Assembly (NCBI GenBank): GCA_016208165.1
Contig: JACQYL010000003.1
Span: 1-46,835, forward strand
Source: Deltaproteobacteria bacterium
GTDB taxonomy: Bacteria > Desulfobacterota > Desulfarculia > JACQYL01
Length of the DNA: 46,835 bases
Direction: 5' to 3'
The translations under genes were made by a program, and so were the position numbers. Position 1 is the first letter of the stretch; every line of letters begins with the position of its first letter. Shown in pieces: positions 1-46,835 of the stretch. Under the pieces are notes generated by a model. It saw nothing but the letters and a program-made list of their open reading frames with translations. It did not search any database and was not told the origin of the DNA.

Positions 1-139
1 CACTTCGTTGACAAACGTACCGCGGACCGAACTCATAAAAATACCAGACCCAATCTCGAATCCGCTGTATTATATGCAATTAATTAGGTAATTCTTACTA
101 ACCATGCACCAACCAGTATCACAAAGGGCCAAAGTCCAG

Positions 140-169
140 GGGTCTTTCCGGCGTAAGCCGGAATGACCC
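140..169. repeat. Imperfect 13-bp hairpin, dispersed-repeat type
   Basis: Two 13-base arms (140-152 and 157-169) pair around a GTAA loop with a single mismatch. The CCGGC...GCCGG core with flanking AATGAC resembles short intergenic hairpin repeats scattered through many bacterial genomes. No U-tract follows, so a terminator role is not supported. Confidence 0.6.
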
Positions 170-188
170 TTGTTTAAGAGTCTTGGGA

Positions 189-233
189 GGGGTTTGGGGA
201 ACCCTTCTTCAGAAGGGTTCCCTAAGCAACCCC
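189..233. repeat. Long near-perfect hairpin
   Basis: An 11-12 bp perfect stem (197-207 with 212-222) closes on a TTCA loop and is extended by outer arms GGGGTT (189-194) and AACCCC (228-233). It lies 20 bases after the preceding hairpin. It may be a dispersed palindromic element or the end of a gene outside the window; I cannot tell which. Confidence 0.6.
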
Positions 234-275
234 TGAACAGATACGGCGATTTTCGCGATTATCCTCGCGGGCAAG

Positions 276-311
276 TTGACTTCAGGTATATCATGGGTAT
301 AAAATTTATAC
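276..311 (+). promoter_or_regulatory. brnTA promoter with palindromic operator
   Basis: TTGACT at 276-281 and TATAAA at 298-303 are separated by 16 bases. A perfect 15-base palindrome (297-311, GTATAAAATTTATAC) covers the -10 box, a natural place for the BrnA antitoxin or BrnTA complex to repress, since this family autoregulates. The predicted transcription start (about 310) is only some 6 bases before the brnT ATG at 316 and no Shine-Dalgarno sequence is present, suggesting a leaderless or almost leaderless message. Confidence 0.5.
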
Positions 312-315
312 TGAA

Positions 316-576
316 ATGCAATTCGAATTCGATCATCGAAAGAGCCTGAGCAACAAGAGGAAACACGGGATTGACTTTGTTGAAGCACAAGCTTTGTGGA
401 ATGATCCGGATCGAATCGAAATCCCGGCGAAAACCATGGATGAAGATAGGTTCCTCATAATCGGTAAAATTTCCGGTTCATACTGGTCCATCATCATCAC
501 GTGCCGGAAAGAGAGAGTCAGGATTATTTCCGCGCGTCGATCCCGCAAAGAGGAAATCAGGATCTATGAAAGCTAA
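316..576 (+). CDS. brnT: BrnT family toxin
   Basis: This 86-residue protein has the BrnT layout: an N-terminal F-E-F-D stretch, K-H-G-I-D-F-x-E-A near residue 17, a central strand with R-F-L-I-I-G, then R-I-I-S-A-R-R and a C-terminal E-x-R-x-Y. BrnT toxins are RelE-fold ribonucleases that halt translation under stress and are neutralised by BrnA. The gene overlaps brnA by 11 bases, the usual toxin-first order, which implies translational coupling. Length is normal for the family. The start is the only sensible ATG and has no Shine-Dalgarno sequence (see the promoter entry). Family assignment is firm; activity of this copy is inferred. Confidence 0.88.
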   Translation: MQFEFDHRKSLSNKRKHGIDFVEAQALWNDPDRIEIPAKTMDEDRFLIIGKISGSYWSIIITCRKERVRIISARRSRKEEIRIYES

Positions 577-799
577 AGACCTGGACAAGAAATTTGATGC
601 CGGGGAGGACATTACCGGGTTTCTCGATCTTTCAAAAGCCACAAGACCGGGGCAGGAACAGAAACGGGTCAATGTGGATTTTCCCTTATGGATGATTCAG
701 AACCTGGATAAGGAAGCCAGGCGCCTCGGAGTACCCCGACAATCCCTCATCAAAATGTGGATCGCGGAAAAATTGAAAGAGGCGGCCGGGCGCTCCTGA
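566..799 (+). CDS. brnA: BrnA-like ribbon-helix-helix antitoxin
   Basis: This 77-residue protein starts inside the end of brnT. Its C-terminal half, V-N-V-D-F-P-L-W followed by two helices rich in Lys, Arg and Leu (about residues 33-75), fits a CopG/RHH DNA-binding fold, as in BrnA antitoxins. The N-terminal half is acidic and probably wraps the toxin. It is expected to bind BrnT and repress the shared promoter through the palindrome at 297-311. It is at the short end of the BrnA range, and a generic CopG-family antitoxin is the alternative name. Confidence 0.82.
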   Translation: MKAKDLDKKFDAGEDITGFLDLSKATRPGQEQKRVNVDFPLWMIQNLDKEARRLGVPRQSLIKMWIAEKLKEAAGRS

Positions 800-982
800 T
801 TCGCACAATGACAGATGGGTCAAATCCACGATCGGCGTTAGAATTTCTTTGATGCGTCACCGAAAAAGGCTTTTCCGCAACACTTACATCCATCACGAAA
901 ACCGTCTTCGACTTACCTCGGGAGGCCCAGGCATGGTTTTCTTTGGCGATGGATTCCGAATCGACAGCAAGGAGGCGATACC

Positions 983-2536
983 ATGACTCGCATGCGTTTC
1001 AAGCTATGGTCCGTCGTTTGTCTCCTTTTCGTCGGGATTTCCTTGGCCGGTTCGATCTGCCGGTCGGAAGGCCCGGAGTTTCCTTTCGGCGCCCTGGAAA
1101 CCGGTCTTTTCGAGGAATCGAATGCGCCGTGCGGATCCGATTCGGCGAACCAAGCGGATCCGGCCCGCGAAACCGGTCGAGCGTTCCCTCCCTTCCCCAG
1201 GGTTCCAAAGCTCACGAGAGTTGAGGAGGGTAATACATTTCTTCCGCTGTCGGACAACAAGATCGGCTACACGATACAGGTCAAAGGGGACGGCTCCTAC
1301 TGGGTTTCCGATACCGACGTTTCCGGCGAACTGGAAGTGCGGATCAGCTATCGGTTCTTTGAAACCATAAGCGGCGGGGGCGACCGGTTTATTGTGGTCA
1401 ATACCCCCATGAACGCGCCCATGGGTTGGTTTTCGCACAGCGGTCCGGAGCATTCATGGTCCCTGGGGATCGTGGGTGAATCCTATACCGTGTTCAATGC
1501 CACGCCGGATTGGGTTACGGAAGAGGTGTTAAGACTGAACGTTCAAGGCTTGCCCGTGGGAACGTATGTCTTTTACCATGCGTATGACCGAAATCCCAAC
1601 GGCTTGCCGGACTTCGAGTCGCTGGAATATGACTACGCGGTCGCGCGCGTAAAGAATCCCATCTCCGTATCGCTTTCGGGCGGCCCGCTTTCCGGCAAGG
1701 CTCCGCTGGATGTAACGTTTCAGGTCGTTGTAAACGATCCGAAAAACATCAAGGACACCTGTACGTTTGTGGTGGGAGACCAGCGGTCCGGGTGCGCGGT
1801 GTATAACCAGCAGACGTTTACATCGGACGGCGTCTATAAGGCGTGGGCCGAGGTTAAGGATATGTACGGACGGGAGGTCAAGAGCAACGAACTCACCGTT
1901 ACCGTCGATCCGGCCTCCGTCCCGGTCAACCGGCCTCCCACGGTGTCCAATCTGTCGGTAACGCCCTCCCAGGTTTCTTCCTATGATGAAGACTTCATTA
2001 TCAGCTACTATTACGACGATCCCGACGGCGTGGATGATGTGGTGACGCACCATATAGGCCTAGGCGCCTCGTCGTTGTCCTACCCGGCCGGAGGCTCGGG
2101 CCGCTTCCAGGAGGTCTATCGATTTGTCGAGCCGTCGACTCCCGGCATCCACTATATCGACGTATACGTGAAGGATTCGGCGGGGCACGCCAGCAATACC
2201 TTGAGCAGTTCCATCTACTTGGACTTGAAGAAACCCTGCGGAACGCATGTCGAGGAAGGTGGAGACGCCGCGGAGGAACACTGGATCGACCTGGGCCGGC
2301 CGTCGGGGAAATTCTGGTTCGACTACGAGACCTACGATCAGGAAGATCGAATCACCATTTGGTACGAAGGCAAGAAAAAGTTCGATTCCGGGTGCGTCGG
2401 CACCAACGGCAATCGGAGCACCCAGGTACTGTATTCGGGAAGTTCGACACAGGTGGAGGTTTTCGTGGAACCCAACTGCGCGGGTGGAACCGGCACCAAG
2501 TGGAAATTTACCGTGTATTGCCCTCTTCCGTATTAG
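983..2536 (+). CDS. Secreted multi-domain beta-sandwich protein (PKD/Ig-like)
   Basis: This is a 517-residue exported protein. It has a Sec signal peptide (MTRMRFK, then a hydrophobic core to about residue 23) and an excellent ribosome site, AAGGAGG seven bases before the ATG. About residues 85-230 form an all-beta region of unknown type. About 232-310 is PKD-like (G-K-A-P-L-D-V-T-F motif). About 315-412 is Ig-like, opening with N-R-P-P-T-V. The last 95 residues form a separate Gly-rich domain with D-R-I-T-I-W-Y-E-G and paired Cys. No catalytic motif is visible, so a surface adhesion or binding role is a guess. It is transcribed alone, convergent with the MaoC gene. Confidence 0.7.
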   Translation: MTRMRFKLWSVVCLLFVGISLAGSICRSEGPEFPFGALETGLFEESNAPCGSDSANQADPARETGRAFPPFPRVPKLTRVEEGNTFLPLSDNKIGYTIQVKGDGSYWVSDTDVSGELEVRISYRFFETISGGGDRFIVVNTPMNAPMGWFSHSGPEHSWSLGIVGESYTVFNATPDWVTEEVLRLNVQGLPVGTYVFYHAYDRNPNGLPDFESLEYDYAVARVKNPISVSLSGGPLSGKAPLDVTFQVVVNDPKNIKDTCTFVVGDQRSGCAVYNQQTFTSDGVYKAWAEVKDMYGREVKSNELTVTVDPASVPVNRPPTVSNLSVTPSQVSSYDEDFIISYYYDDPDGVDDVVTHHIGLGASSLSYPAGGSGRFQEVYRFVEPSTPGIHYIDVYVKDSAGHASNTLSSSIYLDLKKPCGTHVEEGGDAAEEHWIDLGRPSGKFWFDYETYDQEDRITIWYEGKKKFDSGCVGTNGNRSTQVLYSGSSTQVEVFVEPNCAGGTGTKWKFTVYCPLPY

Positions 2537-2630
2537 CCGACGGGAGATGAGAAGGACACGGATACCGCTTTCATGCACCTTCTCTTGCCTGACTGGTTCC
2601 AACACGGGATGGACGATACGCCCGACCCAT

Positions 2631-2660
2631 CCGGCGTCCGGCGTCCGGCGTCCGACGTCC
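2631..2660. repeat. Four tandem copies of a 7-bp unit
   Basis: The unit CCGGCGT is repeated three times exactly and once with one change (CCGACGT), followed by CC. It lies between convergent genes just before the stop codon of the MaoC-like gene. Such tracts can vary in copy number by slippage; it lies outside any coding region. Confidence 0.85.
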
Positions 2661-2676
2661 AGTATTTTTTCGCCTT

Positions 2677-3108
2677 CTAGATCAGTCCACGGATCAGACT
2701 CGCGGTTGCGATCCCCTTGACCACGATTTCTCCCTGTTGATTCTCGATAACACCGTGCAACTCGATGATTTCATGCTTCGGGTCGATTCTTGTGATGGTC
2801 ATATGGGCCGTGACCGTATCGCCGATATACACCGGCTTGACGAACTCGATGGTCTGCGAACGGTAAATAGCTCCGATACCGGGCAGGTACATGCCCACCA
2901 GGGTGGAAAAAAGCGATGCCGTGAGCATTCCATGGACCACCCGCTGTTTGAAAAAGGTGCGGCTCGCGTAGTCCTCGTCAACGTGAAGGGGATTGGTGTC
3001 CGAGGTGATGGCGATGAAACGGTCAACGTCTTCCTGGGTAATCTTTTTTGAAAGACGGGCCGACTGCCCCCCGGAAAGATCTGAATATCCGGTCAGCGTG
3101 AACTCCAT
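2677..3108 (-). CDS. MaoC-like (R)-specific enoyl-CoA hydratase
   Basis: This is a 143-residue hotdog-fold protein. The hydratase-2 motif is present: D-T-N-P-L-H near residues 37-42 supplies the catalytic Asp and His, followed by V-V-H-G-M. The family hydrates trans-2-enoyl-CoA to (R)-3-hydroxyacyl-CoA (PhaJ type). The ATG at 3108 is chosen because AAAGGAG lies five bases upstream; an earlier in-frame ATG at 3174 has no such site. The gene is 92 bases downstream of a sensor kinase on the same strand, with no other fatty-acid gene beside it. The exact acyl-CoA substrate cannot be read from the sequence. Confidence 0.85.
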   Translation of the reverse strand: MEFTLTGYSDLSGGQSARLSKKITQEDVDRFIAITSDTNPLHVDEDYASRTFFKQRVVHGMLTASLFSTLVGMYLPGIGAIYRSQTIEFVKPVYIGDTVTAHMTITRIDPKHEIIELHGVIENQQGEIVVKGIATASLIRGLI

Positions 3109-3200
3109 TTGACTCCTTTCCTTGATGGCCGAGATCCCTTGCTTTCTTTCCATATCAAGGGACCTGAAACACAACTGACTGCGGCTCTCTCAACGCGCTG

Positions 3201-5789
3201 TCAGGCTTCATCCAATGCCTTACGGACCTTTTCAGCCAACGTTTGGTTTGAAAAAGGCTTCTGGATGAAGTGAACCCCTTCGTCCAGTACACCGCGATGA
3301 GCGATGACGTTGTCAGTGTATCCGGACATGTACAGCACCTTCAAAGAGGGCTGTTCGGAAGATAGTTTCTCGTACAGTTCCCTGCCGTTCAGTCCGGGCA
3401 TGACCACGTCGGTCAACAGCAAGTGCAACGGACCATGGTGCAATGCCAATGTCCCCTGCGCTTCCTCGCTGCTTTGCGCAGAAATGATCGTGTATCCCCG
3501 CCGCGTTAATACGGTCTCCGCCAACCGGCGGACCTGTTCATTATCCTCCACCAATAGAATGGTTTCGGAACCTTTTAAGTCCGTAGCCGCTTTCTTATCC
3601 GTATCTTCTTTAGCAGGCGCTTTTCCGGCAATGGGCAGGTAGATTTTGAAGGTTGTCCCATTGCCGGGTTCGCTGTAGACCCAGATGTTGCCTGCGTGTT
3701 GTTTGACAATGCCGTAGACCGTGGCAAGGCCCAGGCCGGTGCCTCGCTCCCCTTTCGTGGAAAAAAACGGCTCGAAAATCTGCTTTCGTGTCTCTTCATC
3801 CATACCATGTCCGGTGTCGCTGATGGCCAGCATGACATACTGCCCCGGCGACACGTCCGGATGCGTTTCCGCGTATGATTCGTCCAGGTCGGTAATGGTA
3901 GTTTCAATGGTCAGCGCGCCGCCGTCCCGCATGGCGTCGGCTGCATTGACGGCAAGATTCATGATCACCTGTTCCATCTGTCCGACATCCGCCATGACAG
4001 GCAGGACACCGGGTAAAGAAACAATCTTGATCACGATATCTTCGGGGATCGTGCGCCGCAACAGGCTCCGGAAACCTTCAATGGTCTCGTTGATATCCAC
4101 CGCTTTGAATTCCAAGGTCTGCTTGCGGCTGAAGGCGAGCAGCTGGCGCACAAGGTCCCGGGCACGGTTTCCCGCATTAAGAATTTCGTTCACCGATTCG
4201 CGCCGGTTATCGTTGCGACCCAGATCTTCCAACAACATATCGCTGTAGCCGAGGATGGGGGAAAGCAGATTGTTCAGATCATGCGCCACCCCCCCTGCCA
4301 ATCGACCCACCGATTCCATTTTCCGGGCTTGCACCAGCAGATCGTGTAGCTTATTCCGCGCCGCCTCCGCCTGCTTACGATTGGTGATGTCCTCGGTCAG
4401 GATCACGATTCCTCCCACCGAGTTGTCAGACTTGTACCAGGGACGGACTTCCCACAGCAGCCATTGGATGGTTCCGTCCATCCTCTTGAAACATTCCTCA
4501 TCCACTCGTGAAACCTCACCGTTCATCCCCCGGCGATGCACCTCTTTCCAGTGATCCGGAATCTCCGGAAAGACCTCGTAGTGGGATCGGCCGATGATGT
4601 CCCGGTTTCCAAGACGATAGTCTGAAATCCATCGGCTGCTGACGGCGAGGTAGCGCATCTCGCGGTCGAACATGGCTATGGCGGCCGGCGTATGCTTGAT
4701 GAGCAACCTCAGTTGTGCTTCACTCTCCTTCAACATCAGCTCAGCCTGCTTGCGTGGCGTGATGTCGCGGGCAATACCCAAAACGCCGGCTATCCGTCCT
4801 TCACGGTCGTAGATGGGCGCTTTAATGGTTTCCAATAATTCATGGTGCCCGTCGTCCGGGAACGTAATCTCTTCTTCGTTTACACATGGCTTGCCCGCAG
4901 CCATGGCCGCTCGATCTTTTTCCCTGAAGAAATCCGCCAGCTCCTTGTCCACGAAGTCATAATCCGTCTTGCCGACGATCTCGGCTTCTCGAGCGCCGAA
5001 GAAACGCTCAAACCTCGCATTACAGGACAGATATACCCCATCCGGGTCCTTCAACCAGACCAGATCGGGCAGTGTATCGATCAGTATGCGCAAGTGCATT
5101 TCGCTTTTCCGGAGCGCTTCCTGGGCCTGTCTTTTTGCCAGGAAGCCGGCGATAGAGTCTGCGACCCTGCGATACATGGCAATCAGATCCGGCGAGAAGC
5201 GTCCTTCGCGATGATCGTTGAGTTGTATCAGTCCGAAGGTCTCCCCGGCGGAACGCAAAGGGATAAGGGCGACGGATTCGTAGCCCGAACTGTTACACCG
5301 GTTGCGGGTGCGCGCCTGGCGGTCGGCATCGGTTGTAGTTGCAAGTAGTCTGGTCGTGCAATTGCTCCAGAAACTGCCGTCTGCGGTGAAAAAGTTTTTG
5401 GAGGGATCAAATCTTCCGCAAAGAATATTACCGCACATACACTCCAGAAGGGGGTTGCCGTCTCTGTCGCGCTCGACTTCACCATCCTCTTTATACGAGC
5501 AGAGATACCTCTCCATCTTAACAAACTCATCCGGAAATCCCGAAGTCACGAAATATGGAAAATCCGGCCCATCCTTGAGTCGTATAGCCACAGCCTCACA
5601 CCCCGACCAATGCTTCAGACGGTGCAGGATGCTCCCCAACAAATCATCCAGCCTTTCAGTCTCATTGATCAGCTGAAGGACCTCGAGAACCATCAGATGT
5701 TCCTTTTCAATGAGCCCACGCTCGAGTTCGGCTGATTCCAATTCTTGAACTCTTTTTTCCAGTTCTTCGTAGGTCGGCTTTTTGAGCAT
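3201..5789 (-). CDS. Hybrid histidine kinase, GAF-PAS-PAS-HisKA-HATPase-REC
   Basis: This is an 862-residue soluble hybrid sensor kinase. It starts with a short coiled coil (KKPTYEELEKRVQELE), then a GAF-like domain with several Cys (to about 230), two PAS domains (about 240-355 and 360-480), HisKA with H in G-G-V-A-H-D-L-N-N-L-L, a full HATPase (N-box, D-T-G-H-G-M, G-T-G-L-G-L) and a C-terminal receiver with D in L-T-D-V-V-M-P. There are no membrane segments, so it senses a cytoplasmic signal. The ATG at 5789 is preferred over 5795 and 5837 because AGGTGA sits five bases upstream. No output regulator is adjacent, so its target is unknown. Confidence 0.9.
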   Translation of the reverse strand: MLKKPTYEELEKRVQELESAELERGLIEKEHLMVLEVLQLINETERLDDLLGSILHRLKHWSGCEAVAIRLKDGPDFPYFVTSGFPDEFVKMERYLCSYKEDGEVERDRDGNPLLECMCGNILCGRFDPSKNFFTADGSFWSNCTTRLLATTTDADRQARTRNRCNSSGYESVALIPLRSAGETFGLIQLNDHREGRFSPDLIAMYRRVADSIAGFLAKRQAQEALRKSEMHLRILIDTLPDLVWLKDPDGVYLSCNARFERFFGAREAEIVGKTDYDFVDKELADFFREKDRAAMAAGKPCVNEEEITFPDDGHHELLETIKAPIYDREGRIAGVLGIARDITPRKQAELMLKESEAQLRLLIKHTPAAIAMFDREMRYLAVSSRWISDYRLGNRDIIGRSHYEVFPEIPDHWKEVHRRGMNGEVSRVDEECFKRMDGTIQWLLWEVRPWYKSDNSVGGIVILTEDITNRKQAEAARNKLHDLLVQARKMESVGRLAGGVAHDLNNLLSPILGYSDMLLEDLGRNDNRRESVNEILNAGNRARDLVRQLLAFSRKQTLEFKAVDINETIEGFRSLLRRTIPEDIVIKIVSLPGVLPVMADVGQMEQVIMNLAVNAADAMRDGGALTIETTITDLDESYAETHPDVSPGQYVMLAISDTGHGMDEETRKQIFEPFFSTKGERGTGLGLATVYGIVKQHAGNIWVYSEPGNGTTFKIYLPIAGKAPAKEDTDKKAATDLKGSETILLVEDNEQVRRLAETVLTRRGYTIISAQSSEEAQGTLALHHGPLHLLLTDVVMPGLNGRELYEKLSSEQPSLKVLYMSGYTDNVIAHRGVLDEGVHFIQKPFSNQTLAEKVRKALDEA

Positions 5790-5965
5790 GATCATCACCT
5801 GTGTTTCCGGGATCGAGCCGAGTTGAACATTCTGCATCTATGCCTGAAACCAGTCCCGGTCGATAGTACCCGATGAATTCTTCAATGACCGGCAAACGCC
5901 TTGAAGGCGCCGCGCGCCCCGAACTCAACCCGGAGAGGTGGAAACCGGAGAGGCCGAGGTTTGCC

Positions 5966-5993
5966 AGTATATCAAAAGTTGGCCCAAAAACAA
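5966..5993 (-). promoter_or_regulatory. Candidate sigma-70 promoter for the hybrid kinase
   Basis: Reading the minus strand, TTGTTT (5993-5988) and TATACT (5971-5966) are 16 bases apart, giving a start near 5960 and a leader of about 170 bases. It follows directly after the candidate terminator of the upstream short transcript. Confidence 0.4.
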
Positions 5994-6016
5994 AATACAG
6001 GAGCGCTCCGCGCCTC
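5986..6016 (-). terminator. Candidate intrinsic terminator
   Basis: On the minus strand a short GC-rich hairpin (GCGC-GGA-GCGC, extended by two pairs around a bulged G, 6016-6001) is followed by a U-rich tail (5997-5986, ten T of twelve). It would end transcription from the sigma-54 promoter at 6214-6230. The stem is short, so confidence is modest. Confidence 0.35.
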
Positions 6017-6204
6017 TCGCCGAGTTCACATTAGATCGGATCGGAACCTCGACGCCGGTGGACGGTAGTGAAGGCCGAGTCTGATAATCCTCCAATGCCG
6101 GTCCGCGGATTGCAGGCCGCCCCTAGCGGGAATCCGTCATGAGGCGCCGGAATGGACAAGCGCTACATGCGTGAAACTCGCGAAGGATTGTAGCTTTTCG
6201 CAGT
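5986..6204 (-). ncRNA. Candidate sigma-54-dependent small RNA, about 220 nt
   Basis: This stretch is bounded by a strong -24/-12 promoter (predicted start about 6204) and a candidate terminator (5986-6016). It holds no plausible reading frame: its ATGs are followed almost at once by stops. The downstream kinase has its own candidate promoter after the terminator. The simplest reading is a short non-coding RNA; the alternative is a long regulated leader of the kinase message. Rests on signals only. Confidence 0.3.
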
Positions 6205-6213
6205 AGAAACCAA

Positions 6214-6230
6214 GTGCAGTTTGTGTGCCA
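6214..6230 (-). promoter_or_regulatory. Sigma-54 (-24/-12) promoter
   Basis: On the minus strand the sequence TGGCACACAAACTGCA has the invariant GG (6229-6228) and GC (6217-6216) exactly ten bases apart, and TGGCAC matches the -24 consensus fully. The predicted start is about 6204. The enhancer-like sites at 6302-6346 lie about 100-140 bases upstream, a normal enhancer distance. Confidence 0.6.
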
Positions 6231-6301
6231 TTTGCAGTATCCGATTAATTTTACTTGGATTCTTCATTTGTGGGCCGAGACGGATTCCTGCATATTGCCC
6301 C

Positions 6302-6346
6302 AAAATTGAGCAGCAGCCCTCCGCAGGTTGCTCAATTTTTGAGCAA
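6302..6346. promoter_or_regulatory. Triple TTGAGCA half-site, putative enhancer
   Basis: TTGCTCAA (6328-6335) and TTGAGCAA (6339-6346) form a perfect inverted repeat with a three-base centre. A third half-site (AAAATTGAGCA, 6302-6312) forms an 11-base inverted repeat with 6329-6339. A weaker half-site (GCTCAA) follows at 6358-6363. The position relative to the -24/-12 promoter fits an upstream activator site for a bacterial enhancer-binding protein. A hairpin in RNA is also possible. Confidence 0.5.
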
Positions 6347-6695
6347 TCCATTTATGCCGCTCAACGGGCATGCCGACGTTGTTGCGTGAGTTGCTACGGG
6401 ACTTGGGGGGCGGGCCGCCGTGTTTCGTTTACTGGAATGAGCGCCGTTGAACATCCGAGGAAACGGGGCGGGGCACGCTGTCTAGTGGAAGGCTTGAGGC
6501 GAAATTGAGGCGGTCATCCGCGTGTTGCATCGGCTTTAGGGTTCCGCCGCTCTCGAACAGGCTTCGATCGGCCTATTCCCTTTTGTTTTCTTTCCCGCAC
6601 ACCCGTCCGCAACGGCGGCATTGAAGGCATCGTGGGGGAATCGGACGATCATTGGAACACGCATGGGTGCGACTCCTCTCAAGACACAGATCGTG
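6347..6695. other. Intergenic, no supported gene
   Basis: Between the enhancer-like repeats and the end of the cytochrome c gene I see no reading frame with a ribosome site and no recognisable protein or RNA. The short frames on both strands look like chance. Confidence 0.5.
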
Positions 6696-7064
6696 TCACA
6701 GGGTTCCGAGATAGGCAATCAACTGGTCCCTTTCTTCGTCGTTAAGACGATCGGCATAAGAAGGCATGTTCTTGTATGGCGTTTTGAGCTGCTTTGTTAC
6801 ATTCTCTTCCGTCGCCTCTCTACCGCTCGCCGGCAGCGTGTCCCGCTTAAAGAGACCTTTCAGGCCGGGACCGATCTTGGCTTCTTCGCTGTCGGTAACA
6901 TGACAATGCGCGCATCCTTCGCTTGCAAACAATTGCGAGCCTTGCTTGGCCGCCGGATCGTCCGGATGCATGGCAAAGGATCGCACCAGGGCGAACAAGA
7001 CCGCCACGCAGACAAGCGTGACCCACACCGCAACGGAAGCCTGATTCAGGTGGGTTTTCCTCAT
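6696..7064 (-). CDS. Membrane-anchored class I cytochrome c
   Basis: This 122-residue protein has an uncleaved N-terminal anchor (about residues 10-30) and one periplasmic cytochrome c domain. The heme site is C-A-H-C-H (51-55) and the probable axial Met is Met100 in N-M-P-S-Y-A. It would carry electrons on the outer face of the inner membrane. It is the last gene of an operon, 14 bases after the ferric-reductase-like gene, with GGGAGG upstream of the ATG. The neighbour suggests it either feeds or accepts electrons from that flavocytochrome; direction and partner are inferred. Confidence 0.9.
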   Translation of the reverse strand: MRKTHLNQASVAVWVTLVCVAVLFALVRSFAMHPDDPAAKQGSQLFASEGCAHCHVTDSEEAKIGPGLKGLFKRDTLPASGREATEENVTKQLKTPYKNMPSYADRLNDEERDQLIAYLGTL

Positions 7065-7078
7065 AATGGCCGTCCTCC

Positions 7079-8398
7079 CTATTCCAAGAAAGAAAAGATC
7101 TCGACTCGAATTCGTTTATCCCGGACATGCATGTTCTTAAGAGCGGCGACGACCGCTTTCAGCATCGGCGGCGGACCGCACACATAAAACGTTTTCTCAC
7201 CCAGGTCTTCACCGCACAGCCGCTCGATTTTTTCCCCATCGACATGACCGGTCTCCCCCTGCCATCCTTCGTTTGGTCTGCTGAGTACATGAACGACCTT
7301 GAGTCGAGGATGTCCGCCGGCCTCGATTTCTGAAAGCTCTTTTCGGAAGACGATTCGGCTTTTTTCTCTGTTTGCATACACAAGCAGCACGGAACGGGTA
7401 TCCTGCGTGTCACGCATGTGACGCAGCATACTCATCAGGGGAGTGATACCTATTCCGCCCGCCACGAACACGAGGTCATTCTCTTCCGGATGCAGCACGT
7501 AGGAAAACCGGCCGAATGCTCCGTGAACGGCCGCTCTATCGCCGACTTTCGTCCGGCCCATGGTCGACGTAAAATCGCCTGAAGCCTTGATGGTCGAACT
7601 CACATAATCCTCTTCCGTCGGAGAAGAGGAGATGGTCCAATGATGCTCTTCCACGGGCAGATTTCTATTGCGGTAAAAGGTAACGAAATGAAACTGACCG
7701 GGAAGGTAACGATAGATGGGCCGGCCTTCGGGCGGGCTCATCCTGACGGTCCAGACATCCTCGGTTTCCGGTTGAACGTCGATCACTCGGTAGGCTTGAC
7801 GCTTGAGGCGCCGAGGTCGAACCAGCACATGATAGACGAACAGACAGATCGCCGAGACCAAAGCGACGACCCACAGCGCCTTCATGCCGGCCGGCCTCAG
7901 ATCGTGCCCCACCACCCAGCTCTGGGTGAACGCCATGGCGATGATCAACGGGCCTCCGATGTCGTGACCCAGTCGCCACTTCTCAAATTTGACTCCGAAC
8001 GATCTCTGAAAGCTGCTCAGACAGATATTGAGGAGCAGAATCAGGAGGGTCGCCTTGCCGAGCCAGATAACCCACGGGAGGTCGAGTCCTACGAGGAGGC
8101 GCCATCCTCCTCCCCCGGCAGCCAGGAGCAGGGGATGAGCCAACAGAAGAAACCCCGCGAACACGGCCATACGCTTGTGGAACCGGATCAGGATATCAAA
8201 ACCAAATGCCCTTTCAATCCATTGTATCCTGGCCGCCATGACGAACTGGAGAATGAGGATCACGAATGCCATGAGCGCGCAATGTTTGCCGAGCTCGGAT
8301 GCAAACCTCTTGGGTTCCACATCGAGCAACGCTGCCAGGACCACCGGCAGAGAAACCAAGCCCGTATACAAAACAAGACGTGAAACAGCTCCAAGCAT
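7079..8398 (-). CDS. Ferric-reductase-like flavocytochrome b (FAD/NAD)
   Basis: This 439-residue protein combines a six- or seven-helix ferric-reductase-type heme b domain (about 1-195) with an FNR module (about 205-435). Histidines in R-F-H-K-R, L-L-A-H-P, L-G-H-D-I-G and V-G-H-D are candidate heme ligands. The flavin site is H-H-W-T-I-S-S-S (an R-x-Y-S/T variant) and the nucleotide site is G-G-I-G-I-T-P, ending with Y-V-C-G-P-P-P-M. No 2Fe-2S motif is present. The family passes electrons from NAD(P)H across the membrane through two hemes. It lies 28 bases after a MASE3 kinase gene and is followed by a cytochrome c, a plausible acceptor. The substrate is unknown; NADPH-oxidase-like activity is possible. 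Confidence 0.85.
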   Translation of the reverse strand: MLGAVSRLVLYTGLVSLPVVLAALLDVEPKRFASELGKHCALMAFVILILQFVMAARIQWIERAFGFDILIRFHKRMAVFAGFLLLAHPLLLAAGGGGWRLLVGLDLPWVIWLGKATLLILLLNICLSSFQRSFGVKFEKWRLGHDIGGPLIIAMAFTQSWVVGHDLRPAGMKALWVVALVSAICLFVYHVLVRPRRLKRQAYRVIDVQPETEDVWTVRMSPPEGRPIYRYLPGQFHFVTFYRNRNLPVEEHHWTISSSPTEEDYVSSTIKASGDFTSTMGRTKVGDRAAVHGAFGRFSYVLHPEENDLVFVAGGIGITPLMSMLRHMRDTQDTRSVLLVYANREKSRIVFRKELSEIEAGGHPRLKVVHVLSRPNEGWQGETGHVDGEKIERLCGEDLGEKTFYVCGPPPMLKAVVAALKNMHVRDKRIRVEIFSFLE

Positions 8399-8426
8399 GG
8401 GAAATCTCTGTTTTTGAAAACGGCGT

Positions 8427-10034
8427 TCAGTCCGATTCAGCGTACCGCATGGAGCATTCGCATGTCTCCCTCAACCAACTTGCCCGAATCCTAGTCCCTC
8501 CATTTTTCCTGGAATCGATCGAAAAGGATCCCCTCGAGAGTTCACATCGCTCCCCCATGCTGGCAAGCCCCATACGCTGGTTGTTTCTTCCCCGTTCGAT
8601 CGCCTCCTGCGTATCGAAACCGCAGCCGTCGTCCAAAATCGTCAATCGGATTTCATCATTTTCTTGAATCAAGGAGAGGCTCACGTGTTCCGCACCGCTG
8701 TGCTTGGCCACGTTGTTGAGTGCTTCCTGTGATATCCTGTACACAATGATTTTCAGATCTTCCGGCACGTCCTTTTCTTTGACCTCCAGAGTACACTCGG
8801 TTTTGATATCCCTGTGCGTGTTGTCAAACTCCCGGCAGAGAGAGCGAAGAGCGGCATTCAAGCCTAAATGATCGAGAAGCGAGGGCCTCAGATTGTGCTG
8901 AATCCGACCGGTTTCTATCATGCTGGTTTTCACCAGGTCCAGGATCTCCTCCAAGGTTATGCTGTCCGCAAACGCCTTTTCCTGCTGGATGGCATCGATC
9001 TTTTGCTCCAACGCCATTTTGATTCCCAAAAGGCTGCCGCCGATACTGTCATGAAGATCGAGGGCCAAACTTCTTCTTTCGGCCTCCTGGGCTTTCAGGA
9101 GCCGGTTCGAAACGTCCCTCAAATTCTCTTCCATTTCTTTGCGTTTTTCGATTTCGAGTCCCAACTCTTCATTCATCTTTTTCAGCTCGGCCGTGCGCTC
9201 TTCCACACGGATTTCCAAATCCCCACGCGCTTGCCTGAGCTTCTCTTCGCTCAGTTTCAGGTTTCTGAATAGGACCTTGGTGGGTTCTTCCAGGCCTATC
9301 TTGATGAGGCCCTTGTAGATGAGATAGAAGGCGGCAATCGCCAGAAAGTGCCCGATCAAATTCGATAACCCATAGACATGTATGTAAAATGTAAAGAACA
9401 GCTCGGAAAGCACGGTCAATATGATGGATGTGACCAACAACTTCAATACTTCCGGATCGAATTCTCCTTTCTTTCGGATCAGCAATATCGCAGAAATTAT
9501 CAGAAGTATAGATATTATATACTCGCTCGTCTTCTTGAAAGTGGTCAATCCTGTTTGTTCGTCGAAGCATTTCGGAAAAATGTTCCAGTAAAAAATAGAT
9601 GCCAGTAGAAGGCTTGTTGCCAAAGCGAAAGCAAAAAATATAAATCCGGTCTTCAGTTTTCGATTGAAGAGAAAAGGCGCTATTACGAGCGAAATAGCCT
9701 GGATAAACTTCGTGCCGATCCAGAGCTGCGTCGGCAAGTTGGAGCCGTATTCCGGGAATACGCCCATTCCCTTATAGGCTAGGGTATGCACCAGATCCAA
9801 AGCAGCGACAAATAGATAGGCTATACTAATAAATTGAAGATAGTTGTTTTGGTATAATCCGCGAGAGTTCCAGGCAATCATAAAAATGCCGGCAGCAACT
9901 ACGACACTGAAAAGTTCAGCCAGGCTGTGAAAAAGGAGGTAGCTGTATAGGCTGGCAAGGTACAGGCCCGTGACGACGGCTACGCCGAATAAGAAGCCTG
10001 CATAATTTCTCCGAACCACAGACGCTGCTTCCAT
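8427..10034 (-). CDS. MASE3 membrane sensor histidine kinase (NarX/HisKA_3 type)
   Basis: This is a 535-residue sensor. The first 235 residues match a MASE3 membrane domain: seven or so helices with the signature Y-L-F-V-A-A-L-D-L-V-H-T and K-G-M-G-V-F-P. A coiled coil follows, then HisKA_3 with the phosphoacceptor in A-L-D-L-H-D-S-I-G-G and a short HATPase ending in G-L-A-S-M-G-E-R. Kinases of this type usually pair with NarL regulators, but none is adjacent. The ATG at 10034 is chosen (AAGGG upstream); the frame extends 59 residues further but that part has no membrane or domain character. It heads the operon with the flavocytochrome and cytochrome c. Confidence 0.9.
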   Translation of the reverse strand: MEAASVVRRNYAGFLFGVAVVTGLYLASLYSYLLFHSLAELFSVVVAAGIFMIAWNSRGLYQNNYLQFISIAYLFVAALDLVHTLAYKGMGVFPEYGSNLPTQLWIGTKFIQAISLVIAPFLFNRKLKTGFIFFAFALATSLLLASIFYWNIFPKCFDEQTGLTTFKKTSEYIISILLIISAILLIRKKGEFDPEVLKLLVTSIILTVLSELFFTFYIHVYGLSNLIGHFLAIAAFYLIYKGLIKIGLEEPTKVLFRNLKLSEEKLRQARGDLEIRVEERTAELKKMNEELGLEIEKRKEMEENLRDVSNRLLKAQEAERRSLALDLHDSIGGSLLGIKMALEQKIDAIQQEKAFADSITLEEILDLVKTSMIETGRIQHNLRPSLLDHLGLNAALRSLCREFDNTHRDIKTECTLEVKEKDVPEDLKIIVYRISQEALNNVAKHSGAEHVSLSLIQENDEIRLTILDDGCGFDTQEAIERGRNNQRMGLASMGERCELSRGSFSIDSRKNGGTRIRASWLRETCECSMRYAESD

Positions 10035-10304
10035 TATGACCCTTCGAGTTGGAGGAGGTGGCGCCCGGATTCGGCGCCACTCTTGCTTGAGTTTGAGCTG
10101 TACTGTTTTGGAGCTGTACGATGCTTGGGCGCCGAGACCGCAGGTCAGGCCGAGTGGAGCCCGAAGCGGCTCGGCCGGTGCAACGGAGATCCGTTCCGTC
10201 GCGCCGCACATCGTAGAAATTTGTAAAAATAGAAATGTTTTTTTGGTTTTCTTGTGCCTATCAAGTAATCACAAAGAAAATTCCCCCTGGGCGAAATTTT
10301 ATTT

Positions 10305-10333
10305 ATTCTATCACAGCCCATCCCGCTAGTGAA
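10305..10333 (-). promoter_or_regulatory. Candidate promoter of the MASE3 kinase operon
   Basis: On the minus strand TTCACT (10333-10328) and TAGAAT (10310-10305) are 17 bases apart in an AT-rich patch, giving a start near 10298 and a leader of about 265 bases. Matches are four of six and five of six. Confidence 0.35.
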
Positions 10334-10576
10334 CTGAAATGAGTGCGTAATTGAACAGCGTCCCCTTTGTCGAGGGTCGGGTGGCGCAAATGCTTCAGGC
10401 GGCACTCCAGTCGTCGTTTTCATCCTGCGGCAACCCTCCCCGCAACCGATGCCGGGTTGGCTGATCCTCCGGCCGTAGATTCAGTCGATCAAGCAAGGCA
10501 ACTTCCAACCCATCGCATCCCGTCCTATCGATGTAGAGGACGAACGGGTCATCGTTCATGCCCGGGTTCCTCGTGT
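10334..10576. other. Intergenic, no supported gene
   Basis: This lies between the kinase promoter and the MgtE fragment. A minus-strand frame of 54 codons starting at 10559 shows no recognisable family and no clear ribosome site. I see no RNA gene. Confidence 0.4.
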
Positions 10577-10792
10577 TCAAATCCCCAGCAGGATCTTGGC
10601 GGTCGTGAAATAGATCAGCAATCCGGTGATATCCACAATGGTGGTGAGGGCCGGGCTGGCCACCACGGCGGGGTCCCATTTCATCCTGGCCGCACCCAGG
10701 GGCAGGAGGGCTCCGATCAACGTCGCGGTAACCACTTGCAGGCTTAGGGCGAGAGCGATGGCCAACCCGATCTTGTCGAGCGAAAAGCCGGC
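10577..10792 (-). pseudogene. MgtE magnesium transporter, C-terminal remnant
   Basis: The frame reads as the last membrane helices of an MgtE-type Mg2+ channel: K-W-D-P-A-V-V-A-S-P followed by T-T-I-V-D-I-T-G-L-L-I-Y-F, the conserved signature of its final two helices with the Asp that lines the ion path. Only about 70 residues remain of a normal 450. Homology fades upstream near 10792, and the frame reaches a stop (TAA) at 10844-10846, inside an inverted repeat. No N-terminal part exists in the window. This is a decayed fragment left by a deletion or rearrangement. Confidence 0.7.
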
Positions 10793-10829
10793 AGGAACTG
10801 GAATCTCACATTGCGAATCGACGCGAAGA

Positions 10830-10869
10830 GTCCCCGGTAATTCTTAGTAACAGTTTGATTCCCGGGGAC
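10830..10869. repeat. Inverted repeat at the MgtE breakpoint
   Basis: GTCCCCGG (10830-10837) pairs perfectly with CCGGGGAC (10862-10869), with three more pairs inside after a mismatch. It lies where MgtE homology is lost and before the end of the metalloprotease gene. REP-like elements with this look are common; no U-tract follows. Confidence 0.55.
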
Positions 10870-10950
10870 GCTGCCAACAAATTCATATCAAGCCATGCCG
10901 GGCTGTTTGGGCAAGGAACGAAACCCACATGCCAAGTCGAGTCTCCGGCA

Positions 10951-12327
10951 TTAATCCGGCAACTCTCGGGCTTTCTGACTGCTTGCGTTGAAGTCGAGGC
11001 GCTTAAAGGAAGCCACGGCTTCCCGCACGGCCATGTCTTGCTTTTCATTCCTGGGCTCGGGAAACCGCTTCAATAGCCTCTGTATCGCCATGGCCGCCTG
11101 CACCGCACTCCGGCTCTTGTCCGGGGTGGTAACGAGCACGCCATGGTTCCCCCCTTCGGCCCAGAGAGGAATGACGGCCACATTGCTCCCGCTGTCAAGA
11201 AAAAGGGACCGGTTCTCCTTGTCCGGCCTGAAGGTGGCATGCGAGAAGTCGGCGAAGCGCGGATCGGCATTCATCACTCTGACGGTGCCGGAACCTTCCC
11301 GGACCTCGGGATCGACCTTCAGGACCAGTATGCCCGAATCCGGCAACATGCGATCGAAGCCCAGGGTTTGACGGTTTTCCACCAGGTAATAGCGGCCTTG
11401 CGGAAGCGGAATCTTAACGACAAGGGTACCGCCCTTCTTGGCCAGCGGAGACAGAAAGGCGTATCGGGTATCGCCGGGTTGGACCAAGACCGCCTGCTCG
11501 GGGGAGATCCAGCCCAATCTGATTTTGGTAAAGGAAGAGATGCCGGGAGGCGGCTCCTTTCTGTCAACCAGGTGCTGGGACATGATGTCCCAAGGGCCCA
11601 TGTAGATGGCGTGATGTTCGAAGCTGGGAAGGTGCGAAGCGTCAGACTGACGCTCGAAGTCGTACAGTCAGGGGACAAGCCGTCGTTTTCCGTCAATCCC
11701 TCCGAGCGCGTGGAAGAAATCATGGGCGAACATGCCCAAATGTGCGTTCTCGGTTCCGACGAACACTCCGCCCTGAAACGCTTTCTTGTTCTTGGATTCC
11801 AGTTTGACGTAAGCAACGTCCCCTCGAACGCCGGACAACATGCCCGGATTGGCGCAATAACAGATCATGCCATAGCCTTTTCCGGGCTGTGTGAGGGCAC
11901 AGGGGATAATGAGCATGTGCTCGTAGTTTGAAAAATCCACATCTTTCTCAAGGGCCGTCATGGTGTCCTCGGCGAGTTTCCTTACTCTTGTCCTGTCAAC
12001 CTGGAAGTTGTAGGGACTTATTTTGTATGCCGAGATCGGGTCGGGGAGCATGACCCGTCCTCTGAAGTCGGCATTTACCCAGGTCAGGCCGTAGGACTGT
12101 TCCGATACGTATCGGCTCAGACCCGCCACGGCTTTCTGTTTTATCTGATCGAGAGAGAGCGCCGGCTCGACGTCCGGGAAGCTGACCGCCACCATGAGGA
12201 CGCGCTGTTCTCCCCTTGCCCGGACGGATTGCGGCCCCAGAAGGCTCTGTTCACGGGGGCTCTCGATCCCGGGGCCCTGGCACCCCGCAATCGACGAGAG
12301 AAAAACAGCGAACAATAGACACCTCAT
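10951..12327 (-). CDS. M6-like metalloprotease lipoprotein with in-frame UGA (candidate selenoprotein)
   Basis: The frame runs 458 residues if the single in-frame TGA at 11670-11668 (codon 220) is read through. The N-terminus is a lipoprotein signal with lipobox S-I-A-G-C (Cys16). A metalloprotease-like H-D-F-F-H (202-206, D in place of the usual E) lies just before the TGA. Right after it come L-Y-D-F-E and then M-G-P-W-D-I-M-S, the M6 (immune inhibitor A) Met-turn region. Protein-like sequence thus continues unbroken in the same frame for 238 codons. A hairpin resembling a bacterial SECIS sits 20 bases after the TGA, so selenocysteine is possible; a nonsense mutation is the alternative. GAGG lies nine bases before the ATG; an upstream ATG at 12357 is also possible. 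Confidence 0.65.
11637..11655 (-). promoter_or_regulatory. Putative bacterial SECIS hairpin
   Basis: On the minus strand an eight-pair stem (11655-11648 with 11644-11637, outermost pair G-U) closes on the three-base loop GUC. The loop starts 21 bases after the in-frame UGA (20 intervening bases), begins with GU, and the top of the hairpin (UCAGUCUGA) looks much like the E. coli fdhF element (GCAGGUCUGC). It lies within the coding frame, as bacterial SECIS elements do. Confidence 0.45.
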
Positions 12328-12638
12328 TCTTACAACCCTCACTCTCAGCGGAGACATCGCCCTTCCCCCTTCGGGTTGACATACTTCCTCATTCCTTACT
12401 TCCTCGGAGTCTCTGTCGCGCCAAAATCGCGCCGTTTGACCCCGTATCTTCTTCTCGGGAGGCACGAATGTCAAACAGGCCCGCAAGCTTCGGTAGCCTA
12501 TTTATTACTCGATCCGTTCAGTCCGGCCCTGGCAATGACGGAATCGTTCATCCTCAATTCAAATGAGTTCATTATTGAAGAGCTCCCTCGGTGCACAATG
12601 GATCCGCCTAACTTGATGTCCCGTAGACAAATACCTTT
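12328..12638. other. Intergenic between phosphatase and metalloprotease
   Basis: About 310 bases separate the PhoD stop from the protease start on the same strand. The frame of the protease stays open upstream to 12486 but shows no domain. I see no terminator or RNA gene here. Confidence 0.4.
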
Positions 12639-14801
12639 TTAGGAACCTTCCGTCAGAATGCCGTCTTGAATACGGAACACCCTATCCGTGAAAAGGGGCG
12701 CCAGCGAGAAGAAGTCCTCGTAGAAGCTTTCCCGCACGAACTCGGTGGGAACCACATGGTACGTGGCTTCCAGAGCGTCCGGACCGGCTTCGAGTACTAC
12801 GTAGCCGTTATCCACAAGATTAGCCCAAAGGAGCGCCGACGGCCGGGTGAAAGGATTGGTCACCGCGGAGAGCCCTAACAGGGATCCCAAGAGAGCGATG
12901 GAATCCTCCGGCGCCTCGAATCCGAGATCGCCGATGGTGCGTCCGGCGAAATCCTGGAATGTTCCCGAAGACACCGCCGGCCCGGTGAACTCGTGTACCC
13001 TGTACGGCCCTCGATCCCCGTGATCCGTCACAAAGGACGCATGGATGTCCCCGGATAGAAGCACCAGGCCGGGCACCGTGCTCAGATAGTTCAGAATGTC
13101 CTGTTTCTTCACAGGAAACCCGTCCCATTGGTCCGCGTTAATGAGGATGCGGGCCTTGAAGTCCTCCGGGAAGTCCGGCGGAAGGAAGGGTTGAATGAGC
13201 CCGATGCTAAAGTCCGCCACCAGGGGCGCCAGGGAGGTCGAACTGGTAACCGCCTTCCACGTGGCCGTGCTGGTGTCCAATACGCTCCTGAGCCAGGCTT
13301 CCTGGGCCGCGCCGAACACATCGTCCGCGCTCGGGTCTATGCTTCGAAGATAAGTGGCATATAGCTCAAACACGTCCTGAAAGATACCGTATCGGGATCC
13401 TATATCCGAGTAGAGGCTTCGCTTGCCCAGCGTATAGAAAGCCACGCCGCGAGGCAGCGACGACAGGGCGCCCGAGTCCAAAGGCGCGGGGAATCCCTCC
13501 GATTCGAACACCGAATTGATGTACCGTGCGTTCAGGTCCCCCGCCACCACTTCCCGGGCTTTGGCCGCGGCCTGTTCTCCGGACAGGTATGGATTCTCCT
13601 GATCATAGCGCATGGCCACAATGGACACCAGGACCGCCTTGGTGTCTTCGAACCCCTCGGCATCAATGGAAACGTACGAGTCCAGAAGCGGTTCGTACTC
13701 CGCGTACGCGTCGCCAAGGGCCGCTCGGCATGCTGCGTTGTCCATGACCACCGTACCCGGAAATGCGTCCTCCGGAATGAGGTGATCGGGACGATAGGTC
13801 CTGTAGTCCGTCAAAACCAGATCGAGGTGCGCGCCGAAGCGAAAGCTCCTGTATATGCGCGTGTTGGGATAGAGGATCTCTTCCGTGATCTCGAGATCTC
13901 CCTGCCCGTTCAGGCCGATCTCGCAGGGCACATACTCGAAAAAGGCCCTCTCGGACGCTCTTTTCCTCTGCAGATCCCGCCCGTCCACGCGGCCGCCGAA
14001 ATACGTGGCCGTGTCCTGCCAACTGTCGTTGGAGAACTCGTGGTCGTCCCAGATCACGACCATGGGGAACCGCTCGTGTATGCGTTGCAACATGGGATCG
14101 GAACGATAGGTCTTGTACAGATCGCGGTAGTTGGAGAGGGTCGCGGCGGCCAGCAGCGTGCCATCCGTTTCCTCCAGCACGACGGCTCCTTCCGGGTCCT
14201 CGAATCGAACCACGCGCGCTCCCTCGGTCGTGTCCAAAGAAGAGGCGGGCGTGCTCTCGTACACATAGTCACCGGAATGTACCAGGAAATCCAGATCGTT
14301 GGACGGGCTATCGTACGTGTGCAGCAAATGCGTGAAGCTGTTGTAGTACCGGTGCACGTAGTCCTGGCACGAAAATAAGGCCCACCGCACCGGCACGTCC
14401 GCGTCGGGCTCGGGAGCGGTCTTGGTCCTTCCGATCTTCGAGGAGACCCCGTTGCTGGTGAAGCGATAGTAGTAGAAGGCGCCGGGAGAAAGGCCCGATA
14501 CGCTCACTTTGACGCAGTGGTCGTACTCCGCTTTGGCAACCAAGCCCCGGATCTGAACCACGTCCGCCATGTGTTCATCCGCAGCCACAGTGAGGGTCAC
14601 CGCAAGGTCCCGATCCGGCAGGCCGGTGTCCAAAACCCGTGTCCACACGACAACGCTGTGAGCGCGCGGGTCCCCTGACGCCACGGACTGCGGAAAGCTC
14701 ACTTCCGTCGGTTCAGACGCAGGGGTCGTATCGGAACCGCATGCGGAGAGTCCTGAAATCAGTCCTAGGATCACTAGGGTGAGAAGCGTCTTTTTCATCA
14801 T
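12639..14801 (-). CDS. phoD: PhoD family alkaline phosphatase lipoprotein
   Basis: This is a 720-residue exported phosphoesterase. Lipobox L-S-A-C (Cys21) predicts a lipoprotein. Residues 33-130 form the Fe3+/purple-acid-type beta domain typical of PhoD. The metal site motifs are F-S-C-Q-D-Y (143-148), H-S-G-D-Y-V-Y-E (175-182), W-D-D-H-E-F-S-N-D (251-259) and, near residue 590, S-G-D-I-H. PhoD enzymes use Fe and Ca to cleave phosphodiesters and monoesters in the periplasm. It is longer than Bacillus PhoD because of inserts after residue 180 and in the middle. GGAGG lies four bases before the ATG; a second ATG follows directly. No Pho box was recognised. Confidence 0.9.
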   Translation of the reverse strand: MMKKTLLTLVILGLISGLSACGSDTTPASEPTEVSFPQSVASGDPRAHSVVVWTRVLDTGLPDRDLAVTLTVAADEHMADVVQIRGLVAKAEYDHCVKVSVSGLSPGAFYYYRFTSNGVSSKIGRTKTAPEPDADVPVRWALFSCQDYVHRYYNSFTHLLHTYDSPSNDLDFLVHSGDYVYESTPASSLDTTEGARVVRFEDPEGAVVLEETDGTLLAAATLSNYRDLYKTYRSDPMLQRIHERFPMVVIWDDHEFSNDSWQDTATYFGGRVDGRDLQRKRASERAFFEYVPCEIGLNGQGDLEITEEILYPNTRIYRSFRFGAHLDLVLTDYRTYRPDHLIPEDAFPGTVVMDNAACRAALGDAYAEYEPLLDSYVSIDAEGFEDTKAVLVSIVAMRYDQENPYLSGEQAAAKAREVVAGDLNARYINSVFESEGFPAPLDSGALSSLPRGVAFYTLGKRSLYSDIGSRYGIFQDVFELYATYLRSIDPSADDVFGAAQEAWLRSVLDTSTATWKAVTSSTSLAPLVADFSIGLIQPFLPPDFPEDFKARILINADQWDGFPVKKQDILNYLSTVPGLVLLSGDIHASFVTDHGDRGPYRVHEFTGPAVSSGTFQDFAGRTIGDLGFEAPEDSIALLGSLLGLSAVTNPFTRPSALLWANLVDNGYVVLEAGPDALEATYHVVPTEFVRESFYEDFFSLAPLFTDRVFRIQDGILTEGS

Positions 14802-14958
14802 GGTTCCTCCGGGCTCCGTTCCGAAGAGTGCAAGCGCTGAGTCGAATTGCGCCGCAGGTCCCCAGGTATCCGGGCTTTTTCAACACTCTGCTATGCTTTC
14901 ATCATGGCCCGGGTATAGAACTTCCGGAATGTCCCTACACCATTCTTCCTATTTCTGT

Positions 14959-15233
14959 CTATGACCCACTGAAGCATCTCTCCGGACTATTTTGACCTTT
15001 GTAATGCCTCGCCTCGATCGGGTTGCCTTCCGGGTCTCGTAAATAGACCGACGTTCCAGCACCGTGCGCACCCCGGCACGGAACACGTCCTTGTTGTATG
15101 GAAACGGTGTTCGCCTGAAGCCGGTCCATAAGCGTATCCCACGTCCTCTTACTCAAAACAATACAGAAATGGTTCAAATTCTCACGCCCCTGTCCGGCCC
15201 GACCACTTTTCTTGCACGGGAAGTGTCAAGCTT
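14959..15233 (-). pseudogene. VOC/glyoxalase-superfamily C-terminal remnant
   Basis: The frame ends with V-Y-L-R-D-P-E-G-N-P-I-E, the hallmark C-terminal motif of vicinal-oxygen-chelate proteins, where the Glu is a metal ligand. Upstream it reads G-R-E-N-L-N-H-F-C, matching the middle strand of such domains, then hits a stop within an inverted repeat at 15223-15261. The N-terminal half of the roughly 130-residue domain is missing and no start with a ribosome site is visible. It is a truncated relic. Confidence 0.6.
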
Positions 15234-15261
15234 CTTTCGAATCTTAGAAGAACCTTGACAC
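15223..15261. repeat. Imperfect inverted repeat at the VOC breakpoint
   Basis: GTGTCAAG (15223-15230) pairs perfectly with CTTGACAC (15254-15261); after a one-base mismatch TTCTT pairs with AAGAA inside. It marks the point where VOC homology is lost. It may be an element end or a hairpin of another kind. Confidence 0.55.
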
Positions 15262-15469
15262 CCTGCGTTGATTACTGTCGAACGATTGCGCCGAGTACAT
15301 CCATCTTCGGGCTCTCCCGAATGCCGGGGGCCTCCAATAGGGCATTCTTACTCGGAAGGTGAAACAAACCGAATTTATTGGCTTTTCCATCCGCCGGGAC
15401 GCGTGTCTTTGTTCCAGGCAACAGGCTACTTGCGCGCTTTATTGGCGTCAATCCGTCCCGTGTGCGATC
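15262..15469. other. Intergenic upstream of the sensor operon
   Basis: No supported gene. The region should hold the enhancer for the sigma-54 promoter at 15470-15485. I found only a weak symmetrical site (TGTTCCAGGCAACA, 15411-15424) and no clear match to the repeat before the chemoreceptor gene. Confidence 0.35.
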
Positions 15470-15485
15470 TGGTACATTTTTTGCT
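15470..15485 (+). promoter_or_regulatory. Sigma-54 promoter of the PAS/kinase/activator operon
   Basis: TGGTACATTTTTTGCT has GG (15471-15472) and GC (15483-15484) exactly ten bases apart with TTGC at -12; only the C of GGC is changed to T. The predicted start is about 15496, some 78 bases before the first ATG. Confidence 0.5.
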
Positions 15486-15573
15486 CGGTTAAGGCGATCA
15501 GCTATTGGACACGTCCAAATGAATCGTACTTCGACATGATTGACACGAACTAAGTCCGTTTTTTGACGAGTCG

Positions 15574-16491
15574 ATGAATATGCTGGATGATTCGAAATCA
15601 CGATTGCCGATCATATCGGCCTTACTGGTCGCCGCCTGCATTCTCACCTATTATTTCCGAAAGGTTCTTGGAACAGGAGTACTGTTCACCCATTTCTTCT
15701 ACATTCCGATCATTTTGGCGTGCGTCTGGTGGCGCAGACGAGGCCTTGTGGTGACAACGCTTCTGATCCTCGTACTGACATTCGGCCAACATATGGCGAT
15801 CGGTCATCGTCCCACAACCAACGATTATCTCAGGGCTTTGATGATGCTGGTCATTTCGGCCTTAACGGTGGCTTTGAGTGAAAAACTTGCCCATGCCAGA
15901 TCGGCCCTGGCGGAATCGGAAAGAAAGTACCGTACCATTTTTGAGAATACAGGCACCGCCATGGTGATCATCGAAAACGACAAGACCATATCCCTGATGA
16001 ACCGCGAATTCGAAAAGCTTTCCGGCTTCGCCAAGGAGGAGGTGGAAGGAAAGAAATCCTGGTCCGAGTTCGTTCACTCCGCCGACCGGGGACGCATGGA
16101 GGCCTACCACCATCAACGACGACTTCCGGGAAATGGGGCCCCCACAAACTATGAGTTCGGGTTCGATGACCGCAACGGTGACGTTCGTCACCTTTTGGCA
16201 AGCATCGATATGATTCCGGGAACCCTGCAAAGCGTCGCCTCCTTCCTCGATATCACCGAGCAGAAGAAAATCAGGGAGGAACAGCGCATTCTCGAGCAGC
16301 AATTGTCAAATGCGCTTGAAAAAGCATTGAGCGGATTTATCCCCATCTGCGCCAACTGTAAGAAGATCCGGGATGAGAACGAAAACTGGATTCAGATCGA
16401 ATCCTTTCTGAAAGACCGAACTAGCGCCGAATTTTCCCACAGCATCTGCCCCGACTGCAAAAGAGCGCTCTATCCGGAACTGTATCCTTGA
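15574..16491 (+). CDS. Membrane PAS protein with C-terminal CxxC...CxxC motif
   Basis: This 305-residue protein has three or four N-terminal membrane helices (about 12-105), one PAS domain (about 112-235) and a C-terminal module of about 50 residues. That module has Cys259/Cys262 and Cys292/Cys295 with a conserved K-K-I-R-D-E and F-S-H-S-I-C-P-D-C frame, a cysteine motif often found at the end of PAS proteins of deltaproteobacteria and likely to bind Zn. There is no kinase or cyclase domain, so it must signal through a partner, probably the kinase that starts ten bases downstream. The ribosome site is weak; the ATG at 15574 or the one six bases later could be used. Confidence 0.8.
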   Translation: MNMLDDSKSRLPIISALLVAACILTYYFRKVLGTGVLFTHFFYIPIILACVWWRRRGLVVTTLLILVLTFGQHMAIGHRPTTNDYLRALMMLVISALTVALSEKLAHARSALAESERKYRTIFENTGTAMVIIENDKTISLMNREFEKLSGFAKEEVEGKKSWSEFVHSADRGRMEAYHHQRRLPGNGAPTNYEFGFDDRNGDVRHLLASIDMIPGTLQSVASFLDITEQKKIREEQRILEQQLSNALEKALSGFIPICANCKKIRDENENWIQIESFLKDRTSAEFSHSICPDCKRALYPELYP

Positions 16492-16500
16492 GGTTTGGCC

Positions 16501-18471
16501 ATGGTTGGAAGCAACATCGAACAGATTGAAAGGAGCGTGGCGGAGGACCCAGAAACACCTATGATAAGCGATTCCTGTCCTCCGGAGAAAGAACTGCTCG
16601 AAGCCATTCTCCAGGTCTCACCCGTGGGAATCGGTATCGTGAGAAAGCGGATATTGCTTTGGGGCAATACCGCAATGCAGAGGATGCTGGGGTACGATTA
16701 CAAAGAATTGCATGGAAAGAGCGCCGCGGTGCTTTATCCCTCCAAGGAAGAATTCGACCGTGTCGGCCGTGAACTGTACGGAATGCTGGAAAGAGACGGA
16801 TTCGGAGAAGTGAGCGCCCGCTGCGTTCGGAAAGACGGCTTCATACTTAACTGCCGGGTACACGCGCGCCCAACGAATAGCAGGGATCCTCAAGACGGCT
16901 ATGTGGTGGCGGCCGTCGTCGCCGATACCGGACGATTGGAAACAGAAGCGGCCCTGTATATCGAAAAGGAAAAATTCCGAATTCTGGTGGAGGAATCTTC
17001 TCTTGGCATCGCCATCATCGACAGGCAAGGACGCTATACCTATATCAATCCGGAATTCACCCATATGTTCGGGTACACTCTGGCGGACATCCCCACCGGA
17101 AAGGAATGGTTTGAAAAGGCGTATCCCGACCCGGAGTACCGGCGGAAAGCGATCTCAACTTGGATCGACGATTTGAAACGGGCCACCAACATCCGGGACC
17201 GATACCGAACCTTCCAGGTCACATGCAAGTCCGGAAAAGAAAAAACCGTCCATTTCAGGCCTGTTACCATGAGCACCGGCAAGCATCTAGTGATTTACCT
17301 GGACCTTACCGAACAAGAGAACATGAAATCCCGACTCTTCGAGGCCCAGAAAATGGAAGCCATGGCAGCTCTATCCGGCGGCGTGGCCCACGACTTCAAC
17401 AACATTCTCGGCGCCATCCTGGGCTATACCGAACTGGCCCAACTCAAGTTGCCTCAAGAACCGGGAGTCGTCGAATACTGCCTCGAAAACATCTTGAAGG
17501 CCGGACATCGCGCCAAGGAACTGGTCAAACAGATCCTCTATTTCAGCCGCCGGAGCGAGCAGGTGACGAAGCCCGTGAGAATCGGACCGATTATGAAGGA
17601 GGTTTCAGAATTGCTCAGGGCCGTCCTCTCGACCACCATCGGCATTCGCCTGCAGCTCGCCACCCCGGATGACCTTGTGTTGGCTGATCCCGATAAGATC
17701 CATCAAATGCTGATGAATCTGTGCACCAACGCTTACCACGCCATGGCCGAAAGCGGAGGGGTGCTGGACCTGTCGCTGAACATGAAACAGATCGATTCCC
17801 GGGCCGTTGCCGACTTTCCCGAACTTCATCCCGGAGAGCACATCGTGTTGACGGTCAAGGACACGGGCCACGGAATGTCGCCTGAACTATTGAACCGCAT
17901 TTTCGAGCCCTATTTCACCACAAAATGTAAGGACCTGGGTACCGGACTGGGCCTCTCCGTAGTGCAAACTATCGTTCAGAGCCACGGGGGAGCCATCCGC
18001 GTCAAAAGCGAGCCGGGAGAGGGTTCTCAATTTTCGATCTTCCTGCCCGCCTTCCACGGAAAAGATTCATCAGCGGTCCTTCATCCCGACCAACTTCCCG
18101 GAGGTCATGAACGGATCCTCTTTGTCGATGATGAAGAAATGCTCGCCGATCTGGGAAAGCGCGTCCTGGAACACCTTGGCTACTCCGTGTGTGTTCAAAC
18201 CAGCAGCATGGAAGCCCTCGAGATCTTCAGGGCCGACCCCCTAGCCTTTTCCCTTGTCATCACCGACTTGGCCATGCCTGACTTGCCGGGGGACCAACTG
18301 GCCCGGAAGGTACTAAAAATCCGTCCGGATATCCCCGTCATCCTGTGCACCGGCTACAGCGAACGGATCTCGGAGGAAAAAGCCGAAATGATCGGAATCC
18401 GCGACGTAATCATGAAGCCGCTGGTTATACATAAGATCGCCAAAACCCTTCGAAGACATTTGGAGGATTGA
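16501..18471 (+). CDS. Hybrid histidine kinase, PAS-PAS-HisKA-HATPase-REC
   Basis: This is a 656-residue soluble kinase. Two PAS domains (about 40-150 and 155-275) are followed by HisKA with the acceptor His in G-G-V-A-H-D-F-N-N-I-L, an HATPase with D-T-G-H-G-M and G-T-G-L-G-L, and a receiver with phospho-acceptor Asp in I-T-D-L-A-M-P. The ATG at 16501 has GAGG seven bases upstream and is preferred to a TTG six bases earlier. Its stop overlaps the start of the NtrC-type gene (TGATG), so the two are translationally coupled and are very likely a cognate pair, with the internal receiver acting as a phosphate sink or relay. Confidence 0.92.
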   Translation: MVGSNIEQIERSVAEDPETPMISDSCPPEKELLEAILQVSPVGIGIVRKRILLWGNTAMQRMLGYDYKELHGKSAAVLYPSKEEFDRVGRELYGMLERDGFGEVSARCVRKDGFILNCRVHARPTNSRDPQDGYVVAAVVADTGRLETEAALYIEKEKFRILVEESSLGIAIIDRQGRYTYINPEFTHMFGYTLADIPTGKEWFEKAYPDPEYRRKAISTWIDDLKRATNIRDRYRTFQVTCKSGKEKTVHFRPVTMSTGKHLVIYLDLTEQENMKSRLFEAQKMEAMAALSGGVAHDFNNILGAILGYTELAQLKLPQEPGVVEYCLENILKAGHRAKELVKQILYFSRRSEQVTKPVRIGPIMKEVSELLRAVLSTTIGIRLQLATPDDLVLADPDKIHQMLMNLCTNAYHAMAESGGVLDLSLNMKQIDSRAVADFPELHPGEHIVLTVKDTGHGMSPELLNRIFEPYFTTKCKDLGTGLGLSVVQTIVQSHGGAIRVKSEPGEGSQFSIFLPAFHGKDSSAVLHPDQLPGGHERILFVDDEEMLADLGKRVLEHLGYSVCVQTSSMEALEIFRADPLAFSLVITDLAMPDLPGDQLARKVLKIRPDIPVILCTGYSERISEEKAEMIGIRDVIMKPLVIHKIAKTLRRHLED

Positions 18472-19892
18472 TGCCCCTGGCGCAGATTCTAGTCATCGAT
18501 GACGATCCGCAGATCTGCGACATGCTGTGTTTGCACTTGCAACACATGGGCTACGCCGCGGAATTTGCCCTAACCCTGAACGCGGGCATGGTAAAGCTCT
18601 TTTCCGGTGCATTCGATGTGGTATTTCTCGATGTGCTCCTGCCCGACGGAGACGGATTGAAAGCCATCCCTGAAATCAAGACAGCGCCCGGTTCGCCCGA
18701 GATCATCATTTTCACGGCGGCCGGCAATCCCAACGGCGCCGAGCTGGCCATAAAGAGCGGCGCCTGGGATTATGTCGAAAAGCCGTTGCGTGTGAAGGAA
18801 CTCATCCTCCTGTTGACAAGGACGATGCAATACCGGGGGGCGAAAACCGAACGTCGCCTTAGAACTTCGTTCAAGCGTATCGGCATTCTAGGCAGCAGTC
18901 CGGAAATTCAAAGTAGCATCGATCTTGCCGCCGAGGCGGCGTCCAGTGAAGAAAGTGTGCTGATCACCGGCCAGACCGGCGCCGGCAAGGAGCTTTTTGC
19001 CCAGGCGATCCATGAAAACAGCCGGCGTTCCGGCAAGCCCTTCGTGGTTCTGGATTGCACGGCCATACCAAGCACCCTCGCCGCCAGCATTCTTTTCGGC
19101 CACCAAAAGGGCTCGTTTACCGGGGCGGACAAGCACCACACCGGCGTGATCAAGCAAGCCGACGGAGGCGCCCTTTTCCTGGATGAAGTGGGAGAACTCC
19201 CCTTGGATATTCAGGCCGGACTGCTTCGGGTCCTTCAGGAACGTCGATTTCGTCCCGTAGGCTCGACCGAAGAGGTATCGAGCGATTTCCGATTGCTGTC
19301 CGCGAGCAACCGGAACCTCGCCCAAATGGTCGAAACAGGTCGATTTCGTGAGGATCTTTATTTTCGCCTGAAATCCCTGGAGATTCCCCTGCCGCCGCTG
19401 AAGGTCCGGGCCAAGGATACGCTGGAGATCGCCCTGATCCACCTTCGCCAGCTCTCCGAAACATACGGCGCGGGAACGAAAGGCGTGTCGCCCGAGTTTT
19501 GCGAGGCGCTTCTAAGTTACGACTGGCCGGGCAACGTGCGGGAACTGCTCTTCGCGATCGAACGCGCGATGGTGAGTTCCGGCAACGACCCGGTCCTCTT
19601 CCCCAAACACCTTCCCACCAATATCCGTGTGAAGCTGGCCCGGTCATCCGTCGGGCGCGGGTACGCCGGCGAAACGTCTGAACGCGCCGTTACCCCAAGA
19701 CCGGCCCAACTTCCCTCCCTCAAGGAATATCGGAACAGCATGATCGACGAAGCCGAGAAGAACTATCTTCGACAGCTCGTATCCCTCACCGGGGGTAGTA
19801 TGCGCGAATCGTGTCGCATTTCAGGCCTTTCCCAGTCCCGCCTTTATCACCTGCTGAAAATCCACAAACTCCCCCGGCCGAAAGCCGATTAG
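18471..19892 (+). CDS. NtrC-family sigma-54-dependent response regulator
   Basis: This 473-residue activator has a receiver (1-120, phospho-Asp in F-L-D-V-L-L-P-D), an AAA+ domain (about 140-370) and a Fis-type helix-turn-helix at the end (about 430-468). Walker A is G-Q-T-G-A-G-K-E and the sigma-54 contact loop reads G-S-F-T-G-A, a mild variant of GAFTGA. Walker B is G-G-A-L-F-L-D-E. GGAGG lies four bases before the ATG, and the start overlaps the stop of the kinase. Sigma-54 promoters stand before both the operon (15470) and the chemoreceptor (20058), which makes these its likely targets. Confidence 0.95.
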   Translation: MPLAQILVIDDDPQICDMLCLHLQHMGYAAEFALTLNAGMVKLFSGAFDVVFLDVLLPDGDGLKAIPEIKTAPGSPEIIIFTAAGNPNGAELAIKSGAWDYVEKPLRVKELILLLTRTMQYRGAKTERRLRTSFKRIGILGSSPEIQSSIDLAAEAASSEESVLITGQTGAGKELFAQAIHENSRRSGKPFVVLDCTAIPSTLAASILFGHQKGSFTGADKHHTGVIKQADGGALFLDEVGELPLDIQAGLLRVLQERRFRPVGSTEEVSSDFRLLSASNRNLAQMVETGRFREDLYFRLKSLEIPLPPLKVRAKDTLEIALIHLRQLSETYGAGTKGVSPEFCEALLSYDWPGNVRELLFAIERAMVSSGNDPVLFPKHLPTNIRVKLARSSVGRGYAGETSERAVTPRPAQLPSLKEYRNSMIDEAEKNYLRQLVSLTGGSMRESCRISGLSQSRLYHLLKIHKLPRPKAD

Positions 19893-19947
19893 GAACCCCG
19901 AGCCGCTTCTTTCCCGGCGCGAGATTCCTGTGTATCGAGAAAAATTA

Positions 19948-19977
19948 CTGTATCGCGGGAATTTTCGCGCGAAACAG
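19948..19977. promoter_or_regulatory. Inverted repeat in enhancer position
   Basis: CTGTATCGCG (19948-19957) and CGCGAAACAG (19968-19977) are inverted with nine of ten pairs and a ten-base centre. A further TGTATCG lies 20 bases upstream (19931-19937), about two helical turns away. The centre is about 120 bases before the predicted chemoreceptor start, a typical enhancer distance, and the activator gene ends just 55 bases upstream. Confidence 0.5.
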
Positions 19978-20057
19978 GAAGCCTGTTCAATGGCAAACAT
20001 GATCCCCTCGCTGCACAACATGCCGTAACTGCACGAAAATCAGGGTCTCTTCGTGTT

Positions 20058-20073
20058 TGGCATATTTCTTGCT
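20058..20073 (+). promoter_or_regulatory. Sigma-54 promoter of the chemoreceptor gene
   Basis: TGGCATATTTCTTGCT has GG (20059-20060) and GC (20071-20072) ten bases apart and matches TGGCA and TTGC fully. The predicted start is about 20084, leaving a 54-base leader before the ATG at 20138. Confidence 0.65.
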
Positions 20074-20137
20074 TTTCCAGGGGCCGAGCTCTGTCTCACT
20101 ATTCTATGGACCAGCACTCAGCCAAGGAGGAATCACG

Positions 20138-22111
20138 ATGAAAACATGGACCCTCAAACAGAAACTGATCGGAATGACCATCATCCTTTCGGTCATGGTG
20201 GCCGGCCTGTCGGTGTTCTTTATCAATCGATTCACGGCTGTGGGAAAAACGTACGAACACATTCTGGACTTCCGCTTTCCCCAGTACGTGGTGGCAAGCA
20301 CCATGGACGGCGTCTTACTCAATATCCGGGTAAACGTGAACGAACTTGCCAACGTGGAACGGAGCACGGACGACTTTGACACGCTGAACCCGCGCGTTCA
20401 AGAAAAGCTGGCTGCATTCGGAACGCTCCAGTCAGCCATGATCGGCGGGCATTCCGACCTGGGAAAAGCGATCAAAGGCCTGGAAGGCCTCAAAATCCCG
20501 CCCTGCCGCAAGGGCGGAGCGATCGAAGCCGACGCCCAAAAGGCGGCGGCCCTCTTCACCGAATTTGATTCCCTCTGCCAAGGCATCATCAAAAAGAAGA
20601 AGGAGAGCCTTGAAATCACATCCACGGTAGGATGGTACGACAGCAAAGAGGACAGCCGGGGGGTAGTCAAAACCCTGGTGGAGACGGCTCGTGAAATCGA
20701 AGATCGGGTCAACGACAAGGAAATCCGCTTGTTGTTGTCGGAAATGCGACGGCAGGAAAAGAATATCCTCCAACGGGCCGAGGATCGGTATGTCCTTCGC
20801 TTCAAAGAAGCTTACTCTAATTTCAACAGCGCCACCACGGGCGAAATCAACCAGTTAGGGAAAAGCTACTTTGCCGCCTTTGAATCCGTTTTCGATAAGA
20901 TCATCCTGCAGCAAAAACTGAAAGACGAGTTGGGAACCCTGGTCAGAGAGGATCTGAGAGAAAAACAAAAGAGCCTGGCCGAAGCCGTCGAAGCCCTGAA
21001 AGCAAGAGCTTACGACCAGATGGAGACCTATTCAGGCGAGGCCGTTACCATGGAAAGATCCGCCGGCCGACTCATCATCGTCATCTCCATTGCAGTGGTT
21101 TTCTTGAGCCTCGGATTGGGATGGTTCATCAGCACGGGCGTCAACAAGGTACTGGCTAGAATCACGGAAAATCTGAGCACCGGAGCCGACCAGGTGGCGG
21201 CCGCATCCGGACAGGTTTCCGCCGCCAGCCAATCTCTGGCCGAGGGATCGTCCGAGCAGGCCGCTTCCGTCGAGGAAACGTCCTCCTCCATGGAGGAGAT
21301 GGCGTCCATGACCAAGCAGAACGCAGACCATGCCAACCAGGCGAACGCGCTCATGAAACAAGCCGATGCCATCGTTGCCAAGGCCAATGGGGCCATGACC
21401 GACTTAACGGCTTCCATGGCGGAGATCTCCCGGGCAAGCCGGGAAACGTCCAAAATCATAAAGACCATCGACGAAATCGCATTTCAAACCAACCTCCTGG
21501 CCCTGAACGCAGCCGTAGAGGCGGCCCGCGCCGGAGAAGCGGGAGCGGGGTTCGCCGTGGTCGCCGAGGAAGTCCGAAACCTGGCCATGCGTGCGGCCGA
21601 AGCCGCCCGAAACACATCGGAACTGATCGAAGGAACTGTCCAAAGAATTACCAGCGGGTCCGACATCCTGTCCAGAACCAGTGAAACTTTTGGCAGCGTG
21701 AATAGCAGTGTTTCGAAGGTGGGGGAATTGGTGGCTGAAATCGCCGCCGCATCCGGAGAGCAGGCTCAAGGGATCGACCAGATCAACAAGGCCGTGGCGG
21801 AAATGGACAAAGTGATCCAGCAGAATGCCGCCAATGCCGAGGAATCGGCCAGCGCATCGGAAGAACTCAATGCCCAGACGGAACAGATGAATGAGATGGT
21901 GGGCGAGTTGTTGGCTTTGGTCGGAGGGAAGAGAAGCCACCCGTCCCGTCCCGTCAGCAAAGGCGCCGGGGGAAAGGACCTAAAGGCCGCAGCACCATAC
22001 AACGCCACCGTTCGTAAGAAGATTCCCCTTGACCGGTCCGCCGGGCAAGGGAAACAAGTTGATCCGAAGCGTTTGATTCCGTTGGAAAGTCCTGACCTGT
22101 CGGCGTTCTAA
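20138..22111 (+). CDS. Methyl-accepting chemotaxis protein
   Basis: This 657-residue chemoreceptor has one membrane segment near residues 11-30, a long helical sensor region of about 285 residues outside the membrane, a second segment (about 312-332), and the cytoplasmic signalling hairpin. The tip contains [22 protein letters not shown], the CheA/CheW contact site. A normal HAMP domain between membrane and hairpin is short or absent. No CheB/CheR tethering pentapeptide is seen at the C-terminus. AAGGAGG seven bases upstream fixes the ATG. A sigma-54 promoter next to an NtrC-type regulator suggests expression follows that kinase signal. Confidence 0.95.
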
Positions 22112-22238
22112 TGAATCTTGACAGTTGCGCCCCTCTGTGGCTCCACATCCGCTCCACAGGATGGAGCCGATTGGAGTCCGCGGCGGGGAGAGGGAAAGGC
22201 TAGTTCATCGGGCGAGAGGGAGACCGGTAAGACCCGCC

Positions 22239-23165
22239 TCAGGTCAATCCCAGCCACTTTGCCGCCGCTCCTCCGAGCATGGCTTCCACTTCCGCATCGG
22301 TAAAGGAAATGCCTTCAGGCGCCTTTTGCGGGAGTTCTCTTATGATCTGTACGAAAACCTTGTTCGGCATGGCGGGGCGGAGGAAAGGCCCGTCGGTTCC
22401 AAAAAAGACTCGACCGGAGCCGAAACAATCCAGAGCGTTCCTCAAGGCCGTACAAAACGCGGTGTAGTGTCCTCGAGCGGCCAACTGCCATCCCGAGAAA
22501 TCCGTGGCCAGGTTGGGCCTGTACACGCCCAACTCGCACAGTTGTCGCTCGAAGCCCCGGCCGAGATGCGCGGTGATGATCTTCAAATCGGGGAAATCGA
22601 GGAGGGGCTCATCCAGACGGATCGGGTCACACGGCTTGCTCTTCCCCAACCACACGCCGGTGTGGGTGAGCACCGGCGCCCCCAGTTCACATACTTTCCC
22701 CAGGAAGCGATGCGCCGCTCCCTCATCGGGGTAAAAGCCCGCACCCGGATGGATCTTGACGCCTTTGAGTCCCCATTCCCCGATCGCCCTTTCCACGATT
22801 CCCACGGCGTCCGGTCTTCGCGGGTCCACGCCTGCGAAAGCGATGATGCGGTCCGGATACGCCTCCTGCATCCTGGCAAAGGCCTTGTTTTGCTCCTCCA
22901 CCGGGATTGGCGGCTCACCGTATGCATACGCCAGGTCCATGGGCAGGATCACCGTTTTGTCGATGCCGGCGTCGTCCATCTCGGCCACCAACTTACTCCC
23001 ATCCGGATCCCAGAACGTGGCAAGGACGGCGCCCCGCACAGCCTCCTCGGACATGTCCATCCCCCTGGCTTTCAGCGCCTGAATATAGACCGCGCTGATG
23101 GTCTTCCACCAGCCTTCCGAAAGCCAACCTTCGGTCAACGGATGATAATGAACGTCGATCACCAT
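22239..23165 (-). CDS. Amidohydrolase-2 family (ACMSD-like) metal-dependent hydrolase
   Basis: This 308-residue TIM-barrel protein has the family metal ligands: H-Y-H at the end of strand one (residues 6-8), K-I-H-P in the middle, T-H-T-G, T-A-H-L-G and F-G-T-D-G-P near residue 255. Members hydrolyse or decarboxylate small aromatic or lactone acids. The ATG at 23165 begins the conserved M-V-I-D-V-H and has GGGAG upstream; the frame is open 13 codons further. It lies 81 bases after the NarL-type gene on the same strand and may be the metabolic target of that signalling cluster. The substrate cannot be told from the sequence. Confidence 0.85.
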   Translation of the reverse strand: MVIDVHYHPLTEGWLSEGWWKTISAVYIQALKARGMDMSEEAVRGAVLATFWDPDGSKLVAEMDDAGIDKTVILPMDLAYAYGEPPIPVEEQNKAFARMQEAYPDRIIAFAGVDPRRPDAVGIVERAIGEWGLKGVKIHPGAGFYPDEGAAHRFLGKVCELGAPVLTHTGVWLGKSKPCDPIRLDEPLLDFPDLKIITAHLGRGFERQLCELGVYRPNLATDFSGWQLAARGHYTAFCTALRNALDCFGSGRVFFGTDGPFLRPAMPNKVFVQIIRELPQKAPEGISFTDAEVEAMLGGAAAKWLGLT

Positions 23166-23246
23166 TTGAGGCGCTCCCTTCTTCCCGAAATTACGCCGCT
23201 GCAACTTTGCGCGGGGGGAAAACGTTTGAATCTCGCCGGAGTCAGG

Positions 23247-23942
23247 TTATTCAGGCACCCCGTGAACATAGACTAATTGACCAATCGGGAGCAGCTTTCG
23301 CCCCGCGCAAGGGCGTCCGGGGGAACATCGTTCCCCCGGGTCGACCTGCAACTTCTCCATGATGTTGGCGCGGTGCGACTTCACCGTGCTCGGACTGATG
23401 CACAGGGAGGAAGCGATCTCCTTGGTGGACATGCCTTCCGCGATCATCTGGAACACTTCCCGCTCCCGGTCGGAAAGCGTGTCGTACAGATCTTCTTTGC
23501 GCGAGCCGCTTTTCAGGTACAGGTAATCGTCCACCAACTTCTTGGAAATGGAAGGGCTCAGGTAGGTTTCTCCGCGAACGGCCGCGTGGACGGCGTCCAC
23601 AATGTCCGCGCCGGTGGAATCCTTCACCAGATATCCCGAAATGCCGGCTTCGAACAGTTCGCTGATGTAGTGGGCATGGGAGTGCATGGAAAGGATAACC
23701 ACCTTCGAGGCCGGCAGTTGCTTCTTTATCTGGCGGGTGGCTTCGATGCCGTTCAATTGCGGCATGGCAATGTCCATGAGGATCACGTCCGGGGTCAGAT
23801 CGAGCGCCATGTCCACGGCTTCCCTCCCGTTACGAGCCTGTCCCACGATGCGGAATTCAGGCTCGACCTCGAGCAGTTTCTCGAGGCCCTGACGTACAAT
23901 GGTGTGATCGTCCGCCAACAAGATCCGAATAATCTTACCCAT
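23247..23942 (-). CDS. NarL/FixJ-type response regulator with altered C-terminus
   Basis: This 231-residue frame holds a receiver (phospho-Asp in I-L-M-D-I-A-M-P) and a LuxR-type helix-turn-helix with L-S-D-R-E-R-E-V and S-T-V-K-S-H-R-A-N-I. After L-Q-V-D the normal last helix is missing and a Pro/Cys/Gly-rich tail follows. In the +1 frame the sequence reads G-N-D-V then A-L-A-R-G and stops at 23273, which resembles the missing helix. The switch lies in a C/G run within a perfect palindrome (CCGGGGGAAC and its complement), so a one-base indel or a sequencing error is likely. AAGGAG sits four bases before the ATG. It overlaps the kinase gene by eight bases and is its likely partner. Confidence 0.85.
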   Translation of the reverse strand: MGKIIRILLADDHTIVRQGLEKLLEVEPEFRIVGQARNGREAVDMALDLTPDVILMDIAMPQLNGIEATRQIKKQLPASKVVILSMHSHAHYISELFEAGISGYLVKDSTGADIVDAVHAAVRGETYLSPSISKKLVDDYLYLKSGSRKEDLYDTLSDREREVFQMIAEGMSTKEIASSLCISPSTVKSHRANIMEKLQVDPGERCSPGRPCAGRKLLPIGQLVYVHGVPE

Positions 23943-26157
23943 CGCTCTCCTTTTCCCTGATAGGTATTTCGACACGGATGCGCGTGCCCACGCCCGGCTG
24001 AGTTCGTATGTTGAAGATCCCGTCCAGCATGGCGGCGCGTTCGCGCATGCCCAGCAGCCCAAGCCCTTTATTGGTCTCCGTTTTCTCCGGGTCGAAACCG
24101 ACGCCGTCATCCTCGGCCACCAGGATGATGCGCGGATAACTTCGGATGATCGACAGCTTGAAATTCTCGGCTCCGGAATGCTTGAGGGTGTTCTGCAACG
24201 CTTCCTGCGAGAACCGATACAGCACGGTCTCGACTTCCGGATCGAGTCTGCCGTCGAACCCCACCACGTTTAAATTCACGTTCAGGCCCGAGTTGGCCGA
24301 AATGTACTCCAACATCTCCGAAAGGGCCGGTTTGAGTCCCAGGTCGTCCAGCATGGCGGGATGCAGCCGGTGAGAAATACGCCGCATCTCCTGGTAGGTC
24401 CGGTTCACCTGTTTCTGGGCCTCCTCGATGCTCGACCGCACGTCCGTCAGATGCTCCGGTATGGCCCTTAATGCGGTTTCAAGGTTGAGGTTGATGCCGG
24501 TCAAGCTCTGACCCGCTTCGTCGTGCAGTTCCTGGGCGATGCGTTTCCGCTCTCTTTCCTGACTGTGGAACAGCTCCCCCGCCAGTCTTTGCAATTCCTC
24601 GCGGTGACGCTTGACCGCCGTCATAAGCGTGGTGTTCTCGATGGCTGCGCCCAGGAAGTTCCCTATGGACCCCATCAGGTCTTTCTCTTTGATGTTCAGC
24701 TCGCGGCCGGCCGGCAGCTCCAGGGAAAAGAATCCGGAGGCTTTGTTCTTCGCCGTAATCAGGAAACAATGAAAGTCCAGCTCGTGATGGCCGTCGCGCA
24801 GGGGTACGGAAGCCAGGAAAGAGGGGAACCGCGGCTTGGGTGCAAAGGAGATGTTCTCCTGGAACAGGGCTTTCATCAGTCGATCGTCTTTAAGCGTGAT
24901 CGTCCCTTTCTTTCCGAACATGCCGCTGGTCATGCCCACCTGGGCCCGCAACACCAGTCTCCCCGCTTCACGGTCGATCAGATACACTCCTCCGGTCTTG
25001 AGGCCCAGCATGGCCAGCACGTTCTCGAGAGCGAACTGGAGGATCGTGTCCAGATTCATCGTCAGATTCATCGTGAGGGCGATGTTGTTCAGGAGTTGAA
25101 GTTCCCGGTTCCGCTGCTGAAGGTTTTTCTCCGCCTGTTTGCGGAGCGTGATGTCCTTGGCCAAACCTTCGACCAACTCGACGCGGCCGTCCGGTCCCAG
25201 GACCGAATTCCCATTGATGAGCACGGTAATCCGGGATCCGTCCCTTCGGACCAATTCGGTCTCGAAATCCTTGACCATGCCGTCCCGGTCTATCATCTCC
25301 TGAAACGCTCGCGGTGCGTCCGCACTCAAATACAACCGGCTCACGTTTCCCACGGACAGCAGGTCCTCCTTGTCCCGGTATCCCAACATGGCCACTCCGG
25401 CCGGATTGACGTCCAAAAGCGCACCCGTCCGGGAAGCCACGTAAATCATATCCTGGGATCCTTCGAAGATCCGGCGGTATTTCCTCTCGGAAGCAATTCG
25501 TTCATCTTCGAGACGTTTCTTGTCCGTTATGTCCTTGAATACCTCGATCCCGCCCAGGACTTCCCCATGTGCTCCCCGTAGCACGGAAGTACTGCATATG
25601 ATAGGCACCTCCCGACCAAGAGCGTTTCGAATGCGGTATTCCCGGTTGTAAATGTTGCGCCCGGTTTCCACGGCCTGCTTCACCGCGCAATCGGTTTCGC
25701 ATATGCTGTTCTTGAACACGTCCTTGCAATACATGCCCACTGCGTCGTGCGACCAGAATCCGGTGATCTGTTCCGCCGCGGGATTGATGTATGTAATCTT
25801 CCAGTCCCGATCCGTGGTGAACAAGCCGTCCGGCAGCCGATCCAGTATTTGAAAAAATCCTTCTTCACGCTGGTAGGCATGCTTCAGGGCGTCCTCGAAA
25901 TACACACGCACTTGATCGGCAACGAATCCGTTCCAACCCAGCGGATCTTCGTTGGCGTGGGCTTCGAAAAAATCGCACATGAGACAGGATGCCAGTTTCG
26001 AACGGAAATCGATCTGATAGGAGTTAAAACACCGAGTGCGCGGCACCAGCCAGCAAGGGCTCTTGCCGCCCCTATGGACGGGACACATCTCCTCGTTGCA
26101 ATCCATGACCTCCCAACACGCCAGGGATCGCTGGGAATCGGACTCTCTAAGACTCAC
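23935..26157 (-). CDS. Two-CW/PAS/PAS/GAF sensor histidine kinase
   Basis: This 740-residue soluble kinase opens with a Cys-rich module (about 14-60: C-W-E-V-M-D-C, M-C-P-V-H, P-C-W-L, R-C-F, S-C-L-M-C-D-F-F), the two-CW type that may hold a metal or Fe-S centre. Two PAS domains (about 95-210 and 220-335), a GAF domain (about 355-520), a HisKA_3 with the acceptor in A-Q-E-L-H-D-E-A-G-Q-S and an HATPase with D-D-G-V-G-F-D follow. GTG at 26157 is chosen because AAAAGGA lies just upstream and it starts right before the Cys module. Its start overlaps the V4R gene by 11 bases and its end overlaps the regulator gene by 8. Confidence 0.9.
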   Translation of the reverse strand: MSLRESDSQRSLACWEVMDCNEEMCPVHRGGKSPCWLVPRTRCFNSYQIDFRSKLASCLMCDFFEAHANEDPLGWNGFVADQVRVYFEDALKHAYQREEGFFQILDRLPDGLFTTDRDWKITYINPAAEQITGFWSHDAVGMYCKDVFKNSICETDCAVKQAVETGRNIYNREYRIRNALGREVPIICSTSVLRGAHGEVLGGIEVFKDITDKKRLEDERIASERKYRRIFEGSQDMIYVASRTGALLDVNPAGVAMLGYRDKEDLLSVGNVSRLYLSADAPRAFQEMIDRDGMVKDFETELVRRDGSRITVLINGNSVLGPDGRVELVEGLAKDITLRKQAEKNLQQRNRELQLLNNIALTMNLTMNLDTILQFALENVLAMLGLKTGGVYLIDREAGRLVLRAQVGMTSGMFGKKGTITLKDDRLMKALFQENISFAPKPRFPSFLASVPLRDGHHELDFHCFLITAKNKASGFFSLELPAGRELNIKEKDLMGSIGNFLGAAIENTTLMTAVKRHREELQRLAGELFHSQERERKRIAQELHDEAGQSLTGINLNLETALRAIPEHLTDVRSSIEEAQKQVNRTYQEMRRISHRLHPAMLDDLGLKPALSEMLEYISANSGLNVNLNVVGFDGRLDPEVETVLYRFSQEALQNTLKHSGAENFKLSIIRSYPRIILVAEDDGVGFDPEKTETNKGLGLLGMRERAAMLDGIFNIRTQPGVGTRIRVEIPIREKESDG

Positions 26158-26755
26158 GTATCCTTTTGACCGCAACAAACTCACAACACGGGTCTCCTTG
26201 GGCCCGACAGTGTTTCTCTTGAGCTTTGTACGTAAAACATCCGTCCGGATAATCCGGACCGTACATCAGATCCATGAAACCCGCCGTTACGCCGCACAGC
26301 ATGAAGCATTTGCCGCTGTCGGCCTTCCCGTAATTCAGAAGATAACCGTCCGATTCGTAACCGCTCATGGCCTGGATCACCAGCTTCTCATGGGGAACAA
26401 TCTCTTTTATTTTCAGGTCCCCCCATCCCAGCGCAACGGCGATAGCGGCAAACGCTTCTATCTGGTCGGTTTCGGTCTCGATCATGGGACGAACCAGTTC
26501 GTCCCATTCGGACGAGGTCCGGATACCGTGGAAGGTCGCGTAAGAGCATTCCTGCGCCGCGCGAATCAGCAGATCCACAGCTTGAACCTGCGGTTTCGGC
26601 CTGAGAATCCGCTCGAATTCAAAGCAAAGCATGTTGTAATAAGAGGCATAGTTCAGGGAGAGATACACCCCGAAAATGGGGATGATTCCTTTCGAGTCGC
26701 GCGTGGCACTGCCCTGCATAACGGCTCGGACAATTCTAGCTCCGTCAATCGCCAT
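26147..26755 (-). CDS. V4R-like small-molecule sensor protein (second copy)
   Basis: This 202-residue protein has the C-terminal pattern of V4R (4-vinyl reductase) domains: F-M-L-C-G-V-T-A-G-F, then E-K-H-C-R-A-Q-G-D-P-C-C-E-F-V. V4R domains bind small hydrophobic ligands and occur in XylR/DmpR-type sensors as well as in BchJ. The N-terminal half has a Y-A-S-Y-Y-N-M motif I do not recognise. It stands alone with no output domain. It overlaps the preceding gene by 11 bases and the kinase gene by 11, so it probably feeds its signal to that kinase. Not a chlorophyll enzyme here, as no other pigment gene is nearby. Confidence 0.75.
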   Translation of the reverse strand: MAIDGARIVRAVMQGSATRDSKGIIPIFGVYLSLNYASYYNMLCFEFERILRPKPQVQAVDLLIRAAQECSYATFHGIRTSSEWDELVRPMIETETDQIEAFAAIAVALGWGDLKIKEIVPHEKLVIQAMSGYESDGYLLNYGKADSGKCFMLCGVTAGFMDLMYGPDYPDGCFTYKAQEKHCRAQGDPCCEFVAVKRIRES

Positions 26756-27269
26756 GGTTTCTCTCTGTAGCTACGAATTTACAGACCTTGCCTTTCACCA
26801 GCTTGCAGGCCGTTTCCTCAACTTCATACTCTCGTTCGTACAAAACCGATAGTATGCCTGCGATCCAGCCTCTGGTGAAATGGCATCCCGGAGTGAACCT
26901 CCGGCCGTGCTTGGCCAGCCACCCTGTGACGTGGTGGCTTGATAGGGATTCCACGCGGGAACGCCTCGATCCCACCTGGCGGAAGTTCAGCAGCCCTAAG
27001 CCGCAAATCTGATGCAGGGTTTCGGCCAGCTCGATCTTGGACTTAACGGTGCGGATCTGGGGATACCGTTCCAGGATGATGCGAAACCCGTTGGCCGACG
27101 CCCGCTCGGCGGCGCACACCATGAGATTCGCGCCTTCCATGCCCAACGTTTCCTCGGCCATGGTTTGCAGGTTGATGTTGAAGTGGTGGCAATGCATGAT
27201 GATGGGACTGCCCGCCAGGCTCACGCGGTAACCGTCGCGCGTATATTCCTTACGCCAGTCAATGTCCAT
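26745..27269 (-). CDS. V4R-like small-molecule sensor protein (first copy)
   Basis: This 174-residue protein shares the general plan of its neighbour: an N-terminal H-C-H-H-F-N-I-N-L-Q stretch (residues 26-35) and a C-terminal V4R-like end, E-E-T-A-C-K-L-V-K-G-K-V-C-K-F-V. The His/Cys cluster could bind a metal or heme; this is inference. It is the first gene of the overlapping set V4R, V4R, two-CW kinase, NarL regulator. The upstream gap to the Nudix genes is only 30 bases, so the set may be read from the upstream operon promoter. Confidence 0.7.
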   Translation of the reverse strand: MDIDWRKEYTRDGYRVSLAGSPIIMHCHHFNINLQTMAEETLGMEGANLMVCAAERASANGFRIILERYPQIRTVKSKIELAETLHQICGLGLLNFRQVGSRRSRVESLSSHHVTGWLAKHGRRFTPGCHFTRGWIAGILSVLYEREYEVEETACKLVKGKVCKFVATERNHGD

Positions 27270-27299
27270 AGGTACGTTCCTGTCGGCCGATAAAAGCCG

Positions 27300-27827
27300 C
27301 TAAGCTCCTTTGAAGTTCAGGTAATCCCTCAACGCATCTTCGGTGCTCCGGAATGCGAGATCGTCCCAAGGTACGGCGTCGTATGCGAACAACCGGGCTT
27401 CGCTCACTTCGTCTCCCGCCTCGATTTCTCCGTGGTCCCATCGGGCCGTGTACACCACCACGACCACCTCGGAATCCGGATAGGAGTACACGCCAAGCAA
27501 GCGGTCGATGGAAACGTCGATATTGGCTTCCTCGCGCGTTTCACGAACGGCTGCGGCTTCCACCGGCTCCATCAGATCCACGAAGCCTCCGGGAACGACC
27601 CACTTACCGATCTCGGGAGGTATCGCCCTTCTGACGAGCAGAATCGATCCATCCCGATCGATCACCGTGCAAGCCGCCACTTTCGGATCGAGGTAGAAAA
27701 CAAACCCGCAACGCCGACATTTCAATCTCGGCGGTTCGGTTTTGCGAATCACCGTCCAACCCAACTCGCCACCACAGGAAGGACAGAACCGAAACGCTTT
27801 TTTCCGATCCGGGCCGTGGTCATTCAT
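27300..27827 (-). CDS. Nudix hydrolase with N-terminal zinc ribbon
   Basis: This 175-residue protein starts with a zinc ribbon (C-P-S-C near residues 15-18 and C-R-R-C near 37-40), the NudC/YfdX-like arrangement, followed by a Nudix domain with a complete Nudix box (G-x5-E-x7-R-E-x2-E-E, about residues 79-101). The family hydrolyses nucleoside diphosphates linked to another group, such as NADH or ADP-ribose. The ATG at 27827 overlaps the stop of the upstream Nudix gene (ATGAATGA), which fixes the start. The substrate is not determined by the motif. Confidence 0.88.
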   Translation of the reverse strand: MNDHGPDRKKAFRFCPSCGGELGWTVIRKTEPPRLKCRRCGFVFYLDPKVAACTVIDRDGSILLVRRAIPPEIGKWVVPGGFVDLMEPVEAAAVRETREEANIDVSIDRLLGVYSYPDSEVVVVVYTARWDHGEIEAGDEVSEARLFAYDAVPWDDLAFRSTEDALRDYLNFKGA

Positions 27828-28383
27828 GAAAGGCAACGGGATTATATTCAACAAACAGGCGATAGAAAGCCGCCAGCACGAGTGCATGAGTAATGTCGCC
27901 GTTTTTTATCAGTGAGGGCACTTCAGAAAGAGGGTGCAGGCAGGTTTGAATGTCTTCCGCATCGTCCAGTTGTTGAGCTCCAAAGTAGTCCACATCGTGG
28001 GCAATATACGTGTAGCACCGGTTGTCCAGAATGGCCGGGTTCGGATGTACCCAGCCCAGATCCGTCCACCGGGACGCCGAACATCCGGTCTCTTCCAGGA
28101 GTTCCTTCTTGGCCGCCTCGAGGGGGGTCCTGCCGGGATCCACCAGGCCTCCGGGAATTTCCAAGGTGACTTTGCGAATACCATGACGGTATTGATGGAT
28201 GAGAACGACCTCCTTGTCTTTCGTCAACGGTATTACATTCACCCAGGGACACGACTCCAGAACGAAAAATTTATGTTCACGGCCGGTACGGGGAGACTGG
28301 GAATGGTCCGTGCGCACACGGAACACCCGATAAGAGTTGTCCAAATCGCTTTTGAGTACTTTCCAGGGTTTGATGCCCGCCAT
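27820..28383 (-). CDS. Nudix hydrolase, ADP-ribose pyrophosphatase-like
   Basis: This 187-residue protein has the ADP-ribose pyrophosphatase layout, with I-P-G-G-L-V-D-P-G leading into the Nudix box and K-E-L-L-E-E-T-G closing it. Two box positions differ from the consensus: the first Glu is Arg (G-L-V-D-P-G-R) and the Arg before E-L is Lys. The metal-binding E-E pair is intact, so activity is likely. Its ATG directly follows the AsnS stop (TAG-ATG). The ADP-ribose assignment comes from resemblance only. Confidence 0.85.
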   Translation of the reverse strand: MAGIKPWKVLKSDLDNSYRVFRVRTDHSQSPRTGREHKFFVLESCPWVNVIPLTKDKEVVLIHQYRHGIRKVTLEIPGGLVDPGRTPLEAAKKELLEETGCSASRWTDLGWVHPNPAILDNRCYTYIAHDVDYFGAQQLDDAEDIQTCLHPLSEVPSLIKNGDITHALVLAAFYRLFVEYNPVAFHE

Positions 28384-29778
28384 CTAAAACTCCAAATTTC
28401 CCGGTGTACGGGGGAAGGGAATCACGTCGCGGATATTGGACATACCCGTGACGAACTGCACCAACCGATCGAAACCCAAACCGAATCCGGAGTGGGGCGC
28501 GGTGCCGTATTTACGAAGGTCGAGGTACCACCAATAGTCATCCAGGTTCATTCCCGCCTCTTTCATACGCGCCGCCAGCACCTCGTACCGTTCCTCGCGC
28601 TGGCTGCCTCCCACGATTTCCCCCACCCGGGGGACCAGCACGTCCATGGCGGCCACGGTATTTCCATCGTCGTTAACCCGCATATAGAAAGGACGAATCG
28701 CTTTGGGATAACCCGTCAACACGACCGGCCGTTTGAATACGTCCTCGGTGAGGAATCGTTCGTGCTCGGACTGAAGATCATCCCCCCATTGAATGGGAAC
28801 GTCAAACGTCTTCTTGGAGCGGGAAACAAGATTCACCGCCTCCGTGTAAGATATGCGCTCGAAACGCTGCGTCAGAAGGTCCTCCAATACGCGTGAAATC
28901 GTCGTATCGACGAAACGATGGAACAGATCCATGTCCTCCGGGCAGCGTTCCAGAACGTTCCCAATAACGAATTTCAAGAACGCTTCCACAAGGTCGATGT
29001 CTTCGTCCAAATCGCAGAACGCCATTTCGGGTTCGACCATCCAGAATTCAGCCAGGTGTCTGGACGTGTTCGAGTCCTCGGCGCGGAACGTAGGACCGAA
29101 GGTGTAGACTCTTCCCAAGGCCATGGCATACGCTTCCGCCTCGAGTTGTCCACTGACGGTAAGGTGAGCGGGCTTCCTGAAAAAATCCTCGGAAAACGTG
29201 ACGCTTCCCCCACGGCACATGCTATCGAGATCCAGGGCGGTGACGTGGAACATCTCGCCCGCCCCCTCACAGTCGCTTCCCGTAATGATGGGAGCATGGA
29301 GGTAAACAAACCCGTTATCCTGGAAGAAACGGTGCACCGCATCGGCCATTGTGTTGCGTATGCGCGAAATGGCCCCGAACGTATTGGTGCGCGGCCTGAG
29401 ATGAGCCAGGGTTCTCAAGAACTCGAAGGAATGACGTTTCTTTTGAAGGGGGTATTCATCGGGGTCGGCCCAACCCAGCACCCGTACGCCGGAGGCTTGG
29501 ATTTCCACCGCCTGTCCTTTGCCGGGCGATTCGATCAACGCACCCGTGACTTCGACGCTGCAACCCGGAGAAAGCTTCAACAGCTCGGACGTGTAATTTT
29601 CCAGATTGCCGTCCACCAGCACCTGGATATTCTTCAGGCACGAGCCGTCGTTGACTTCCAGGAATGAAAATCCGCCTTTCGAATCGCGACGGGTGCGAAT
29701 CCAGCCGTGCGTGCGCACGGTCGTGCCCACGGGCTTCTTTTGGAAAAGCTCCGATATGCGCATCGGACGAGCACTCAT
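28384..29778 (-). CDS. asnS: Asparaginyl-tRNA synthetase
   Basis: This 464-residue class IIb synthetase has an N-terminal OB-fold anticodon domain (about 12-110, with [11 protein letters not shown]) and the class II core. Motif 2 reads [16 protein letters not shown] and motif 3 G-F-G-L-G-F-D-R-L. These residues (E-D-S-N-T, not the Asp-type R-D-E-D) mark AsnRS over AspRS. Length matches E. coli AsnS. ATG at 29778 is preferred: the frame is open for 21 codons upstream but overlaps the ACT gene. The ribosome site is weak, so it may be coupled to that gene, whose stop lies four bases before it. Confidence 0.95.
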
Positions 29779-29782
29779 TACG

Positions 29783-30274
29783 TTATGAAACAAATTCCCG
29801 GACCGCCCGGTCCCAATCGTCTTCATCCACATGAAAGACAAAGATGGACGTCGCTTCGTTCTCCATCACGGAGCCGTATACATAGTCAATATTGATGGTC
29901 TCTTTGGACAGACGACGAGCCATCTTTCCCAGGACGCCGGGCTCGTTCTTGAGCGTCAGAACGAGAACGTCCGCCGTATCTACCGGGTAGTCACGTTCGT
30001 TCAAGGCATCCAGAGCTACATCCGGATGATCCACCACCAGACGGATCACAGAGTAAGTTGAAGTCTCTTGCAGGATGCCGCGATAGTGGTCGGCTACGGT
30101 AATGCGCCTTCCTGTCTTCTCCCGGGCACGGAACAGTTCCATCAGGTAGTTCTTGGCGTTCTGTATGCTGATCGCCAATATATTTACATGATGGTTCTCC
30201 AACACATCGCAGAGTTTCGCCAACTCGCCCGGCTCATTTTTCAAAATTACGCAAATCTGTTTGCCAACGCCCAT
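29783..30274 (-). CDS. Tandem ACT-domain protein
   Basis: This 163-residue protein consists of two ACT domains. Each opens with the glycine-containing loop N-E-P-G-E-L-A-K and N-E-P-G-V-L-G-K (near residues 13 and 110). ACT domains bind amino acids and act as regulatory modules. No catalytic domain is fused. GGAGG lies eight bases before the ATG. It heads an operon with AsnS and two Nudix genes; link to asparagine or aspartate sensing is a guess. Such free-standing proteins often occur next to phenylacetate-CoA ligases, but none is here. Confidence 0.9.
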
Positions 30275-30305
30275 GGGACAACCTCCAATTCAGTCCGTTT
30301 CCGCT

Positions 30306-30334
30306 TGTTATACACTTCGTGCCCGGCGCACTCA
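30306..30334 (-). promoter_or_regulatory. Sigma-70 promoter of the ACT-AsnS-Nudix operon
   Basis: On the minus strand TTGAGT (30334-30329) and TATAAC (30311-30306) are separated by exactly 17 bases, giving a start near 30299 and a 25-base leader that carries the GGAGG site. Confidence 0.5.
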
Positions 30335-30383
30335 AACTTTTTTTGGAGACGCCACAGCTACGCTTCCGTGTAAGCCTTTTATC

Positions 30384-30430
30384 TTGACAAGCGGTCCCGT
30401 TCTGATATCGTAACGTCTATTGTATACAAT
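30384..30430 (+). promoter_or_regulatory. etf operon promoter with palindromic operator
   Basis: TTGACA (30384-30389) and a weak -10 TATCGT (30406-30411) are 16 bases apart. A perfect 12-base palindrome, ATTGTATACAAT (30419-30430), covers the predicted start at about 30418. Its T-x-G-T...A-C-x-A form resembles operators of FadR-type GntR repressors. No regulator gene of that family is in the window. Confidence 0.45.
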
Positions 30431-30465
30431 ATTTTACTTTCTTGTCTAATATATTGGTATAACAC

Positions 30466-31254
30466 ATGAATATCATTGTATTAGTTAAGCAGGTCCCCGA
30501 CACTTCGAAAATTCAAATCGACCCTCGCACCGGCACCCTGAAACGTGAAGGCGCGCCCGGCATCATCAACCCGGAAGACACCCACGCCCTGGAGACCGCC
30601 CTCCAGCTCAAGGAGATCAGGGGAGGCTCCATCACAGTGGTGTCCATGGGGCCCCCCCAGGCAATAGACGCGATTTCGGAAGCCTTGGGTATGGGCGCCG
30701 ACAGAGGCATTCTGCTCACCGATCCCTTCTTCGCTGGAGCCGATACCTGGGCCACGTCCACGGTTTTGGGCAAGACCGTCCAGCGGCTGCAGCCGTTCGA
30801 CCTCATTCTCTGCGGCCGTCAGGCCATCGACGGCGACACGGCGCAAATCGGACCTCAAGTGGCGGAGTTTCTCAACCTCCCCCAGGTCACCTATGTCCGA
30901 CATATGGAAACGAAAGACGCCTCGATCATTTGCGAACGGACGGTGGATGGCGGCATCGAAACAGCGATCAGCCCACTGCCCTGTCTGGCGACCGTTTTGG
31001 CCTCCAAGAACCGCCCTCGGTATCCTGTTATCAGGAATCTGTTATCCGCCTGCCGGGAAAAGGCTCCCATCGAAGTGTGGAACGCCGCCGATATAGGGCT
31101 TAAGGTGGACGACATCGGACTTCTGGGCTCTCTGACCAAAGTCGTTCGAGTGTTCTCGCCCAAACAGGAGCGGATGGGAGAAATCTGGCAGGACTCCGCG
31201 GACGTGATGGCAACCAGACTGGTGGATCGGCTTTCCGCCGCGCATTTGCTATAA
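30466..31254 (+). CDS. etfB: Electron transfer flavoprotein beta subunit, bifurcating type
   Basis: This 262-residue EtfB carries the features of electron-bifurcating ETFs: S-M-G-P-P-Q-A near residue 60, G-A-D-T-W-A-T-S near 95, and G-R-Q-A-I-D-G-D-T-A-Q-I-G-P-Q near 124. These loops bind NAD(H) and the bifurcating flavin rather than AMP. It forms a heterodimer with the EtfA encoded 12 bases downstream and would exchange electrons with NADH, ferredoxin and the acyl-CoA dehydrogenase. No Shine-Dalgarno is visible before the ATG, which is odd for a first gene. Confidence 0.92.
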   Translation: MNIIVLVKQVPDTSKIQIDPRTGTLKREGAPGIINPEDTHALETALQLKEIRGGSITVVSMGPPQAIDAISEALGMGADRGILLTDPFFAGADTWATSTVLGKTVQRLQPFDLILCGRQAIDGDTAQIGPQVAEFLNLPQVTYVRHMETKDASIICERTVDGGIETAISPLPCLATVLASKNRPRYPVIRNLLSACREKAPIEVWNAADIGLKVDDIGLLGSLTKVVRVFSPKQERMGEIWQDSADVMATRLVDRLSAAHLL

Positions 31255-31266
31255 AGGTATCCAGCC

Positions 31267-32460
31267 GTGGCCGTATGGATCGACCCCGATAAGTGCAATG
31301 CCTGCATGGTCTGCGTACGTGTCTGTCCCTACGGGGCCGTGGAGATCGTGGCCGACTGCGCCCGGCAGACGGAACGGTGCACCATGTGCGGCGTTTGCAT
31401 CGAGTCGTGCAAACAACAAGCCATTCTCTCCGACGCGGAAAAACGTTCGATCCCGGACCTGAGCGGTCACCGGGGTGTGTGGGTATTTGCCGAGCAGCAA
31501 AACGGGCGTTTGAACCGCGTTGGGCTCGAATTGCTGGGTCGGGCGCGCACGTTGGCGGACGACCTGGGTCAGGAGGTTTCAGCCGTACTGGCCGGTGACC
31601 GCATACGGCATTTGGCTTCCGACCTCATTACGGGCGGAGCGGACGTTGTTTTCGTCATTGAAGACCCTCGATTGGACCGTTATCAGACATCCTCGTACGC
31701 CAAGGTTTTTTCCGACCTGATCCGAGAACACGCTCCGGCCGTTATCCTTTTGGGAGCCACCCACGCCGGCAGAGATTTGGCGCCCCGACTGTCCCGAAGA
31801 CTCCGGCTAGGTTTGACCGCGGATTGCACCGGTCTCGAAATAGACCATGAGGATCCCAACCGGAATCTGCTCCAGACCCGCCCGGCCTTTGGGGGTGACA
31901 TCATGGCCACCATTGTTACGGCCGGTGTCCGGCCTCAAATGGCCACGGTGAGGCCGGGTGTGATGGAACCGAGGCCGGCCGACCTCACGCGAAAAGGTCA
32001 AGTGCGCGTCGTCCGGCCCGAACTCGATTCAAATGACTTCAGAATAACCCTCTTGGACGTGGTGCGGGAAACCGGGCGGACCGCGGACCTGTCCTCCGCC
32101 AAGATCGTGGTGGCCGGGGGACGGGGGGTAGGAGGCGAAGATGGATTCAGATTGCTCGAGAACCTCGCCCAAGTACTAAACGCGGAACTCGGCGGCAGCC
32201 GTGTGGCCGTGGAAGAGGGATGGATCTCTCCGGATCGACAGATCGGCCAAACCGGACAGACCATACGCCCGGAACTGTACATAGCCTGCGGCATCAGCGG
32301 CGCCGTCCAGCATCGGGCCGGTATCCTCAATTCGAGATACATCGTGGCCATCAACAAGGACCCGGGGGCTCCCATATTTGCCGTCGCCGACTACGGCCTG
32401 GTGGGGGACCTCGGGGAAATCGTGCCTTCGTTGACCGAAAGGATCGGGCGGCTGACGTGA
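31267..32460 (+). CDS. etfA: Electron transfer flavoprotein alpha subunit with 2[4Fe-4S] ferredoxin domain
   Basis: This 397-residue EtfA starts with a ferredoxin domain: Cys10, 13, 16, 20 and Cys38, 41, 44, 48 form two CxxCxxCxxxC sets for [4Fe-4S] clusters. The ETF alpha body follows, and the FAD domain ends with G-Q-T-G-Q-T-I and A-C-G-I-S-G-A-V-Q-H. The same fusion is known in CarE of Acetobacterium. The GTG start at 31267 is used; it is in frame with the first Cys set. Together with EtfB it should couple NADH, ferredoxin and acyl-CoA redox. The dehydrogenase follows 29 bases later. Confidence 0.95.
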   Translation: MAVWIDPDKCNACMVCVRVCPYGAVEIVADCARQTERCTMCGVCIESCKQQAILSDAEKRSIPDLSGHRGVWVFAEQQNGRLNRVGLELLGRARTLADDLGQEVSAVLAGDRIRHLASDLITGGADVVFVIEDPRLDRYQTSSYAKVFSDLIREHAPAVILLGATHAGRDLAPRLSRRLRLGLTADCTGLEIDHEDPNRNLLQTRPAFGGDIMATIVTAGVRPQMATVRPGVMEPRPADLTRKGQVRVVRPELDSNDFRITLLDVVRETGRTADLSSAKIVVAGGRGVGGEDGFRLLENLAQVLNAELGGSRVAVEEGWISPDRQIGQTGQTIRPELYIACGISGAVQHRAGILNSRYIVAINKDPGAPIFAVADYGLVGDLGEIVPSLTERIGRLT

Positions 32461-32489
32461 ACGCCCAACTACCGGAACGGAGTAGCTGC

Positions 32490-33626
32490 ATGCTTCGGTC
32501 ATCTCCCAAAGAACTCCTGCGGACCGTTATGGCCCGATATGTCAATAAGGAACTGATTCCCAAGGCTCAGGAAATCGACGAACACGGTGAATTCCCATGG
32601 GAAATCTTCCGTGAAATCGGGAGGATGGGATTGTTTGGGATGCGCTACCCGGCCAAAGACGGTGGAGCCGGGGGCGACTCGACCCTGTTCTGCATCGCTT
32701 GCGAGGAACTGGCGCGGGGTTCCATGAGCGTTGCCGCCATTGTGGCCATGCAATCCCTTATGGGCACGAATTTCTTGTATCGTTATGGCGGTCCCGAGTT
32801 GCGGGAAATGTTTTTCCTGCCCGCCATGAAGGGCGAAAAGGTCGCCGCATTCGCCCTGACCGAGCCTGATGCCGCTTCGGACCTGGGAGCGGTGCGAACC
32901 GCGGCCGCGCGGAAAGACGGCGCTTTCGAGATAACGGGGCTCAAGACCTGGATTACCAACGGCCCCGTAGCCGACTTTTTCACCGTATTGTGCCAGACCG
33001 ATAAGACAAAGGGCATTAAGGGGCTGAACTTCTTCTTCGTTCCACGCGAAACTCCGGGTGTATCCACGAGCCGGCGCTTCGATCTTTTGGGTACGCGTTC
33101 CACCCCCATTTCCGAAGTGGCCTTCTCGAATTGCCTGATCCCGCTCCACTACCGGTTGGGCGGAGAAGGTCACGGAGTGAAGAACCTCATGGGAATTCTG
33201 GCGGAAATCAGGACCATGACCGCCGCATTGGGGTTGGGCCTGGCCCGGGCCGCGCTGGACGATTCTCTCCAGTACGCCAAAGAGCGCACCCAATTCGGAA
33301 AGCCCATCGGCAACTATCAACTTATCCAGGCGAAAGTCGCCGATATGGCGACCGAGATTGAAGCCAGCCGCTTGATGATCTACAATACCACGCGTATGAT
33401 CGATGAGGGCCGGCCTTGTATGAAAGAGGCGTCCATGGCAAAATACTTTGCCACGGAGACGGCGTGCCGGGCCGCAGACCAGGCGACACGCATCTTCGCA
33501 TCGTACAGCTATGCCATGGACTACAGACCTCAGCGCTACTATCGCGATTGCCGTTTTCTGCTGTACGGAGGCGGAACGAGTGAAATTCTTCAGACCATTA
33601 TCGCACGGGAGGTCGGACTCCAATAA
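32490..33626 (+). CDS. Acyl-CoA dehydrogenase with GGGT in place of YEGT
   Basis: This 378-residue FAD enzyme has the family fold and signatures: A-L-T-E-P-D-A-A-S-D (near 120), T-W-I-T-N-G and R-T-Q-F-G-K-P-I-G. The usual catalytic Glu in I-Y-E-G-T is absent: the matching stretch reads L-Y-G-G-G-T-S-E-I, so the position is Gly. Some dehydrogenases place the base on another helix; here Glu in L-A-E-I-R is one residue off the isovaleryl-CoA dehydrogenase position. It is the third gene of the etf operon. GGAG lies seven bases before ATG 32490; a GTG at 32457 overlapping the etfA stop is an alternative start. The substrate is unknown. Confidence 0.9.
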   Translation: MLRSSPKELLRTVMARYVNKELIPKAQEIDEHGEFPWEIFREIGRMGLFGMRYPAKDGGAGGDSTLFCIACEELARGSMSVAAIVAMQSLMGTNFLYRYGGPELREMFFLPAMKGEKVAAFALTEPDAASDLGAVRTAAARKDGAFEITGLKTWITNGPVADFFTVLCQTDKTKGIKGLNFFFVPRETPGVSTSRRFDLLGTRSTPISEVAFSNCLIPLHYRLGGEGHGVKNLMGILAEIRTMTAALGLGLARAALDDSLQYAKERTQFGKPIGNYQLIQAKVADMATEIEASRLMIYNTTRMIDEGRPCMKEASMAKYFATETACRAADQATRIFASYSYAMDYRPQRYYRDCRFLLYGGGTSEILQTIIAREVGLQ

Positions 33627-33804
33627 CGGTCCGATCCATATCCACTAAAATGGTCTCGCATCCCGGCTGGTTGAAAATGGCAATATCCTCGCGGAAAAGG
33701 GCAGAGGTGAAGGGGCTACACGGAATGACTCCGCCAAAGTGCAACTTTTCAACGTGCTTTTGACAGGATAGAGGCTCTCGAAGTCCTCGGAAAGGCAGGC
33801 AGGA

Positions 33805-33906
33805 ATGTTTGATCTTTATCTGGTAATAGGTCTGGCGGTGGCCGTAATCCTTGCGACGGAGATTTTCGGGGCCATTCAACACCGAAAGGAAAAAAAGGAT
33901 TCCTAG
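33805..33906 (+). CDS. 33-residue single-helix membrane protein
   Basis: The frame ATG 33805 to TAG 33904 encodes one hydrophobic helix (about residues 2-22, L-Y-L-V-I-G-L-A-V-A-V-I-L-A) followed by a charged tail (H-R-K-E-K-K-D-S), a positive-inside arrangement. AGGCAGG lies just upstream of the ATG. It sits alone between the acyl-CoA dehydrogenase and a long gap before the bd-like oxidase. Small single-helix subunits accompany many membrane complexes, but I recognise no family. It could be a chance frame. Confidence 0.45.
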   Translation: MFDLYLVIGLAVAVILATEIFGAIQHRKEKKDS

Positions 33907-34322
33907 CCCGGAAGCGTCATGAAGAGTGTTTCGTCTGGGGGTGAGGCGGCAAGAGCGCTTCGGCGGGCTCACGTCAAGGCGAAGCCGATGATTCAGTCGG
34001 GGGACGTATCAGGTGAGATCTAGGAGTGAATTCTCTCGTCAGAGAGATTCATCGTTCCGCCTATTGCAGGGTGTCTTTTCAAACGCGCTCCCGCCTCTCG
34101 TCTATCACGCTGACATCATCAGCATTCATATGAAGCGGTAAAAGCATTCAAGAATCATTCGGGCGGGCGAGCCGAAGCACACAGCTCCCGTTTGACGATT
34201 GCACAATGGACAAGGAAGGCCATCCTTCCACCTTCGTTCGGCAAGACGTCAAAGTCCTTTTCGATGACAGATTCCGGCAGCTTCCGTGACGGCCCCGGTC
34301 CCGCCCCGATGATCTACCCGTA
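33907..34322. other. Intergenic, one hairpin
   Basis: No supported gene. A hairpin at 34027-34051 (TGAATTCTCT, loop CGTC, AGAGA plus bulge and ATTCA) is the only clear structure; no U-tract follows. Confidence 0.4.
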
Positions 34323-34733
34323 TCAGATTTCGATGATCTTCCAGCTGTATCGAGCGCCGTTCAGGACCCGATTGTGCGGACCTTGCCAGGAAAACCGATC
34401 CGCATTCAATATTCCGGTCTTGAAAGTCACCCAACGATATCGATTTGCATTGAGAATTCCACAGGAGCTGCATGGCATGGGCGGGGTTCCCATCAATCTG
34501 AGGGACCGGCCGCCAAATGCATATCTTTCGGCGTTCAGGATTCTCTGTTCCATCTGAACAAAAATCGGTGGCTCAGGAATGTGAAGTGGGGTGGGTGCGG
34601 ACATTTTTTCCACTTCCGGAGGTCGAGCTTCTTCAGGAACTGGTGATTCATCCGGTTCCGAAGGTCGAGGTTCGGACGAGACGGGTGGCTGAAAACCGAG
34701 AGTAGTCTTTATTTTGGTCCAGAATCGCTCCAT
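34323..34733 (-). CDS. Unrecognised protein with repeated ILNAxRYxW motif
   Basis: This 136-residue protein has a Pro/Glu-rich N-terminal 60 residues and then four copies of one motif: I-L-N-A-E-R-Y-A-F (65-73), I-L-N-A-N-R-Y-R-W (93-101), I-L-N-A-D-R-F-S-W (108-116) and V-L-N-G-A-R-Y-S-W (123-131). The last three recur every 15 residues. A C-S-S-C pair sits at 88-91. The repeats show that it is a real protein. AAAGGG lies about eight bases before the ATG, and two direct repeats (ACCATATAT) precede it. There is no signal peptide or membrane segment. I do not know the family; a short solenoid or peptide-binding repeat is a guess. Confidence 0.65.
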   Translation of the reverse strand: MERFWTKIKTTLGFQPPVSSEPRPSEPDESPVPEEARPPEVEKMSAPTPLHIPEPPIFVQMEQRILNAERYAFGGRSLRLMGTPPMPCSSCGILNANRYRWVTFKTGILNADRFSWQGPHNRVLNGARYSWKIIEI

Positions 34734-34754
34734 GATGCGCCCTTTCTATATATA

Positions 34755-34781
34755 TGGTTTTGGACATATATGGTTAAGACT
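34755..34781 (-). promoter_or_regulatory. Two direct repeats upstream of the ILNA-repeat gene
   Basis: ACCATATAT occurs twice, 16 bases apart, on the minus strand just before the gene. The TATATA-rich copies could serve as -10 boxes or as a regulator site. Confidence 0.3.
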
Positions 34782-35489
34782 TCCTCCCTTGGGGAAAAAG
34801 ATCGATACGACGCATTTCAGCATGTGAGATAATTGGGACGATCATTCACAGCGCCGCTCGGCATGAGAACTCCCGAGGGCGTCTTTCCGGAACCAATTCT
34901 TTTAGGAGATCTCATTACAACAGACACTTCGTCATTATATCAGACTGAAATTGTTCTATTACAATACTAAATCATAAAAATCCACTCTAATCTTCTTTAT
35001 TGCCGATTCTTGTGCGAGTTCTTGGGCGGGTTTTGGATCTTGAGAAAAAGCCGCAAAGCGCATAAACTGAGCGGCATCCTGATGGCAGGAGGGTATGCAG
35101 GCGCTTTCCGTGTGCACTTCACGTAACCGTCGGACGGTCGGCATGAACGAATAACCGTCCAAAAAGGCGGAATCGGGCTTCGACAGGCGGCCGCCTGAAG
35201 AGGAAACCGATCTCCGGATGCACGGCGAACAACTCCTTCACCTTCCGTTTCTCGGACTCCTTCCGATCGCGTGACCGCCGTCGATTCTCGGCTGTCCCAT
35301 ACTTCGACGTAGCCGAACGACCGTCGAGTGGATGACCCTTCGTAGGGGGAAATAGTCTCTTGCGTCTCCGGGTGTTTTAGCGTAAATTTTTATCACCCGA
35401 AGTTCCACCCGGTTATTCCAGAGCCCCTCCGGGCTGGACCCTGTTATCGAACGCCGAGATCTCGACCGGCCTCTTTAAGTGGATGCTCT
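34782..35489. other. Long intergenic region, no supported gene
   Basis: About 700 bases between divergent genes. It is AT-rich up to about 35,000. A 67-codon minus-strand frame (34959-35162) has no clear ribosome site or known family. The promoter of the bd-like oxidase must lie here but I cannot point to it. Confidence 0.4.
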
Positions 35490-36884
35490 ATGGACCTGCC
35501 CGTGATTGTTCCCCCGGTGGCTCCGCGCTGGGTATGGATGGAAGAGGTCACCTACTCCCATATCCCCATTGCCACTCTTATCACCGCCTTCCTGTTTTTG
35601 GCCCCCATCTATGAGTACATCGGGTATCGCTTGAAAGACGGGCGGTATGACCGCCTGGCCAAGAGCCTGGTGTACTTTTCCATGATTCTCTATTCTCCGG
35701 GAGCCGCTCTGGGCACCGGCATACCCATGTTCATCATCGGCCTGTGGACCGAATTCTGGTCCCGGTGGTCGATGCTGTTCTTCTGGCCCCTCATGTTTCA
35801 ATTTGTGTTTTTTCTCACCGACGTCGGCTTCTTGTTTTTCGGCTACTATTTACCGTGGGACCGGATGCAGGATCGCAAACGTCTCCACATATTTTTCGGT
35901 GCGATGACGGCCCTGTTCGGACTCTTGATCCAAGCCGTCTGGGACTCGCTGGGCGCGTACATGACCACACCCAGCACTCCGTTTCCCCCGATAAGCGAAC
36001 CGGTCGCCTGGTCGGCGCAAGCCTTTTTCAATCCAAGCTATCCTTTTCTCTTTTTCCATCGTTTTTTTGGAAACATCAGTTACACGATGCTTCTCACGGG
36101 CGGCGTATTTGCGCTGAAATGCCGGCGTCAAAAGGACCCGGAAGAAAAAGCGTATTTCGTGTTTGCCCGGGATTTCACTTTTACCATAGGTTTCCTGTCG
36201 TTTTTTATCATGCCGTTCATCGGCTGGGGTTTCGCCAGGATGTTGCAGATCAAAGCTCCTGTCGTGTTCTATTCCATCATGGGCGGCCATGCTTCACCTT
36301 ATTTTGTCACTAAGATGGGCCTTATGGTGTCCATGCTGCTGCTCGCGGCCGTTTACATGTTCAAACGGTATAAGAGCAAGATCGTGCTCGGGAGCATGAC
36401 ATTCGGCATCATAAGCCTGTATTTGGTGTTTCACTGGCATCCTCCACTGCACTGGATCCCCGGAGGGCCGATCGTATGGCGTACGTTTTACACAGTGGCC
36501 TTCTTGGGCGTTCTGGCTTTTCTGTGGAACGGCGCTCGATTCAAATCCCTTGAATGGAAGGGCTGGCAATGGGTGCTGTTCACCGCCGGCCTGGCCGCTT
36601 TTTTTACTTTTGCCCTGGGCGGATTCGTGCGGGAACGGGCAAGGCAGCCGTATAATGTCTATGACCAATTCGTCAAAGTGGAGGTGCTTCCAGAGGAAGC
36701 AGATCGATGGCTGACTTACGAGAAGTGCCTGGGCTGTCATCACAAGAGTCCGGAAGAGTTCGAGCGATACGCCAAAAAGGACTGGGAGGTGCGCGTTGGA
36801 ATCGAACGAAAACGACCGGGCGTCGACATCACGAATGAAGAGGCGGCGCGAATCGTCTCCTTTCTCAAGGGGAATTACCGATGA
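35490..36884 (+). CDS. Cytochrome bd-family CydA-like subunit with C-terminal heme c (first)
   Basis: This 464-residue protein has about nine membrane helices with the CydA plan. Histidines match the E. coli heme ligands H19 (Y-S-H-I-P near residue 22) and H186 (F-F-H-R-F-F). The E99 position is Gln (P-L-M-F-Q-F). R-E-R-A-R-Q-P-Y matches the G-R-Q-P-W signature. The C-terminal periplasmic domain carries C-L-G-C-H (413-417) for heme c, but the position of the axial Met in its sister is Glu. It overlaps the next gene by four bases. This pairing fits the c-heme branch of the bd superfamily, where cytochrome c rather than quinol may donate electrons. It may be the structural, non-catalytic partner. 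Confidence 0.85.
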   Translation: MDLPVIVPPVAPRWVWMEEVTYSHIPIATLITAFLFLAPIYEYIGYRLKDGRYDRLAKSLVYFSMILYSPGAALGTGIPMFIIGLWTEFWSRWSMLFFWPLMFQFVFFLTDVGFLFFGYYLPWDRMQDRKRLHIFFGAMTALFGLLIQAVWDSLGAYMTTPSTPFPPISEPVAWSAQAFFNPSYPFLFFHRFFGNISYTMLLTGGVFALKCRRQKDPEEKAYFVFARDFTFTIGFLSFFIMPFIGWGFARMLQIKAPVVFYSIMGGHASPYFVTKMGLMVSMLLLAAVYMFKRYKSKIVLGSMTFGIISLYLVFHWHPPLHWIPGGPIVWRTFYTVAFLGVLAFLWNGARFKSLEWKGWQWVLFTAGLAAFFTFALGGFVRERARQPYNVYDQFVKVEVLPEEADRWLTYEKCLGCHHKSPEEFERYAKKDWEVRVGIERKRPGVDITNEEAARIVSFLKGNYR

Positions 36885-38347
36885 CCCATATTGAGTTTCC
36901 TATATTGGGCGCCAAATGGGCCATCGGCTCCATCGCGTTGTTTCATACCGCCGTGGCTTCCCTCGCCATCGGATTTGCCTTTTTCGTCACCCTAGCTCAG
37001 ATATTGGCGTATATTCACAAGGATCGGCGATACGACTATCTTGCAAAGCGCGTACAATTGGTCCACGTATGCATCTACAACATCGGGACCATCAACGCCA
37101 TAGGATTGGTGTTCGCCCTTTCAGGCCTCTATCCCCAATTTTGGAGCCAGATATTCGTCCAGTTTTACTGGCCCCTGATCATAGAGGAGTTCCTGTTTTT
37201 TTTGCTGGCCACGACCCTGACCTTTCACTACTTTTTCTGGGAACATCTGTGGGGTCACAAGAAACTTCATATTTTCCTCGGCGCCCTTCTAACACCTTTC
37301 TTTTTCCTCCAGTTCTACATCATCAACGGCCTCGGAGGGTTCATGTTGACTCCGGGAGCCGGCGAGGCGGAGTTGTCTCTCAGCACCGGAGTCCTCGGAT
37401 GGGACAGACTCGGTTTCTACAACCCTTCCTTTCTGATGCTGACTCTCCACAGGACCTTGGCGAATTTTGCCTACGGGGGATTCGCCGTGGCGGGCATATG
37501 CGGGACGTTTTTGTACTTTGTCGCCCGTCCGAAGCTCAAGGACTATTACGAGGAAGGGGGGAGGCTGGCCTTCTATGTGGGCTTCGCGGCATTTCTATCA
37601 TTGCCCATCATAGGCTACTTCTATGCTCACGTGCTTAAAAGCGAGGCTCCGGATGCCTACGTAAGTCTCATGTGGGGCCGCGGAGACATCGTGAGCGGAG
37701 GAGTGGACTGGTGGTGGCTCAAACACATCTGCGTTGCAGGCATGTTAGGAATGAGCCTGATCTATTTCCGGAAAACCTCCGACGACAAAAGGCCGTTCTC
37801 CATACCCACCGTGATGGTCTATAGTGTCGGCCTGTTCTATCTCATGTTTTACGTGGCCATGGGCATGGTCATGACCTGGGCCTTTTTCTGGTACATGCTG
37901 GCGTCCTGCGTTGTCGGCGGGGCCCTCGGATGGCATCTGCTGAACTATCATAAAGGTTCCGCGCGCGCCGTGTTTCTCCTGATAGGAATACTGTCTTTCA
38001 CAACGGTCATGCTCGGAGGATACTCCCGGGAAGCCGCCCGGCCGCGATTTGTGGACCGGATTTCCCATTATGACAACGTTTTTGTGCCCGAAGAACGTCA
38101 ACCGTATTTGATGGTCGATGTGGACGTTGCAGGCATTCCAAAAGCGCCTGCTCCCCACCAACCAACCGGGCCGATCGCGCTGATACGCCTGCATTGTATC
38201 AAGTGCCATACCCTTGACCGCGTCAAGTCTTACCGGCTCGACAACTGGGATTTAATCGTGCGTCAGATGATAGCGTACGGCCTCGAACTGACGCATGATG
38301 ACCGGGAGCAGATCACAGCCTATCTCAAGGCGGGAGAACCCTATTGA
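36881..38347 (+). CDS. Cytochrome bd-family CydA-like subunit with C-terminal heme c (second)
   Basis: This 488-residue paralogue has the same helix plan. H19 corresponds to L-F-H-T-A (near 22), H186 to L-T-L-H-R-T-L, and E99 is kept in P-L-I-I-E-E-F. R-E-A-A-R-P-R-F replaces G-R-Q-P-W. The C-terminal domain has C-I-K-C-H (439-443) and a candidate axial Met463. With E99 and both His it is the better candidate for the O2-reducing subunit. The family of O2 reductases works in the inner membrane with the c-heme facing the periplasm. AAGGGG precedes the ATG and the start overlaps the stop of its sister. Confidence 0.87.
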   Translation: MTHIEFPILGAKWAIGSIALFHTAVASLAIGFAFFVTLAQILAYIHKDRRYDYLAKRVQLVHVCIYNIGTINAIGLVFALSGLYPQFWSQIFVQFYWPLIIEEFLFFLLATTLTFHYFFWEHLWGHKKLHIFLGALLTPFFFLQFYIINGLGGFMLTPGAGEAELSLSTGVLGWDRLGFYNPSFLMLTLHRTLANFAYGGFAVAGICGTFLYFVARPKLKDYYEEGGRLAFYVGFAAFLSLPIIGYFYAHVLKSEAPDAYVSLMWGRGDIVSGGVDWWWLKHICVAGMLGMSLIYFRKTSDDKRPFSIPTVMVYSVGLFYLMFYVAMGMVMTWAFFWYMLASCVVGGALGWHLLNYHKGSARAVFLLIGILSFTTVMLGGYSREAARPRFVDRISHYDNVFVPEERQPYLMVDVDVAGIPKAPAPHQPTGPIALIRLHCIKCHTLDRVKSYRLDNWDLIVRQMIAYGLELTHDDREQITAYLKAGEPY

Positions 38348-38360
38348 GGACCGAATCCAT

Positions 38361-38696
38361 ATGAGTGAAGCCGAGGAAAAGACAGAAGGCCCCGGGCCTC
38401 GGTCGGACGCCAAACCGGACGAAGTTCGAGCGTCCTCGTCCCCTCCGAAAACGGGTGCGACAGCAGAGATGCCGGCGGAGAACGCCGGAAAAGGATCCGA
38501 AGCAGAAACGGCTGAGGAGCCCGCTCCCCAACCTCCGGCGTCGGAACTGGAACTTCTTCTGGAAGAATATCCCTTGCGCGAACCCGGAAAAGATCCGCGT
38601 TGGGCCCTGCGCACCGTCTGGATATGGATCGGATTCGCGTTGCTCTCCCTTGCTTTCATCCTTACCCTGCTCATCTTGGGGGCGATTCACGACTAA
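38361..38696 (+). CDS. Small C-tail-anchored protein of the bd-like operon
   Basis: This 111-residue protein has an acidic Pro/Ala/Glu-rich N-terminal region of about 65 residues and one membrane helix near its end (W-I-G-F-A-L-L-S-L-A-F-I-L-T, about 88-108). It starts 14 bases after the second CydA-like gene with GAGGA upstream. It might be an accessory subunit of the oxidase; I know no family for it. Codon use is like its neighbours. Confidence 0.7.
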   Translation: MSEAEEKTEGPGPRSDAKPDEVRASSSPPKTGATAEMPAENAGKGSEAETAEEPAPQPPASELELLLEEYPLREPGKDPRWALRTVWIWIGFALLSLAFILTLLILGAIHD

Positions 38697-38749
38697 TGTA
38701 ACGTTCACATCAATAGGTTTAAATCACCCTGGAACCGGTTAACAGCCCG

Positions 38750-39340
38750 ATGCGCGCGCCTTTCAAAAAGCTCTTGTTGTTGCTGGCAAAAATCGCTTTC
38801 TTGATTTTTGTAGCCTCCATGATCGTGGTTCAGATTCCGGAGCTGGAATACGATCTCGGCGATCGAACGCCCGTGAGCATCGGGGGACCCGAGGAACTCT
38901 CGAGCAATCGCTTTCCCCGCGCCGTGTTCGCGGCGGTCAAAGGAACGGCCGATTTCCGGCATCGCTTCACGTACAGCAGATACGGCCTCACGTTTACCTA
39001 TTTCAATCTCGATAATTACGGAGCGCGCCTCGTTGTTCGAACCTATGAGCCCGTCAACGAGCAATGGGAAAAAATCGAACTCTTTCTGGGAAAGCTGAGG
39101 CCGTTCAAAAGCCAGGCGTTTCACTACAAAATTCGGGACATATATAAGGAAAGCTTCGGTGTGGATATTCCGGAAGATGCCTTTTTTCTCGGTTTGGACG
39201 ACGTTCCCAAGTTGAGCGGATGGCAGGTGGGCGCCGTCGTCTTCGCCGGCATCCTTTGGGTTGTTCTTTTTTATATGTTCTTCCTGTTCAGGAGAAAGAA
39301 AACCAAACCCCAACAGACTTCGGTATCGGCGCCCCGTTAG
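38750..39340 (+). CDS. Two-helix membrane protein of the bd-like operon
   Basis: This 196-residue protein has an N-terminal membrane helix (about 8-28), a periplasmic domain of about 130 residues with no Cys, and a second helix (about 160-180) followed by a basic cytoplasmic tail (F-R-R-K-K-T-K). It follows the small tail-anchored gene by 53 bases and probably belongs to the same operon. The soluble domain is not recognised. A role in assembly or as a subunit of the oxidase is inferred from position only. Confidence 0.72.
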   Translation: MRAPFKKLLLLLAKIAFLIFVASMIVVQIPELEYDLGDRTPVSIGGPEELSSNRFPRAVFAAVKGTADFRHRFTYSRYGLTFTYFNLDNYGARLVVRTYEPVNEQWEKIELFLGKLRPFKSQAFHYKIRDIYKESFGVDIPEDAFFLGLDDVPKLSGWQVGAVVFAGILWVVLFYMFFLFRRKKTKPQQTSVSAPR

Positions 39341-39461
39341 GCGCGATCCGGTCTCCCTTCAAAACACATTTTCGAAGAGCGCTCCTCTCCCCATGATCCC
39401 TCAACCTCCCTCGCAATCGCGGGGAAGGAACCGTTTCCCTCTCCGCCCAGGTCTCAACGCA

Positions 39462-39878
39462 TCAGAGGAGTATCAAAAACATCCAGCCGGCTAACCCCCA
39501 CAATACAAGGGTTCCGACGACCAAACAGATTCCGAGCATGGGCACATAGGGCCGATAGTTCCGGTACATTCGGATGAAGCTGATTTTTACTAGAAAGACG
39601 CCAAAAAGGGTCATGGCCAATGTAGCGTGGATAACGGCTCGGGAATCGAGGGTCCGGCCCGCGTCGGCCAATCGATCCATCAAATCGACACAGACCCAGG
39701 CTATCCACACAAAATATACGGCGAACAGATACCCGAAAATCCGGTGGAGCCGTAATAGGAGGGGGCTGTATTTGCCCGGTTGTCCCTTTCGACCGAAGAT
39801 GCGCATGGCCGCCCAGAATTCAAAAGCCGCCAAAACAACCAGTCCAATGCTCACGTACGTTTTGGTCACCGGATCCAT
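39462..39878 (-). CDS. Small four-helix membrane protein with conserved His
   Basis: This 138-residue protein has four membrane helices. His residues in R-L-H-R-I-F-G-Y and V-I-H-A-T lie on neighbouring helices, as in small cytochrome b-type proteins, so heme b binding is possible. It is convergent with the bd-like operon and downstream of the ABC permease on the same strand (119-base gap), so it may belong to either context. No family name is certain. Confidence 0.7.
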   Translation of the reverse strand: MDPVTKTYVSIGLVVLAAFEFWAAMRIFGRKGQPGKYSPLLLRLHRIFGYLFAVYFVWIAWVCVDLMDRLADAGRTLDSRAVIHATLAMTLFGVFLVKISFIRMYRNYRPYVPMLGICLVVGTLVLWGLAGWMFLILL

Positions 39879-39997
39879 CTGGACTCCTTGGTATTGACGT
39901 GTGTCCGCGAACCGCCTGAAAACCGCTCAACCGACATCGGATTCCGTAACTGAATACGGCTTGGGTTCCGTCAACCGGACGGCGGACGAAGCCCTCT

Positions 39998-40717
39998 CTA
40001 CCGGCGTCCGAATCGGGTGCGCCAGTCCACTGCGCGGCCGATCAGGGTCCCGGAAAAAATCAGAAAAAAGAGTGCTCCGGCAAGTGCCCCCTCATGCTGG
40101 GGCACGCCTGTGACTGCCCGCTCCAACGCATCCGCCAGTCGTCCGACGGGACTGAATATCGCGGTTACCTCCACAAGCGGTTCGATCCTGGACGGAACCG
40201 GCACAAGGCCGGAAAGCAGTCCGACCCCCATCACAATCAGCCCCCCGCAGAGATGAACTTCCGGATTGTTTTTCATCACCCATCCCAGCGTGAATCCGGC
40301 CACGTTGAGCAAAAGCACGGTGATGCAGTACAGCCCGGCAAGACGCAGCCCCAACCCCGGCGAAATCGGATGGCCGCTCACGGCAACGAGCAGAAACATC
40401 AGCGGCCCGGTCTGAGCGAAATCCACCAGCGACCACGCAAAAAGCTGATCGCTCGCCATCCGCCACCCCGGAATGGGAAGCACGCGAAGCCGCGTCAGCC
40501 GTCCTTCCGATCGGGCTCGTACAAGGCTCACCGCCGTGCCGAAAAAACTGGTGAACAGGGTAAGCATGACCAGGCCGACCACCCTGATCCTGACAGGCAT
40601 GGCAATAAAAACAAAGGGAGCTCCCAGCAGGAACGCCACGCCCAACCGGAAAACCAGGGTCCTTACACTGCTGAACGCGGAACACAGCTCGAGGCGAAAT
40701 ACATTGATCGGCTTCAT
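39998..40717 (-). CDS. ABC-2 type transporter permease
   Basis: This 239-residue protein has six predicted membrane helices and an ABC-2/CcmB-like sequence, with L-R-V-L-P-I-P after the second helix as in such permeases (L-x-x-L-P-x). It overlaps the ATPase gene by four bases (ATGA). It is expected to dimerise with it as an exporter. Length and topology are close to CcmB, the heme/CcmC partner, but the sequence does not prove that. Confidence 0.85.
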   Translation of the reverse strand: MKPINVFRLELCSAFSSVRTLVFRLGVAFLLGAPFVFIAMPVRIRVVGLVMLTLFTSFFGTAVSLVRARSEGRLTRLRVLPIPGWRMASDQLFAWSLVDFAQTGPLMFLLVAVSGHPISPGLGLRLAGLYCITVLLLNVAGFTLGWVMKNNPEVHLCGGLIVMGVGLLSGLVPVPSRIEPLVEVTAIFSPVGRLADALERAVTGVPQHEGALAGALFFLIFSGTLIGRAVDWRTRFGRR

Positions 40718-41646
40718 GCTTCTATGGTTTTACCCGTCTTGAGCAGGAATGCGTCCCGCAACGTGCCGCCGATCGTCTCCATCCGGATGATGGAGCCGCC
40801 GTGAGATACGATCCACTCCACCAACTCCGGAATGAGAAAAGTCTCCTTGTCCAGAAAGACGGTCACCACCCTACCCTCCCGGACAAAGGAGCGAACCCAC
40901 GAAAACGGCGGAGGTGCGATCGGGGTGTATCCTTCCAGAAGAATGCGCAGCTCCGACAACGATCCGGTTTCCCCGACAAGGTCGTCCACCGACCCTTTTG
41001 CGACAATGGAACCTCTGTCCAAAAAGAAAACTTTGGCCGACACGCCGCTCACCCATTCCGGGTCGTTTCCGGCGATCCAGGTGGTCCGGCCGCGCAAACT
41101 TCTGTCCTGCACCATCTTCGTCAGTCGCGTCAGGAAATGGGCGTCCACACCCGCCGTGGGTTCGTCCATGATCAGCAAATCCGGCTCGTGACTCAGGGCC
41201 TGAACGATGCTGAGCTTCCTTCGCATGCCGTAAGAATAGCCGGCTACGGGTTGATCCGCCCATTCCTGCAAATCCGCGGCCTGCAGATAATTGATCAGTC
41301 GTTCTTTCACCAGGGCGTGGGAGAGACCATAGGATCGGGCCACAAAATAGGCATTGTCGTATCCGGAGAGGTTGTCCCAGTGGACGCTTGTATCCAGCAC
41401 CACGCCCGTTCGTTTGAGGTGGTTTCGGGACCCTTCGGATACAACGTTCCCGAACACGGCGATCCGGCCCGATTGAGGCCGAGCCAACCCCAACAGGAGG
41501 CGCGTAAGCGTGCTTTTGCCGGATCCGTTTCGGCCCAGCAGGGCGCAGCATACACCTTCTTCCACGGACAACGAGACGTTACAGACGCCTCTTCCGGGAG
41601 CGTATTGACGGACGGCGCAGCTGATATCGATGCACGCCACAAGCAC
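40714..41646 (-). CDS. ABC transporter ATP-binding protein
   Basis: This 310-residue ATPase has Walker A G-R-N-G-S-G-K-S-T (38-46), a signature variant Y-S-Y-G-M-R-R-K-L in place of L-S-G-G-Q, and Walker B L-L-I-M-D-E-P-T. About 90 extra residues at the C-terminus are typical of ABC-2 drug/lipid exporters (DrrA/NatA type). The GTG start overlaps the stop of the upstream small gene (TAGTG), and its end overlaps the permease gene. The substrate is unknown. Confidence 0.9.
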   Translation of the reverse strand: MLVACIDISCAVRQYAPGRGVCNVSLSVEEGVCCALLGRNGSGKSTLTRLLLGLARPQSGRIAVFGNVVSEGSRNHLKRTGVVLDTSVHWDNLSGYDNAYFVARSYGLSHALVKERLINYLQAADLQEWADQPVAGYSYGMRRKLSIVQALSHEPDLLIMDEPTAGVDAHFLTRLTKMVQDRSLRGRTTWIAGNDPEWVSGVSAKVFFLDRGSIVAKGSVDDLVGETGSLSELRILLEGYTPIAPPPFSWVRSFVREGRVVTVFLDKETFLIPELVEWIVSHGGSIIRMETIGGTLRDAFLLKTGKTIEA

Positions 41647-41858
41647 TACTCGAAACGGAAAAGGGTTTGTTCCGTGACCAGAACCAGACCTTCGGGTACG
41701 GTCCGGACCACCTCGAAGACCACGAAGCGGTCACCGACTTGACAAGTCTTGCCCAGAAGCCGGCTGCGAACGATATGACGATGGAACGGAGGCGCCATCC
41801 GGTTGAATTTGCGTAAGGTCAACTCCCGGGCGCTTGAAATCTCAGCCATCTTCTGCAT
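41646..41858 (-). CDS. Small unrecognised protein coupled to the ABC operon
   Basis: A 70-residue frame (ATG 41858; ATG 41849 is also possible) sits between the stress-protein gene, which it overlaps by 17 bases, and the ABC ATPase, which it overlaps by one base. The sequence is basic with a beta-rich end (V-G-D-R-F-V-V-F-E-V-V). Its tight packing on both sides supports that it is translated. No family or catalytic motif is recognised. Confidence 0.55.
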   Translation of the reverse strand: MQKMAEISSARELTLRKFNRMAPPFHRHIVRSRLLGKTCQVGDRFVVFEVVRTVPEGLVLVTEQTLFRFE

Positions 41859-42849
41859 CCGGGCGAGCACCCATGCCCAGCCGTCGTGCTATCTCGAGGA
41901 AGGTTTTTAGGGTCACGCGGCCTTCGCCCCGTTGTTTCAGCTCGTTCTCCACCACGGTCTTGGCCATCGACCTGGCAGGGGAAGGAATGCGCATCAATCG
42001 CTCTTCTGCTTCGGAATCCCACTCGAACGCCGACGCCTCCTTGTCGGATCTAGCCTCGGCGGCCTGTTCGGACATACAAACGAGCACATTGTTGTGAGTC
42101 AGTCGAACCAGGGCTTCCGCATTCGAACCGATCCACGAATCCTTTTCGCGATGGTGTCCAAAGCGACCGACCACCGTCAAACAGGCGTTCTTCATTTCCG
42201 ACTGGTCCACCAGAGCACGGTAAGCCTTGCCGCGCACCAGTCCGGATGTGGCCGCGGCGCCCAAACTTCCGGAGAGCTGAACCGCTTTCTCGAGGAAGCG
42301 TGAATACAAGGTTCCAAGACCGTCGTTGATAATCTGATCGTGCACTTCTTCCTGCCGTTTCAACCCGATGGCTTCAATCCTCTCGGCCGGCACGGAACAG
42401 GCCATGGACTTGAAAAGCTGAGTATGAAAATCAGGATCGTACGCCGCCGTCCCGAAGGCGCCCAGCACCATCAGGCCCGCCCCTTCCTGCCGGGCGATAT
42501 CAAGGAGTCGGACGTAATTTCGTCCTTCCACATTGATTTCACGCACCTGAACTCCGGCGCGCTTCGCCTCGGTGAGGTAATCCTCCATGTATCCCCGGGA
42601 AAGCGCTCGCAAACCATCGGTGATCAATGACCGGTGCGTATGACGGAGTTCGTTCAAGAAAGGGGCGCCCAGGTATCTGCTCGAGAGACCGGGCTCCATA
42701 TCCCGAAAGCGCCGATTGTGAAGCTCGGCTCCATACACGTGACAAGCAAGCAGCGTGGCGCCGATGTTTCGAGCCAGGTCGAGGGCTATCCGTCCCCCCC
42801 TTCGAGCGTATTCGGACCCGTCGAGAGCTACTAGTATTCTTGAGTACAT
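41842..42849 (-). CDS. Universal stress protein fused to a PCP_red-like domain
   Basis: This 335-residue protein starts with a UspA domain (Y-S-R-I-L-V-A-L-D-G-S-E-Y-A, residues 2-15) and continues into a second, degenerate Usp-like half (about 165-260, V-V-G-R-F-G-H-H). The last 65 residues fit PCP_red, the small domain at the end of light-independent protochlorophyllide reductase subunit B: W-D-S-E-A-E-E-R-L, I-P-S-P-A-R, then G-R-V-T. No other chlorophyll gene is near. ATG 42849 starts the Usp domain; the frame is open upstream but without domain content. It heads the operon with the ABC genes. Confidence 0.82.
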   Translation of the reverse strand: MYSRILVALDGSEYARRGGRIALDLARNIGATLLACHVYGAELHNRRFRDMEPGLSSRYLGAPFLNELRHTHRSLITDGLRALSRGYMEDYLTEAKRAGVQVREINVEGRNYVRLLDIARQEGAGLMVLGAFGTAAYDPDFHTQLFKSMACSVPAERIEAIGLKRQEEVHDQIINDGLGTLYSRFLEKAVQLSGSLGAAATSGLVRGKAYRALVDQSEMKNACLTVVGRFGHHREKDSWIGSNAEALVRLTHNNVLVCMSEQAAEARSDKEASAFEWDSEAEERLMRIPSPARSMAKTVVENELKQRGEGRVTLKTFLEIARRLGMGARPDAEDG

Positions 42850-43303
42850 AGTTCGGAAGACAACGTCTATGATCGACTCATCCCCGGCAAAGGACGAATC
42901 CATTGCCGGGCGGAGAGACAGAATGAAAACGTCCCGAAACGGGACCGAAGTTACTATACAGAGGCGGTTCCCGCGGGTCAAGAAAATGGTCCGATCGATC
43001 ACGCGAGGGTTGGCCATGTGAGTCCGGCAGTTCTTTCTTCGAGTCAATCCCGCTCTCGCGCACCGCGCGTTCAAGGCTTCAAGGGAGGCCGTTTCCGGAG
43101 GTGACGGATCGACGCTTTTCCCGATTCCCCTTGATTGTCCGAAACTACCGGATTATTCTGAACCCTTGGGATCCGGATCGCGTTCCTCTACCTACCCGTC
43201 AACTTCTGAAGCTCCCGCGGTCCGGCGCGGCAAGATGATCCGGATCAAGATGTTCCGAACACACTCTCCCCATCCTAGGAACGGGGTTCGAGGGCTGAGA
43301 TTC
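42850..43303. other. Divergent intergenic region
   Basis: This gap of about 450 bases lies between the stress-protein and NlpC/P60 genes. On the plus strand TTGATT (43131-43136) and TATTCT (43154-43159) with 17-base spacing form a weak promoter for the NlpC/P60 gene. No gene is supported. Confidence 0.35.
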
Positions 43304-45343
43304 ATGGCGCGACAAATTCCTCTAACGTGGTTCATAAGAGCGCTCTTGGCGCTCTTCCTAATTGGTCCGTCCCCCGCCCGGGCGGCCTTGCCTTCCGACC
43401 AACTGGTCCGGATGCTCCGGTCCATAGACGGACTGACCGAAGCGGAAATCGGACAGTTCTCGAATGCGCTCCTCAACGCCTTTGCTAAAGAGGTCGCAGA
43501 GGGAAAATCGATGTCCGCCGAGTTCGTCGATATTGTAAAGTCCGTGGTGGAAACCGGCCGTTTTAACGAGGTGGAGCCCGAACGGGTGGCTTCGTGCGCG
43601 TACAAGGTCTACCAAGCGCGACAAATGGGCAGTCCGGAGACGGAACTCATCGACCTGTCCGAAGTACTCTTCGTGCAGCCGGACGTCGGTTTGCCCGAAC
43701 TGATGGCCGCATCAAAGGCGTTGAATCTTTTCAGGCTGTCCACCGTTCCCGAAGAAATCTACATGGAAGTGGTCTACCACGCATTGGAACGTTACTGGAG
43801 GCCCCAGGAATTGGAGCAGGTTTCCCAGGGCTTGATCTATGCCGTGAGGAACGGACTAACGCCGCGAAGGATCGCTTTGGCCTTGATCATCCGGGTGGAC
43901 CAGGGTCTCGGTGACGTGCCCCCTCCCAAAATGGTCGAGGAGGAAATCGATTACGTTCGATCCCTTGAACCTCACCTATGGAGGGGCGGCGACCGTGCCG
44001 AGGGTTCGACCCTCTCCGCGTGGGAGCTTCAGGAAAAGAGGCGGCAGGAGGCGGCGTACCAAGGAATGGACAGGGCCATAGCCGCGGAAGTTCCGGAGCA
44101 GGTGGCTCAGGAACTGGCCTATGTAGCTTTGGAACGTAACTGGTCCATACCGGAGATGCAGTCTGTATTCGAGGGCATGATTCGCGGACAGGGCATCGGG
44201 CTGACACCCGAAAAACTGGCCATTGCCATGATCATTCGAGTGGACCAAGGCTTGAAAGACGTCCCGCCGGCAACCATGGTGGACCAGGAAATCGCTTTTG
44301 TAAGCGGAATCGAGGCGGACAAACTGGCGACACTGAAAAAAGCGCGCGCAGAAGCTGACGCTCGCGGGGAACAGGAACTCCTGGAGTCCCGTCGGCTCCG
44401 GGAAGACGCCGAGCGTAAGGCGGAGGAAGAACGCCGCCTGCAGCTTCAATTAGACCGGCTACGACAGGAGCAGGAGCAGAAGAAAATAGAAGCCGAGCTT
44501 CAACAGGTGCAGGAGGGAAAAAGAAGACAGGAGGAGGAACAGGACCGGATCCGAATCCAGCAGGAACTGGAAGCCAAGCGTCAACTGGAACTCGTGGAAG
44601 CTCGCAGGCGGCAGGAAGAGGCGGAACGTAAGGGCCTGGAAGAACTCGAAAAACAACAGGAAGCGGAACGACTGAGGCTCGCGGAAGAGCGCAGAATCCG
44701 GGAAGAGGAACAGAAGAAACGCGTGGAAGAGCAAAACAGACAGGAAGAGGAACGGAAGAAAAAGGAGGACGAACGGATTCAGGCGGCACGGGTCCTCGAA
44801 CAGCAGGAAAAACGGATTCGGGAACAGATCGAACAGATCCGGGCGGATAAAGAAAGGGTGGCGATCGAAGCCCAAACGGCTCGGAGCAAGGCCATGATTT
44901 CCGTGAAACTCAAGCCTTTTGCCGCCCAACAGGGTAAAGCCGTTGGCGCCGCTTCAGCCCAGCTCATCCGCACTTCCGTAAAAACCTTCATAGATCCGCC
45001 TCCCTCCACACCCTACCGGTGGGGGGGCACCAGCCGGAAAGGCGTCGACTGCTCCGGTTTCACCCAGATCGTCTTCAAAGAACAGGAGATACGGATTCCA
45101 AGAGTCTCAGGCGAACAAGCCTCCGTTGGGAGACCCATCGCTACAGAGAAGCTCAAATTTGGAGATCTTGTGTTCTTCAACAAGACGGGCAGAGGTAAGA
45201 TTTCGCATGTAGGAATGTATTATGGTAATGGAACCTTTGCACACTCCTCTTGCAGCCAAGGGGTAACCATCAGTAAGTTCTTCGATAACACGTACTTCTG
45301 GAAACGATACGTGCGCGCAACACGAATCACCGACATACAATAG
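43304..45343 (+). CDS. Secreted NlpC/P60 peptidase with duplicated helical domain and long coiled coil
   Basis: This 679-residue exported protein has a signal peptide (cleavage near residue 27), an unrecognised helical region with an internal duplication (148-222 and 263-336; both contain L-A-I/L-I-I-R-V-D-Q-G-L), a very charged coiled coil of Glu/Arg/Lys/Gln repeats (about 345-560) and an NlpC/P60 domain. The catalytic triad is visible: Cys583 in V-D-C-S-G-F, His635 in S-H-V-G-M-Y and His647. Such enzymes cut peptidoglycan stem peptides. The coiled coil resembles TolA-type spanning rods and could hold the enzyme away from the membrane. ATG 43304 is chosen because it begins the signal peptide. 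Confidence 0.88.
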   Translation: MARQIPLTWFIRALLALFLIGPSPARAALPSDQLVRMLRSIDGLTEAEIGQFSNALLNAFAKEVAEGKSMSAEFVDIVKSVVETGRFNEVEPERVASCAYKVYQARQMGSPETELIDLSEVLFVQPDVGLPELMAASKALNLFRLSTVPEEIYMEVVYHALERYWRPQELEQVSQGLIYAVRNGLTPRRIALALIIRVDQGLGDVPPPKMVEEEIDYVRSLEPHLWRGGDRAEGSTLSAWELQEKRRQEAAYQGMDRAIAAEVPEQVAQELAYVALERNWSIPEMQSVFEGMIRGQGIGLTPEKLAIAMIIRVDQGLKDVPPATMVDQEIAFVSGIEADKLATLKKARAEADARGEQELLESRRLREDAERKAEEERRLQLQLDRLRQEQEQKKIEAELQQVQEGKRRQEEEQDRIRIQQELEAKRQLELVEARRRQEEAERKGLEELEKQQEAERLRLAEERRIREEEQKKRVEEQNRQEEERKKKEDERIQAARVLEQQEKRIREQIEQIRADKERVAIEAQTARSKAMISVKLKPFAAQQGKAVGAASAQLIRTSVKTFIDPPPSTPYRWGGTSRKGVDCSGFTQIVFKEQEIRIPRVSGEQASVGRPIATEKLKFGDLVFFNKTGRGKISHVGMYYGNGTFAHSSCSQGVTISKFFDNTYFWKRYVRATRITDIQ

Positions 45344-45481
45344 AGAGTCGTCCCTTGTTACGGACAAAAAACAGACATGATTCTTTCCAGGCCTTTTGTG
45401 ACCGGGAGATGTTGCAGGTTCAGCAAAGCCGGTGCGGCGCTTTTAATGACGGTCTACTTTCCGGACGCGTCATCCATGGTT

Positions 45482-45500
45482 CCTGCCGGCGCCCGGCAGG
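45482..45500. repeat. Perfect 7-bp hairpin
   Basis: CCTGCCG and CGGCAGG enclose a five-base loop between the NlpC/P60 and flavodiiron genes. No U-tract follows, so it is at most a weak rho-independent signal. Confidence 0.4.
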
Positions 45501-45544
45501 GCATTTCCCGCCGTTACTGCGGAAGATAGGGAGGAGCACCAAGT

Positions 45545-46729
45545 ATGGAGCCTGTTGAGCTGGCGCCGGGAGTGTATTGGGTAGGCGCTGTCGATGCCGA
45601 TGTGCGGGACTTCCACGGATACACCACGGATCGGGGCGCCACCTACAACGCGTATCTCGTACAGGGAGAAAAAACCGCTCTGGTGGACACCGTACGGGAA
45701 CCGTTTTTCGGGGAAATGCTGGGCCGGATCAAAGCGATCCTGGACCCCGCCAAAATCGATCACGTTGTGGTCAACCACGTGGAAATGGACCACTCGGGCG
45801 CACTTCCGCTGCTCCTGAAGCAAGCTCCCCATGCGAGCGTGACGGCTACCGGGGAAGGAGCCAAGGCGTTGCACTTCCACTATCGCTCGGACTGGCCCGT
45901 CCGGGAAGTGCAGACCGGGAACACGCTCTCTCTGGGCGGCAAGACCCTCGAGTTCATCGAAGCCGCCATGCTGCACTGGCCCGACAGCATGGCAACCTTT
46001 GTCCGGGAAGACGGCATATTGCTGTCGAACGACGCTTTCGGGCAGCACTATGCCAGTACTGAGCGATTCGACGACGAGGTGTCGATCGAGGTCATTATGG
46101 ACGAGGCGGCCAAGTATTTCGCCAACATCCTGTGGCCCCTGAGCGCATTGATTCCAGGCCTTTTGGGGGAACTCGAGGCCCACGACATCGAGCCCCGAAT
46201 GATCGCCCCGAGCCACGGCGTTATCTGGCGCTCCCACCCGGACCTTATCGTACGGCGCTACAAAAATTGGTGTAAAGGCTTGGCCGAGGACCGTGTGCTG
46301 ATCGTTTACGACAGCATGTGGGGCAGCACCGAGTCCATGGCCCACGCGCTGGCGGAAAGCCTTGCCCAAAAAGGGGTGGATACCAGGCTTGTCCATGCGC
46401 GAAAAACACACTACAGCGATATCGCGAAAGAAGTTCTGTTCGCCAAAATCCTGGCTGTGGGATCTCCCACCATCAACGGCGGCATCTTCCCGTCGGTGGC
46501 CCAGTTCCTGAGCTACCTCAAGGGGCTTCAGCCCGTAAAGAAGAAAGGCGTGGTTTTCGGCTCCTTCGGCTGGAGCGGCGAGGCCATTCCCTCCATGAAC
46601 GCCGAGCTCGAGGCCGCGGGTATCGAACTCCTGGATCCGGGCTTGGGGGTTACCTATGTGCCGGGTAAGGATGACCTCGAGAGCTGCCGCAAGCTGGGCA
46701 ACAGAGTCGCCGCGGCTATGCGGTCGTAA
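45545..46729 (+). CDS. Flavodiiron protein (FprA/ROO type O2 reductase)
   Basis: This 394-residue protein joins a metallo-beta-lactamase-type diiron domain (1-245) to a flavodoxin domain (about 250-394, V-Y-D-S-M-W-G-S-T-E). All usual diiron ligands are present: His78, Glu80, Asp82, His83, His144, Asp163 and His224. Such proteins reduce O2 to water, or NO to N2O, in the cytoplasm of anaerobes with electrons from rubredoxin. GGAGG precedes the ATG by about ten bases. No rubredoxin gene is adjacent. It fits the oxygen-defence theme of the region. Confidence 0.95.
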   Translation: MEPVELAPGVYWVGAVDADVRDFHGYTTDRGATYNAYLVQGEKTALVDTVREPFFGEMLGRIKAILDPAKIDHVVVNHVEMDHSGALPLLLKQAPHASVTATGEGAKALHFHYRSDWPVREVQTGNTLSLGGKTLEFIEAAMLHWPDSMATFVREDGILLSNDAFGQHYASTERFDDEVSIEVIMDEAAKYFANILWPLSALIPGLLGELEAHDIEPRMIAPSHGVIWRSHPDLIVRRYKNWCKGLAEDRVLIVYDSMWGSTESMAHALAESLAQKGVDTRLVHARKTHYSDIAKEVLFAKILAVGSPTINGGIFPSVAQFLSYLKGLQPVKKKGVVFGSFGWSGEAIPSMNAELEAAGIELLDPGLGVTYVPGKDDLESCRKLGNRVAAAMRS

Positions 46730-46804
46730 ACGATGGGCAAGGGACGTTAATCCACTGCAGAGGATGGAACATAGGGGGCGACGGCCCACAGAGAGAACGA
46801 ATTG

Positions 46805-46822
46805 AAAAAAAAAAAAAAAAAA
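46805..46822. repeat. Homopolymer of 18 A
   Basis: A run of 18 consecutive A lies 13 bases from the end of the window. No other homopolymer of this length is in the sequence. It could be a true slippery tract or an assembly artefact at the contig end. Confidence 0.9.
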
Positions 46823-46835
46823 GGGCATCTCCGAT

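Follow-up and report, generated by a model that had tools for sequence, protein, structure and literature searches.

A UGA codon probably read as selenocysteine in a family of M6-like, predicted exported proteins

Genomic organization of the locus

The gene described here lies on the minus strand of a 46,835-nucleotide stretch of deltaproteobacterial DNA (the window), where reading from 12327 to 10951 gives 219 codons, a single TGA, 238 further codons and then TAA. The initial annotation had reported one TGA, at codon 220, in an otherwise open frame, and this was confirmed; it gave no strand for this frame, which is real but belongs to the minus strand, the plus strand of 10951-12327 containing several stops. 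A second in-frame ATG located ten codons upstream (12357) could also serve as the start. The features of the gene, in the order of translation, are as follows:

10951-12327, minus strand: read-through gene of 458 amino acids with selenocysteine (Sec) proposed at 220; homologues align over almost the full length
12271-12327, minus strand: putative N-terminal export signal with a lipobox-like IAGC, read from the sequence
11854-11862, minus strand: CYC (residues 156-158), a possible thiol partner of Sec, not universal in the family alignment
11710-11724, minus strand: HDFFH (residues 202-206), counterpart of the M6 HExxH, pairing with HEFMH of the canonical M6 protein L029
11668-11670, minus strand: in-frame TGA, codon 220 of 458, proposed Sec codon, placed in a column of 29 members
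11637-11655, minus strand: SECIS-like hairpin GAGCGUCA-GUC-UGACGCUU, loop at 11645-11647, with frozen codons and one compensatory change
11578-11604, minus strand: YMGPWDIMS (residues 242-250), counterpart of the metzincin Met-turn (YMGPWDIMD in L029)

The IAGC signal suggests a putative lipoprotein, and other family members carry plain signal-like N-termini, likewise read from the sequence. The gene is flanked in the window by genes encoding a PhoD-like phosphatase, a MASE3 histidine kinase and a ferric-reductase-like protein, and no conserved neighbour was found between the homologue loci. For instance, the PhoD-like phosphatase (PF09423, E 6.7e-62), which is the upstream neighbour at 12642-14801 of the window (minus strand), is not conserved beside homologues. 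Annotation pipelines would turn genes of this kind into two pieces.

Distribution of the family and variation at position 220

Relatives of the window protein were obtained from a scan of genome contigs, which contributed 14, and from genome searches, which contributed more; 29 members, the window included, were readable at site 220. The first 28 share one column of one alignment, and L061, added later, aligns at the same place. The site is occupied by TGA (13), Cys (13) or Asp (3) and by nothing else, with Trp, Arg and Gln absent from all 29 family members; the Cys that the initial annotation had named as the residue to look for in homologues is thus present. The members are distributed as follows:

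TGA forms: window, L016, L017, L018, L021-L026, L052, L055, L061
Cys forms, close: L019, L020, L051, L053, L054
Cys forms, distant clade: L010, L011, L014, L057-L060, L062
Asp forms: L027, L028, L056

This interchange of Sec, Cys and Asp can be read directly from the sequences. On the tree, at least six to seven changes between TGA and the other states are required, three to four of them forced by well-supported branches; the 13 TGA cases do not represent 13 independent events, because L017, L018 and L025 are mutually close. L061 (G390:C42, complement of 5625-6914) is a second, divergent Sec form whose nearest relative, L056, carries Asp; the two are sisters with a support of 100/100, and the Asp-to-Sec case consists of this one gene. 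When viral contigs were searched, no relative was found, and plasmids gave distant matches only (26-31%).

The variation at this column bears on the possibility that UGA is decoded as another residue (Trp, or one brought by a suppressor) or acts as a regulated stop yielding short and long forms. DNA alone cannot separate readthrough from Sec insertion, but the absence of Trp, Arg and Gln from the site in all homologues and the alternation of Cys and TGA on the tree, where well-supported branches force no fewer than three changes, make this explanation very improbable. Furthermore, the final stop is also TGA in L016, L017, L024, L025, L026 and L055, all of them TGA members, so that UGA has not been reassigned genome-wide in these six.

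Both halves of the gene are under purifying selection, with dN/dS after the TGA of approximately 0.09-0.23 (nine pairs). The segment LYDFERQSDAS, directly after the TGA, is also present in full-length Cys proteins, and a separate downstream gene starting from a later Met is therefore unlikely. A pseudogene, a sequencing error or a true stop, that is, a point mutation splitting the gene, would be compatible with a lone TGA in an otherwise open frame and with the damaged selA gene of the assembly described below. However, 12 further members, spread over many genomes, have the same TGA, and to the selection on both halves is added the freezing of the hairpin codons, so that the comparative sequence data in practice already refute this explanation, to which we assign next to no probability. 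Taken as a coding sequence, the seemingly broken gene very probably yields a whole exported protein with Sec at position 220.

Selenocysteine machinery and signals for UGA recoding

The initial annotation had proposed looking for selA, selB, selC and selD, and the window's genome holds all of them: selB, the tRNA-Sec gene (selC, anticodon tca), selD and selA, the last damaged in the assembly. This selA (L042, G000:C48:84608-85842) is read in two frames with about 49 model positions missing between them, an internal deletion that is possibly an assembly fault, real damage being the alternative; selA is intact in the related Sec-form genomes. Among the 12 other TGA-form genomes, selB was over the cut-off in 12/12, and selA was found in all except that of L021. 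Since 184 of 198 genomes sampled from the phylum contain selA, and since both selA and selB occur in most genomes with Cys or Asp forms, the presence of the machinery was rejected as a discriminating test and is treated as a matter of consistency only. The selD gene (L044, G000:C58) contains a short run of N near the N-terminus, where a Sec in SelD itself is unreadable.

Regarding the hairpin, both elements described in the initial annotation, namely a GUC loop starting 20 nt after the UGA and a stem of eight pairs, were verified, one of the pairs being G-U. The top of the hairpin may resemble that of E. coli fdhF. Hairpin strength alone was rejected as evidence: equally long stems stand at a permitted distance behind 5.4% of the window's TGA triplets, and the folding energy is ordinary (z -0.88).

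The codons that form the hairpin were compared in all TGA genes but L061, which leaves 12. Codons +6 (CGT), +7 (CAG) and +9 (GAC) were the same in 12/12, codons +5 (GAG), +8 (TCT) and +10 (GCT) were invariant wherever the residue is shared, and codon +1 was CTG in 12/12. For pairs of genes sharing the residue, the same-codon frequency at the hairpin codons was 1.00, where codon use would predict 0.19-0.52, and the segment from +5 to +11 ranked top among the 86 windows of this synonymous-freeze test. In contrast, the close Cys genes vary at these codons, using CGT, CGA or CGG for Arg and TCT, TCC or TCG for Ser. The recurrence of TGA in the column (13 members), together with a codon freeze restricted to the TGA genes, is far above chance.

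Individual members illustrate how the hairpin varies. In L022, one stem pair is changed from G-C to U-A with both sides altered, a compensatory change. The count of covarying pairs was discarded as evidence, since this single compensated pair is not above shuffles (110/500); covariation is too sparse for significance because five of the eight pairs never vary. The loop of L055 is GGC on an intact stem, whereas L061 has a different protein sequence and a different stem in this region; its loop, 27 bases beyond the UGA, is GUC as in the window gene. In L019, a Cys form with TGT at 1503, the SECIS-like hairpin is still intact, as if Sec had recently been exchanged for Cys.

Considering this recoding pattern, which is carried by the sequences themselves, Sec is almost certainly inserted at UGA codon 220. 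The codon would be read by SelB and tRNA-Sec under the direction of the downstream hairpin.

Predicted fold and relationship to M6 peptidases

The initial annotation had called the product an M6-like metalloprotease, of which the M6 likeness was upheld by both profile and fold. The TIGR03296 profile (M6 domain) matches 16/16 members scanned, the window protein scoring 67.5 bits (E 2.6e-18), below the curated cut-off of 110.8, and the AlphaFold model (pLDDT 84.9, with Sec entered as Cys) matches immune inhibitor A (PDB 4yu5) with a Z of 25.3 and an rmsd of 2.7 Å over 330 residues, the next entries having a Z of about 10. A Pfam search with the window protein gave no match. The M6 peptidases, which we take to be the thuringilysins (immune inhibitor A, PrtV; TIGR03296, PF05547), have in common with the window family the fold, two metal-type His residues, the Met-turn YMGPWDIM and PxLYD.

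The metalloprotease part of the assignment is less well borne out. While the M6 peptidases have HExxH and an Asp as third ligand, the window family has HDxxH and Sec or Cys, with eight extra residues between the G and PxLYD, and the window protein scores under the TIGR03296 cut-off; the HExxHxxGxxD metal motif of the M6 peptidases is accordingly absent as such. H202, D203 and H206 are invariant (16 sequences), with Asp in place of the catalytic Glu. Because this invariant HDxxH replaces HExxH, peptidase activity is at most a possibility, and on its sequence the product is an M6-like protein and a candidate rather than a demonstrated peptidase. The exchange of the general-base Glu for Asp may indicate a modified hydrolase, or a metal-sensitive or redox-sensitive protein that is not a peptidase; it may also mean that a catalytic metal is absent.

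When four canonical M6 proteins were aligned with the family by profile, Sec220 paired with the Asp of PDLY (HExxHxxGxPDLYD). The initial annotation had correctly located Sec near the metal site, three residues before the conserved Asp of PxLYD; more exactly, it falls on the first Asp of PDLYD, the third-ligand position. In metzincins, His serves as the third zinc ligand, with Asp in rare cases such as the snapalysins and thuringilysins (PMC12237041). Given that this Asp is the ligand in thuringilysins, its pairing with Sec220 would place Sec on a metal-ligand position. The eight-residue insertion counts against a ligand role. D212, which fits the HxxxHxxGxxD spacing, was considered as the third ligand and rejected, as it is not conserved.

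Proposed role of the selenocysteine

The gene product would be an exported M6-like protein of the metzincin fold with Sec220 at the third-ligand position, where a metal site made up of His202, His206 and the selenolate of Sec220 would result. We infer that Sec binds metal, as we do the identity of that metal and the reaction, and Sec220 is rather likely to be a metal ligand in an M6-like metal site. Sec, Cys and Asp are all possible ligands, and their occurrence at one site therefore fits this role.

Alternatively, Sec could be inserted but serve a redox function, forming a selenenyl-sulfide with CYC or with a partner protein next to a vestigial metal site. Most close members retain CYC, the catalytic Glu is missing from HDxxH in every member, and a redox role is assumed for the majority of the selenoproteins known (review PMC13188914). 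Nevertheless, three members bear Asp at the site and are incapable of a redox pair; in two of them, L027 and L028, CYC is intact although a Sec/Cys pair involving the site is impossible. Conversely, one CYC Cys is lost in the Sec form L061, which retains one, none is present in L056 (Asp), and most of the distant Cys clade is down to one. Moreover, the Sec site coincides with the position of a metal ligand. We consider the redox function unlikely, and the ligand role is favoured over a redox pair because of the interchange of Sec, Cys and Asp, which extends to a Sec gene with an Asp form as its closest relative.

The broader reading of the ligand role, in which Sec replaced Asp as the third ligand in a metzincin fold and gave rise, more than once, to a hydrolase-type selenoprotein with a His-His-Sec site, seems to us evenly poised between right and wrong. 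Sec lies at a place in the structure that serves relatives for holding a metal rather than for redox chemistry, and the members with Sec, Cys or Asp at this one residue offer a natural comparison of the gain from selenium over sulfur and oxygen as metal ligands.

Comparison with known selenoproteins and metalloenzymes

The window family has in common with bacterial selenoprotein families the alternation of Sec and Cys, the hairpin after the UGA and the Sec machinery, and differs from them in being without a UxxC or CxxU motif. In peptide deformylase, the metal is held by a Cys and the two His of the HExxH helix; this enzyme provides an analogy with an unrelated fold and with Cys instead of Sec. 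A direct Sec-metal bond, as proposed here, is known from formate dehydrogenase and NiFeSe hydrogenase (PMC13188914), which are redox enzymes containing Mo/W or Ni, in contrast to the zincin fold of the window family. With such a fold, the metal in the window protein is expected to be Zn or Fe.

The designation as a candidate new selenoprotein, made in the initial annotation, agrees with the catalogues compared: tables of 87 families (PMC9312934) and 119 families (PMC13188914) contain no M6 or other metallopeptidase-type selenoprotein, and none of the NCBIfam selenoprotein models matches family members. The literature searches found no selenoprotein metalloprotease, an unpublished GenBank annotation being possible. 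The selenoprotein family is absent from the published lists compared, to which it would be an addition; the sole protease-type entry in the 2022 selenoprotein table is a predicted trypsin-like serine protease.

Two further loci of the Cys type were recorded. One homologue is matched in two overlapping frames (L011 and L015, G053:C529:19977-21042), which suggests a frameshift near query residue 250. The window's genome itself bears a distant Cys paralogue (L014/L031, G000:C62:37232-38329) with the Met-turn DPMSCH.
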